Below the pieces are notes generated by a model. It worked only from the letters and a program-made list of their open reading frames with translations, was not told the DNA's origin and did not search any database. The translations under genes and the position numbers were made by a program. DNA of 42,624 bases from Actinomycetota bacterium (GTDB lineage: Bacteria > Actinomycetota > Acidimicrobiia > Spongiisociales > UBA5794), in the NCBI GenBank assembly GCA_030123765.1, contig JASJXX010000011.1, forward strand, positions 1 to 42,624, read 5' to 3'. Positions 1 through 42,624 of the stretch are shown here, one piece after another. Position 1 is the first letter of the stretch. Every line of letters starts with the position of its first letter.

Positions 1-193
1 CCTTTCCGGCAATATGGATGGTCTGGCGAGAACGCATTGCCAACTCGATGACCAAATGCTGCGGGCTGATGATCGCGTCGGATTGCGCATTCATGCAGAA
101 ATCACTGGCTTGAGATGGGACCCATCGAATGTCGCTACAGGGTCGCGCCGTGGCCGAAATGCGAGATCGTGGAACTACTTCGAGTGCGTCGCG

Positions 194-199
194 TAGAGT
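194..199 (+). promoter_or_regulatory. -10 box of a likely leaderless promoter
   Basis: TAGAGT is followed by exactly six bases and then the GTG at 206. With a -10 box ending at -7, transcription would begin at the G of the start codon. No Shine-Dalgarno sequence precedes this GTG, which fits a leaderless transcript. The same arrangement recurs at several other genes in the window. No good -35 box is visible. Confidence 0.5.
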
Positions 200-205
200 T
201 CCCAC

Positions 206-967
206 GTGGACAACGATCTCCTTCTCGACATGCCGTGGCCTGAGGACCTTGACCCTGCCATCGTGCCGTTCGCGGGGCGCACCGTGACTGTCTTGAGGCG
301 TCATGGCTTCTACGACGATTGGTCGCTCTTCAACGATCTGTCCGAAGCTGGAGCCGCTGGTTGGTGGAATGTAGGACCAGTCACTGTCGAGGACATACGG
401 ATCACAGGGAACGAGGCCATACGCCGCCACCACGACACTGTCGATCTGCGCCACAGAATCGACACCGATCTTGCAGCGGTCGTATTCGAACCTTGGGCCT
501 CACACATCTGGCATTGGGACCCGAGGTTCGGCGAGTTCGTCCCGAAGGGTGATTCCACGGTTCGCGAGATCGCCACGTTCGGCACCGCACTCGACCGGCG
601 TGCCTTGTGGGATCGGTTGGACGACCTGAGGGGCGCTGTGGAGGCCCAGGCAGGGTTGTCGCTCCCCGAGGCGGTGGCTGACGATGCCGTCTCGGGTCAG
701 CACGGGCAGCGTCTCGATGTCCTGTTGGCGGTAACCGGCCTCAACGGCCTTGAACCCATCACCCGTCCCGAGGCCGCCCGGAGACTCAACGTGTCCCGTG
801 CGCGGATATACCAGATAGTCAACCAGATGAACCGACGGCTCGCCCGGGCGCGACCTCAGGACGGTGCATGGCTTCCGCAGATCTTCGAGGCCGAGGAGAC
901 ACATTGGCCGAATGAGTACAGAGAGAAGGGCATTGAGGCAACAAGGAAGATGTTTGCCCCTCAGTGA
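206..967 (+). CDS. Hypothetical protein with C-terminal helix-turn-helix
   Basis: This 253-residue protein is not recognised as a named family. The N-terminal two thirds is acidic and Trp-rich, with a His/Trp cluster (HIWHWDPRF) near residues 100-108. Near residues 185-215 there is a helix-turn-helix-like stretch (TRPEAARRLNVSRARIYQIV) resembling sigma region 4 or small DNA-binding domains, so DNA binding is plausible. There is no signal peptide or membrane segment. The GTG start is supported by a TAGAGT -10 box six bases upstream. It stands alone; the next gene is convergent. It could be a phage- or element-derived regulator because IS debris lies nearby, but that is inference. Confidence 0.6.
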   Translation: MDNDLLLDMPWPEDLDPAIVPFAGRTVTVLRRHGFYDDWSLFNDLSEAGAAGWWNVGPVTVEDIRITGNEAIRRHHDTVDLRHRIDTDLAAVVFEPWASHIWHWDPRFGEFVPKGDSTVREIATFGTALDRRALWDRLDDLRGAVEAQAGLSLPEAVADDAVSGQHGQRLDVLLAVTGLNGLEPITRPEAARRLNVSRARIYQIVNQMNRRLARARPQDGAWLPQIFEAEETHWPNEYREKGIEATRKMFAPQ

Positions 968-1100
968 ACGAATCTCGTCTACGACACGAGCGGTCGAAGC
1001 CCTCGGCGGTTCGGATCGGTCGCATCAACCCGACGAATCCGATGATGATTCCGACAAGTCCTGCTAACCCGAGTAACGCACCCACAGATGTCCCCTTGTC

Positions 1101-2105
1101 TCACGATGCGCCCTGTGTGTGACCAACGCATCTGAACACTCCAGACGATACCGATACCCACTGTGCTGTGATCATGGAAGGAATCGAGCTTGGGAAAAGC
1201 ATCCCTGCAACGTGGCGGTCGAGCCGATAGCGTCGTGACGTGGAACGCCTGCTCACCGTTGAGGACGTAGCTGACACGAGTTGCTGCTCACTTCGCCCGC
1301 CACGATCAGTCGATTCGTCTGAATTGTCGTGGGTCTGAGCGGCGTTGAGCAACCGGGCGAACGACTCGCCGAACTCGTCTGCGGCCTTGGTGAGAGCGTC
1401 GAGCGACTTCCAGTCCTGTAGGTGTGCCACCGAAATACCAGCATCGAACAGCGAAGCGTTTGCGAGCGAAGCGGTCTGCACGAGTGGAAATGCGGATTGA
1501 TCCTGTACGGCAAACGCACCCGCATGACTTTCGCTTGGTGCGAAGCGACGGGCAAGCGAATCAACCCCTGAGTGAACGTACTGACTCAGTATGTCCAATC
1601 CGTGCTTGGTGATCGCCTTGCTACCGCGGGAGGCTGCCATGTCCGGTATCGACGGGAGCTTCGGGAGGCTGCTGTATCCAAGCTCCTTGCCCATCTGGGC
1701 GATCCGCTGCAACTCGTCGTCCAGCGCCTTGATCACCGCCGACTTGTCGGTGTTGTGGACTCGTGCGTTCTCAGCGACACGCTTTCGCTGCCTCCGGGTT
1801 TCTGACCGATACCAGCGCAGTGTGATGAAATCTGCCTCGTCCTCATGGTGACTCATGTATATGAGGAGAACCGTGTTGCCGAGCAACCCTCGGGCAATTG
1901 CGTTCGCTGGCGACCCGACCCGCTCTTCGATGCATGCACGTACGCCGATGTGCTGTCCGGTGCACTCGGCGAGAAGCGTGGACTGAAGAACCACCGCAGT
2001 CTCATCAGGCACGGCTTCGGGAGTCGAACCCCAAACGAGACTCTGTGTCTCGCGCATCAACTCAACAGCGTTGTCGATGAATTGTTCGTGATTCTGATTC
2101 GCCAT
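1101..2105 (-). CDS. Hypothetical protein, possibly DUF5677-like
   Basis: A 334-residue soluble, mainly helical protein. The first ~250 residues look like a genuine domain and recall the uncharacterised DUF5677 type, with an N-terminal HEPN-like helical part (weak resemblance, not tested). The last ~65 residues are Ser/Arg-rich and of poor coding character, so the natural C-terminus may have been lost by a frameshift or truncation near 1300. ATG at 2105 is preferred over GTG at 2108 because AGGG lies eight bases upstream. It has no operon partners; an inverted repeat and a tandem repeat lie upstream at 2140-2192. Function is unknown. Confidence 0.5.
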   Translation of the reverse strand: MANQNHEQFIDNAVELMRETQSLVWGSTPEAVPDETAVVLQSTLLAECTGQHIGVRACIEERVGSPANAIARGLLGNTVLLIYMSHHEDEADFITLRWYRSETRRQRKRVAENARVHNTDKSAVIKALDDELQRIAQMGKELGYSSLPKLPSIPDMAASRGSKAITKHGLDILSQYVHSGVDSLARRFAPSESHAGAFAVQDQSAFPLVQTASLANASLFDAGISVAHLQDWKSLDALTKAADEFGESFARLLNAAQTHDNSDESTDRGGRSEQQLVSATSSTVSRRSTSRRYRLDRHVAGMLFPSSIPSMITAQWVSVSSGVFRCVGHTQGAS

Positions 2106-2139
2106 CACCTTCGCCCTGTCAGAATCTGATCTCCCGAGA

Positions 2140-2160
2140 CTAGGGCGAGAGTTCCCCTAG
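2140..2160. repeat. Inverted repeat upstream of the gene at 1101-2105
   Basis: CTAGGG at 2140-2145 is mirrored by CCCTAG at 2155-2160 with a nine-base spacer. It lies 35-55 bases upstream of the minus-strand gene starting at 2105, in the position of a promoter or operator. No regulator can be assigned. Confidence 0.35.
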
Positions 2161-2192
2161 CTATCTTGCACCAGAGCTATCTGGCACCAGAC
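2161..2192. repeat. Two tandem 16-base repeats
   Basis: CTATCTTGCACCAGAG is followed directly by a second copy that differs at two positions (7 and 16). The pair abuts the inverted repeat at 2140-2160. It may be a duplicated binding site or debris of a mobile element end; nothing decides between these. Confidence 0.5.
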
Positions 2193-2322
2193 TACCTTTG
2201 TAGCACCATGCGGGTTGCCCGGCGGCTACGGAAGGCGGTGCTGTCGCTGTCATCGGCTGTCTTCGGGAACAACGCGCAGGTGTGCGCCTCCGAGCATCCC
2301 TCTCGGCATCGGGTCTGTGGCG

Positions 2323-2356
2323 GTCGATGAACCTGTCGTGGCTCGATCAACTTCAC
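2323..2356. repeat. Pair of related 15-base repeats, possible IS end
   Basis: GTCGATGAACCTGTC (2323-2337) and CTCGATCAACTTCAC (2342-2356) match at 10 of 15 positions, 19 bases apart, and are followed by a stretch ending in GACA. Spaced repeats of this kind occur at the ends of IS21-type elements, and an IstA-like fragment lies alongside. Assignment as an IS end is inference. Confidence 0.3.
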
Positions 2357-2532
2357 CTATAGACAGTCGCTGATGTTGAGGGTGAAGGAACCCAGGTCAA
2401 TCTCTCGAAGAGCTCCTCTTCCAACGCTCGGACCGTCTCACGGTCACGGCCCATGTGACGGGCGATGTCAGAGATCATCCAACCACGCTTCCTCAATGCA
2501 TGAATCTCCACGTCTTCCTCCTGTGTCAACAT
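2353..2532 (-). pseudogene. Truncated IS21-family transposase IstA, N-terminal fragment
   Basis: From ATG 2532 the product starts MLTQEEDVEIHALRKRGW, then has a helix-turn-helix (ISDIARHMGRDRETVRA). This closely resembles the N-terminal DNA-binding domain of IS21-family IstA transposases, which normally have about 400-500 residues. Here the similarity ends after ~33 residues and the frame stops after 59 codons. No DDE catalytic domain and no IstB ATPase gene follow. The remnant cannot transpose. The stretch between its start and the end of the GH15 gene (2533-2662) holds no gene; it may be the left end of the element. The flank 2193-2322 also holds nothing recognisable. Confidence 0.6.
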
Positions 2533-2662
2533 GACGCAGGGCTCCTCTCCTCGCTGGCCGGTCATAGCTGACAGCCAGCATGGAGAGGACCCCGCCCCAT
2601 GACGAGTATCTCGGCCAGGAGGTGGGGAAATTCAGTCAGCGTCGTCAGTGTCGGTCGAAGGA

Positions 2663-3892
2663 TCATGACATCGAGACCACGGAGGAGTTCTTGTTGCCGG
2701 ATTCGGTGGCTGCTACGCCGAGGAGATACATGGCGTGGGACCACAGGAGTGGCTTTGCCGGGGGTCCCCACCGGTTGATCCAGGGTTTCAGGCTCTCGGG
2801 CTTTCGGAGGTGCGTGTCGGTCTGTTCGCCGAGGTGCCCGTTGGGGTCGGCCTGCGTTTCGATCCAGTCGAGTACCTCGTTGGCTCGACGCGAGTCGTGT
2901 TCGGCCTGGGCGCAGGCGAGAGCGCCGGCGAGCACGATCCATAGGCCTCCTCCGTAGTACTCGTCTTCGAGGTAGCGGTGGACGCCTCCATCGATGACGA
3001 GTGTGCGCTCGATGGCGCGTAGGGTTCCTGAGACGATCTGGTCGGCTGGAGGGAGCGGTCCGTATGTGCCGAGGACGAGGAGCGCGCTGCCGTCGATCGT
3101 ATCCGCGGCAAGCGGGCGGCCGATGCGTTCGTGGCCCGCGACGGCGAGTTCTGACGATTCCGGTGTCTTGGTCGTGCTGGTGTGTGCCTCCGCAGCCGAG
3201 TCAGGTACGAACTTGAGGAGTGTGCTGCCTGGTTTGGCGTGCCCGACGAGCCGTCTCGTGATTTCCTCTGACGTGGCTACGGTGGTCGAGTTGTCAAGGA
3301 GTTGGCCGCTGTCGCTCAGGCCCTTGGCGACGGCTGCCCAGGTCGTGGTGTGCCGTCGAGGGGGGTATTCCTCCCAGGAGTCGAAGCAGGGGTGCTCCCA
3401 TGTGAGCGTGAGGTAGCGGCATACGAGGTCGATTGCGTCTCGGTAGGGCGCAGGATCTGTTGCGGTAAGGGTGAGGTGTCGGGCGATGCTAGTGAGCCAG
3501 AATCCGTAGCCGTCGAGTTGGAAGTTGCCCCAGTGGCCTTGCCCCTCGTTGCCGTCGACTGTGAACCGGGTGTGGAGCACATAGCGGTCATCGAGTGGGC
3601 GCAGGGGGTCGCCTGTGCCTCGCAGCGCGAGGTCGGTCTCGGCTTCGAGGAGATCCACTTTGTGGGCGTGACGTTTGATGGTGCGAGCTGTCCAGTGGTG
3701 GAAGGACGTAGCGCTGTCGTGGTGGCCGTATGTGTCCATAGCATCGGCTGTGAAGGCTCCGTCGCGGATCCAGCAGTACGCGTAGGCGTCGTATCCCGGA
3801 GCGGCGATGTAGGCGCCGGTGGGTGCTTGATGCTGAGAGATCAGGTCGATGCTGACGTCGACGAGAGGCCGTTGGAGAGGCTCAGCGTCCAT
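2663..3892 (-). CDS. GH15 glucoamylase-like alpha-glucosidase (catalytic domain only)
   Basis: This 409-residue protein carries glycoside hydrolase family 15 landmarks: YCWIRDGAF (39-47), LDGYGFW (126-132), CFDSWEEYP with the likely catalytic acid at E174, YYGGGLW (312-318), GHLGEQ with the likely general base E356, and PLLWSHAMYL (381-390). GH15 enzymes release glucose from non-reducing ends of alpha-glucans or isomalto-oligosaccharides by inversion. Many bacterial members also have an N-terminal beta domain that is absent here, which suggests a small substrate such as isomaltose. There is no signal peptide, so it acts in the cytosol. Its start overlaps the GH31 gene by 11 bases, and it is the last gene of the sugar operon. 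The stop lies next to IS21-like debris. Confidence 0.88.
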   Translation of the reverse strand: MDAEPLQRPLVDVSIDLISQHQAPTGAYIAAPGYDAYAYCWIRDGAFTADAMDTYGHHDSATSFHHWTARTIKRHAHKVDLLEAETDLALRGTGDPLRPLDDRYVLHTRFTVDGNEGQGHWGNFQLDGYGFWLTSIARHLTLTATDPAPYRDAIDLVCRYLTLTWEHPCFDSWEEYPPRRHTTTWAAVAKGLSDSGQLLDNSTTVATSEEITRRLVGHAKPGSTLLKFVPDSAAEAHTSTTKTPESSELAVAGHERIGRPLAADTIDGSALLVLGTYGPLPPADQIVSGTLRAIERTLVIDGGVHRYLEDEYYGGGLWIVLAGALACAQAEHDSRRANEVLDWIETQADPNGHLGEQTDTHLRKPESLKPWINRWGPPAKPLLWSHAMYLLGVAATESGNKNSSVVSMS

Positions 3893-6467
3893 GGCTGGCT
3901 AGGTCGATCGTGGTGATTGAGTCACCGGCTGGGAGCGGAACGTGGAGGTCGGCGGGACGCTCAGAGGTCACAGACCCCCGGATCCAAGCAGTAAGACCGG
4001 TGGGGGCGGCAGTGGCGCGGATGGTAAGGATGTCGCCTTCGAGTACGAGTTGGGTGGTCCATGGCCGCAGGGTGATGGGATCGACGAGGGTGTGGTCGGC
4101 GGTTCCGGGGAACACCATGAGCACCGGCCGACCCGAACGGGTGTCCGGGAGACCTACGGCAGCTCCGAGTTCGATCGTGTCAGGCATCCACAGAGGGATG
4201 CATGCGCCGCCGCGGATGTAGACAGGAATGCGATGTGGCGGCGCCGGGGCGGCTATCCAGCCGGATGCGCTCGGTTCACCGGACCATAGGTTCCACCAGT
4301 CGCCGTCAGGGAGATAGACCTCGCGTTCCGCGGCACCAGGTGTCAGCACGGGAGCTATCAGGATCTCGGATCCGAGGAGGAACTGGTCGTCAATGGCCAC
4401 TGCTCGGGGGTCGTTCGGGTATTCGAGTGCCATGGCTCTCATGAGAGGAACGCCTGTTCGGGTGGCTTCGGCACCGAGGGACACAAGGTACGGGACGAGG
4501 TTCATCCGTAGTCTGGCATAGAACCGATACACGGACATGACGTCGGTGTCGTCGGTGTGTTCTGCGATGTTCCACGGAGTGCGGTCCGCTAACGGGAGAC
4601 GGTGCTCGTTGTGTTCTGAGTGGTATTGCATGATCGGGCTGAACGCGGCCATCGCGGTGCAACGCTTGTAGAGTTCAGCGGATGGCAGATCGCCTGAGAA
4701 CCCGGCAAGATCCCACCCCCAGAACGCGATACCGGAGGCGCTCGCCGACAGTCCGGCAGTAAGGGAGGCTCGGAACGCCTCCCAGGTGGAGTTTTCGTCT
4801 CCCGCCCAGTGGGCCGGGAACGATTGCGATCTGGTGAAGCCTGCTCTACTGAACGTCATTGGGTGCTTGTGCCCGTGGTCACGCATGAATTCGTGGTAGG
4901 AGCTGAGGTAGTGAGTGGGGTAGTTGTTAGCGGCTTCGTCGCCCGTGGTTCCGTCGTGTGTCGAGACGTCGCGGCCCCAGAGGTGCTCACCGCCGTCGGT
5001 CTTGAAGCCGTCGATCCCGATACAGTCAAGGAGGTAGGCGCGTTTGGTGAACCACCAATCTCGAGCGTCGGGGTTCGTGAAGTCGATGATCCGGCTATTG
5101 GGAAACCACCATCCACGGTTGAGGTATGTACCGCCTTCGGTCGTGCGGACACAGAGACCGGCGTCGTCGGCGTAGGTGACGTCCACTCGATGTTGTTCGT
5201 GCTCATCGGCGTCCTTGAGCACGGGGATCTGCCACAGCAGCACGCGAACGCCCTGTTTGTGGAGCCATTCGACGAGTTGCTTGGGGTCTGGCCATCTGCC
5301 GCCGTGCCGCATCGACCCAACGGGAACAGGATCGGCGCCAGGGACGGTGTCATGCTCGGTGTCGTTGAACAGATAGAAGGTGGATTCATCTGACCATGCT
5401 TCAATCACGATGACGGTGGCGGGGACTCCCTCTGCGAGGGTACGGTTGACGACTTCACGGACCCGCTCGTCGTTGTCCCACTCGTTGCCTGACATCCAAG
5501 GCCCGTATGCCCATATCGGCATGGCTGAGGGGAGGCCGACGTCGGTGGCGTAGGCCTGGAGGATCTCCTTTGGGGCGCCGAAGTACCAGGTTCCTGCGGC
5601 GCCTGCCGTTGAAGGGATGGTCGCCGACGCGTGACTGCTGTCGGTGGCGCCGAGATCGAACCTCACCCGTGTTGCGCCATCGATGGCGAGACCGTATCGG
5701 TTCGTTGACAGGATCCATGGCACGGGGAAGTAGGTTCGTGCACCCTGCCGCTTGTACTCTTCGTACACGCGAATGTCAGGCGTCTTGCCGCGTTGGTCAA
5801 GCGAATCGAATCGCTCTCCGGTACCGAAAATTCGCTCATCGGCTTCAAGGCGCCATCCGAGCTTCCAGGCTGTCACCTGGCCCTCAGTGTCGGCCTTTTC
5901 GAAAGACAGCACCAGCCTGTCGTTGTCTCGTGTGACAATCACGCGGCCATCGTCTATGCGTGTTTCCCAATCCAATACTTCGGCCGATGCTTCGGTCGAC
6001 ACAGTTGGGTTCCCGCGCGCTGAATCTACACCGATGGTCCATCGGATAGTGTTGCTGTTGCCGGGTTCGAGGGTTAAGCGCACGCCATCACCGCACACAA
6101 AAATGTGCTTATCGTCGGAGCCGAGATCACTGAACGTGACCTGCTCCCAGCATGTGATCGAAACCGAGAACCACTCGGTAGCTGTCTGTGTGCCCGAGTC
6201 GTGTGTCGCGACGAATCGGTAATGACACTCACCGGCGAACGGGCCCAGTCGGCCAGACCAGACGTCGTCGCTGTTTTCGAGTGACAAGCTTCCGGTAGCG
6301 CTGTCAGAGCGCCATTCCAAGGCGACAGAATCCGTAGCTCGGGATGCTTGAACGCCGACTTCGAAGGTTTCGTTGTTCGTTGGATCGAGCGGGTCGCGAG
6401 ACCAGCTCACCGGAACGTACGGGTTTCGGTTGCCTTCGGGCTCGTGCAAAAGCACAACGTTAGTCAT
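3882..6467 (-). CDS. GH31 alpha-glucosidase / alpha-xylosidase family
   Basis: This 861-residue enzyme is of normal GH31 length. An Ig-like N-terminal region (about 1-100) is followed by the beta-sandwich and TIM barrel. Key motifs are IFGTGERFD (213-221), GPWMSGNEW (322-330), the nucleophile D491 in GFKTDGGE, and the acid/base D557 in HWAGDENS. GH31 enzymes are retaining and remove terminal alpha-glucose or alpha-xylose. No signal peptide is present, so oligosaccharides would be cut after import by the neighbouring ABC transporter. GGAGAG lies just upstream of the ATG. The neighbouring GH15 gene and transporter favour a gluco-oligosaccharide; exact linkage cannot be read from sequence. Confidence 0.9.
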   Translation of the reverse strand: MTNVVLLHEPEGNRNPYVPVSWSRDPLDPTNNETFEVGVQASRATDSVALEWRSDSATGSLSLENSDDVWSGRLGPFAGECHYRFVATHDSGTQTATEWFSVSITCWEQVTFSDLGSDDKHIFVCGDGVRLTLEPGNSNTIRWTIGVDSARGNPTVSTEASAEVLDWETRIDDGRVIVTRDNDRLVLSFEKADTEGQVTAWKLGWRLEADERIFGTGERFDSLDQRGKTPDIRVYEEYKRQGARTYFPVPWILSTNRYGLAIDGATRVRFDLGATDSSHASATIPSTAGAAGTWYFGAPKEILQAYATDVGLPSAMPIWAYGPWMSGNEWDNDERVREVVNRTLAEGVPATVIVIEAWSDESTFYLFNDTEHDTVPGADPVPVGSMRHGGRWPDPKQLVEWLHKQGVRVLLWQIPVLKDADEHEQHRVDVTYADDAGLCVRTTEGGTYLNRGWWFPNSRIIDFTNPDARDWWFTKRAYLLDCIGIDGFKTDGGEHLWGRDVSTHDGTTGDEAANNYPTHYLSSYHEFMRDHGHKHPMTFSRAGFTRSQSFPAHWAGDENSTWEAFRASLTAGLSASASGIAFWGWDLAGFSGDLPSAELYKRCTAMAAFSPIMQYHSEHNEHRLPLADRTPWNIAEHTDDTDVMSVYRFYARLRMNLVPYLVSLGAEATRTGVPLMRAMALEYPNDPRAVAIDDQFLLGSEILIAPVLTPGAAEREVYLPDGDWWNLWSGEPSASGWIAAPAPPHRIPVYIRGGACIPLWMPDTIELGAAVGLPDTRSGRPVLMVFPGTADHTLVDPITLRPWTTQLVLEGDILTIRATAAPTGLTAWIRGSVTSERPADLHVPLPAGDSITTIDLASHGR

Positions 6468-6502
6468 TGTCTCTCCAGGGAGGTGCGGCTAGAGGGGTAC
6501 GG

Positions 6503-6538
6503 GAGGGTGGAACGGCGCCGAGCGCTCGCCCCACCCTC
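6503..6538 (-). terminator. Intercistronic hairpin after the binding-protein gene
   Basis: GAGGGTGG (6503-6510) pairs perfectly with CCACCCTC (6531-6538). Inside the loop GGCG (6514-6517) pairs with CGCC (6527-6530), giving a long GC-rich hairpin without a T tract. It lies 24 bases after the stop of the solute-binding-protein gene and 36 bases before GH31. Such hairpins after ABC binding-protein genes often cause partial termination or protect the upstream mRNA, so the binding protein is made in excess over downstream genes. That role is inference. Confidence 0.6.
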
Positions 6539-6561
6539 ACGCGGGTGCGGATTGGATGAGA

Positions 6562-7899
6562 TCAGAGCAGGGCTTCGATCTCTGCCTTGGCTTGATCAAG
6601 GGCCTCCTGTGCCGTCATCTCACCGCTCAACGCGCGTTCGATGAGACCGTTGAGTGCGTCCTGCATCTCTGCTTGTCGTTCGATGACCGGGGGCACGACG
6701 ACATTCTCGAGCGATGCCAACACGGCTTCACGGTTCGCTGGCGGCTCGATGGCGAGATAGCCGTCATAGAGACTCGCGTCTGTGAGTGTGGGGAGTTCCC
6801 ACGATGCAGCGACGCGGATCTTGGCTGCTTCGTCACTTGACGTGAAGAATCGCAGCCACCTATAAGCGGCTTCCTGCTTGTCTGCGTCAGACGCAGCCGA
6901 GACTGCGACTCCGTTGGCGAAGAAGTGGCTTCCGCCCCGAGTGTTCCCCGGTTCGACGACAACATCCCAGGTGAAGTCCGCGCCCTCAAACCCTGAGAAC
7001 ATCCAGATCCCGGTGGTGATCATGCCAAGCTCACCGTTGAGGAACATATCGCCATCGGATACGCCGCCCATTTCGGCGGCGGTGGGCTGCACACCGTCGT
7101 TGACGTAGTCGATCATGAATTGGAGTGCTTCGACACATCCAGGTTCATTGACCTGTACCGAGCCGTCAGCACCGAAGAACTCACATCCGTTCTGCCATGC
7201 TGCCTTGTAGAACTCCCAGTAGTGGACGCCGGCGAAGAATCCCCACACGTTGTCACCGGTTGCTGCGATGGCCTCGGCCGTTGCCCGTTCCTCTGCCCAC
7301 GTCCAGTCATCGGTGGGGTAGTCGATACCTGCCGCGTCGAAGATGTCCTGGTTGTAGAACAGCATCACGGTCGAGTAGCTCGCCGGGAGGCCATACTGGG
7401 TACCGCCGACAGCGAAGGCGTCAAACGCCGGTTGGTAGTACGCTTCACCATCGAATCCCGTGTCGGCTGAGGTGAATGGACCGAGGTCGGCAAGGGTGCC
7501 CTTCGTCGCGAATGTCACGAAGTTTTCGAAATTCAGCTCGAAAGCGTCGGGAGCATCGTTCCCAGCGACTTGAGTCTGAAGCAACGTGAAATAGTTGTCG
7601 AAGGGCGCCGTCTCCACCTCAACCTTGACGTCCGGATTCTCGGCTTCGAACGCGACGATCATCGCGTCGAGGGCATCGAGATTGTCCGGAGCCGCGGAGA
7701 ACGTGAAGTACCGAATGGTTGTCGGCTCCTCGCTCGGCGGCGGTTCCGTCGTAGTTGTTTCCGTTCCAGCGCCTCCGGGGGCTTCGGTTGTCGTCGCGGT
7801 CTGAGTCGTGGTTGTGTCCGTGGTGTCGTCGGTGCTGCACGCGGCAGCTACGAGCACCAGGACACTGAGCAGAACCCAGAGCCTTCTCGTGGTTTTCAT
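6562..7899 (-). CDS. Sugar ABC transporter solute-binding lipoprotein
   Basis: A 445-residue family 1 extracellular solute-binding protein. The start at 7899 (MKTTRRLWVL) is preferred over more upstream starts because AAGGA precedes it and a lipoprotein signal follows: basic N-terminus, hydrophobic core, lipobox VAAAC with Cys21. A Thr-rich linker (about 22-55) tethers the binding domain to the membrane. The domain has the usual features of MalE-like sugar-binding proteins, such as TIRYFTFSA, repeated Trp/Tyr ligand candidates, and the C-terminal RFFTSSDEAAK region. It would capture oligosaccharides for the two permeases encoded upstream. No ATPase gene is present in the window, so a shared MsiK-type ATPase elsewhere is likely. 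Confidence 0.93.
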   Translation of the reverse strand: MKTTRRLWVLLSVLVLVAAACSTDDTTDTTTTQTATTTEAPGGAGTETTTTEPPPSEEPTTIRYFTFSAAPDNLDALDAMIVAFEAENPDVKVEVETAPFDNYFTLLQTQVAGNDAPDAFELNFENFVTFATKGTLADLGPFTSADTGFDGEAYYQPAFDAFAVGGTQYGLPASYSTVMLFYNQDIFDAAGIDYPTDDWTWAEERATAEAIAATGDNVWGFFAGVHYWEFYKAAWQNGCEFFGADGSVQVNEPGCVEALQFMIDYVNDGVQPTAAEMGGVSDGDMFLNGELGMITTGIWMFSGFEGADFTWDVVVEPGNTRGGSHFFANGVAVSAASDADKQEAAYRWLRFFTSSDEAAKIRVAASWELPTLTDASLYDGYLAIEPPANREAVLASLENVVVPPVIERQAEMQDALNGLIERALSGEMTAQEALDQAKAEIEALL

Positions 7900-8002
7900 A
7901 GTTGTTCTCTTCCTTTTCTCGCGCGTGTTGCGCCATTCGGACCGGCGCCTGATTGACGCCGATTGATCTTGGTTTGTGTACGGGCACTTGTTGCTGAAGA
8001 CG

Positions 8003-8914
8003 TCACTTGGCCACCCCACCGAGAAGGAGTCCTGCGGAAATGTGTCGCTGAATAACGGCGAAAACGATGATCACAGGCACCACCGCTATCACGGAGCCCG
8101 CCATCACCAGGTTCCAATCGGTTTGGTACCTTCCGTGCAACGATGCCAGACCTACAGGCAGCGTCATTGAGGATTCATCTCTCGCAACGAACAGCGGCCA
8201 CAAGAACGAGTTCCACGCGGCCATGAATGCCAGGATCCCGAAGGTTGCTGCGGCGGGTCGTGCGTATGGGAAAGCTACAGACCAGAACGTCCGCCACGGG
8301 CCGGCGCCATCGAGGGCGGCTGCTTCCTCGAGCTCGCGTGGCATCTGCATGAAGTACTGTCGGAAGAGAAAGACGCCGAACGCACTGGCGACCATTGGCA
8401 GGATCAGCGCGTGCAATGTGTTCAACCAGCCCAGGCGACTCATCCCGATGAACAGCGGGACGATCGTTACCTGGAAGGGCACCATCATCGTTCCGAGATA
8501 GAGCAGGAGCAGCGCGTGGCGTCCTCGGAAACGGAATCGAGCGATTCCGTATCCCGCGAGTGCGCTCGTGACGACCTGGAGCACAACTACTACCACCGTT
8601 ACGATCGTCGAATTGATGACCATGCGTGCGAACGGCATGACCTCCATGAGCTCCCGGTAGGCGTCCAGCGACGGCGACTTGGGAATTAGCTGAGGCGGCA
8701 CGTGCAACAGCGTCTCGGTCGTCTGTAGCGAGGTGGAGAAACTCCAGACGAACGGGAACACCATCGTTGCGCCGAGGGCGCCAAGTACCAGCCAACCGGC
8801 CAGTCGGCCGGGGCGGAATCGACGTTTGCGAGGACTAGGTCGATCTGGCCTGGGTCGATCTTCTCGGCCAGTGGGGCGACGATTGGATCCGACGACCGTG
8901 CTGTCATGCGCCAT
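8003..8914 (-). CDS. Carbohydrate ABC transporter permease, MalG type
   Basis: A 303-residue inner-membrane permease with a Pro/Arg-rich cytoplasmic N-terminus and six predicted helices. The EAA loop that docks the ATPase is visible as EEAAALDGAGPWRTFW. ATG 8914 (MAHDST) is chosen because it overlaps the stop of the preceding permease gene by 11 bases; upstream in-frame starts would lie deep within that gene. It belongs to the CUT1 family for di- and oligosaccharides and pairs with the MalF-type subunit encoded just upstream. The 103 bases to the binding-protein gene contain only that gene's ribosome binding site. Confidence 0.93.
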   Translation of the reverse strand: MAHDSTVVGSNRRPTGREDRPRPDRPSPRKRRFRPGRLAGWLVLGALGATMVFPFVWSFSTSLQTTETLLHVPPQLIPKSPSLDAYRELMEVMPFARMVINSTIVTVVVVVLQVVTSALAGYGIARFRFRGRHALLLLYLGTMMVPFQVTIVPLFIGMSRLGWLNTLHALILPMVASAFGVFLFRQYFMQMPRELEEAAALDGAGPWRTFWSVAFPYARPAAATFGILAFMAAWNSFLWPLFVARDESSMTLPVGLASLHGRYQTDWNLVMAGSVIAVVPVIIVFAVIQRHISAGLLLGGVAK

Positions 8915-9860
8915 AGTGGACCCACCGTTTCTGGAAGCGTGTCTGGAGGACTGTGACGCTGAAGATGAATGCGAACAGCACCCATGACATTGCCGCTGCA
9001 TACCCCATGCGTCCGAAGCTGAATGCGTTCTTCACTATTCGCTCGACAACGACTGTTGTGGATCCGAGTGGGCCGCCTTCTGTGAGGATCCAGACCTGCT
9101 CGAAGACCTGGAACGAGTTGATCATGAGAATGATCAACACCAACAAGACGACCGGTGTGAGCAGTGGGAAGGTGACGCGCCAGAACGCCTGCCAGGGGTT
9201 GGCGCCATCAACGAACGCCGCTTCGCGATGTTCCGCCGGTATTGCAGCCAGCCCGGCGAGGAACAGGATCATGACGAATCCCGCGTCCTTCCATACGCTC
9301 ACACCGATAACTGACGCCATTGCCCAGCCACGTTCAAACAGCCATGCCGGCCCCTCGACGCCGACGAGGCTGAGCACCCAGTTAACGACGCCGAATCGCG
9401 AGTTGAGCATCCATTTCCACATCAGCGCCACCGCGACCCATGCTGCAACGACGGGCATGAAGAACACCACCCGCGATACTCCGGAGAGTCTGCTGCGCCG
9501 ATTCAGCAGAAGCGCCAGCACCAGGCCGATCACCATGACCGATGGTACGTACCCGGCAATGAATGTCAGTGTGTGGACGAGAGCCGCACGAAAACCGTCG
9601 TCGCCTGCTAGTTCAATGAAGTTCCCGAGTCCGACGTATTCCGGTGAGGTGAGCAGATCCCACCGATAGAAGCTAAGCACGGCAGCCGCAGCGATCGGCG
9701 CTACCGTGAACACCAACAACATGGTCAGACTCGGCGCAACAAATACGATCCACCATCGCCGGTCTGAACCGAGCCAGATCATGTTCGACCATATCCCGGG
9801 TCGCGACCGAGTCGAGGCAGTGTTGTAGCGAGGCCCGGGTGGCGTGTCATCCGGTTCCAC
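8904..9860 (-). CDS. Carbohydrate ABC transporter permease, MalF type
   Basis: A 318-residue CUT1-family permease with six predicted helices starting near residue 37 (WWIVFVAPSL) and an EAA loop (HREAAFVDGANPWQAFW). It forms the membrane channel with the MalG-type subunit encoded next. The GTG start overlaps the ROK regulator gene by 14 bases, and the 3' end overlaps the MalG gene by 11 bases, so translation is probably coupled through the three genes. The large MalF periplasmic loop of enterobacteria is absent, as in most Gram-positive homologues. Confidence 0.93.
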   Translation of the reverse strand: MEPDDTPPGPRYNTASTRSRPGIWSNMIWLGSDRRWWIVFVAPSLTMLLVFTVAPIAAAAVLSFYRWDLLTSPEYVGLGNFIELAGDDGFRAALVHTLTFIAGYVPSVMVIGLVLALLLNRRSRLSGVSRVVFFMPVVAAWVAVALMWKWMLNSRFGVVNWVLSLVGVEGPAWLFERGWAMASVIGVSVWKDAGFVMILFLAGLAAIPAEHREAAFVDGANPWQAFWRVTFPLLTPVVLLVLIILMINSFQVFEQVWILTEGGPLGSTTVVVERIVKNAFSFGRMGYAAAMSWVLFAFIFSVTVLQTRFQKRWVHYGA

Positions 9861-11109
9861 CGAGGGGGATAGCCGATGGGCGACCGCGGTGGAGTGGGGA
9901 TCTGAAGAACTCGCTCAACACAACGCACGCCGCGCCTCGTGCCCACATCATGTCGCCGGAGGACTCCACGACAAGCTTTGTGTCTGTGCCGAGGGAGTCG
10001 AACTGTCCCTCACTCAGCGCTTCACGCATTGAGTCGAAACGGAGATCACCGGCTTCGACCCCCTCACCGGCGACAATGATCAACTCCGGATTGAGAAGAT
10101 TGACGATCATCGCCAAACCGACACCGAGCCATCGACCCGATTCGGCTATGAGGGAGCAGGCGAGGTCGTCACCCTGTTCTGCCGCGGCGACGAGCATCTT
10201 GACGGTGATGTCATCAGAGTCGGTTAGCACAGTGGGCTTACCATCGGCGATCGCGTCTCGTGCGGCCTGGATGAGCGCTCGGTCGCTGGCCATCATCTCC
10301 AAACACCCCCGCCTGCCACAGCCACACTTCGGACCGTCCGGAACCACGGTGACATGACCGAGTTCTCCTACACCGCCTTGGTGACCGGCGTAGAAGCGGC
10401 CGTTGAGAACGAAACCCACGCCGATCCCGCGCCCAACAGTGACGACCACGAAGTGTTCATAGCCGCGGCCGTGGCCGAACCACTGCTCGGCGATCGTGAG
10501 GGAGTTGACATCGTTCTCCAGGTATACGTCGAGACCGAGAGCCGACGTGAGCGGTGCAGCCAGGTTGACATCGCGCCAGCCGAAGAAGGGTGAGTAGCGG
10601 CAGACACCGGCGTTGCTGTCGATGAACCCAGCCAGTCCCAAACCGACACCAAGGAGATCAGATCGGTTGATTCCAGCATCCCGGATGACTTCCTCAACGA
10701 GCATCGCCACCTTCTCGACGATCGCTGTAGGAGTCGTGTCGAGCGTTCCGCTGCGGTGCACCTGCTCGCCCAGATCCTTGAACACCCTCTGAGCAACGAC
10801 TTCAGCGTCGAGATCGGTGACAACAGCCACGAGCGAGTCCGGCATCACTTTGACGCCGACAACGAACCGGGCGTTGCTGTTCAAACTCAGCATCACCGGC
10901 GGCCTGCCCCGAGTTGTCTCCCCAACTCCGGACTCGCGGATGAGCCCTTCGGCTATGAGTTCGGATGTGAGGTTCGACACCGTCGCAGCGCTCAACCCCG
11001 ATTCGGCGGCAATCTCCGCCCGCGAGATCGGCCCTGCCTTGATCAGGTTCAGAATCAACTTGCTGTTGATCTGCTTGCCAAGCTGTCGAGATGCCCTTCT
11101 TTCATTCAT
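9847..11109 (-). CDS. ROK-family transcriptional regulator of the sugar operon
   Basis: This 420-residue protein has an N-terminal winged helix (about 15-65; SRAEIAAESGLSAATVSNL) followed by a ROK sugar-kinase-like domain. The ROK zinc site is intact: H252 in ELGHVTVVP and CGCGRRGC with C262, C264 and C269. ENDVN (198-202) is the usual sugar-site motif. ROK repressors bind operator palindromes and leave DNA when a sugar or sugar phosphate binds. It is the first gene of the operon. Its promoter places the transcription start at or just before the ATG, and a TTTCAT/ATGAAA palindrome covers that point, so autorepression and control of the whole operon are likely. The only AGGAGG-like sequence is 17 bases upstream, too far to be a normal ribosome site. 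Confidence 0.92.
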   Translation of the reverse strand: MNERRASRQLGKQINSKLILNLIKAGPISRAEIAAESGLSAATVSNLTSELIAEGLIRESGVGETTRGRPPVMLSLNSNARFVVGVKVMPDSLVAVVTDLDAEVVAQRVFKDLGEQVHRSGTLDTTPTAIVEKVAMLVEEVIRDAGINRSDLLGVGLGLAGFIDSNAGVCRYSPFFGWRDVNLAAPLTSALGLDVYLENDVNSLTIAEQWFGHGRGYEHFVVVTVGRGIGVGFVLNGRFYAGHQGGVGELGHVTVVPDGPKCGCGRRGCLEMMASDRALIQAARDAIADGKPTVLTDSDDITVKMLVAAAEQGDDLACSLIAESGRWLGVGLAMIVNLLNPELIIVAGEGVEAGDLRFDSMREALSEGQFDSLGTDTKLVVESSGDMMWARGAACVVLSEFFRSPLHRGRPSAIPLGGTG

Positions 11110-11118
11110 TGTATGAAA
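11100..11118. promoter_or_regulatory. Candidate ROK operator
   Basis: TTTCAT (11100-11105) and ATGAAA (11113-11118) form an inverted repeat with a seven-base spacer. It overlaps the start codon and touches the -10 box of the operon promoter. Known ROK operators are A/T-rich palindromes of similar size, so a bound repressor here would block RNA polymerase. Assignment to this ROK protein is inference from position. Confidence 0.5.
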
Positions 11119-11147
11119 TAATATGCCCTCCCTTGTTGAAATGTCAA
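11118..11147 (-). promoter_or_regulatory. Sigma70-type promoter of the sugar operon
   Basis: On the minus strand a perfect -35 box TTGACA (11147-11142) is followed by 18 bases and the -10 box TATTAT (11123-11118). The predicted transcription start (about 11109-11111) coincides with the ROK start codon, implying a leaderless or nearly leaderless mRNA. The rest of the intergenic stretch to 11363 shows no gene. Confidence 0.7.
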
Positions 11148-11363
11148 ACAGACCGAGTAGGCAGGCTGCTCTCCCGTGCGGAATGGATCTCGTGGACCGG
11201 TGCTGCTACGCATGGGCCTTGGGGCAGCACCGAGGAAGCATTGCGGAGACGGTGCGGTCGTGCTGGAGTACTTGTGTAGGAATTTCGCCACAGGAGTGGC
11301 TGCGTGTGCTTCGTTTGGAACGTCGCCGAAGCGCGGTGTGCGGGGAGCGTCAGTGGCTCGGGC

Positions 11364-12086
11364 CTACGGGCGCTGTGCCGCTTGCACGGCCTCGGCCACA
11401 CCGCTCGTCCACGGCTCGCCATGACCTGGGAGCACGAGGTCGGCATCGACTGTCCTGAGGGCTGTCATGGATTCCTGCGCCTGCTGTTGGTCCCAGTTGA
11501 AGTGATGCGGTAGTAGACCCGGTGTGGTGTCACCAGTCAGAACGTTGAGTGTCACCAGGGCATCGCCGCTGAACAGCACCTTCGACTGCTCCAAGAACAG
11601 ACAGCTGCTCCCCGGCGTGTGTCCTGGTGTATGCATCACAACTGGTTTGCCGGGCAGATCGAGAGTCTCGCCGTCTCTCATCTCTGACACCTCTCTGATC
11701 TCAGGGACATTGAAGACACCCCCACGGATCATTGATGCCAGAAATTTCATCGTGTGGAGCTTCCACAACGGCAACTTCAACGGGTTCGCCCGCGGCCCTT
11801 CCTCCTCGCCCGTCGCGGCTTTTGCGTCAAGTCCATGAACGTGAACGGTGGCGCCTGCTTCCTGGCGGGTGCGCTCGGCGAACCCCACATGGTCGGGGTG
11901 GGCATGGGTGAGCAACACGGCTTCGATGTCGTTGAGTGACATGCCGAGCGCACTGACCTGGGAGACCAGCTGATCCCACTGTTTGGGGAGACCGGCGTCG
12001 ATCACCGTGAGTCTCCCGCCCTCCTCGATCATGAACCAGTTGACCATTCGGCTGCCGAGTCGGTGAATGCCTGGGGCTATCTCCAT
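11364..12086 (-). CDS. MBL-fold metallo-hydrolase
   Basis: A 240-residue metallo-beta-lactamase-fold hydrolase of the glyoxalase-II-like type. The two-metal site is complete: HAHPDH (61-66), H156 in HTPGHTPGS, D175 in LFSGDA, and a final His in LPGHGEPW. ATG 12086 is chosen because AAGGAG lies eight bases upstream and MEIAPGIHRLGS is the usual family start. There is no signal peptide. It follows the SRPBCC gene by 103 bases on the same strand and may be cotranscribed. The substrate is unknown; thioesters, lactones and similar esters are typical for the fold. Confidence 0.88.
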   Translation of the reverse strand: MEIAPGIHRLGSRMVNWFMIEEGGRLTVIDAGLPKQWDQLVSQVSALGMSLNDIEAVLLTHAHPDHVGFAERTRQEAGATVHVHGLDAKAATGEEEGPRANPLKLPLWKLHTMKFLASMIRGGVFNVPEIREVSEMRDGETLDLPGKPVVMHTPGHTPGSSCLFLEQSKVLFSGDALVTLNVLTGDTTPGLLPHHFNWDQQQAQESMTALRTVDADLVLPGHGEPWTSGVAEAVQAAQRP

Positions 12087-12189
12087 CGTCCTGTCTCCTT
12101 CGGGGCTTCTAGGGGTGGATTGGGATTGCTGTCCTAACACGTCGTGGATCGGCCGCGTGAGCGGGGTACTGGCGTCGAGCCATGGTACG

Positions 12190-12645
12190 TCAGTCGGGGA
12201 TGCCCATGGCGAAGATCTGTTCGAGGTTGCCCATGGTCGCCTTGAAGTCCCGCTCTATGGCGCGGGGAATGACGGTGCGGTCGATGATCTTGCCGAAGAA
12301 ATTGGTGGGTTCGTCAGTCTCATAGACCGTACGCAGACTCGTCGAGGTCTCACCCGCATCCGATAAGAACCACTCCTCGGCGACGGTACCGACCGGCGTT
12401 GTGGCGTGGAGTTTCACATACTGGGCGGGCTGGATCTCATCGAGTTCTACCTGTGCTTCGATCCGTCGTCCAAGCAAGCGGTAGCCTACGGCTATCCGGT
12501 CACCAGGCTGCGTCCACGTGGTGTGCTCTGAGCGGCTGATGTCGATGATGCCAGCCATCCAGTAGATCCAGGTGTCGGGGTCAACGAGGTAGCCATAGAC
12601 GGCTCTTCGTGGTGCTGGGATGCGCTGGGTCGCTTCGATTCGCAT
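12190..12645 (-). CDS. SRPBCC (START-like) family protein
   Basis: A 151-residue protein starting MRIEATQRIPAPRRAVYGYL, the pattern of the SRPBCC/polyketide-cyclase-like fold, where an N-terminal strand and helix are followed by a curved sheet with a hydrophobic cavity (WIYWMAGIIDI, TWTQPGDRIAVGYRLLGRRI). These proteins bind lipids or other hydrophobic ligands. ATG 12645 is chosen because AAAGGA lies about ten bases upstream and because longer starts run back into the divergent LuxR gene. It is transcribed away from the LuxR regulator and toward the MBL hydrolase. Ligand unknown. Confidence 0.82.
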   Translation of the reverse strand: MRIEATQRIPAPRRAVYGYLVDPDTWIYWMAGIIDISRSEHTTWTQPGDRIAVGYRLLGRRIEAQVELDEIQPAQYVKLHATTPVGTVAEEWFLSDAGETSTSLRTVYETDEPTNFFGKIIDRTVIPRAIERDFKATMGNLEQIFAMGIPD

Positions 12646-12802
12646 GTCGGGTGGTCCTTTTCGTAACGCCGTAGGGGGCTGCTTGGAATCATCGTGCCTC
12701 GATATCGTTCTGCTGTCCTGAGTAACGGGTTGCTCATTGTGGGGTGGAGGGTTACTCAGAGAAATGGGGCGTATGTATCTGGCGTCGGATGGCGGACACG
12801 CA

Positions 12803-12808
12803 TACGAT
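12803..12808 (+). promoter_or_regulatory. -10 box of a likely leaderless promoter
   Basis: TACGAT is followed by exactly six bases and the ATG at 12815. It decides the start of the LuxR gene, since no Shine-Dalgarno sequence precedes that ATG and protein alignment also favours it. Confidence 0.5.
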
Positions 12809-12814
12809 TCGGAC

Positions 12815-15460
12815 ATGGCGTGGCCTCTAGTTGGGCGCGTATCGGTACTGCGCGACCTCAGTCGAGTTCTTGGCGAGTCGCTACCAGCTGGCGTTGCGAT
12901 CGTCGGTGACGCTGGGGTGGGTAAGACGCGCTTGTTGGCTGAGTTTGCTGACAACGCTGCTTCTGAGGGGTGGGCCGTGGAGTGGGTGACGGGTGCGGTG
13001 TCTGCAGCGTCGGTGCCTATGGGTGCCCTCTCCTGGCTGGTCCCTGAGGAATTGCCGCCAACGCTCGATCCGGTTCAGTTCATGGCGGTGATGCGCCGGG
13101 CGCTGCTGGCTCGCCATGAAGGGCGGCGTCTGCTGTTAGCGGTAGATGATGCCCCCCGCCTCGATGTTGCGTCTGCGAGTTTCGTGGCTCAGCTGGCGGT
13201 GATGGGGTACTGCCTGGTGGCGTGTACCGCGCGCTCGAGGGAGTCACTGCCTTCTCCGATCGAGGCGCTGGTCAAAGACGAGTTCATGAAGCGGGTCGAG
13301 TTGGGGCCGCTAGCCGACTCCGACGTTGAGACACTGATCCGGACACATCTTGTCGGGCAGATCGATCCAGCGACGATCGCCCGGGTTGTACATCTCGTTG
13401 AAGGCAACCCGCTGTACCTGCGGGAGCTGCTTGCTGACGGCGTTGACTCGGGGAGTCTGGAGATAGTGGAGGGGCGGTGGATGTTCGACGAGCCGTTCGG
13501 GGCTTCGACTGGTCTGAGGAGATTGGTGGCTGGCCGTATGGGCAACCTATCGGAGTCACAGCGCACTGGCTTGGAGGCTCTGGCTGTTGCCGAGCCGTTG
13601 GAGCTCGCGATCGCGCAAGGGTTCTTTGAGGACGATTCGCTTGAAGAACTCGAGCGGCGTGAAGTCGTCCGAATCCAGACCCAGGGTCGGCGGCATGTTG
13701 CGGAGTTCGTCCATCCCCTCTTCGGTGAGACGATCGGAGCCGAGACGCCGGTTACCCGGCGTCGCAGCATCGCCGCCGAACTGATCCGAACTGCGGTCAC
13801 GGTGGGTGCGAGACGGCGAGAGGACACGCTGCGGCTAGCCACATGGCATCTCATGAGCGGGGAACCGGTGGATGAGGCGACGCTCCTCGCAGCTGCACAG
13901 TTCGCCAACATGGCGTCGGATCACCTTCTTGCTGAGCGGATCGCCCGGTCAGTCTTTGATGGCAAGGGTGGCTTTCCTGCCGGTCTTGAACTCGGGGAGG
14001 CGGTCGCTCGACAGGGTCGGGCAGAAGAAGCCGAACGTCTCTACGTTCAACTCGGAGCACTGGCTCACAGCGACGAGCAGCGAGCGGCACTCGTACTGCG
14101 GCGGGCCGACAACAAGTTCTTTCGCGCTGCGGATCCCGTTGCGGCGACCCGGCTTCTCGAAGAGGCGAGATCCAGCATGACCGACGCCGCGTGCCGATTG
14201 ATGCTTGACAGCCAACTCATTCTCATGGTCGCCTTCCAACCGGATCCGAAGGCCGCGTTCGTAAAGGCGGTTGAACTGATCGAGCAACCGGACGTTCCTG
14301 AAGAGGCCGTGCTTGCCGTGACGACCGTTCTGGGGTTGGTGGCTCTGTGGTTGTGTGACTTTCCAACTGTGCATCGAACGACCGAACATGGTCTCGAACT
14401 CGTCGAAACCGCCGGTCACGCAGTACCGGACGCTACGGCTCGGCTGCTCAACAACCGGTTCATCTGCCAGACGTTCGACGGGCGAGTCGAAGAGGCCGCG
14501 CGAGGATTGCACGACGGTTACCGGCAGGCAACCACCCCGCCAATCGAGGACTACTCCAGTATTTGGGCAGCGAACCTGGCGTCAGCGCTCGCTGTTCGCG
14601 GAGACGTCCGCGACGCCGTCAAGGTTGGGCGCGACGCCGTGCGGTTGGGGGATCAATGCTTCGCTGCTGGCAACCATGCTGGTCTGGCTGGCGGCCTTGC
14701 GGTAGTTGCCGGCCAGGCCCGAGACGAGGCGAACGTGGCATTTGCCCTGGCGACGCTCGAGACGGTTCCGAAGATGATGCCACCCGTGGAATTCTGGACG
14801 CCACGCGCTCAGGCATGGCAGCATGCCCTCGCGGGCGAGATCGAACAGGCCACCGAACTCGCGACGAGAGCGAGCGACGCCGCCTTCGACGACGATATGC
14901 CACTGTGCACTGCTTGGGCACTGTACGACACGGTCCTGTTCGGACAGCCTTCTCAGCGCGCTGCCACCGACCTGGAGGCAATTGCTGCGGGAACCACCGC
15001 AGTCACCATCAGGGCGTACGCCGAGCACGCTTCGGCTCTCGCGGACGGTGATCCTCAGTCCATCGAGGAGCTGGCCGCCGGATTCGAGAGTCGCGGCGAA
15101 CTCCTCTACGCCGTGACAGCCTATCTCCAAGCGGCCGGGCTGTTCCGCGAGCAGAACAAAGATCACGCCGCAGCCCGGGCCATGACCAGAGCCCGACGAC
15201 TCGACACTCAACTACCCCCTGAGGTGTTCATGGAGGGACCCCCAGGTCTGACCCAACGCGAAACCGAAGTCGCCACTTTCGCCGCTCAAGGACTCACCAG
15301 CCGACAGATCGCCGACCGGCTCTACGTGTCGGTCCGAACGGTCAACAACCACCTCGCCGCCGCCTACACCAATCTCGGAATCCACAGCCGAGACGAACTC
15401 GCCGAAATTCTTGGAGGTGTCCCGATGCGTTCTCTGTCGGGTGTGGGGGAGCGAGGGTGA
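12815..15460 (+). CDS. LuxR-family regulator of the LAL type (AAA ATPase + HTH)
   Basis: This 881-residue protein starts MAWPLVGRVSVL, the usual beginning of the ATPase domain. Walker A is GDAGVGKT (31-38) and Walker B is LLLAVDD (106-112). A long helical middle resembles TPR-like repeats, and the C-terminus (about 817-875) is a LuxR helix-turn-helix (LTQRETEVATFAAQGL, then RQIADRLYVSVRTVNNHL). LAL regulators are MalT-like activators that bind an inducer and ATP. Upstream starts at 12764 or the TTG at 12737 are possible, but the leaderless -10 box favours 12815. It is divergent from the SRPBCC/MBL pair, its most likely nearby target, or it may act on the membrane genes downstream. Confidence 0.9.
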   Translation: MAWPLVGRVSVLRDLSRVLGESLPAGVAIVGDAGVGKTRLLAEFADNAASEGWAVEWVTGAVSAASVPMGALSWLVPEELPPTLDPVQFMAVMRRALLARHEGRRLLLAVDDAPRLDVASASFVAQLAVMGYCLVACTARSRESLPSPIEALVKDEFMKRVELGPLADSDVETLIRTHLVGQIDPATIARVVHLVEGNPLYLRELLADGVDSGSLEIVEGRWMFDEPFGASTGLRRLVAGRMGNLSESQRTGLEALAVAEPLELAIAQGFFEDDSLEELERREVVRIQTQGRRHVAEFVHPLFGETIGAETPVTRRRSIAAELIRTAVTVGARRREDTLRLATWHLMSGEPVDEATLLAAAQFANMASDHLLAERIARSVFDGKGGFPAGLELGEAVARQGRAEEAERLYVQLGALAHSDEQRAALVLRRADNKFFRAADPVAATRLLEEARSSMTDAACRLMLDSQLILMVAFQPDPKAAFVKAVELIEQPDVPEEAVLAVTTVLGLVALWLCDFPTVHRTTEHGLELVETAGHAVPDATARLLNNRFICQTFDGRVEEAARGLHDGYRQATTPPIEDYSSIWAANLASALAVRGDVRDAVKVGRDAVRLGDQCFAAGNHAGLAGGLAVVAGQARDEANVAFALATLETVPKMMPPVEFWTPRAQAWQHALAGEIEQATELATRASDAAFDDDMPLCTAWALYDTVLFGQPSQRAATDLEAIAAGTTAVTIRAYAEHASALADGDPQSIEELAAGFESRGELLYAVTAYLQAAGLFREQNKDHAAARAMTRARRLDTQLPPEVFMEGPPGLTQRETEVATFAAQGLTSRQIADRLYVSVRTVNNHLAAAYTNLGIHSRDELAEILGGVPMRSLSGVGERG

Positions 15461-15663
15461 TCGAGCGCACACTGAAGTCGCCTCGGGCCGTGAGCCAGCC
15501 GCATCACAAGGCCGAGGTGACCGACTCATTGACAGCTCATTGACGTCCGTTCAGTATCGCGGCTGGAGCCGTTGAGCGCTCGGACACACGGTGTACGAGA
15601 GAGGACAGTCAGCGTTCAGGCAGGCTGCGGGGAGAGACAGGGAGAGCTGAGAGGAGAATTCAT

Positions 15664-16044
15664 ATGGAGAGGCTTGTTGTGGTTCTACGAATACAGGCCG
15701 TCGTGTTTTTGGCGTATGGCTTGTCGTTCATGCTGGTACCGGATTTCACGTTGGACACGATATTCGGTTGGGAGAATGCGGAGACGTTCTTCACCCGGAT
15801 GGCAGGGGTCACGTTCTTGGCGCTGGCATGGTTCGGTTGGCTCGTCGCGAGGCATCTTGAGTCTCGGCTCGATGAGGTGTGGCCGCTCGTACTGGTACCA
15901 GTCCTGCTACTGGTCGTGGTGATAGGTGAACGCGCCTCCGGTGCCTATGACGGATCTGAGCTCTTCTACTGGGTCTCGATCGTAGTGACGGCATTTTTCG
16001 CTGTCGCGGTTGGGGGTTCCAGACTTGCTGTGCGAAGAACGTGA
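15664..16044 (+). CDS. Small four-helix membrane protein, unknown
   Basis: A 126-residue integral membrane protein with four predicted helices (about 5-27, 42-62, 70-88, 98-120), joined by short polar loops such as GWENAETFF. The family is not recognised. AGGAGAATTCAT upstream of the ATG supplies a good ribosome binding site. It sits alone between the LuxR gene and the ceramidase gene; the 203-base gap before it contains a repeated CTCATTGAC with a TTGACA -35-like box at 15529-15534 but a weak -10. Confidence 0.55.
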   Translation: MERLVVVLRIQAVVFLAYGLSFMLVPDFTLDTIFGWENAETFFTRMAGVTFLALAWFGWLVARHLESRLDEVWPLVLVPVLLLVVVIGERASGAYDGSELFYWVSIVVTAFFAVAVGGSRLAVRRT

Positions 16045-16172
16045 TCTCGGGCTGCGGACAGCGCGTAGCGTGGGATTGGAGTGAGGTAGCCGTGATCTCG
16101 TAGAGATCCGAGCGTGTCCCGTTCGAAACCGACGGGGCGGTGAGCGGCATCGCGATCGGTGTCGGATCTGCG

Positions 16173-16178
16173 TAGCAT
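16173..16178 (+). promoter_or_regulatory. -10 box of a likely leaderless promoter
   Basis: TAGCAT is followed by exactly six bases and the ATG at 16185. There is no Shine-Dalgarno sequence. The same hexamer with the same spacing occurs before the gene at 39125. Confidence 0.55.
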
Positions 16179-16184
16179 CCGACG

Positions 16185-17180
16185 ATGCGTTCGCCGTACC
16201 GCCCGATCGTGTATGCCTTCAGCGCCCTTGCTGGTTTCACCGTCCTGTTTATCGCGGGGGGCATGGTCGGTTGGTGGATGCCCGCCGCGAACGAGCAGGC
16301 GATCGGTGAGGTGTCGCGCTGGTGCGAGCGGGTGAGCGGTGGCATCATGCGCGAGCCGGTGAACACCCTCGGCAACCTCGGATTCGTCGTGGCTGGATTG
16401 GCGATGCTCCTCGTGTTGGCCCGCGATGCGAGAGTCGGCAGGCCTCAGACGAACCGTTTCATCGGGAACCAGCCGCTCGCTCTCCTCTACGCGGGCGTCT
16501 CGCTCGCCCTGGGGCCGGCCTCAATGCTCATGCATGGAAGCCACACGTTCTTCGGAGCGTGGATTGACAACGTCTCGATGGTGGCGTACATCCTCATACT
16601 GTGGATGTACAACCTCACGGTCCTGGGACGGTGGAAGGATCGGACCTTCTTCGTCGTGTACGGCGGGGTGCTTGGAGCGTATGCGGGTGCCTACTGGGTA
16701 TTCGGATCGGGCCTCGGGATCGGGCTTGATCTCTTCGGTGTCTCGATTGCGTTGTGGATCATTGCAGAGGTGCTGTACCGGTTCTGGTCCCCCATGTTGC
16801 GACTGGCGTCGGGCCTGGTCGGTTTCGCGGTGGCGTCCGTCTTCGGAATCACCCCTTCAGTGATGCTGAACGACGCGGGCCAGTACTGGTGGGTCGTACT
16901 GTTCTGGCTGCCGGGGCTGTTCGCCACCCACGCGTCGGCATCCCGCAGAACGTACACGCCGTGGTATTGGGCGGGGATCGCATCCTTCCTCGTCGCGTAC
17001 GCGATATGGACCACCGGCACCAACGATCATCCCCTCTGCAACCCCGACTCACTCCTCCAAAGCCATGCAGCGTGGCACCTTCTCACAGCGTTCGCGACGT
17101 GGTGCTTCTTCATGTTCTTGCGATCCGAGAGCCGAACAGGTGTCGACGCGCGAGCCGGCTCCTCCAAGGGAGATTCCTGA
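16185..17180 (+). CDS. Alkaline-ceramidase-family membrane hydrolase (CREST superfamily)
   Basis: A 331-residue protein with about seven to eight membrane helices. It shows the zinc-site pattern of alkaline ceramidases: REPVNTLGNLGF (57-67), Ser113-x3-His117 in GPASMLMHGS, Asp128 in GAWIDNVSM, and His294-x3-His298 in SHAAWHLLTA. The spacing S-x3-H-x10-D and H-x3-H equals that of human ACER3 (S77, H81, D92, H217, H221), so a hydrolase acting on amide bonds of ceramides or related lipids is plausible. In bacteria the true substrate is usually unknown. It has its own leaderless promoter. The olefin genes, also lipid-related, begin 125 bases downstream. Confidence 0.85.
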   Translation: MRSPYRPIVYAFSALAGFTVLFIAGGMVGWWMPAANEQAIGEVSRWCERVSGGIMREPVNTLGNLGFVVAGLAMLLVLARDARVGRPQTNRFIGNQPLALLYAGVSLALGPASMLMHGSHTFFGAWIDNVSMVAYILILWMYNLTVLGRWKDRTFFVVYGGVLGAYAGAYWVFGSGLGIGLDLFGVSIALWIIAEVLYRFWSPMLRLASGLVGFAVASVFGITPSVMLNDAGQYWWVVLFWLPGLFATHASASRRTYTPWYWAGIASFLVAYAIWTTGTNDHPLCNPDSLLQSHAAWHLLTAFATWCFFMFLRSESRTGVDARAGSSKGDS

Positions 17181-17254
17181 CGAGGGACGCTGGCGTCAGC
17201 CAGCTCCTCTGTGGAGCCCCGCTGACGGGTCTTCTCGTGCCGCACGACTGATCG

Positions 17255-17274
17255 TATAGACTTGCACCTGCAAG
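17255..17274 (+). promoter_or_regulatory. -10 box and palindrome upstream of oleA
   Basis: TATAGA (17255-17260), a -10-like box, is followed directly by CTTGCACCTGCAAG (17261-17274), a perfect 6-2-6 palindrome covering the expected transcription start. The oleA ATG follows 31 bases later. A palindrome at +1 suits a repressor operator, but no -35 box is clear and no regulator gene is adjacent. Confidence 0.4.
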
Positions 17275-17305
17275 AATCCTTCAAGAAACCTACGAAAGAA
17301 CTTCG

Positions 17306-18325
17306 ATGTCCGGCAACGCATCCTTCCACATGACCGATACCGCTATCGTCTCGATCGCCCATGTGGATGCTCCGGAGGTTGTTACTTCAGCCCACTTTGA
17401 TGCGTTGCTCGCCGAGACGTACGAACGCGTCGGTGGTCAGCCGGGACTTCTCGAGAGTCTCGCCGGGATCCGGGAGCGGCGGTGGTGGCCCGAAGGGTAT
17501 CTCTTCACCGATGCGGCTGCCGCTGCTGGAGCGAAGGCGATCGAAGCAAGCGGAGTGCGCATCGACGAGATCGGTCTGCTGATCGACACCTCTGTCTCAC
17601 GCGATCGCTTGGAGCCGTCCTCCGCTGTCACGGTGCACAACACCCTCGATCTTCCCAGCTGGTGCCTCAACTTTGACCTCTCCAACGCCTGCCTCGGATT
17701 TTTGAACGCTCTCCAGGTGGCAGGCAACATGATCGACAGCGGCCAGATCAACTACGCGCTGATCGTTGATGGTGAGGGGAGCCGCGTCCTTCAGGAGAAG
17801 ACCCTTGAGCGTCTCGCCCGGCCCGAGGCCACTATGCGGGATCTGTTTAGTGAGTTCGCGTCGCTCACCCTCGGTTCGGGAGGTTCGGCGGCGATCGTTG
17901 GACGCCACTCTGATAACCCGGGCAGCCACAAGGTCGTCGGGGGGATCGCAAGGGCAGACACGAGCCACCACAATCTGTGCGTCGGGAGCATCGACGAGAT
18001 GCGCACCGACACCAAGGCGCTCTTGGACGCCGGCCTCCAGGTCTCCAAATTGGGGTGGGGAGACGTGGCCGAGCGAGGCTGGCTGGACGTCGACCGCTAC
18101 ATCGTCCACCAGATCTCACAGGTACACATGAGCATGCTGTGCGAACGTCTTGGAATCGACCCCACCAAGGTGCCGCTCACCTTCCCCCTCCTCGGCAATG
18201 TTGGCCCCGCGTCGATTCCTATCACATTGTCCTACGAAGTTGACTCCCTTCAAGCCGGGGACAAGGTGTTGCTGATGGGGATCGGATCCGGTATCAACGC
18301 GGCGGTGATGGAACTGATCTGGTGA
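17306..18325 (+). CDS. oleA: OleA, thiolase-like head-to-head acyl-CoA condensing enzyme
   Basis: This 339-residue protein matches the size of known OleA proteins. It is a FabH-like thiolase-fold enzyme with catalytic Cys129 (DLSNACLGF), His268 (YIVHQIS) and Asn298 (LLGNVG). OleA joins two fatty acyl-CoAs in a non-decarboxylating Claisen condensation to a 2-alkyl-3-ketoacid, the first step of long-chain olefin synthesis. Identification rests on the family plus the downstream oleBC and oleD genes; alone it could be taken for FabH. Its TGA overlaps the GTG of oleBC by four bases. A weak AAAG ribosome site precedes the ATG. Confidence 0.92.
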   Translation: MSGNASFHMTDTAIVSIAHVDAPEVVTSAHFDALLAETYERVGGQPGLLESLAGIRERRWWPEGYLFTDAAAAAGAKAIEASGVRIDEIGLLIDTSVSRDRLEPSSAVTVHNTLDLPSWCLNFDLSNACLGFLNALQVAGNMIDSGQINYALIVDGEGSRVLQEKTLERLARPEATMRDLFSEFASLTLGSGGSAAIVGRHSDNPGSHKVVGGIARADTSHHNLCVGSIDEMRTDTKALLDAGLQVSKLGWGDVAERGWLDVDRYIVHQISQVHMSMLCERLGIDPTKVPLTFPLLGNVGPASIPITLSYEVDSLQAGDKVLLMGIGSGINAAVMELIW

Positions 18326-20895
18326 GCGCCGCTTCGGCTTCACCCGCCACACTCCCACCCGCGGGACTCGACGGTCTCGACCCGAAGTGGTCACAACTCG
18401 TCACAACGCCGGGACTCGACGGGGACGGCCGGACATGGCACGTTCTCGACAACCAGGTTCCAGACCCCACGCTCACCCTTCTCTGCGTCCACGGTAACCC
18501 GACCTGGTCGTACATCTGGCGGGACCTCATCGCTCGTGCCCCGGCCAACGTGCGAGTGGTTGCGATCGATCATCTCGACATGGGGTACTCGGAACGCACC
18601 GGAACTACCCGCCGCCTCACCCAACGCATCGACGATCTCTGCGCACTGACGGAGGCTCTCGGCCTCACAGGGCCGGTCGTGACCGTCGCCCATGACTGGG
18701 GAGGACCGATCTCCCTTGGATGGGCCCAACGCCACCGCAGCCAGATGTCGGGGATCGTGTTGATGAACACCGCTGTTCACCAACCGGAAGGATCGCGTGC
18801 GCCCACGCTGATTCGGATGGTTCGGACTCGTGGCGTGTTGAAGAACATCTGCGTCAAGACCCCGGCCTTCATCCGTGGGACGCTTGCACTGGCCCGTCCG
18901 CGCCTCTCCGCGCCGATCAGGGAGGCGTACCGAGCCCCGTACTCCAGTTCAGGCCGGAGAGCGGCGATCGCCGCCTTCGTCGAGGACATCCCTCTGAGTG
19001 AGGATCATCCGAGCTACCGCGTGTTGGAAGGCATCGCCACCGATCTGGGCACGTTCGCCGACGTACCCGCGTTGCTCCTGTGGGGACCGTCGGACCCTGT
19101 CTTCTCCGATCGGTACCTGCGAGACCTTGCGCAGCGGCTCCCCGGAGCGGAGATTCACCGTTTCATCGGCTCAGGCCACCTCCTCCCAGAAGACGCAGAC
19201 ATCGCGTCGGTCGTCCATACCTGGCTGGAACACCTCGAACCCCAGGCTGTGCCAGTACCGGATCTGGAGGCGGATCGGGCACCGCTGTGGGCTGCCCTCG
19301 AGCGGAGGGCCGACGACGATACCAACGCGATCGTCGAGATGGGACCTGACGGGGAAGATGCGTCGGTCACGTTCGCCGAACTCAATGCCGATGTCAGGAG
19401 GATGGCTGCGGGACTTGCAGATCTCGGAGTTGAGAGAGGGGACCGAGTGTCGTTGCTCGTGCCACCCGGCATCGATCTTGCGGTCTGCGTCTACGCCTGC
19501 TGGCGGATCGGAGCCGTTGTCGTCCTCGCCGACGCAGGGCTGGGGGCGCGCGGGATGGGGAGGGCGCTCGCGAGCGCGAATCCGGCGTACCTCATCGGGA
19601 TTCCCCGAGCCCTGGCGGCTGCCCGCACCCTGGGTTGGCCGGGCGCCCGCATCTCGACATCGGCGCTGCTAGGAGTGCAGGAGCGTGTCCTGGATGTGGT
19701 CGCAACACTCGACGAGCTGCGCCGTCGCGGCGAAGACCTTCCGGTGCCGCCACCACCGGGGCCCCTCGACGAGGCGGCTATCGGCTTCACGTCGGGGTCG
19801 ACGGGACCCGCCAAGGGCGTTACTTACCGCCACCACCAACTTCAGGCGCAGCGTGACGCCATCATCGAGCTGTACAACATCGACGAGAGTGACAGCCTCG
19901 TAGCCGCCTTCGGGCCCTTCGCTCTCTTCGGCCCCTCAATAGGGATCCCCTCCGTCGTTCCTGACATGAAGGTGACGTCGCCCGGAAGCCTCACCGCGCA
20001 AGCGCTCGCTGAGGCGGTCCAGGTGGTGCGTGCAACGCTTGTGTTTGCTTCACCTGCCGCGCTGAACAATGTTGTGGTGACAGCAGACGCAATGTCGCCC
20101 GACCTCGCTGAGGCGATGGAGGGAGTCCGGCTCCTGATGTCGGCAGGGGCTCCCGTGCCCGCCGCCGTCCTGCGAGCGGTTGGCGAGGTGCTGCCCAATG
20201 CTGAGCCGCACACCCCCTACGGCATGACCGAGGTGATGCCCGTTGCAGACATCAGCCTTGCTGAGATCGATACGGCAGGACCGGGGAACGGAGTCTGCGT
20301 CGGGGAGCCGATAGACGGCGTCGAGGTGGCGATCAGCGCGCTCGATGCCCGGGGTGAAGCAACGGGTCCGCTGACCGATGAGAGCGGCCTCACCGGAGAA
20401 GTCTGCATCCGTGCTGCGCACATGAGGGAGGGTTACGACAAGCTCTGGATGACGGACCATGCAGCCTCCCAGCCGGTGGGATGGCACCGCAGCGGAGACG
20501 TCGGCCACTTCGATGACGACGGCCGACTCTGGATCGAAGGAAGGATGGGACACATCGTCACGACAGAGACCGGTCCTGTGACCCCGGTGGGGATCGAGCA
20601 CGCCGTTGCCACCCTCCCCGATGTAGCGAGCGCTGCTGTCGTGGGCGTCGGTCCTGCCGGAGTCCAGCGAGTCGTGGTCGTAGTGGTGCCGATGAATGCT
20701 GGCCGTCGCCCCGATCTTGCGGATGAGGATCTCTCGGATCGGGTGCGGGCTCTGGTGGGTACGACAGATGTGGCCGCCATCCTGACGGTTCGGTCGCTCC
20801 CGGTTGACAAGAGGCACAACTCGAAGATCGATCGATCCCGCGTCGCTCGCTGGGCAGAGAGAGTTCTGGCCGGAGGACGGATGGGTCCGATATGA
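18322..20895 (+). CDS. oleBC: OleBC fusion: beta-lactone decarboxylase and beta-lactone synthetase
   Basis: An 857-residue two-domain fusion. Residues ~20-305 are an alpha/beta hydrolase of the haloalkane-dehalogenase type (OleB) with nucleophile Asp125 in AHDWGGP, HGNPTWSYIW near 57-66, Asp258 in WGPSDPV, and His285 in GSGHLLPED. Residues ~315-857 are an acyl-adenylate-forming enzyme (OleC) with P-loop FTSGSTGPAKGV (489-500) and the SGDVGHFDDDGR adenylate motif. OleC turns the beta-hydroxyacid into a beta-lactone and OleB removes CO2 to give a cis-olefin. Fused OleBC proteins are known from actinobacteria such as Micrococcus. Start and stop both overlap the neighbours by four bases, so the three proteins are probably made together. 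Confidence 0.93.
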   Translation: MSAASASPATLPPAGLDGLDPKWSQLVTTPGLDGDGRTWHVLDNQVPDPTLTLLCVHGNPTWSYIWRDLIARAPANVRVVAIDHLDMGYSERTGTTRRLTQRIDDLCALTEALGLTGPVVTVAHDWGGPISLGWAQRHRSQMSGIVLMNTAVHQPEGSRAPTLIRMVRTRGVLKNICVKTPAFIRGTLALARPRLSAPIREAYRAPYSSSGRRAAIAAFVEDIPLSEDHPSYRVLEGIATDLGTFADVPALLLWGPSDPVFSDRYLRDLAQRLPGAEIHRFIGSGHLLPEDADIASVVHTWLEHLEPQAVPVPDLEADRAPLWAALERRADDDTNAIVEMGPDGEDASVTFAELNADVRRMAAGLADLGVERGDRVSLLVPPGIDLAVCVYACWRIGAVVVLADAGLGARGMGRALASANPAYLIGIPRALAAARTLGWPGARISTSALLGVQERVLDVVATLDELRRRGEDLPVPPPPGPLDEAAIGFTSGSTGPAKGVTYRHHQLQAQRDAIIELYNIDESDSLVAAFGPFALFGPSIGIPSVVPDMKVTSPGSLTAQALAEAVQVVRATLVFASPAALNNVVVTADAMSPDLAEAMEGVRLLMSAGAPVPAAVLRAVGEVLPNAEPHTPYGMTEVMPVADISLAEIDTAGPGNGVCVGEPIDGVEVAISALDARGEATGPLTDESGLTGEVCIRAAHMREGYDKLWMTDHAASQPVGWHRSGDVGHFDDDGRLWIEGRMGHIVTTETGPVTPVGIEHAVATLPDVASAAVVGVGPAGVQRVVVVVVPMNAGRRPDLADEDLSDRVRALVGTTDVAAILTVRSLPVDKRHNSKIDRSRVARWAERVLAGGRMGPI

Positions 20896-21869
20896 AGGTC
20901 CTTGTGACGGGTGCCACGAGTCTCATCGGGCGAACTCTCGCGGTCCGGCTTCGTGATCGAGGGGACCAGGTGACGACCTTCCAGCGCCGCCCGAGTGGAC
21001 TCGGTGTCGTCGAGCACCTTGGCGATGTTGCAGATAGCGCTGCGGTAGCCGCTGCCGTAGTCGGAGTCGATGCGGTCGTACATGTGGCGGGTCTCGCAGC
21101 GGTGAGCGGACCCTGGGCCGACTTCGAGAGAACGAACGTTGGCGGAACGCGGAACGTCATCAACGCGGCGAAGCAAGCAGGGGTCGGCCGGTTCGTACAC
21201 GTCTCGTCGCCCTCGGTCGCCCATGGAGGCCGGTCGCTTGTCGGGGTGCCCGCTGGTCCCGCCGACCCGGATCGAGCGCGGAGCCATTACGCCAGGAGCA
21301 AGGCGTACGGCGAGTTGGTGGCGCTCAGCGCGAACTCCTCCGACCTGTCGGTAGTCGCGATTCGGCCCCATCTCATCTGGGGGCCTGGCGACACCCAGCT
21401 CGTGGAGCGGATCGTCGAGCGGGCCAGAGCGCGGAAGCTTGCGATCATCGGTTCGGGGGCGTCGCTGATCGACACGATTTACATCGACAACGCCGCGGAT
21501 GCTCTCGTCGCTGCCCTTGATCGAGCACCCTCGCTCGGGGGGAGAGCCTTCGTGGTCACCAACGGTCAGCCGCGGCCTGTTCGTGAAGTGCTCGGCAGGA
21601 TTGTGATGGCCGCCGGTCTTGCACCGCCCCGGTTCAAGGTGCCGTACGTCGTGGCGCGCGTCGGTGGAAGCGCGGTGGAGCGGATCTGGGAACGACGTGG
21701 AGTAGAAGAGGACCCTCCCATGACGAGATTCCTCGCTGAGCAGCTCGGCACGGCACACTGGTTTGACCAGCGTGAGACGCGTCGTGCCCTCCAATGGGAA
21801 CCTGTTGTGAGCCTCTCGGAGGGGTTCGATCGGCTCCGAGCGTGGTTCGCAGAACAAGACCCCGAATAG
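20892..21869 (+). CDS. oleD: OleD, NAD(P)H-dependent 2-alkyl-3-ketoacid reductase
   Basis: A 325-residue short-chain dehydrogenase/reductase of the extended type. The nucleotide-binding motif TGATSLIG is at residues 6-13, and the catalytic Tyr133-x3-Lys137 lies in SHYARSKAYGE with a Ser in VHVSSPS. OleD reduces the OleA product to the beta-hydroxyacid used by OleC. The ATG overlaps the oleBC stop (ATGA). A short hairpin (GTCCC/GGGAC, 21870-21888) follows the stop and may weakly terminate transcription. Confidence 0.92.
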   Translation: MKVLVTGATSLIGRTLAVRLRDRGDQVTTFQRRPSGLGVVEHLGDVADSAAVAAAVVGVDAVVHVAGLAAVSGPWADFERTNVGGTRNVINAAKQAGVGRFVHVSSPSVAHGGRSLVGVPAGPADPDRARSHYARSKAYGELVALSANSSDLSVVAIRPHLIWGPGDTQLVERIVERARARKLAIIGSGASLIDTIYIDNAADALVAALDRAPSLGGRAFVVTNGQPRPVREVLGRIVMAAGLAPPRFKVPYVVARVGGSAVERIWERRGVEEDPPMTRFLAEQLGTAHWFDQRETRRALQWEPVVSLSEGFDRLRAWFAEQDPE

Positions 21870-21963
21870 GTCCCGCGTCGTTGGGGACGGCTCCACATGA
21901 CCTGGAGGGCGCCAACGTCACGAACGGAAGCTGTCGGAGGTTCGGTCGTGCGACAGGCAGAAA

Positions 21964-22395
21964 TTACCGCGGTGGGTACGGTTCGAAACCTTCGATGCGC
22001 TGAATCTCCCTCACGAAGGCGATGATGCGATCCATGTCCTCGAATGAGATGTCAGGGATCGGTGGCATGTCACCGAACTTCCAATGGTGGGCGGGGACGC
22101 CGTTGAGCGCCGCAAGCGTGAACGCTCCATCTGCGTGATGATCCGGGTTGTACACAACCGACAGATGAGACGGCCCGAGATCTGTTCCTCGAAGATCGGA
22201 ACCATGGCACACCGCGCAGCTTGCCTGGTACAGAACTTCTCCCTCAGCGACAAGGGAAGCGTCCTGTACGGGTAAATCGAATCGGCTCTCGCCGGTCATC
22301 GGGTCTCGGGGCGACGAGTCCCCGCCCGTGGACACGACAGCGATCACGGCAATGACGACTCCCGCGACGATCAGCGGTGCTGCAATCCTCTTCAT
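21964..22395 (-). CDS. Membrane-anchored c-type cytochrome
   Basis: A 143-residue protein with one N-terminal membrane anchor (5-22) and a cytochrome c domain outside the membrane. Haem is bound by C60-x2-C63-H64 (ASCAVCHGSDL), with Met110 in GDMPPIPD as the likely axial ligand. ATG 22395 is chosen because it starts at the hydrophobic anchor; the longer start would run through the palindrome at 22418-22443. The domain is a paralogue of the cytochrome at 35778 (both have GEVLY, C-x2-CH, then a DL-x-G pattern). It could feed electrons to the oxidase at 27.9-31.3 kb or serve in copper handling beside the divergent ATPase. Confidence 0.88.
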   Translation of the reverse strand: MKRIAAPLIVAGVVIAVIAVVSTGGDSSPRDPMTGESRFDLPVQDASLVAEGEVLYQASCAVCHGSDLRGTDLGPSHLSVVYNPDHHADGAFTLAALNGVPAHHWKFGDMPPIPDISFEDMDRIIAFVREIQRIEGFEPYPPR

Positions 22396-22417
22396 AAGTC
22401 CAATCCCATCGAAATGA

Positions 22418-22443
22418 TCGCGATCTCGGCATCGAGATCGCGA
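22418..22443. promoter_or_regulatory. Perfect 11-bp inverted repeat between cytochrome and copper ATPase
   Basis: TCGCGATCTCG (22418-22428) is mirrored exactly at 22433-22443 with a GCAT centre. It lies 23 bases upstream of the minus-strand cytochrome start and 68 bases upstream of the ATPase start. A shared operator for a metal-responsive repressor is the simplest reading; as RNA it would form an 11-bp, four-base-loop hairpin. A GTGTACAC palindrome lies nearby at 22451-22458. Confidence 0.5.
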
Positions 22444-22510
22444 ACTCACGGTGTACACGGTACTCCTCTCCACAAATAACCCCTACCCCTCGGGGGGAGG
22501 GGAACCTATC

Positions 22511-24754
22511 ATGCGGGGTGCCCTCTTGCATCCTCAACGACGGAAGCGTGCGATGGTGACCGAATCGGACTCACGAGCGAGGAGAGCGACCGACAGCTGC
22601 ACCTGCTGCCGGTTGTGTCGCCTCGCGTCCGACGAGACGCCTGGGGCCCGTAGCGACGCGGCGCATCGCGTTGCGACAGATACGCATGCCGGCATGGCAC
22701 ACGACGAACACGTCTCACGGCACCGTGACCATGCCGAAGAGGGGGGTGACGAGCATGCGGGTCACGGTCCTGATCACGTCGGCCATGAGGAGATGTTCCA
22801 GAGACGGTTCTTGGCCTCGTCGTTGTTGAGCCTCCCGGTACTTTTTTGGAGCGAGACGATCCAGGCCTGGTTTCGTTACACGGCAACGGTCTTCCCTGGA
22901 TCCGGTCTCATCGTCCCCGTGATCGCGACCGTGATATTCGTATACGGTGGCTTCCCTTTCCTGAGCATGGCCGTCCACGAAGTGAGGAAGCGGCAGCCGG
23001 CGATGATGACTCTCATCGCTCTAGCGATCACCGTCGCGTACGGATTCTCGATGTTCACTCTCGTTTCGCAGATCGGGGACGACTTCTTCTGGGAGCTTGT
23101 CACGCTGATCGACATCATGCTGCTCGGTCACTGGCTGGAGATGCGCAGCGTGCGTCAAGCTTCGGGGGCGCTCGGTGCGCTCGCACAGTTGATGCCCGAC
23201 ACCGCAGAGGTCGAGGGACCGGAGGGAGGGGTGACGACTGTCACGCTATCTGAGCTCTCTGAGGGCCAGGTCGTCCTCATCCGTCCCGGCGCCAGCGTTC
23301 CAGCCGATGGGGTGATCATCAGCGGCGAGTCGGATTTCGACGAGGCGCTCATCACGGGGGAGTCGCGCGCCGTGCAGAAGGAGACGGGTGCTCCTGTCAT
23401 CGCGGGGACCGTGAACTCCGGATCCGGATCTGTTCGCGTCCGCGTCACCGCGACCGGTCGCGACACGGCTCTCTCCGCGATCATGCGACTGGTAGCCGAC
23501 GCTGAGTCCAGCAAGTCGCCGACGCAGCTCCTCGCCGACAGAGCGGCTTCCTTCCTGTTTTACGCGGCGGTCGGTGCAGCAGCCCTGACAGCTCTGGTCT
23601 GGATCGTGATCTACGGTGGTGCGGATGGGCGGATGGTCACCCGTGTAGTAACGGTGCTCGTGATTGCATGCCCGCACGCGCTCGGTCTCGCCATTCCGCT
23701 CGTGGTTGCAAACACGACGTCCATAGCGGCCCAGAACGGCATCCTGATCCGCAATCGAGAGGCGATTGACACGGCGAAAGACTTGACGGTGGTCATCTTC
23801 GACAAGACAGGGACGCTCACCACCGGCCAGATGGGAGTGGTCGAGGTAGCAACCGTCGAGGGAGTCACGTTGCAGCGAGCACTCGGGCTGGCCGCAGCAG
23901 TTGAGGCTGATTCCGAGCATCCGCTGGCTCGGGCGATCCGAGAGTCCGCCGAATCGCATGGCAGTGCTCCACCCGCATCATCGAATTTCGAAGCGTTGAA
24001 AGGGCGCGGTGTCCGGGCGGTCATCAACGGTGCTGATGTGTTTGTTGGAGGTCCGAGGCTCCTTGAGAGCATGGATTTGGAGGCGCCGCCGTCCCTCGCC
24101 GATTTCGCACGTTTGGCTGGTGGTCGGGGAGAGTCGGTCGTCTATCTGATCGACAGTGGCACGCCGGTGGCGGCGATCTCCATATCCGACATCATTCGGC
24201 CAGAGAGCGCGCCAGCGATCAACACCCTGAGAGCGCGCGGTGTGCGTGTCGGCATGATCACGGGAGACAGCGACGACGTCGCACAGGCTGTCGCGAGCGC
24301 TCTGGATCTCGATTTCGTCTTCTCCCAGGTGCTCCCCGCAGAGAAGGACGCGCATGTGTCCCGGCTCCAGGCAGAGGGCGATCGTGTCGGCATGGTCGGT
24401 GATGGAGTGAACGATGCGCCTGCGTTGGTGAGAGCGGAGATTGGTATCGCCATCGGCAGCGGAACAGATGTCGCGGTCAAGTCGGCCGACCTCGTGCTCG
24501 TAAAGAGCGACCCTCGAGACATCGTCAAGATTCTCCGGTTGTCGAGCGCGAGCTACCGCAAGCAACTCCAGAACATCTGGTGGGGAGCCGGGTACAACAT
24601 CGTCATGATCCCGCTCGCAGCAGGTGTGCTCGTGCCGTGGGGCTTCGATATGCCCCCTGCGGCCGGTGCTGCCCTGATGTCGCTCAGCACGATCGTCGTC
24701 GCGGTGAACGCTCAGTTGTTACGGCGCGTCAATCTTGAGTCGGATGTGGTGTGA
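22511..24754 (+). CDS. Heavy-metal P-type ATPase, CopB-like (CPH type)
   Basis: A 747-residue P1B-type ATPase. The N-terminus holds a Cys cluster (C30, C32, C33, C36) and ten His between residues 52 and 92, a CopB-like metal-binding tail. The membrane metal site is CPH (387-389, IACPHALGL), typical of P1B-3 pumps for copper. Other motifs are TGES (282-285), the phosphorylated D431 in DKTGTLT, and the hinge GDGVNDAP. It would export copper from the cytosol or supply it outside for oxidase assembly. ATG 22511 is chosen because a strong GGGGAGG site lies about ten bases upstream; starts at 22451 and 22553 are alternatives. It is divergent from a cytochrome c gene. Confidence 0.92.
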   Translation: MRGALLHPQRRKRAMVTESDSRARRATDSCTCCRLCRLASDETPGARSDAAHRVATDTHAGMAHDEHVSRHRDHAEEGGDEHAGHGPDHVGHEEMFQRRFLASSLLSLPVLFWSETIQAWFRYTATVFPGSGLIVPVIATVIFVYGGFPFLSMAVHEVRKRQPAMMTLIALAITVAYGFSMFTLVSQIGDDFFWELVTLIDIMLLGHWLEMRSVRQASGALGALAQLMPDTAEVEGPEGGVTTVTLSELSEGQVVLIRPGASVPADGVIISGESDFDEALITGESRAVQKETGAPVIAGTVNSGSGSVRVRVTATGRDTALSAIMRLVADAESSKSPTQLLADRAASFLFYAAVGAAALTALVWIVIYGGADGRMVTRVVTVLVIACPHALGLAIPLVVANTTSIAAQNGILIRNREAIDTAKDLTVVIFDKTGTLTTGQMGVVEVATVEGVTLQRALGLAAAVEADSEHPLARAIRESAESHGSAPPASSNFEALKGRGVRAVINGADVFVGGPRLLESMDLEAPPSLADFARLAGGRGESVVYLIDSGTPVAAISISDIIRPESAPAINTLRARGVRVGMITGDSDDVAQAVASALDLDFVFSQVLPAEKDAHVSRLQAEGDRVGMVGDGVNDAPALVRAEIGIAIGSGTDVAVKSADLVLVKSDPRDIVKILRLSSASYRKQLQNIWWGAGYNIVMIPLAAGVLVPWGFDMPPAAGAALMSLSTIVVAVNAQLLRRVNLESDVV

Positions 24755-24832
24755 TCTCGGAATACGGTTCACCGTGGCGCAGTTGACGTAGGAGATCTGT
24801 GTATCCCGTCGAGAGAAGAGGGAGGAGACGGC

Positions 24833-25462
24833 GTGGTGAAGAAGCAGCGGCCAGCGGCTAAGGCTGTCGACAGAGAGAAGCAGGCAGAGAAACGTGCGCG
24901 GCGTGAAGAGCGCAAGCTCGCTGAGGCCAGGATCAAGAAGCTCGCGTCGCGAAAGCGCCGGCTAAGGACCGCCCTGGTGCTGCTCGCCGGTGTGGCTGTG
25001 ATCGGCACTTTGGGATTCTTCATCGTCCAGAAGGCTGTGCCACCCGAGATCCCCGGGGTGGCGAAGCAGCCGTACGACGGCCGGGTACACGTGGCTCCAG
25101 GCCAGCCGGTCGCCTATGGAACGCCAACCCCGACGAGTGGGACGCACAACGCAACCTCACCGCGGTGCGGCATTTTCGATCAGCAACTCCCCGCCGAGTT
25201 TGCGGTCCACGCTCTCGAGCACGGAGTCGTCGTCGTCTGGTACCAGCCGACGTTGTCTGACGACGCGTTGTCTGGTCTGCGCGGGATCGTGAGCCAGTTC
25301 GATGATCGAGTGATCCTGTCGCCCAATGCTCAGATCACAGATCCGGTGGTTGCTACCGCGTGGCTCCGTCTCAAGGCGTACGAAAGCGTTGATCCTGAGA
25401 TCGAGGCTTTCATCGAGACGTACCGAGGCCGTGGCCCTGAGAGCTTTCTCTGCACATTCTGA
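24833..25462 (+). CDS. DUF3105 membrane-anchored protein
   Basis: A 209-residue protein with a highly charged, coiled-coil-like cytosolic N-terminus (1-43, Lys/Arg/Glu), one membrane helix (about 45-66), and an extracytoplasmic DUF3105 domain. The domain shows the family features PTSGTHN, a conserved Cys (RCGIF) and VHALEHGVVVVWY, with a second Cys near the end (FLCTF). The GTG start is supported by GGGAGGAG. DUF3105 proteins have no established function; conserved Cys and His outside the membrane invite a metal or redox role. It lies 78 bases after the copper ATPase gene and may share its operon. Confidence 0.85.
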   Translation: MVKKQRPAAKAVDREKQAEKRARREERKLAEARIKKLASRKRRLRTALVLLAGVAVIGTLGFFIVQKAVPPEIPGVAKQPYDGRVHVAPGQPVAYGTPTPTSGTHNATSPRCGIFDQQLPAEFAVHALEHGVVVVWYQPTLSDDALSGLRGIVSQFDDRVILSPNAQITDPVVATAWLRLKAYESVDPEIEAFIETYRGRGPESFLCTF

Positions 25463-25666
25463 CCCACGATGTGAACGATGGGATCCCGATGTGACGATGT
25501 CATGCGACGGCGTATGTCGTGTAATGGTTGCTCTCCGTCAGATGAGCGAGATCTCCGCTGCGCGTCCCTGAGCGGGACCCGGATCGTTCGCCGAGCGTCT
25601 CGACAGCGTGACGATCCATGCTCAGACGGGCGCAACGAGACAGTGGTCCTATATTTCGGCAGTCAA

Positions 25667-25672
25667 TAGGCT
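25667..25672 (+). promoter_or_regulatory. -10 box of a likely leaderless promoter
   Basis: TAGGCT is followed by seven bases and the ATG at 25680. It supports this start over the in-frame ATG at 25608, which has neither a -10 box nor a ribosome binding site. Confidence 0.35.
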
Positions 25673-25679
25673 GCCCCGG

Positions 25680-26417
25680 ATGGCACTCAGCAAGGGAACG
25701 GTCTCTGCCAAGAGCACTGCGGTGAGGCGGCGGCGCGGGAAGCGCGTTCGTCGCCACATCGGTTCTGCTCTGCTCGCCATCGTCGTCTTCATGTTCTTCT
25801 GGAGGTTTCGCCAGGAGTGGTCACCCGACATGCGGTTCTGGAAGGCCGCGGGTGATGCGGGGTTCGTTCTCCTGTGGATGGTGATGATCATCGGCCCGCT
25901 CGCCAAACTGTGGAAGCCTGCTCGAAGGATGCTCCCATGGCGGCGTCAGCTCGGCGTCTGGTTCGCTCTCGCTGCTTCGTTGCATGCTCTTCTGATCATC
26001 AACGGGTGGGCGAGATGGAGCGTCTCGAGATTTCTCGGTTACGAGTTCATCCCACAGCTGGGACGCGAGGCCCGTTGGGAGCCCGGCTTCGGGTTGGCGA
26101 ATGTTCTTGGCCTCGCGGCGCTCCTGGTGGCACTGCTGTTAGCAGCGACGTCTTCGGACCGAGCCTTGCGCGCCCTCGGTGCGCCGGCATGGCGTTTCCT
26201 CCACAACGGTGCTCACTTTGTGTTCTACGTCGGGTCCATCCACGCGTTGTACTTCCTGTTCATCCACTACACGCTCTCTTTCCACAAAGAGGTGCCGGAC
26301 CCCGACGGGTTCCGTTTCTGGTTCCTTGCCATGGTCGGAGTGGCTGTTCTGCTCCAGATCGCGGCGTTCGCAAAGATGGTGCGGATGTCGAAGGACCGGG
26401 GGACTGCACCCGCTTGA
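25680..26417 (+). CDS. Ferric-reductase-like transmembrane haem protein (YedZ/MsrQ-like)
   Basis: A 245-residue protein with a basic N-terminus and about six membrane helices. The ferric-reductase-like domain is shown by an Arg-rich loop (WRRQLGVWFALAASLHALL, H102), H175 and H179 in WRFLHNGAHFVFY, and H188/H196 in a later helix. These His pairs normally bind two b haems that pass electrons across the membrane. The relative MsrQ feeds the methionine sulfoxide reductase MsrP, but no msrP gene is nearby, so the partner is unknown. The 217-base gap after the DUF3105 gene holds no other gene. Confidence 0.75.
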   Translation: MALSKGTVSAKSTAVRRRRGKRVRRHIGSALLAIVVFMFFWRFRQEWSPDMRFWKAAGDAGFVLLWMVMIIGPLAKLWKPARRMLPWRRQLGVWFALAASLHALLIINGWARWSVSRFLGYEFIPQLGREARWEPGFGLANVLGLAALLVALLLAATSSDRALRALGAPAWRFLHNGAHFVFYVGSIHALYFLFIHYTLSFHKEVPDPDGFRFWFLAMVGVAVLLQIAAFAKMVRMSKDRGTAPA

Positions 26418-26452
26418 GTCGTTGAGCGAGGTGAGGACTCCGGGATCATCGT

Positions 26453-26469
26453 TCCGGTCCTCGACCGGA
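26453..26469. terminator. Hairpin between convergent genes
   Basis: TCCGGTC and GACCGGA form a seven-bp stem with a three-base loop. It lies between the convergent stops at 26417 and 26553 and could serve both strands. There is no T tract. Confidence 0.4.
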
Positions 26470-26552
26470 CGAACCTCTCGGCACAGGCCGCAGATACGAA
26501 CCGGCAAGCGCCTACGCGGATCGCTGTCTCGATCCCGGAGCCCCGCCTCTGC

Positions 26553-27422
26553 TCAGCCGGCGAAGGACCAGAGGCTTGCGACGGGTATTGCTGCGAGTAC
26601 CGCGAGAGTTCCGTACAGCAGCATGCGAATCTGTGGCTTCGTTACCGCAGGACCGTCCGAGAGAGACTCGAGCCGGATAGCCGCTGCCTCAGCTTTGGAG
26701 AAGGCAGCGATGCCGGTACCGCAGTAGGTGTGGCTGAGCGTCATTAGAGCGCTCCTCGTGGACCGCCTGTCGAGGGATGTCGGACCAGCCGCAGCGTCTG
26801 CCCAGCATTCGAGGGACAACTCGAGGGAGTCGAGGCTCTCCCGTACTGGACGGAGATGCCCGAAGATCGGAGCCAACGCAGCGACGACGAGAAGATACCT
26901 TGAGTGGCGGTAGCGGATGTGTGCGGCCTCATGCTGGATCACTGTGCGAAGTTCGTCCTCCGTCAGTACCTCTACGAGGCCCTCAGACAGGACGATCTGT
27001 GGAGGTCTTCCGGGGAGGGAGAAGGCGAGTTCGGCTCTTGTGGGGAGGAGCACGATGTCAACGCCGTCGACGAGGTGGTGCTCCCCGAACCAGGGCTCCG
27101 CCCGGAGCACTCTCCGTCTCGCGACGAGCCTTGCGATGCCGATCGCGACGCTTACGGGTAGGGCTACGGCAGTGATGAGAGAGACGTAGCCGGCGAATAT
27201 CCCACCCGGAAAGAAGTGCCTCTGCTCGCCACCGTTGATGAAGAACAGAAGGAGTGGGAGGGCGCAGACGATGAGCGCAACCTCAAATAGCACGACCGCG
27301 GCGACCAGGGATGTCGCGTTGATCCTCGCCCACTCAGATGGAGCGAGGTGGGCGCGCAGTCGCCGTGTGAGAGAGGGGAGTAGGAGGAGCCCAATGACCG
27401 CGAGGAGGAGTGCTTCGCTCAT
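26553..27422 (-). CDS. M56-family (BlaR1/MecR1-like) membrane metallopeptidase
   Basis: A 289-residue membrane protease with four or so helices and the zinc motif HEAAH (H164, E165, H168) followed by E205 in LSLECWAD. M56 proteases partner BlaI/MecI-type repressors: on a signal they trigger cleavage of the repressor. This one lacks the extracytoplasmic penicillin-sensor domain of BlaR1, so the signal is not a beta-lactam bound in that way. The ATG overlaps the stop of the blaI-like gene by four bases, giving a two-gene operon divergent from the cytochrome oxidase operon. Confidence 0.88.
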   Translation of the reverse strand: MSEALLLAVIGLLLLPSLTRRLRAHLAPSEWARINATSLVAAVVLFEVALIVCALPLLLFFINGGEQRHFFPGGIFAGYVSLITAVALPVSVAIGIARLVARRRVLRAEPWFGEHHLVDGVDIVLLPTRAELAFSLPGRPPQIVLSEGLVEVLTEDELRTVIQHEAAHIRYRHSRYLLVVAALAPIFGHLRPVRESLDSLELSLECWADAAAGPTSLDRRSTRSALMTLSHTYCGTGIAAFSKAEAAAIRLESLSDGPAVTKPQIRMLLYGTLAVLAAIPVASLWSFAG

Positions 27423-27769
27423 TCGTGCTCCAGGAATCGACGCAGCTCCCTGCGATCGGAGGCAGAGAGATTGTCGATGAATCTCGCCAGCGTGAGGTTG
27501 CGCTCACGTGTTGCAGCAAGCAGCTCCTCCATTCTTCGAGCGGCGCTGTCTGCCCTGCCCTCTCTCGGAAGGTACGTGTAGGTGCGACCCCGTCGGGTGC
27601 GGGTGAGCAGGCCTTTCTTCCAGAGTCGCGATACGGCTGTGAGGACCGTCGTGTAGGCAATGGCCCTGGCGCTCTTGAGTTCTGCGTGGACCTGGGACGG
27701 GGTGAGCGGCTGGCTCGCGTTCCACAGGATCTCCATCACTGCAGACTCGAGATGCGGTTCCCTCGACAT
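27419..27769 (-). CDS. BlaI/MecI/CopY-family transcriptional repressor
   Basis: A 116-residue winged-helix protein (MSREPHLESAVMEILW, then PLTPSQVHAEL, AYTTVLTAVSRLWKKGLL, RTYTYLP), the typical BlaI layout with a helical C-terminal dimerisation part. ATG 27769 is chosen because GAGGAG lies eight bases upstream. BlaI repressors bind palindromes related to TACA-N2-TGTA. Two palindromes lie in the region between this gene and coxB, at 27803-27813 and 27886-27903. The M56 protease encoded next is its likely inactivator. It has no metal-binding Cys tail as in CopY, so direct copper sensing is not indicated. Confidence 0.9.
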   Translation of the reverse strand: MSREPHLESAVMEILWNASQPLTPSQVHAELKSARAIAYTTVLTAVSRLWKKGLLTRTRRGRTYTYLPREGRADSAARRMEELLAATRERNLTLARFIDNLSASDRRELRRFLEHE

Positions 27770-27802
27770 GCTCTCTGCTCCTCGGTTCTCGACAAGAGAT
27801 AC

Positions 27803-27813
27803 TACATCGTGTA
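27803..27813. promoter_or_regulatory. Candidate BlaI operator near blaI
   Basis: TACA-TCG-TGTA is a palindrome 34-44 bases upstream of the blaI-type start. It overlaps a minus-strand TAGTAT -10-like box (27804-27799), so binding would fit autorepression. It matches the TACA/TGTA half-sites known for BlaI/CopY repressors, but with a three-base centre instead of two. Confidence 0.4.
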
Positions 27814-27885
27814 CAAGCACACGTCGGGGAACACGCGAGATAACCGTGAGAAAGACTGAATTGCGGACTATGCAATTGGGGTTTA

Positions 27886-27903
27886 ACTACTACAATTAGT
27901 AGT
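27886..27903. promoter_or_regulatory. Candidate BlaI operator at the cox promoter
   Basis: ACTACTACAATTAGTAGT is a perfect inverted repeat with seven-base arms and a CAAT centre. It touches the -35 box of the cox promoter. It contains TACTACA on one side and nearly the mirrored TGTAGTA on the other, close to BlaI-type operators. Repressor binding here would block the oxidase operon. Confidence 0.55.
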
Positions 27904-27931
27904 AGACAAGCTCGATTGAAGCGGCTATGTT
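27903..27931 (+). promoter_or_regulatory. Promoter of the cytochrome oxidase operon
   Basis: TAGACA (27903-27908, one base from TTGACA) is followed by a 17-base spacer and TATGTT (27926-27931). Transcription would start near 27938, leaving a leader of about three bases before the coxB ATG. Confidence 0.55.
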
Positions 27932-27940
27932 CGCCGCAGA

Positions 27941-28708
27941 ATGGGTGCAGAACGATCAGACAATAGAGTTGACCTCATCATCGTCGCCGTGCTGTGGGTA
28001 GCGCTCACGGGTGCTGGATTGTGGTGGGCAACCGTGACGAATCTCCACCCGATCGGAGCGTCGAGTAACGCGGTGATATCGGATGAAGCATTCGATCTTC
28101 TCCTGTATCTCTCCATGCCGGTCACGACCTTCGTAGTGGTCGTTCTCGGTTACTCCGTCCTACGATTTCGCGTATCCCTCGACGAGACGGAGGATGCGGC
28201 GCCGGTTCGGAGCAACCGGCTCTTCATCGCGATGTGGGTACTCATCACGGTGGGTCTCTCCGTGTACGTGATCTTCAACCCCGGGTTCACGGGTCTCGAT
28301 GCTCTCGCGGCTGACAAGAACGCGGAGATGACGATCGAAGTCACGGCCAGCCAGTGGAGGTGGGACTATCGGTATGTCGAGGAGAACATCGAGTTCCTGG
28401 ACGCAGACGGACTCGTACTCCCCGTAGACACGCGGATCCTGTTCAAGATCACCTCGCAGGACGTCATCCACTCGTTCTGGGTACCGGCCTTCCGCGTCAA
28501 GAAGGATGCCGTGCCCGGTCTCATCACAGAGGTCTACATGACGACGACGAAGCTCGGCGACTTTGCTCAGGACGACGGCTTCCGCAACCAGTGTGCAGAA
28601 CTCTGTGGAACAGGGCACACGCGTATGCGTACGACCGTGACCGTGCTCACCCGGGTCGACTTCATCGCGTGGGTCGATGCACAGCGGAACGCGGAGGTGT
28701 CGGGATGA
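27941..28708 (+). CDS. coxB: Cytochrome c oxidase subunit II
   Basis: A 255-residue subunit II. Hydrophobic segments lie near 10-32, 54-75 and 94-112; the CuA domain follows outside the membrane. All CuA ligands are present: H177 (VIHSFWVP), C218, E220, C222, H226 and M229 (CAELCGTGHTRM). The aromatic electron-entry patch is SQWRWDYRY (137-145). There is no C-terminal cytochrome c domain, so it is not a caa3-type fused subunit, and no lipobox. It is the first gene of the oxidase operon, with its promoter and a palindromic operator candidate immediately upstream. Confidence 0.95.
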   Translation: MGAERSDNRVDLIIVAVLWVALTGAGLWWATVTNLHPIGASSNAVISDEAFDLLLYLSMPVTTFVVVVLGYSVLRFRVSLDETEDAAPVRSNRLFIAMWVLITVGLSVYVIFNPGFTGLDALAADKNAEMTIEVTASQWRWDYRYVEENIEFLDADGLVLPVDTRILFKITSQDVIHSFWVPAFRVKKDAVPGLITEVYMTTTKLGDFAQDDGFRNQCAELCGTGHTRMRTTVTVLTRVDFIAWVDAQRNAEVSG

Positions 28709-28737
28709 CGACTTCGGTACGAGCGGTGAACGCGTGA
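28705..28737 (+). CDS. Ten-codon ORF bridging coxB and coxA
   Basis: ATG at 28705 overlaps the coxB stop (ATGA). The ORF encodes MTTSVRAVNA, and its TGA overlaps the coxA GTG (GTGA, 28734-28737). A strong GGAGG (28693-28697) lies seven bases upstream of this ATG, whereas the coxA GTG has no ribosome site of its own. It probably serves as a translational bridge that sets subunit I output; the peptide itself need not be functional. The alternative, that it is chance, is weakened by both overlaps and the perfectly placed GGAGG. Confidence 0.5.
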   Translation: MTTSVRAVNA

Positions 28738-30539
28738 GCATTCTCAAAGGGATAGTTGGCGGCATCCTTGGCTACCTGCTGGGCGCAGCGTTGGTTACTT
28801 CGATCAGAGCCGCGACCGGCGCCGAGCCCTGGGACTTTGAAGTGGCGACGATGGGGGCGTACCTGCCGACCGTGGTCGGTTGGCTCCTGGGTGTGGGTGT
28901 CTGGGAGTACTGGGCGCGCCCGTGGTTTGGCAGAGAGGCCAAGCCGTACACCACGGTCGGGTGGAGGCGGTACTTCAATTTCGACACAGATCACAAAGTG
29001 ATCGGCATCCAGTACCTCGTGAGCTTCTTGTTCCTGTTCTTTCTCGCAGGCCTCTTCGCCATGGTGATGCGGTGGGAGCTGATGAACCCTGGCAGGGACA
29101 TCCTCACCCCATCGTCGTACAACGGTTTCATGAGTCTCCATGGAACAATGATGGTGTTCGTCGCAGTCGCTGCGATCGTCGGCGCGTTCGGGAACTACAT
29201 CGTCCCAATCATGATCGGCGCGGACGACATGGCTTTCCCGAAGCTCAACGCGTTGAGCTACTGGCTCGTTCCGGTCGTCGTGGCGTTCCTGACAGCCTCG
29301 TTCTTGGTCGGCGGGTACGACACCGGATGGACCGGGTACGCACCGCTCTCCGTCACGACGCGAACAGGTGCCCTCTTCTTCAACCTGGCATTCCTCACGC
29401 TCGGTCTCTCCTCGATCGTCGGTGCCATCAACTTCCTCACCACGGTCCACAAGATGCGAGCTCCCGGCATGACGTGGTCACGTCTCCCCATCTTCGTCTG
29501 GTCGATCTACGTCACCTCGTGGCTGTCTCTCATCTTTACCCAGTTCATCGCCCTCGCCATGCTGATGGTCGTCTTCGCCCGAACCCTCGGGATGGCCTTC
29601 TTCGAAGCAGCAGCAGGTGGCGACCCGCTGCTGTACCAGAACGTGTTCTGGTTCTACTCGCATCCTGCTGTCTACATCATGATCCTTCCGGCGTTCGGCG
29701 TGACGCTCGAGATCCTCTCGCACTTCTCGCGCAAGCCGCTCTTCGCTTACAAGTGGGCCGTGGGAGGCATGATCGGGATCGCAGCCATGAGCGCGTTCGT
29801 GTGGGCGCACCACATGTTCACGAGTGGTATGCCTGACGTCCTCCTGAAGCCGTTCCTTGCGTCGACGGAGCTCATATCGATCCCAACGGGTCTCATCATG
29901 TTGTCGGCGCTCGGAACGATCTGGCAGGGGAGGCTCCGGCTTCACGTGCCGATGTTGTTCGCCCTTGGAGTGGTCTTCAACTTTCTTTTCGGCGGAATCA
30001 CCGGGGTGTTCCTCGCAGACGCTCCCCTCGACATCCAGCTCCACGACACGTACTTCGTGGTGGCCCACTTCCACTACGTGATTCTCGGGGGTGGCATCTT
30101 TGGCCTGTTCGCCGCCGTCTATTACTGGTTCCCGAAGATGACCGGCCGGATGATGAACGAGACGCTCGGAAAGGTCCACTTCTGGTGGATGATCATCGGC
30201 TTCAACTTCACCTTCATGCCGATGTTCTGGATCGGGATGAACGGGATGAACCGACGCATCTCGGACTACGTCCCGAACCTCGGTGGAACCAACAGGATGA
30301 TCTCGCTCGCGGGCTTCTTCCTCGGGATGAGTTTCGTGATCTTCCTCTGGAACTACATCTACTCCTGGTGGCGTGGCGCCGACGCCCCCTCCAACCCGTG
30401 GGGTGCAACGACGCTCGAGTGGATGACATCGTCGCCGCCACCGCTCGAGAATTTCGACGTCATACCTGAGGTGGTCGGGGGCCCGTACACCTACGGCGAC
30501 AAGTCGGCGAAGCACGCGATCTTGGAGCCACGATTGTGA
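28734..30539 (+). CDS. coxA: Cytochrome c oxidase subunit I, A2-like, with two extra N-terminal helices
   Basis: A 601-residue haem-copper oxidase catalytic subunit. Two extra membrane helices (about 5-25 and 40-58) precede the usual core. Haem a ligands are H136 and H447; CuB ligands are H310, H359 and H360; haem a3 is bound by H445; the cross-linked Tyr is Y314. The helix VI motif is Y308-S309-H310-P-A312-V, the YSHPAV signature of A2 oxidases that replaces the Glu of HPEVY. The D-channel Asp (GADDMAFPKLN) is present, but Ile388 in IPTGLIML replaces the K-channel Lys. GTG 28734 is chosen by its overlap with the bridge ORF; ATG 28677 lies in coxB without a ribosome site. Confidence 0.93.
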   Translation: MSILKGIVGGILGYLLGAALVTSIRAATGAEPWDFEVATMGAYLPTVVGWLLGVGVWEYWARPWFGREAKPYTTVGWRRYFNFDTDHKVIGIQYLVSFLFLFFLAGLFAMVMRWELMNPGRDILTPSSYNGFMSLHGTMMVFVAVAAIVGAFGNYIVPIMIGADDMAFPKLNALSYWLVPVVVAFLTASFLVGGYDTGWTGYAPLSVTTRTGALFFNLAFLTLGLSSIVGAINFLTTVHKMRAPGMTWSRLPIFVWSIYVTSWLSLIFTQFIALAMLMVVFARTLGMAFFEAAAGGDPLLYQNVFWFYSHPAVYIMILPAFGVTLEILSHFSRKPLFAYKWAVGGMIGIAAMSAFVWAHHMFTSGMPDVLLKPFLASTELISIPTGLIMLSALGTIWQGRLRLHVPMLFALGVVFNFLFGGITGVFLADAPLDIQLHDTYFVVAHFHYVILGGGIFGLFAAVYYWFPKMTGRMMNETLGKVHFWWMIIGFNFTFMPMFWIGMNGMNRRISDYVPNLGGTNRMISLAGFFLGMSFVIFLWNYIYSWWRGADAPSNPWGATTLEWMTSSPPPLENFDVIPEVVGGPYTYGDKSAKHAILEPRL

Positions 30540-30763
30540 GCGATATAGCTGCAACGGGTGAGATGCAGGGTGCGCGCCGGATCGGTATCGGTGTGAGGGT
30601 CGTCCTCGTGCTCGGGGCACTCACCGTAATCGAGTACGCCATTGCGATCGCAGAGCCACCCGGCCAGTTGCCGCTGATCTTCGCTATCGCCCTGGCGAAG
30701 GCTGTGCCGATCCTCATCTACTTCATGCACGTCAACCAGATATGGGGAGGGGAGCACTCGTGA
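30536..30763 (+). CDS. Cytochrome c oxidase small subunit (subunit IV type)
   Basis: A 75-residue protein with two membrane helices (about 20-38 and 48-66) and the ending AKAVPILIYFMHV, typical of prokaryotic subunit IV (COX4_pro-like). It stabilises the oxidase complex. The GTG overlaps the coxA stop by four bases (GTGA), and the 3' end overlaps subunit III in the same way. Assignment rests on size, helices and operon position. Confidence 0.8.
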   Translation: MSDIAATGEMQGARRIGIGVRVVLVLGALTVIEYAIAIAEPPGQLPLIFAIALAKAVPILIYFMHVNQIWGGEHS

Positions 30764-31338
30764 CCGCTGTCGGCCATGCAGCCCACGGAGTGCACGAGGC
30801 GCCGGCGAAGCGCCTCGGGATCAACCGCCTCGGGTTGTGGTTCTTCATCCTCAGCGAGTCGATATTGTTCGTCGGCCTCCTCATGGTGCGCTTCTCCCTG
30901 CTTGGCACCTACATCCACGAGGAGCTGTCTCAGCTCATCGGTCTGATGATCACGGTGATTCTGCTGGCCTCGTCTTTCACCGCGTATCAAGCAGAGCGTT
31001 CGATGGCGAGAGGCGACCTTGGGGCGACCAAGCGGAACTTGCTGATCACACTCGGCCTCGGCACGGTATTCATCGCAGGCGTCGCGTTCGAGTGGCACGA
31101 AGCCCTGGAAGCGTTCCCTCCGAGCACAGTGTTTGGATCGGTGTTCTTCACGATGACCGGGGTTCACGTCTTTCACGTGCTCACCGGGCTCGTGATGCTC
31201 GCCATTGTGCACAGGAGAGTGCGAAGACACGAAACCACATCTACTGATTCGTGGCCGGTTGAAGCATCGGTGAAGTACTGGCACTTCGTCGACGTCGCGT
31301 GGGTGTTCTTTTACCCGGCACTGTATCTGATCAGCTAA
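30760..31338 (+). CDS. coxC: Cytochrome c oxidase subunit III
   Basis: A 192-residue subunit III with five predicted helices, the short bacterial form lacking the first two helices of the seven-helix type. Conserved features are GLWFFILSESILFVGLL, YQAERSMARGD, ALEAFPPSTVFGSVFFTMTG, GVHVFHVLTGL and the end YWHFVDVAWVFFYPALYL. GTG 30760 is chosen because it overlaps the preceding stop (GTGA) and a very strong GGGGAGGGGAG lies upstream; ATG 30742 is possible. It is the last core subunit gene. Confidence 0.93.
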   Translation: MTAVGHAAHGVHEAPAKRLGINRLGLWFFILSESILFVGLLMVRFSLLGTYIHEELSQLIGLMITVILLASSFTAYQAERSMARGDLGATKRNLLITLGLGTVFIAGVAFEWHEALEAFPPSTVFGSVFFTMTGVHVFHVLTGLVMLAIVHRRVRRHETTSTDSWPVEASVKYWHFVDVAWVFFYPALYLIS

Positions 31339-31376
31339 AACCCTAGCGAGCTGATTGAGAAGAGAAGGGAAGGCAT

Positions 31377-31931
31377 ATGTTGAAGAGAGAGACAGAGTGG
31401 CGGATCGGACTCATCGCGGTTGCAGTGGCCCTCGTCGCTACGGCGTGTGGCGGCGGAGACTCCGCTGTAACGCCGGACGAGGACGGCGTCATCATCATCG
31501 AGATGAGTGAATTCGCGTTCTCACCTGGAGACATCAAGGTGAAAGTCGGCGACACCGTCACGATCAAATTGAACAACGTCGGTGATAAGGAGCACGAATG
31601 GATGATCGGCAGAGAAGTCGAGTCTGAGGAAGGATTCCCGAACGGCTTCCATGTGAACTTTTTCGACGACATGATGGGTCTCGAGGTCATGCCGATGAAC
31701 GCCGCGATGGGGATGCCAGACATGGAGATGGATGGCGACGACAGCACCATGGAAGGCATGGATGACGACATGGGCCACGGATTCATGGTCATGCGTATGC
31801 CTGGCGAAGCAGCGACTATCACCTTCACCGTCACCGAGGACCAGATCGGTGAGTGGGAGATGGCTTGCTTTGAGGAGGACGGCGCCCACTACGACGACGG
31901 TATGAGAGGTACCTTCATCGTCGAAGGCTAA
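31377..31931 (+). CDS. Met-rich cupredoxin lipoprotein
   Basis: A 184-residue lipoprotein (lipobox VATAC, Cys24) with a cupredoxin domain. A type 1 copper site is readable: H73 in KEHEWMIG, then C164-x6-H171-x4-M176 near the C-terminus. Between them (99-141) is an Asp- and Met-rich insert with 14 Met residues, typical of proteins that handle Cu(I). It lies 38 bases after subunit III, with an AAGGGAAGG ribosome site, and is the last gene before the operon terminator. It could deliver copper to CuA/CuB or carry electrons to the oxidase. Both roles are inference. Confidence 0.85.
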   Translation: MLKRETEWRIGLIAVAVALVATACGGGDSAVTPDEDGVIIIEMSEFAFSPGDIKVKVGDTVTIKLNNVGDKEHEWMIGREVESEEGFPNGFHVNFFDDMMGLEVMPMNAAMGMPDMEMDGDDSTMEGMDDDMGHGFMVMRMPGEAATITFTVTEDQIGEWEMACFEEDGAHYDDGMRGTFIVEG

Positions 31932-31941
31932 GGAGAGAGTT

Positions 31942-31984
31942 GTCCGGGGAGATGCACGGTCGCTGAAGCCGGATCTCCCCGGAC
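31942..31984 (+). terminator. Hairpin at the end of the cox operon
   Basis: GTCCGGGGAGAT (31942-31953) pairs perfectly with ATCTCCCCGGAC (31973-31984), a 12-bp stem with a 19-base loop, ten bases after the cupredoxin stop. There is no T tract, as is common in actinobacteria. It probably ends the oxidase transcript. Confidence 0.7.
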
Positions 31985-32137
31985 TTCAACCCGGGTCTTT
32001 GTCACGTCTGCGCTAGCGGAGACGTCGAGCAGCCAGTTGTTCGTGCCGCCCGCAGGCCGTTGCGGCGTCGGTGCACGGAGAAAGGCGCCTGCGACGATTA
32101 TTATGAGACCCGTGATTACATCAACATAGAGTCTCGG

Positions 32138-33025
32138 GTGCTCTGGACCGGTGGCGGCCAGGCACGCGAGCTTGCCGAAGTACTCGGCGGTGACACAGCA
32201 CATCAGGCCGGCGCGAACATCGCGGCCGCCTGTATCGAGGCGCGAGCAACATTGCTCGTCGCGAGGAATCGCGTCTCGATTGACCTGTGCAACACTGCGG
32301 TACCTCACGGCTTCACACCCGCGACAACGAGTTCGATCGTGGCAGCCGTTGGCAGTGGACCGCACTCCCTGCTCGCAGCGGCACTCGCAGACTCCCTGTC
32401 GCGCAAGCTCAACGTCCCGGCGAGTGCCGTATACGGTCACAGCCAGGCAGGCGAACGAGCACAGGCAGAGGAGGTCCTCTCGGACATCATTGCACGACTG
32501 CCAGAGTTGGACGCACAGGCAGTTGAGGCTCCGAGTCCTTCAGCGATGGTCAGCGCCCTGCCAGACGGAACGCTCCTCATCGTTGGGGCCCCCGGCGGTT
32601 CGTGGTTCCAACGACGATTCTTCGGACCCGGTGCTCGGATCATTGCGAGGGCTCCCAGCGGAACGATCGTCGTCAATCACAGCCGGACCCGCATCTACCA
32701 GGTGATGCAGGAAGCGGTTGCTGTGGGACCGCACATGCGTGCAGCGGATGCCAGACAGTTGTACGGACCGGGGCACGTGATGATCGCGGAGGACGGCGCA
32801 CTTCTCGGCGTCGTCCCAGCGGACACGCTGGAGAACGCTCGTCCGGATCGAGAACTCTGCGAGATCATGGATCGCGCGGTGTTCCTGTCGGCGATCGAAG
32901 AGACTGATCAAGCGGCGGGCCTCATCGAGCAATTTGGGGGAGGGCCGGTGCCGGTAGTTGACTCACGTGGGCGTCTTGTCGGAAGCGTCTCATCGTCGGA
33001 CATTCTTGCGGGACGTCTGCTGTAA
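32138..33025 (+). CDS. USP-like and CBS-domain protein
   Basis: A 295-residue soluble protein. The middle (about 60-180) resembles a universal-stress-protein fold: GTLLIVGAPGGSWFQRRFFGPGARIIARAPSG has the late USP glycine-rich pattern. The C-terminal 110 residues form a CBS-domain pair ending PVPVVDSRGRLVGSVSSSDIL, which in other proteins binds adenine nucleotides. It may sense energy state. The GTG at 32138 lies five bases after TAGAGT, a possible leaderless arrangement; a TTG start at 32060 would add 26 residues. It stands alone after the cox terminator and converges on tatC. No target is indicated. Confidence 0.65.
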   Translation: MLWTGGGQARELAEVLGGDTAHQAGANIAAACIEARATLLVARNRVSIDLCNTAVPHGFTPATTSSIVAAVGSGPHSLLAAALADSLSRKLNVPASAVYGHSQAGERAQAEEVLSDIIARLPELDAQAVEAPSPSAMVSALPDGTLLIVGAPGGSWFQRRFFGPGARIIARAPSGTIVVNHSRTRIYQVMQEAVAVGPHMRAADARQLYGPGHVMIAEDGALLGVVPADTLENARPDRELCEIMDRAVFLSAIEETDQAAGLIEQFGGGPVPVVDSRGRLVGSVSSSDILAGRLL

Positions 33026-33077
33026 CTCTCCACAGCGCGAGCACGCGAGCTCGATTGGTGTCACCTGGTGCGCGTGG

Positions 33078-33791
33078 TCATCGTCTCAGGATGAACCGGA
33101 TCGCGAGAATCGAGATCTCGAAGAGGATGTAGAGAGGCACGGCTAGGAGCATCAACGTCATGGGATCGCCGGTCGGAGTGATGATCGCTGCAGCGATCAG
33201 GATGAACAGGAGCGCCCATCGGCGGTTCTCCCTCAGCTTCTTGCTTGTGATGGCACCTGCGGCTGCGGCTGCGAAGAGAAAGATGGGGAAGTCGAACGCG
33301 ATGCCGAAGGCGAGGACGAACCGGGTGGCGAACTTCAGGTAGCTGTCGATGCTTATGACCGGTGTGAGGGCATCTCCTCCGAATCCAAGAAGGAATCCGA
33401 GGCCGCGCTCAAGGGCGACGTACCCAACCGTGACACCGAAGAGGAAGAGCAGCACGAACACGACGGAGATGGGATACGCCCACCGTTTCTCTCTCGTGGA
33501 CATCGCAGGCGCCGCGAACCGCCACGCCTGGTAGAGGATCACTGGCGACGCGAGGATGACACCGGCGAAGAGGCTCAGACGCATCACCGCGGAGAACGCT
33601 TCGGTTGGCTTGAAAAACGCGAGCTGGCTGTCGGGGACCGCCACGTAGTACGGCCTGGCAAGCAGATCGAGAATCTGCTTGTTGAAGAAGAACGCGACGA
33701 ACGTGGCGATGGCGACGGCGATGAGTACCTTGATGAGCCGCGATCGGAACTCGACAAAGTGGTTCATCATCGACATCGTTGATGACGTCAT
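33078..33791 (-). CDS. tatC: Twin-arginine translocase subunit TatC
   Basis: A 237-residue membrane protein with six predicted helices. Landmarks are HFVEFRSRLIKVL at the N-terminus (the conserved Glu/Arg region), FFKPTEAFSAVMRLSLFAGVILASPVILYQ, FAAPAMSTREKRWA, and the helix starting DFPIFLF. TatC binds twin-arginine signal peptides and, with TatA/B, exports folded proteins. Its ATG overlaps the TatA/B-type gene by four bases. Clients in this window may include none; the oxidase proteins do not show twin-arginine signals. Confidence 0.95.
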   Translation of the reverse strand: MTSSTMSMMNHFVEFRSRLIKVLIAVAIATFVAFFFNKQILDLLARPYYVAVPDSQLAFFKPTEAFSAVMRLSLFAGVILASPVILYQAWRFAAPAMSTREKRWAYPISVVFVLLFLFGVTVGYVALERGLGFLLGFGGDALTPVISIDSYLKFATRFVLAFGIAFDFPIFLFAAAAAGAITSKKLRENRRWALLFILIAAAIITPTGDPMTLMLLAVPLYILFEISILAIRFILRR

Positions 33792-34195
33792 GAGGTCTCA
33801 TCATCGGTCGCGGGAGTGGCGTCTGGTGTCGGATGCTCGGCGTCGGTCGCTCCAGCCGGCGCGTCCGTCTCGGACTGTTCCGCGTCCTTGGCAGTATCCG
33901 ACCGAGCAGCTTTCGGCTTACCGCCGGAAGGCTTTAGTGGGAGATTGGGTGTAGCGGGGATGATCTCTTTGATGCTGCGCATCGTCTCGTCGTACTCGGC
34001 CTTCAGGTCCTTGATTGGAGCAGCCACCCCCTCGTACTCGGAGTCCAGAGCATCGGTCAGCGACCGTGTGGCTTCGCGGGCCTTCGCGAGCAACTCAGCG
34101 GCTTTGCGTGCGAGCTCGGGCAGTCGCTGGGGTCCGAACACCACGAGAGCGATGACAGCGATAACGACCATCTCACCTGCGCCGAGACTTCCCAT
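33788..34195 (-). CDS. Twin-arginine translocase subunit TatA/TatB type
   Basis: A 135-residue protein with one short N-terminal membrane helix (about 6-20), FGPQRLPELARK hinge and amphipathic helix, then an acidic Pro/Ala-rich tail. The FGP-x-x-LPEL pattern is shared by TatA and TatB; the length and long tail favour TatB. It is cotranscribed with tatC (ATGA overlap). A minus-strand TACTAT box ends seven bases before the ATG, so the mRNA is probably leaderless. A separate tatA may lie elsewhere. Confidence 0.88.
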   Translation of the reverse strand: MGSLGAGEMVVIAVIALVVFGPQRLPELARKAAELLAKAREATRSLTDALDSEYEGVAAPIKDLKAEYDETMRSIKEIIPATPNLPLKPSGGKPKAARSDTAKDAEQSETDAPAGATDAEHPTPDATPATDDETS

Positions 34196-34202
34196 GCGTC
34201 AG

Positions 34203-34208
34203 ATAGTA
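34203..34208 (-). promoter_or_regulatory. -10 box of the tat operon, likely leaderless
   Basis: TACTAT on the minus strand (34208-34203) is followed by seven bases and the ATG at 34195. No Shine-Dalgarno sequence fits in between. Confidence 0.45.
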
Positions 34209-34310
34209 GGGAGAGACAGGGCGTAGAAAGTGAAGAGGTAGAACTGTTGGGAGTAGGCCCGCCGTTAGAAGGACGTACCTACGCGTTCCCACGGTTGAGC
34301 GAGAATCTTC

Positions 34311-34316
34311 TATCGT
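34311..34316 (+). promoter_or_regulatory. -10 box of a likely leaderless promoter
   Basis: TATCGT is followed by exactly six bases and the GTG at 34323. It is divergent from the tat promoter 100 bases away. Confidence 0.5.
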
Positions 34317-34322
34317 TCGGCC

Positions 34323-35729
34323 GTGGACGAATCCTCCTTGAACGAATGGGACGCTTTCGCTCCTCAGGAGAACGAGTCGGATAGGAAGCGGTTCGGTGCG
34401 CCTGAGTACCTTGCCGCGTTGTTTGGGGTCTTCGTCCTGATCGGTCTTCTCGTGTTCTGGCCCTCGAATTCGGCCAAGGAGCAGGCGTCGACAGATTTTG
34501 CTGTCCTCGGCGTTCCCAGCGAATTCCACGAGGCCGTTGTGACCGAAGTTTCGGAATTGCCGTGTCCCTTCACGTCAGATCTTGTCTGCGTCACCATCTC
34601 GTTCGAGATCGTTGCGGGACCCGATGCCGATTCGACGTATCGTCAAGAATTCACCGCAGGACAGACGACTCCCCAGTTCGCTGTCGGCGACGTTGTCGTC
34701 CTGTCGCGGATCGCGCCATCGGGGCGGATCGTTGCACTGCACGATGTCCCTTGCGAGTTTGACATCAACGTGGTGTGCGCATCGGCTGATGTGCGTCTCT
34801 TCGTCGGTCCCGGTTGGGGATCCACGAGCACCCTGTTCCTCTTCCCCGGCCAGGAGCTGGGCTTGTTCGTCGGCCAGAACGTCATGGTCACGTTCGACCT
34901 TGCGGGCGAGGTCCTCGCGGTTGCGCCGGCAACAACGGAGGCCATGTACCGATACGCCGACTTTCAGCGACGCGGGTTCCTCCTGGTGCTCTTCATTGGT
35001 TTCGCGTTGGCTGTTGTCGCGCTCGGTCGTTGGAGAGGCGTTGCCGCGTTGGCCGGGCTTGGACTCTCCGTGATCATTGTGACGGTCTGGCTCATCCCCT
35101 CGCTGCTCGACGGGAACCCATCTGTTGCGGTAGCGATGGTTGGTGCTGCGACGGTCGCGTATCTCGCGTTGTACGTCTCTCACGGTGTAAATCGCACCTC
35201 GACGGTGGCCCTGCTCGGTACGCTTGCGGCACTCTTCCTCATCACCGGCCTGTCGTGGCTCACGACGGTGCTCGCCCGGTTCTCTGGTCTGGCGACCGAG
35301 GAGGCGACGCTGCTCTTGACGTTGAACGGTTTCGACTTGCGCGGATTGCTGCTCGCAGGGATCGTCATAGGCGCCGCAGGTGCACTCGACGACGTCACCG
35401 TCACACAGGCATCAGTGATCGCGGAGATCCGGTCTGCGAATCCGTCGATCGGACGTCTGGACTTGTTCAGGAGCGGCATGGCGATCGGCCGGGCCCACGT
35501 CGGGTCGATCGTGAACACTCTGGTTCTCGCGTATCTCGGTGCTGCGATGCCGTTGACGATCCTGCTCGTGCTCTCGCAGCAGTCGCTCGGTGCTGTGGCG
35601 AACGGAGAAGTTGTGGCGGTTGAGATTGTTCGTGCGTTGGTCGGCACGATCGGGATCGTCGCTGCGGTGCCTCTTACGACGTGGATGGCCACCGTGTGGC
35701 CCGCGGCGCATCGCCACCATCACGCTTGA
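34323..35729 (+). CDS. YibE/F-family multi-pass membrane protein
   Basis: A 468-residue protein with one N-terminal helix (about 29-47), an extracytoplasmic beta-rich region (50-205) and then about seven or eight helices. The YibE/F core is recognisable from LLVLFIGFALAVVALGRWRG, GAAGALDDVTVTQASVI and GRAHVGSIVNTLVLAY. The family is widespread in Firmicutes and actinobacteria; transport is suspected but not shown. The DDVTVTQ segment has acidic and polar residues in a helix, compatible with ion movement. It ends in a His-rich tail (HRHHHA). It has its own promoter, with no partner gene. Confidence 0.88.
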   Translation: MDESSLNEWDAFAPQENESDRKRFGAPEYLAALFGVFVLIGLLVFWPSNSAKEQASTDFAVLGVPSEFHEAVVTEVSELPCPFTSDLVCVTISFEIVAGPDADSTYRQEFTAGQTTPQFAVGDVVVLSRIAPSGRIVALHDVPCEFDINVVCASADVRLFVGPGWGSTSTLFLFPGQELGLFVGQNVMVTFDLAGEVLAVAPATTEAMYRYADFQRRGFLLVLFIGFALAVVALGRWRGVAALAGLGLSVIIVTVWLIPSLLDGNPSVAVAMVGAATVAYLALYVSHGVNRTSTVALLGTLAALFLITGLSWLTTVLARFSGLATEEATLLLTLNGFDLRGLLLAGIVIGAAGALDDVTVTQASVIAEIRSANPSIGRLDLFRSGMAIGRAHVGSIVNTLVLAYLGAAMPLTILLVLSQQSLGAVANGEVVAVEIVRALVGTIGIVAAVPLTTWMATVWPAAHRHHHA

Positions 35730-35777
35730 CCACAATCCGCCAAGGGCCCTGTACCGCTTATGAGTTCGTGTGGCGTC

Positions 35778-36311
35778 CTACCGGGATGCCTTCCAGGTGA
35801 TCTGCCACTGGAAAGCTCGCTCGTCCTCCCCCCACTCTGACTTGAAGAACTCGAGAATCGAGAGGATCTCCTCGTCGGTGAGCGTGCCTTGAAACGTCGG
35901 CATGCCGGAGAGGACGTTCGGGATGCCATCTCGGATGATCTCGACAAGAACCTGGTCGGCGTGGTGCCAGGTGTGGCCGGTCGCATCCTGCGGTGGCGGT
36001 GGGTAGGTGCCGTCGTCGGTTCGGGACATCCAATTAGTGTCACCAGAGAGATCCGCCTTGTGGCACGACGCGCAGTACTGCCGGTACAGCACTTCGCCCG
36101 TGGCGATCCTGCCAGCGTCGAGATCTGGCGGGTCCGGCACATCACTCGCCGCGTCGAGACCCGTGAAACCGAGCTGTGGCTGAGTGGACTCAGCGGGGTC
36201 CACAGATCCCGAGCAGCCGGCCAGTACGACGGCGAACATGCCGACGACAGCGAGCAGCCGAATCTCTCGGCTCGTTCTGTCCGGACGGGATCTCGGACAC
36301 GGTTTCTGCAT
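35778..36311 (-). CDS. c-type cytochrome lipoprotein
   Basis: A 177-residue lipoprotein with signal, lipobox VLAGC (Cys33) and one cytochrome c domain. Haem is bound by C80-x2-C83-H84 (YCASCHKADLSG), with M137 in SGMPTFQG as the likely axial ligand. AGGAA lies six bases upstream of the ATG. It is a paralogue of the membrane-anchored cytochrome at 21964, with a different anchor. It probably passes electrons at the outer membrane face, for example to the aa3 oxidase. It is divergent from menC. Confidence 0.88.
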   Translation of the reverse strand: MQKPCPRSRPDRTSREIRLLAVVGMFAVVLAGCSGSVDPAESTQPQLGFTGLDAASDVPDPPDLDAGRIATGEVLYRQYCASCHKADLSGDTNWMSRTDDGTYPPPPQDATGHTWHHADQVLVEIIRDGIPNVLSGMPTFQGTLTDEEILSILEFFKSEWGEDERAFQWQITWKASR

Positions 36312-36502
36312 GTGGTTCCTGACTCAGATCGGTGGCGTTGGGGACAGACTCGATCGCCGACTTGAGAGGAGAGGATCGGCGGAGAGCGGTCAGCACAATG
36401 CTACCGACTCCGCCCGGTACTCACGGGTGGTGCGCATCATCGCATCGTTCGCAGGGCGAGCACCCACACCCGCAGCTATCGTGCGCGTGTAGGGAGGGGC
36501 AC

Positions 36503-37513
36503 ATGAGCGGCCAACCGGTAACCATCTTTCACCTCGAGATTCCGCTGCTGGTCCCGTTCGCCACAGCGAGCGGTCGAGTGGTATCGCGCAGTATTGCCCT
36601 GGTGCGTCTGGGAGGGACGCCCCCATTCGGTTGGGGTGAGGCGGCGCCGTATCCGGGGCAGGACGAGCAGATCGACGACGTGGTCCGTGCTGCCAGAGCG
36701 AGCGAGTGGACGACACCCACCCTCGCCGCGGCACTGGACGAAGCGACCGTCGATCGTGAGGCGAGGATTGCTGGTGTCTCGCTGGGTGAGGTGATCGGCG
36801 CTTCGCGAGACCCGTTGCCGATCTCGCTTGCGGTGGGTCTTTCGGGCAGCCCCATCGAACACATTGAGCGGTCAGTCGGAGAGCGTGTGCGACGGTTCAA
36901 GCTGAAGATCGCTCCCGGGCACGTCGACCATGTTGCCACGATCAGAGAACGGTATCCAACGGTGCTCATCGGTGTCGACGCGAACGCGTCCTTCGACGTC
37001 GACACGGTTCATGAGCTGGCCGGCCTTGCAGGTTGTGACATCGCGTATCTCGAGCAGCCCGTCGCGGATCTTGGATCTCGGGCAGCCCGGTTGGTGAGCG
37101 AGACAGTTGACATCCCGGTGTTCGCAGACGAATCGGTGAGGAGCGTTGCCGATGCGCAAGAGGTTCTGGCTCTTCCAACGGTCGAGGGCGTAGTGATCAA
37201 GCCCGGACGTCTCGGGTGGTCGGGATCGCTGGCGGTTCGAGAGCTCGCCGGGGCGGCCGGCAAGGAGTGGCGGGCATCGGGCTTGCTTGAGACCGGGGTC
37301 GGTCGGGCTTACACGAACCTGCTTGCGGCACTCCCCGACGCTTCGATCTGTGATGTTGCCCCAGCGAGCTGGTTCATGGAGCAAGATGTCGTGGCTCCCG
37401 ATCTCTGTGACGGTTACCTGCCAGCGCCGAGCGGCACCGGGTCCGGCGTAGACCCCGACGCCGACGTGCTCGATCGCTACCTGGTAGAGCGCATCGATTC
37501 ACGCACCGGTTGA
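36503..37513 (+). CDS. menC: o-Succinylbenzoate synthase (menaquinone synthesis)
   Basis: A 336-residue enolase-superfamily enzyme. Catalytic Lys133 and Lys135 lie in RFKLKI; metal ligands are D159 (DANASF), E184 (EQPV) and D209 (ADES); the second base is K233 (VIKPGRLG). It dehydrates SHCHC to o-succinylbenzoate, the aromatic ring precursor of menaquinone. ATG 36503 follows a GGGAGGGG site; the longer upstream frame is noncoding. No other men genes are adjacent. The chemistry could also be N-acylamino acid racemase, which shares the fold, but the sequence pattern fits MenC of actinobacteria. Confidence 0.9.
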   Translation: MSGQPVTIFHLEIPLLVPFATASGRVVSRSIALVRLGGTPPFGWGEAAPYPGQDEQIDDVVRAARASEWTTPTLAAALDEATVDREARIAGVSLGEVIGASRDPLPISLAVGLSGSPIEHIERSVGERVRRFKLKIAPGHVDHVATIRERYPTVLIGVDANASFDVDTVHELAGLAGCDIAYLEQPVADLGSRAARLVSETVDIPVFADESVRSVADAQEVLALPTVEGVVIKPGRLGWSGSLAVRELAGAAGKEWRASGLLETGVGRAYTNLLAALPDASICDVAPASWFMEQDVVAPDLCDGYLPAPSGTGSGVDPDADVLDRYLVERIDSRTG

Positions 37514-37515
37514 GG

Positions 37516-38658
37516 TCAGCGGAGGGGGAGGCCGAGGCCTCTGCTGATGACGATGCGTTGGATCTCGGAGGTGCCTTCACCGATCTCGAGCACCTTCGCG
37601 TCCCGATAGTGGCGTGCCACGAGAGTCTCATCCATGAAACCGGCGCCGCCGAAGATCTGCGTGGCGTCTCTTGTCGCCGATACGGCTGACTCCGTGGCGT
37701 AGAGCTTGGCGATGGCGGCTTCCTGCTTAAACGGCTGTCCGCTGTCTTTCAGCCAGGCAGCCTTGTAAGTGAGCAGCCGAGCCGCGTGGGTCATCACCTC
37801 CATGTCGGCACATTTGAATGCGATCGCCTGGTTTGATCCGATCGGCCGTCCAAATGCGAAGCGCTCGTTCGCATAGGAGACGGATTCGTCAAGACACGCC
37901 TGGAGCACACCGACCGCCATTGCTGCAATAGCGACCCTTCCGTCGTCAAGCGTCGAGAGGAACTGGTGGAGGCCCCGCCCACGTTCGCCGAGCAGGTTGT
38001 CGGCTGGCACCCTCGCGTCCTTGAAGGTGAGGGCATGGGTGTCAGATGCGCGCCAACCCATCTTTCGATATGCGGGCTCAACGGTGAAACCTTCGGTGTC
38101 GGAAGGCACAAGGATCGTCGAGATCTCGTCGGGTCCCGTGCGTGCTGTGATCGTGACGAGACTGGTCATCTCGGTTCCCGAATTCGTTATGAAAGCTTTC
38201 GACCCGTTGATCACCCACTCGTCTCCGTCGAGAACCGCCCTGGTTGCTGTCGCCTTCGCGTCGGAACCAGCGTTCGCTTCGGTCAGTCCGAAGCCGGCGA
38301 GCGTCTTTCCGGCAACGAGATCAGGGAGCCACTCCGCCTTCTGCTCGCTTGATCCGAACTCGTGGATCGGGTTGATGCCGAGCCCGACGCCGGCTTCGAG
38401 GGTGATCGCCATGGACTGGTCGACCCGCGCGATCTCTTCGATCGTGATGCAGAGGCTGATGAAGTCTGCGCCTGCGCCACCCCAAGCTTCATCTGCCGTG
38501 ATGCCGAAGAGGCCGAGATCGCCCATCTCGCGCACCACGTCGGTGGGGAAGTGGTGGTCGGCGTCCCACTGTTGTGCGTGGGGAGCGATCCGGTCGTTCG
38601 CGAACTCGCGCACCATCGCGCGAAGATCGTTGTGTTCGTCGCTGAGAGTGAAATCCAT
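37516..38658 (-). CDS. Acyl-CoA dehydrogenase
   Basis: A 380-residue FAD enzyme of standard family length. Motifs: GFGLTEANAGSDA, WVINGSKAFITNSG, RKMGWRASDTH, RDATQIFGGAGF, and the catalytic base E361 in EIGEGTSEIQR, matching MCAD E376. It oxidises acyl-CoA to the enoyl-CoA and passes electrons to ETF. Chain length or branched substrate cannot be fixed. ATG 38658 is chosen because AGGAGG lies upstream and MDFTLSDEH is the usual start. Its stop lies two bases from the convergent menC stop, leaving no room for a separate terminator. Confidence 0.93.
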   Translation of the reverse strand: MDFTLSDEHNDLRAMVREFANDRIAPHAQQWDADHHFPTDVVREMGDLGLFGITADEAWGGAGADFISLCITIEEIARVDQSMAITLEAGVGLGINPIHEFGSSEQKAEWLPDLVAGKTLAGFGLTEANAGSDAKATATRAVLDGDEWVINGSKAFITNSGTEMTSLVTITARTGPDEISTILVPSDTEGFTVEPAYRKMGWRASDTHALTFKDARVPADNLLGERGRGLHQFLSTLDDGRVAIAAMAVGVLQACLDESVSYANERFAFGRPIGSNQAIAFKCADMEVMTHAARLLTYKAAWLKDSGQPFKQEAAIAKLYATESAVSATRDATQIFGGAGFMDETLVARHYRDAKVLEIGEGTSEIQRIVISRGLGLPLR

Positions 38659-38720
38659 CGAGCCTCCTGGCTGCGAGCATAGGAGCACCCGGGCAGGGAG
38701 GGAGAAGGCTGGAGATCCGA

Positions 38721-38726
38721 TATCTT
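38721..38726 (+). promoter_or_regulatory. -10 box of a likely leaderless promoter
   Basis: TATCTT is followed by seven bases and the ATG at 38734, with no Shine-Dalgarno sequence between. Confidence 0.45.
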
Positions 38727-38733
38727 TCTGGAT

Positions 38734-39087
38734 ATGAAGCGCTGGTTCTGGGTTTTTGACGTCGCGGCAGTGATCTCCTTTACGGTCATCGGCGCTGAAT
38801 CGCACGGACTTACGCTCGATCTTGCCGGCGTTGTGCGGGTCGCTGCACCGTTCCTGATCGCGCTTGCGGGCGGCGTCATCCTGCTGCGTGCATGGAGAGA
38901 GCCTCTCTCGCTCCTGAATGGAGTCCTCCTCTCCCTCATCACACTTGCCGTCGGGATGCTGCTGCGCCGCTACCTCTGGGATGAAGGGACTCCCCGCATG
39001 TTCCTCATCGTCACCGGTGCGTACTTGTTTGCCGTGATGGTCGGATGGCGTCTGATCGGTCGAACCGTCGTCCGGTTCACAAGCTGA
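38734..39087 (+). CDS. DUF3054 membrane protein
   Basis: A 117-residue protein with four predicted helices (about 5-20, 27-48, 57-76, 87-110). It fits DUF3054: starts MKRWFWVFDVAAVISFTVIGAESHG and has FLIALAGGVILLRAW and a final GWRLIGR. Function unknown. It is divergent from the acyl-CoA dehydrogenase gene and has its own promoter. Confidence 0.8.
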   Translation: MKRWFWVFDVAAVISFTVIGAESHGLTLDLAGVVRVAAPFLIALAGGVILLRAWREPLSLLNGVLLSLITLAVGMLLRRYLWDEGTPRMFLIVTGAYLFAVMVGWRLIGRTVVRFTS

Positions 39088-39112
39088 TCCTGATGGGTGG
39101 CCGCTAGTCACC

Positions 39113-39118
39113 TAGCAT
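39113..39118 (+). promoter_or_regulatory. -10 box of a likely leaderless promoter
   Basis: TAGCAT is followed by exactly six bases and the ATG at 39125. The GGAGG between them lies only one base from the ATG, too close to act as a ribosome binding site. Confidence 0.5.
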
Positions 39119-39124
39119 GGAGGC

Positions 39125-39727
39125 ATGGACACAGCTGTTGCACTCGTTCGCAGTTACTTACAGACGAACGGTTTCTTCACCGTCACCGAGTACCCGATTC
39201 TCGAGAGCATCGGCGAGAGTACGAGGAACGTCACAGACGTCGACGTGCTCGCACTCCGCTTTCCAGGAGCGGGGGGCATCGGGGATGACTCTCCAACCGG
39301 CGGTCTGAGGATCGATCCCGATCCGGAGCTCGACCTCTCCGAAGGCCGGGTTGAGGTCATCATTGGCGAGGTCAAGGAGGGCACCGCTGAGCTGAACAGA
39401 GCGGCACGGGATCCCGCGGTGGTTCGTGCCGCCCTTCGCAGGTTTGGCGCAATGCGACCCGAGGTCGAGTCGGAGCTTGTCCGAGAGTTGATTGAGACGG
39501 GTGTCGCGTTTCACCCTGTGGGCATCCGGCTGCGTCAGATGGTGTTCGCGACGAAGCCTCCTGTCGCTCACCGCTACTCGTATCGGTGGATGGACATCGG
39601 GAAGATCGCGTCCTGGATGACCGAGCAGGTCCAGGAGCATTGGGATCAGATGAAGATGATCCAGTCGAAGGATCCCGCGTTGAGCTTCCTGCTGCTCTTT
39701 GAGAAGGCACGACGCGGGGAGAGCTGA
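39125..39727 (+). CDS. Hypothetical protein with PD-(D/E)XK nuclease-like pattern
   Basis: A 200-residue soluble protein. An N-terminal helix is followed by NVTDVDVLALRF (35-46) and, after an acidic loop, VEVIIGEVKEG (76-86). An Asp on one strand and E-x-K (E82, K84) on the next is the core of PD-(D/E)XK nucleases. The remainder is helical, with aromatic YSYRWMDIGKIASWM near 155. No DNA-binding domain or methylase partner is present. It may process nucleic acid or be an inactive relative. It lies six bases before trmL and probably shares its transcript. Confidence 0.55.
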   Translation: MDTAVALVRSYLQTNGFFTVTEYPILESIGESTRNVTDVDVLALRFPGAGGIGDDSPTGGLRIDPDPELDLSEGRVEVIIGEVKEGTAELNRAARDPAVVRAALRRFGAMRPEVESELVRELIETGVAFHPVGIRLRQMVFATKPPVAHRYSYRWMDIGKIASWMTEQVQEHWDQMKMIQSKDPALSFLLLFEKARRGES

Positions 39728-39733
39728 ACGATC

Positions 39734-40189
39734 GTGTTCAACATCGTGCTGTGGCAGCCCGAGATACCGCCCAACACCGGCAACCTGATGCGGCTGACCG
39801 TCAACACCGGGTGCCGTCTGCATCTCATCGAGCCCCTGGGATTCGAGATGCAGGACGCAAGGTTGCGGCGTGCGGGCCTCGACTATCGAGAGTTTGCGGA
39901 TGTCGCCATGTACGCGTCATTTCAAGAATTCATCGAGACACACAGGCCAGAGCGTGTGTACGCATTCACTCATCACGCCACCCAGCTCTACACCGAGATC
40001 TCCTACAGGCAGGGGGATGTCCTGCTGTTCGGACGGGAGTCTGACGGCCTCCCCGCCGACATTCTGGAGAGTGAGGGTGTGACCGGATGTGTGCGGATCC
40101 CGATAGCGGAGGGGGGGCGCAGCCTCAACCTGGCGAACGCGGCTGCGATTGCAATCTACGAAGCCTGGCGGCAGAACGGCTTCGCATGA
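39734..40189 (+). CDS. trmL: tRNA (cytidine/uridine-34-2'-O)-methyltransferase
   Basis: A 151-residue SPOUT-fold enzyme of typical TrmL length. It shows NIVLWQPEIPPNTGNLMRL at the start, LLFGRESDGLPADIL for the knot, and GGRSLNLANAAAIAIYE at the C-terminus. TrmL methylates the 2'-O of the wobble base of some leucine tRNAs using SAM. GTG start with GGGGAGAG about ten bases upstream, in tandem with the nuclease-like gene. Confidence 0.93.
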   Translation: MFNIVLWQPEIPPNTGNLMRLTVNTGCRLHLIEPLGFEMQDARLRRAGLDYREFADVAMYASFQEFIETHRPERVYAFTHHATQLYTEISYRQGDVLLFGRESDGLPADILESEGVTGCVRIPIAEGGRSLNLANAAAIAIYEAWRQNGFA

Positions 40190-40217
40190 GATGCCCTGGA
40201 ATCCGAGTCCCCGCGGT

Positions 40218-40223
40218 TAGCGT
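40218..40223 (+). promoter_or_regulatory. -10 box of a likely leaderless promoter
   Basis: TAGCGT is followed by exactly six bases and the ATG at 40230, with no ribosome binding site. Confidence 0.5.
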
Positions 40224-40229
40224 GACTTC

Positions 40230-40637
40230 ATGATTCATTGCACGCCCATCTCGGTCCGCTTCTACGAGCTTGATCCGTATCGGCACCTCAACCACGCGGT
40301 GTACATCCAGTACTTCGAGGTCGGCCGCATCGGCCTGTTCAAGGAGATGGGTTGGAGCCTCACCGAGATGGTTGATCTCGGGACCCGGGTGGTGGTCGCC
40401 GGTATCGAGACCCGGTTCCTCGCTCCCGGAGTGGAAGGCGACGAGCTGGTCGTCGAGACGTGGGTGGAAGATGTCAAACGTGTCTCCATGCGGTTCGGCC
40501 AGCGCATCGTGAGAGGTGAAGACGTGCTCGCTACCCAGACGGTGCACGGCGCGTGTACACGCGTTGACGGCCGCCCCAAGCGCATCCCCGACGAGCTGCT
40601 CGCCGGTCTCCGTCGGTTCACCCCGGGAGCGTCGTAA
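40230..40637 (+). CDS. 4HBT/YbgC-like hotdog thioesterase
   Basis: A 135-residue hotdog-fold protein. The 4-hydroxybenzoyl-CoA thioesterase pattern is VRFYELDPYRHLNHAVYIQYFEVGR (key Asp in LDPY, H-x-N and the following Tyr). Such enzymes hydrolyse short or aromatic acyl-CoAs as tetramers in the cytosol. It is alone under its own leaderless promoter. Substrate unknown. Confidence 0.88.
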   Translation: MIHCTPISVRFYELDPYRHLNHAVYIQYFEVGRIGLFKEMGWSLTEMVDLGTRVVVAGIETRFLAPGVEGDELVVETWVEDVKRVSMRFGQRIVRGEDVLATQTVHGACTRVDGRPKRIPDELLAGLRRFTPGAS

Positions 40638-40865
40638 GCGGCTGGAACCCTTGCGGCTGCCTCCTGCACCAGACGGGACAGTCGAGAGGTCTGGGGCGTT
40701 CGAAGACCGGCACGTCACCGCAATAACCGGTCGAGTGCAAGTACGCGGAACACACAGGGCTGCGACCGAGTTGTACGAGAGGCGCGGGCTCATCGAGTGG
40801 CGCCACCATGAGTGCTCTCCGCGCATTCAGGTTGTGTAGCCGCGTACGGTCTCTCCGGGAGGACG

Positions 40866-42485
40866 ATGAACAGGTCACGAGTCGCAAACTGGTCGGAGAT
40901 GGGACCGGGAGCAGTCGCGCACGCCGTAGTTGCCGGAGTCGACCTCGTTGTCGTGCGCTGGCCAGACGGCGAAGGCCACAGCGTCTTGTACGGACGATGC
41001 CTCCACCGCGGCGCGCTCATGGCGGACGGCAGAATCGAAGGCAAAAATCTCGTGTGCGGTCTGCATTCGTGGGACTACCGCTACGACACCGGCGTCTCGA
41101 GCCATCGTGACACTGATGTGCTCCACAAGTTCGCTTCAGGCGTCGAGGATGGGGGCGTCTGGGTCGACGCGGACGAGGTTGCAGCGTGGGCGGTGGCGCA
41201 TCCTCAACCGTACGATCGTGACGCGTACCAGGGCGCCTATCAGGATCCTTCCGGAACACCTGTCGAGCCGTTCGTCCAGGAGATACGAGAACTCGCATCC
41301 CATGGCTTGGAGCGCCTCGGCCGCCACGGCGCCACGGCAGCTATGGGTGTACCGAGAGCCTCACTCCCGCAGTGGGATGCCATCCAGATCATCACAGCTC
41401 AACTCGCGCGGCCGCCCCTGCTCGACGATGAGCCTGTCGATACCAGCATCGTCATAGGCCCAGCCGCGGCGAAGCCCCTCACCCTTGAAATCCCTCTCTT
41501 TGTGTCGGACATGTCCTTCGGTTCGCTCTCGAGCGAGGCGAAGACGGCGCTGGCCCGAGGCGCAGAGCTGGCGGGAACAGCGATCGCTTCGGGTGAGGGC
41601 GGAATGCTGGCACAGGAGAAGGCGGAGTCCAGCAGGTACCTGTACGAGCTCGCTTCGGCGAGATTCGGGTTCACCTGGGAGAAGCTCGCCAGCGTCCAGG
41701 CACTCCACTTCAAAGGGGGACAGGCAGCCAAGACCGGTACCGGTGGGCATCTTCCCGGGTCCAAGGTCACAGCCGAGATTGCTAGGGTGCGCGATATCCC
41801 GATCGGGGAGCCCGCCGTCTCTCCCTCCCGGTTCCCTGAATGGTCGAAGCCGTCCGAGTTCGCGGAGTTCGCTTCCGAGGTCCGCGAACGGACAGGGGGG
41901 ATCCCGATCGGATTCAAGCTCTCTGCCCAGCACATCGAGGCCGATCTCGACGCCGCCCTCGAAGTAGGTGTCGACTACGTCATCCTTGACGGCAGGGGAG
42001 GGGGCACGGGCGCCGCGCCGCTGCTGTTTCGCGACAACATCTCGGTGCCGACGATCCCCGCGCTTGCTCGCGCACGCCGATTCCTCGACGACGCGGACGC
42101 GCCGAACGTGACGCTCATCATCACCGGTGGACTCCGGACCCCGGCGGACTTCGTGAAAGCCCTCGCGCTCGGCGCCGATGGCATTGCCGTCTCGAATGTT
42201 GCTCTGCAGGCGATCGGATGCATCGCCATGCGGGCGTGTCACACGAACGCCTGCCCCGTTGGAATCGCCACCCAGCAACCTCATCTGCGGGCGCGTCTGC
42301 CTGTCGATGAGGCAGCAGAACGGCTCGCGAGGTACTTTGCAGCAGCTACCGAGCTGATGACGGTCCTCGCCCGTGCCTGCGGCCATCGCTCCCTGCGCGA
42401 TTTCACAATCGATGATCTCACGACGTTCGATCGCGAGATGGCGGCTCTTGCGGGGATCCGGTACGGCGGGGTCGAACACCGCTGA
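40866..42485 (+). CDS. Rieske [2Fe-2S] and glutamate-synthase-domain fusion protein
   Basis: A 539-residue fusion. The N-terminus (about 10-105) is a Rieske domain with C45-x-H47 (GRCLHRGAL) and C64-x2-H67 (VCGLHSWDYRYD). The rest is the FMN domain of glutamate synthase: SDMSFGSLSSEAK (214-226), KGGQAAKTGTGGHLPGSK (283-300), ILDGRGGGTGAAP (373-385), and the 3Fe-4S cysteines C452-x5-C458-x4-C463. It lacks the glutaminase domain, so it is not a full GltB. A redox reaction with electrons entering through the Rieske cluster is suggested. ATG 40866 has GGGAGG only three bases upstream, so the true start could be slightly different. Confidence 0.88.
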   Translation: MNRSRVANWSEMGPGAVAHAVVAGVDLVVVRWPDGEGHSVLYGRCLHRGALMADGRIEGKNLVCGLHSWDYRYDTGVSSHRDTDVLHKFASGVEDGGVWVDADEVAAWAVAHPQPYDRDAYQGAYQDPSGTPVEPFVQEIRELASHGLERLGRHGATAAMGVPRASLPQWDAIQIITAQLARPPLLDDEPVDTSIVIGPAAAKPLTLEIPLFVSDMSFGSLSSEAKTALARGAELAGTAIASGEGGMLAQEKAESSRYLYELASARFGFTWEKLASVQALHFKGGQAAKTGTGGHLPGSKVTAEIARVRDIPIGEPAVSPSRFPEWSKPSEFAEFASEVRERTGGIPIGFKLSAQHIEADLDAALEVGVDYVILDGRGGGTGAAPLLFRDNISVPTIPALARARRFLDDADAPNVTLIITGGLRTPADFVKALALGADGIAVSNVALQAIGCIAMRACHTNACPVGIATQQPHLRARLPVDEAAERLARYFAAATELMTVLARACGHRSLRDFTIDDLTTFDREMAALAGIRYGGVEHR

Positions 42486-42525
42486 GGCGCACCGAGCGCT
42501 GACATCGCCGTAGAATCCGCGGAGC

Positions 42526-42599
42526 GGGCCCGTAGCTCAGTTGGTTAGAGCTAGCGACTCATAATCGCTCGGTCGCAGGTTCAAGTCCTGCCGGGCCCA
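42526..42599 (+). tRNA. tRNA with CAT anticodon (Met, or Ile2 if lysidine-modified)
   Basis: A complete cloverleaf: acceptor GGGCCCG (42526-42532) pairs with CGGGCCC (42592-42598), discriminator A at 42599; D stem GCTC/GAGC; anticodon stem AGCGA/TCGCT with loop CTCATAA, so the anticodon is CAT (42560-42562); T stem GCAGG/CCTGC with TTCAAGT loop. The 3' CCA is not encoded. It is not the initiator type. The anticodon arm resembles tRNA-Ile2 of other bacteria as well as actinobacterial elongator tRNA-Met, so identity is open. Confidence 0.93.
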
Positions 42600-42624
42600 C
42601 TCTGTGATGTCGCGAGACATCGGA

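Follow-up and report, generated by a model that had tools for sequence, protein, structure and literature searches.

The locus and the question it raises

What does a BlaI-family repressor control when its gene, paired with that of a membrane protease, stands divergent from a cytochrome c oxidase operon? The locus examined here lies in a stretch of DNA (the window) that forms one whole contig, of 42,624 bases, of a 2.2-Mb draft genome assigned to the Acidimicrobiia. A blaI-like repressor gene (27419..27769, minus strand, 116 aa) and the gene of a BlaR1-like membrane zinc metalloprotease (26553..27422, minus strand, 289 aa) share an ATGA overlap at 27419-27422, and 171 bp lie between blaI and coxB, which starts at 27941 on the plus strand. 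These coordinates confirm the divergent arrangement described in the initial annotation, which had proposed that the pair controls the oxidase.

The first gene of the oxidase operon encodes an accessory-type subunit II (coxB, 27941..28708, plus strand; TIGR02866, 159 bits, above cut-off; type assigned by tree), and is followed 3' by ctaD for subunit I (28734..30539, plus strand; PF00115, 476 bits; placed by tree), a small ORF, cox3 for subunit III (30760..31338, plus strand; PF00510, 89.5 bits) and a cupredoxin gene. The cox3 start at 30760 is inferred from a GTGA overlap, the longest ORF beginning at 30742. The cupredoxin (31377..31931, plus strand; PF13473, 31.4 bits, above cut-off) is a CopI-like lipoprotein that scores 44 bits, below cut-off, against the CopI family NF051440.

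On the other side of the locus are genes for a ferric-reductase-like membrane protein, a DUF3105 protein, a CopB-like copper P1B-type ATPase (22451..24754, plus strand; TIGR01511, 556 bits; the true start may be 22553) and, in the same cluster, a mono-haem cytochrome c (21964..22395, minus strand; PF00034, 37.6 bits; start taken at MKRIAAP). The ATPase translation has a CPH motif and a His-rich N-terminus, and the homologue of the cytochrome c gene in a genome of the same genus (G003) lies directly 5' of coxB. Between the genes for cytochrome c and the copper ATPase there is also a GC-rich inverted repeat, CCCCTACCCCTCGGGGGGAGGGG, at 22480-22503, which is present in G003 too (L082, about 1210-1235) and resembles an operator of the CsoR type; two genes of the CsoR family are found in the genome, both on other contigs.

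The repressor and its partner protease

The repressor carries a BlaI/MecI winged-helix domain (PF03965, 87.9 bits against a cut-off of 22.6) and is the only match to that family in the genome. Its nearest solved structure is that of Mycobacterium tuberculosis BlaI (2g9w, E 1.8e-24), and its best NCBIfam match is CopY_TcrY (41 bits; cut-off 122). CopY of Firmicutes, a member of the same repressor superfamily with the operator TACANNTGTA, binds copper via C-terminal CxC motifs (PMC7253601). Unlike CopY, the protein encoded in the window has no cysteine in its 116 residues and so no C-terminal Cys-x-Cys, and direct copper binding of the CopY type was rejected on this ground.

The protease had been labelled M56 in the initial annotation. 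Against Pfam it scores higher with M48 (39 bits) than with M56 (16.4 bits, under the cut-off of 31), and we therefore call it BlaR1-like by fold and, by Pfam, not a member of M56. In its predicted structure (mean pLDDT 87.6) the best aligned fold is residues 7-290 of Staphylococcus aureus BlaR1, which are the membrane and zinc protease part of that protein (Z 11.0, rmsd 4.4, 208 residues); the next match, the M48 protease ZMPSTE24, reaches Z 10.1 but with an rmsd of 9.8. Four long membrane-type helices are found together with HEAAH at 164-168 and E205, and H164, E165, H168 and E205 are invariant in 50 protease sequences, as in a membrane gluzincin. A C-terminal penicillin-binding sensor domain is absent, as the initial annotation had held: the protein ends about 120 residues past HEAAH, its last helix in the model spanning 263-288. 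The protease partner of M. tuberculosis BlaI, Rv1845c, is likewise not known to have a penicillin-binding sensor. A protease ORF of 286-368 residues with HExxH follows 62 of the 80 named blaI genes.

Predicted operators in the divergent promoter region

Two predicted BlaI sites lie in the region between the genes. The first, O1 (CTACTACAATTAGTAGTAG, 27887..27905, perfect 7-nt arms), overlaps the start of the -35 box of the coxB promoter (27903..27931, plus strand), which consists of TAGACA at 27903, a 17-nt spacer and a -10 TATGTT ending at 27931, and is the sole promoter-like pair that a promoter scan found in the region. As the -10 box ends 9 nt before the coxB ATG, the mRNA may be leaderless. 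The 7-4-7 palindrome reported earlier at TAGACA (ACTACTACAATTAGTAGT, 27886-27903) is real, and O1 is its fuller form. The second site, O2 (27801..27814, GTACACGATGTAGT on the minus strand), contains the TACA/TGTA palindrome noticed before blaI, TACATCGTGTA at 27803-27813. This predicted operator, of the type expected at the promoter of a BlaI/MecI family gene, is 34 bp 5' of the blaI ATG and the sole TACANNNTGTA in the window. O2 is the weaker site, with GTAC in place of CTAC; similar sites stand before blaI in relatives.

By themselves, these elements are weak evidence. The window holds 45 perfect palindromes with 7-nt arms and loops of 0-8, each nested case being counted separately, and shuffling the intergenic region yielded a perfect 7-nt-arm palindrome in 180 of 3000 trials, so that the palindrome of O1 says little alone; TACANNNTGTA arose in 8 of 3000. 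The weight that we give to both sites comes from comparison.

A survey of 99 blaI upstream regions, from the order and from named actinobacteria and, since relatives are included, not equivalent to 99 independent events, identified CTAC-Nn-GTAG as a typical element upstream of actinobacterial blaI genes at n of 5 (12 regions), 8 (32) or 11 (18). The spacing n=3 occurred in 4 of the 99, other spacings were nearly empty, and dinucleotide shuffles gave on average about 0.25 occurrences per spacing; this three-base periodicity, with little at the spacings in between, serves as an internal control. Many of the 99 regions have no exact site with n of 5, 8 or 11. O1 combines all three spacings and is, as a prediction, a BlaI-type operator. 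It is also the one exact copy of CTAC-N5-GTAGT in the 2.2-Mb genome. Two further n=8 matches (on contigs C28 and C38) fall within predicted ORFs and were set aside as regulon members, and a scan of the genome allowing one mismatch returned dozens of mostly GC-rich background matches and no clear further member.

Conservation at coxB promoters of relatives

One check on O1, proposed with the initial annotation, is whether a palindrome of this kind stands upstream of the cox operons of relatives. The genomes used from the window's own order are fragmented draft assemblies. Besides the window (G000), the genomes that bear on the question are G003, G039 of the same family and, from a different family of the class, G302; these three other Acidimicrobiia all have the site at their orthologous coxB promoter. 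Aligned coxB promoters of G000, G039 and G003 have in common CTACARTTWGTAGTAGACA ... TATGTW and a 9-nt gap to the ATG. In G003, coxB is 3' of the cytochrome c gene on one contig and blaI is on another, past the cupredoxin gene that belongs to this oxidase operon; sites are found there upstream of both coxB and blaI and also in the gap from the copper ATPase gene to the cytochrome c gene, whereas the window has no BlaI-type site in its own ATPase/cytochrome c intergenic region. G302 has a coxB of 48% identity (ctaD, 72%) that is divergent from a protease-blaI pair whose two genes come in reversed order, and the gap between coxB and this pair holds the sole CTAC-N5/N8-GTAG in 12 kb.

Among 41 coxB promoters for which at least part of the upstream region could be seen, the site was present in those of the window, G003 and G302 only and absent from the other 38; G039, in which coxB is cut by the contig end, is a fourth genome with the site, seen at that end. 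We regard this as strong comparative evidence for O1 as a predicted operator. With a BlaI-type operator over the -35 box that is kept in relatives, even where blaI is not adjacent, the earlier proposal gains support, and the blaI-protease pair very probably controls this cox operon.

Other cox operons show elements of a different kind. The CTAC/GTAG site is absent from the cox operons of G125 and G126, which have blaI at the downstream end; these operons have GACAAATTGTC near the coxB start, possibly a variant operator. In the same operons and in that of G074 (L048:7646-7680; L349), GACANNNTGTC occurs 17-18 bp before coxB and may be the BlaI operator with a T-to-G change. Another strong site of G039, CTACTACACCGAGTAGT, is on contig C167 (L238:2267-2283), near ORFs for secreted proteins and with no clear target. 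The blaI-protease pair of G040 and G069 (L017, L044) is next to genes for cytochrome c maturation, with ORFs similar to CcmF, CcmH and CcdA, and operator-like sites precede some of these genes.

The probable target enzyme and the company kept by blaI

A second coxB-ctaD-cox3 set is present in the genome, on contig C80. Trees of CtaD and CoxB place the C80 copy among the usual oxidases found in the genus and family; the copy in the window branches separately, joined in the CoxB tree by its counterpart from G003. The enzyme under predicted BlaI control is therefore an accessory oxidase; the cox operon named as the target in the initial annotation stands, but the housekeeping oxidase is the one on C80. 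Relatives of blaI are patchily distributed: counting a few marginal cases, they occur in 8 of 50 genomes of the family and in 21 of 138 of the order.

Where blaI does occur, copper or cytochrome genes tend to be close by. They lie within 6 kb of blaI at 20 of 21 loci of the order (the remaining locus ends inside coxB), a count that is inflated because the protein queries were partly chosen from neighbours of such loci. The class-level comparison is cleaner: such genes are near blaI at 15 of 20 further loci of the class and are found in 0 of 20 comparably sized control regions.

Independent pairs on plasmids of other actinobacteria likewise flank genes for terminal oxidases. On a Rhodococcus erythropolis plasmid (L334) a blaI-M56 pair stands between copper-resistance genes and an extra ctaD, and 16 kb contain four copies of ACTAY-N5-RTAGT, one each upstream of copD, the blaI operon, ctaD and copC. 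Kocuria and Dietzia plasmids have blaI-protease genes divergent from cydAB with palindromes between them: a 55-bp perfect palindrome with 27-nt arms in Kocuria rosea (L335:7872-7926) and CTACATAGCGTAG in the Dietzia gap. The plasmid pairs of Gordonia, Tsukamurella and a Streptomyces have unrelated surroundings, so the link of the pair to copper or oxidase genes is common and not universal.

A proposed switch and its signal

From the genes, sites, conservation and family-wide link to blaI found by sequence comparison, together with the predicted protease fold, we infer the binding, repression, proteolysis and signal of the following model, which we consider likely as a whole. BlaI would bind CTAC...GTAG palindromes at O1, over the cox -35 box, and at O2, before blaI, and would so repress coxB-ctaD-small ORF-cox3-cupredoxin and its own operon. 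On a signal, the protease would cut or otherwise inactivate BlaI and both operons would be derepressed. Since the protease has just a short loop on the outside and lacks a sensor domain, it probably reads that signal inside the membrane or by itself. Our best guess for the signal is copper, as in the cyanobacterial PetR-PetP system: when copper can be supplied or has to be handled, the copper-rich oxidase, the cupredoxin and, in G003, cytochrome c and the copper ATPase would be made.

Copper is favoured over the unspecified envelope or respiratory signal suggested earlier because of the gene neighbourhoods and the PetR-PetP precedent. PetR of Synechocystis PCC 6803 is a BlaI-type regulator that is degraded by a copper-activated BlaR1-type protease (Garcia-Canas et al. 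2021); the system controls plastocyanin and cytochrome c6, and PetR is also an activator (PMC7896320, PMC13421787, PMC12292863). The two systems share a BlaI-family regulator, a BlaR1-family protease, a gene pair near its targets and copper-using electron-transport proteins, and the actinobacterial pair is, like PetR-PetP, linked to copper-protein carriers and oxidases by a common, here predicted, operator. They differ in that the target in the window is a haem-copper oxidase operon and that the copper response, established in the cyanobacterium, is here a proposal. Judged from gene content and sites, the pair would work like PetR-PetP. The simple rationale that a copper enzyme is made only with copper leaves it unexplained why BlaI should be limited to the accessory oxidase, because the housekeeping oxidase needs copper too.

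The same switch on the cox promoter could instead answer to respiratory or redox failure, such as blocked electron flow or the haem or thiol state. We think this rather unlikely, and it is our second choice of signal after copper. M. tuberculosis BlaI represses the ATP synthase operon (PMC12565901, PMC5874750), and several actinobacterial pairs adjoin genes for cytochrome c maturation, CcdA/TlpA or the copper-free cydAB; these bd-oxidase cases keep a respiratory signal in play, or would fit a switch to a copper-free oxidase. Yet copper ATPase, CopC/D and cupredoxin genes recur next to the pair, and PetP, the sole sensorless relative with a stated trigger in the literature consulted, responds to copper (PMC13421787).

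That the pair regulates only itself, the palindrome serving blaI and coxB just sharing the divergent promoter region, is very unlikely. BlaI repressors as a rule regulate their own genes, and here both promoters lie within the same 171 bp. However, the coxB site is not a by-product of such sharing, since it is kept in G003, where blaI is elsewhere, with its position towards the cox -35 and -10 boxes unchanged; O1 is moreover closer to coxB than to blaI, which has its own O2.

A response to beta-lactams or cell-wall stress, by a classical BlaI/BlaR regulon that happens to take in the oxidase, is more improbable still. M. tuberculosis BlaI, the closest solved structure, controls blaC (PMC8265638), its regulon comprising blaC, sigC and atp genes (Sala et al. 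2009; PMC5874750, PMC12565901, PMC8265638). Because that repressor works with the sensorless Rv1845c, the missing sensor domain alone does not exclude a beta-lactam link. Against it, the protease lacks a penicillin-binding sensor domain and no beta-lactamase or penicillin-binding protein gene is found among the cluster genes examined. BlaI-BlaR1 and MecI-MecR1 of S. aureus, whose proteases have the fold with HExxH...E (PMC9834060), resemble the pair in protease fold and in TACANNNTGTA-type operators, but here there is neither a beta-lactam sensor domain nor a resistance gene. We give hardly any credence to binding of O1 by some other regulator, for while BlaI binding to O1 is a prediction, the motif is enriched upstream of blaI across Actinomycetota and BlaI is the sole family member in the genome.

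Implications for BlaI-protease pairs in Actinomycetota

A literature search that combined BlaI with cytochrome oxidase, M56/copper or cydAB turned up no account of this kind of control. The nearest case is again M. tuberculosis BlaI-Rv1845c, with the closest BlaI structure, a sensorless protease and a repressed oxidative-phosphorylation operon, that of ATP synthase; unlike the operon proposed here, no terminal oxidase is reported in that regulon in the literature consulted. More broadly, we hold with about even confidence that actinobacteria widely use sensorless BlaI-protease pairs as a switch for their accessory terminal oxidases, both haem-copper and bd, and for the copper supply of these enzymes: a respiratory counterpart of PetR-PetP that evolved from, or in parallel to, the beta-lactam system.

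In most genomes BlaI and its protease partner are read as antibiotic-resistance genes, and many annotations of this sort in Actinomycetota would be misleading if a terminal oxidase is what the pair controls. The Rhodococcus, Kocuria and Dietzia plasmid cases offer culturable hosts for direct testing. If the proposal is true, a large family of orphan sensorless proteases would gain a testable role in the choice of respiratory oxidase, probably by copper status, and the results on BlaI and ATP synthase in M. tuberculosis and on PetR-PetP in cyanobacteria would be joined in one theme.
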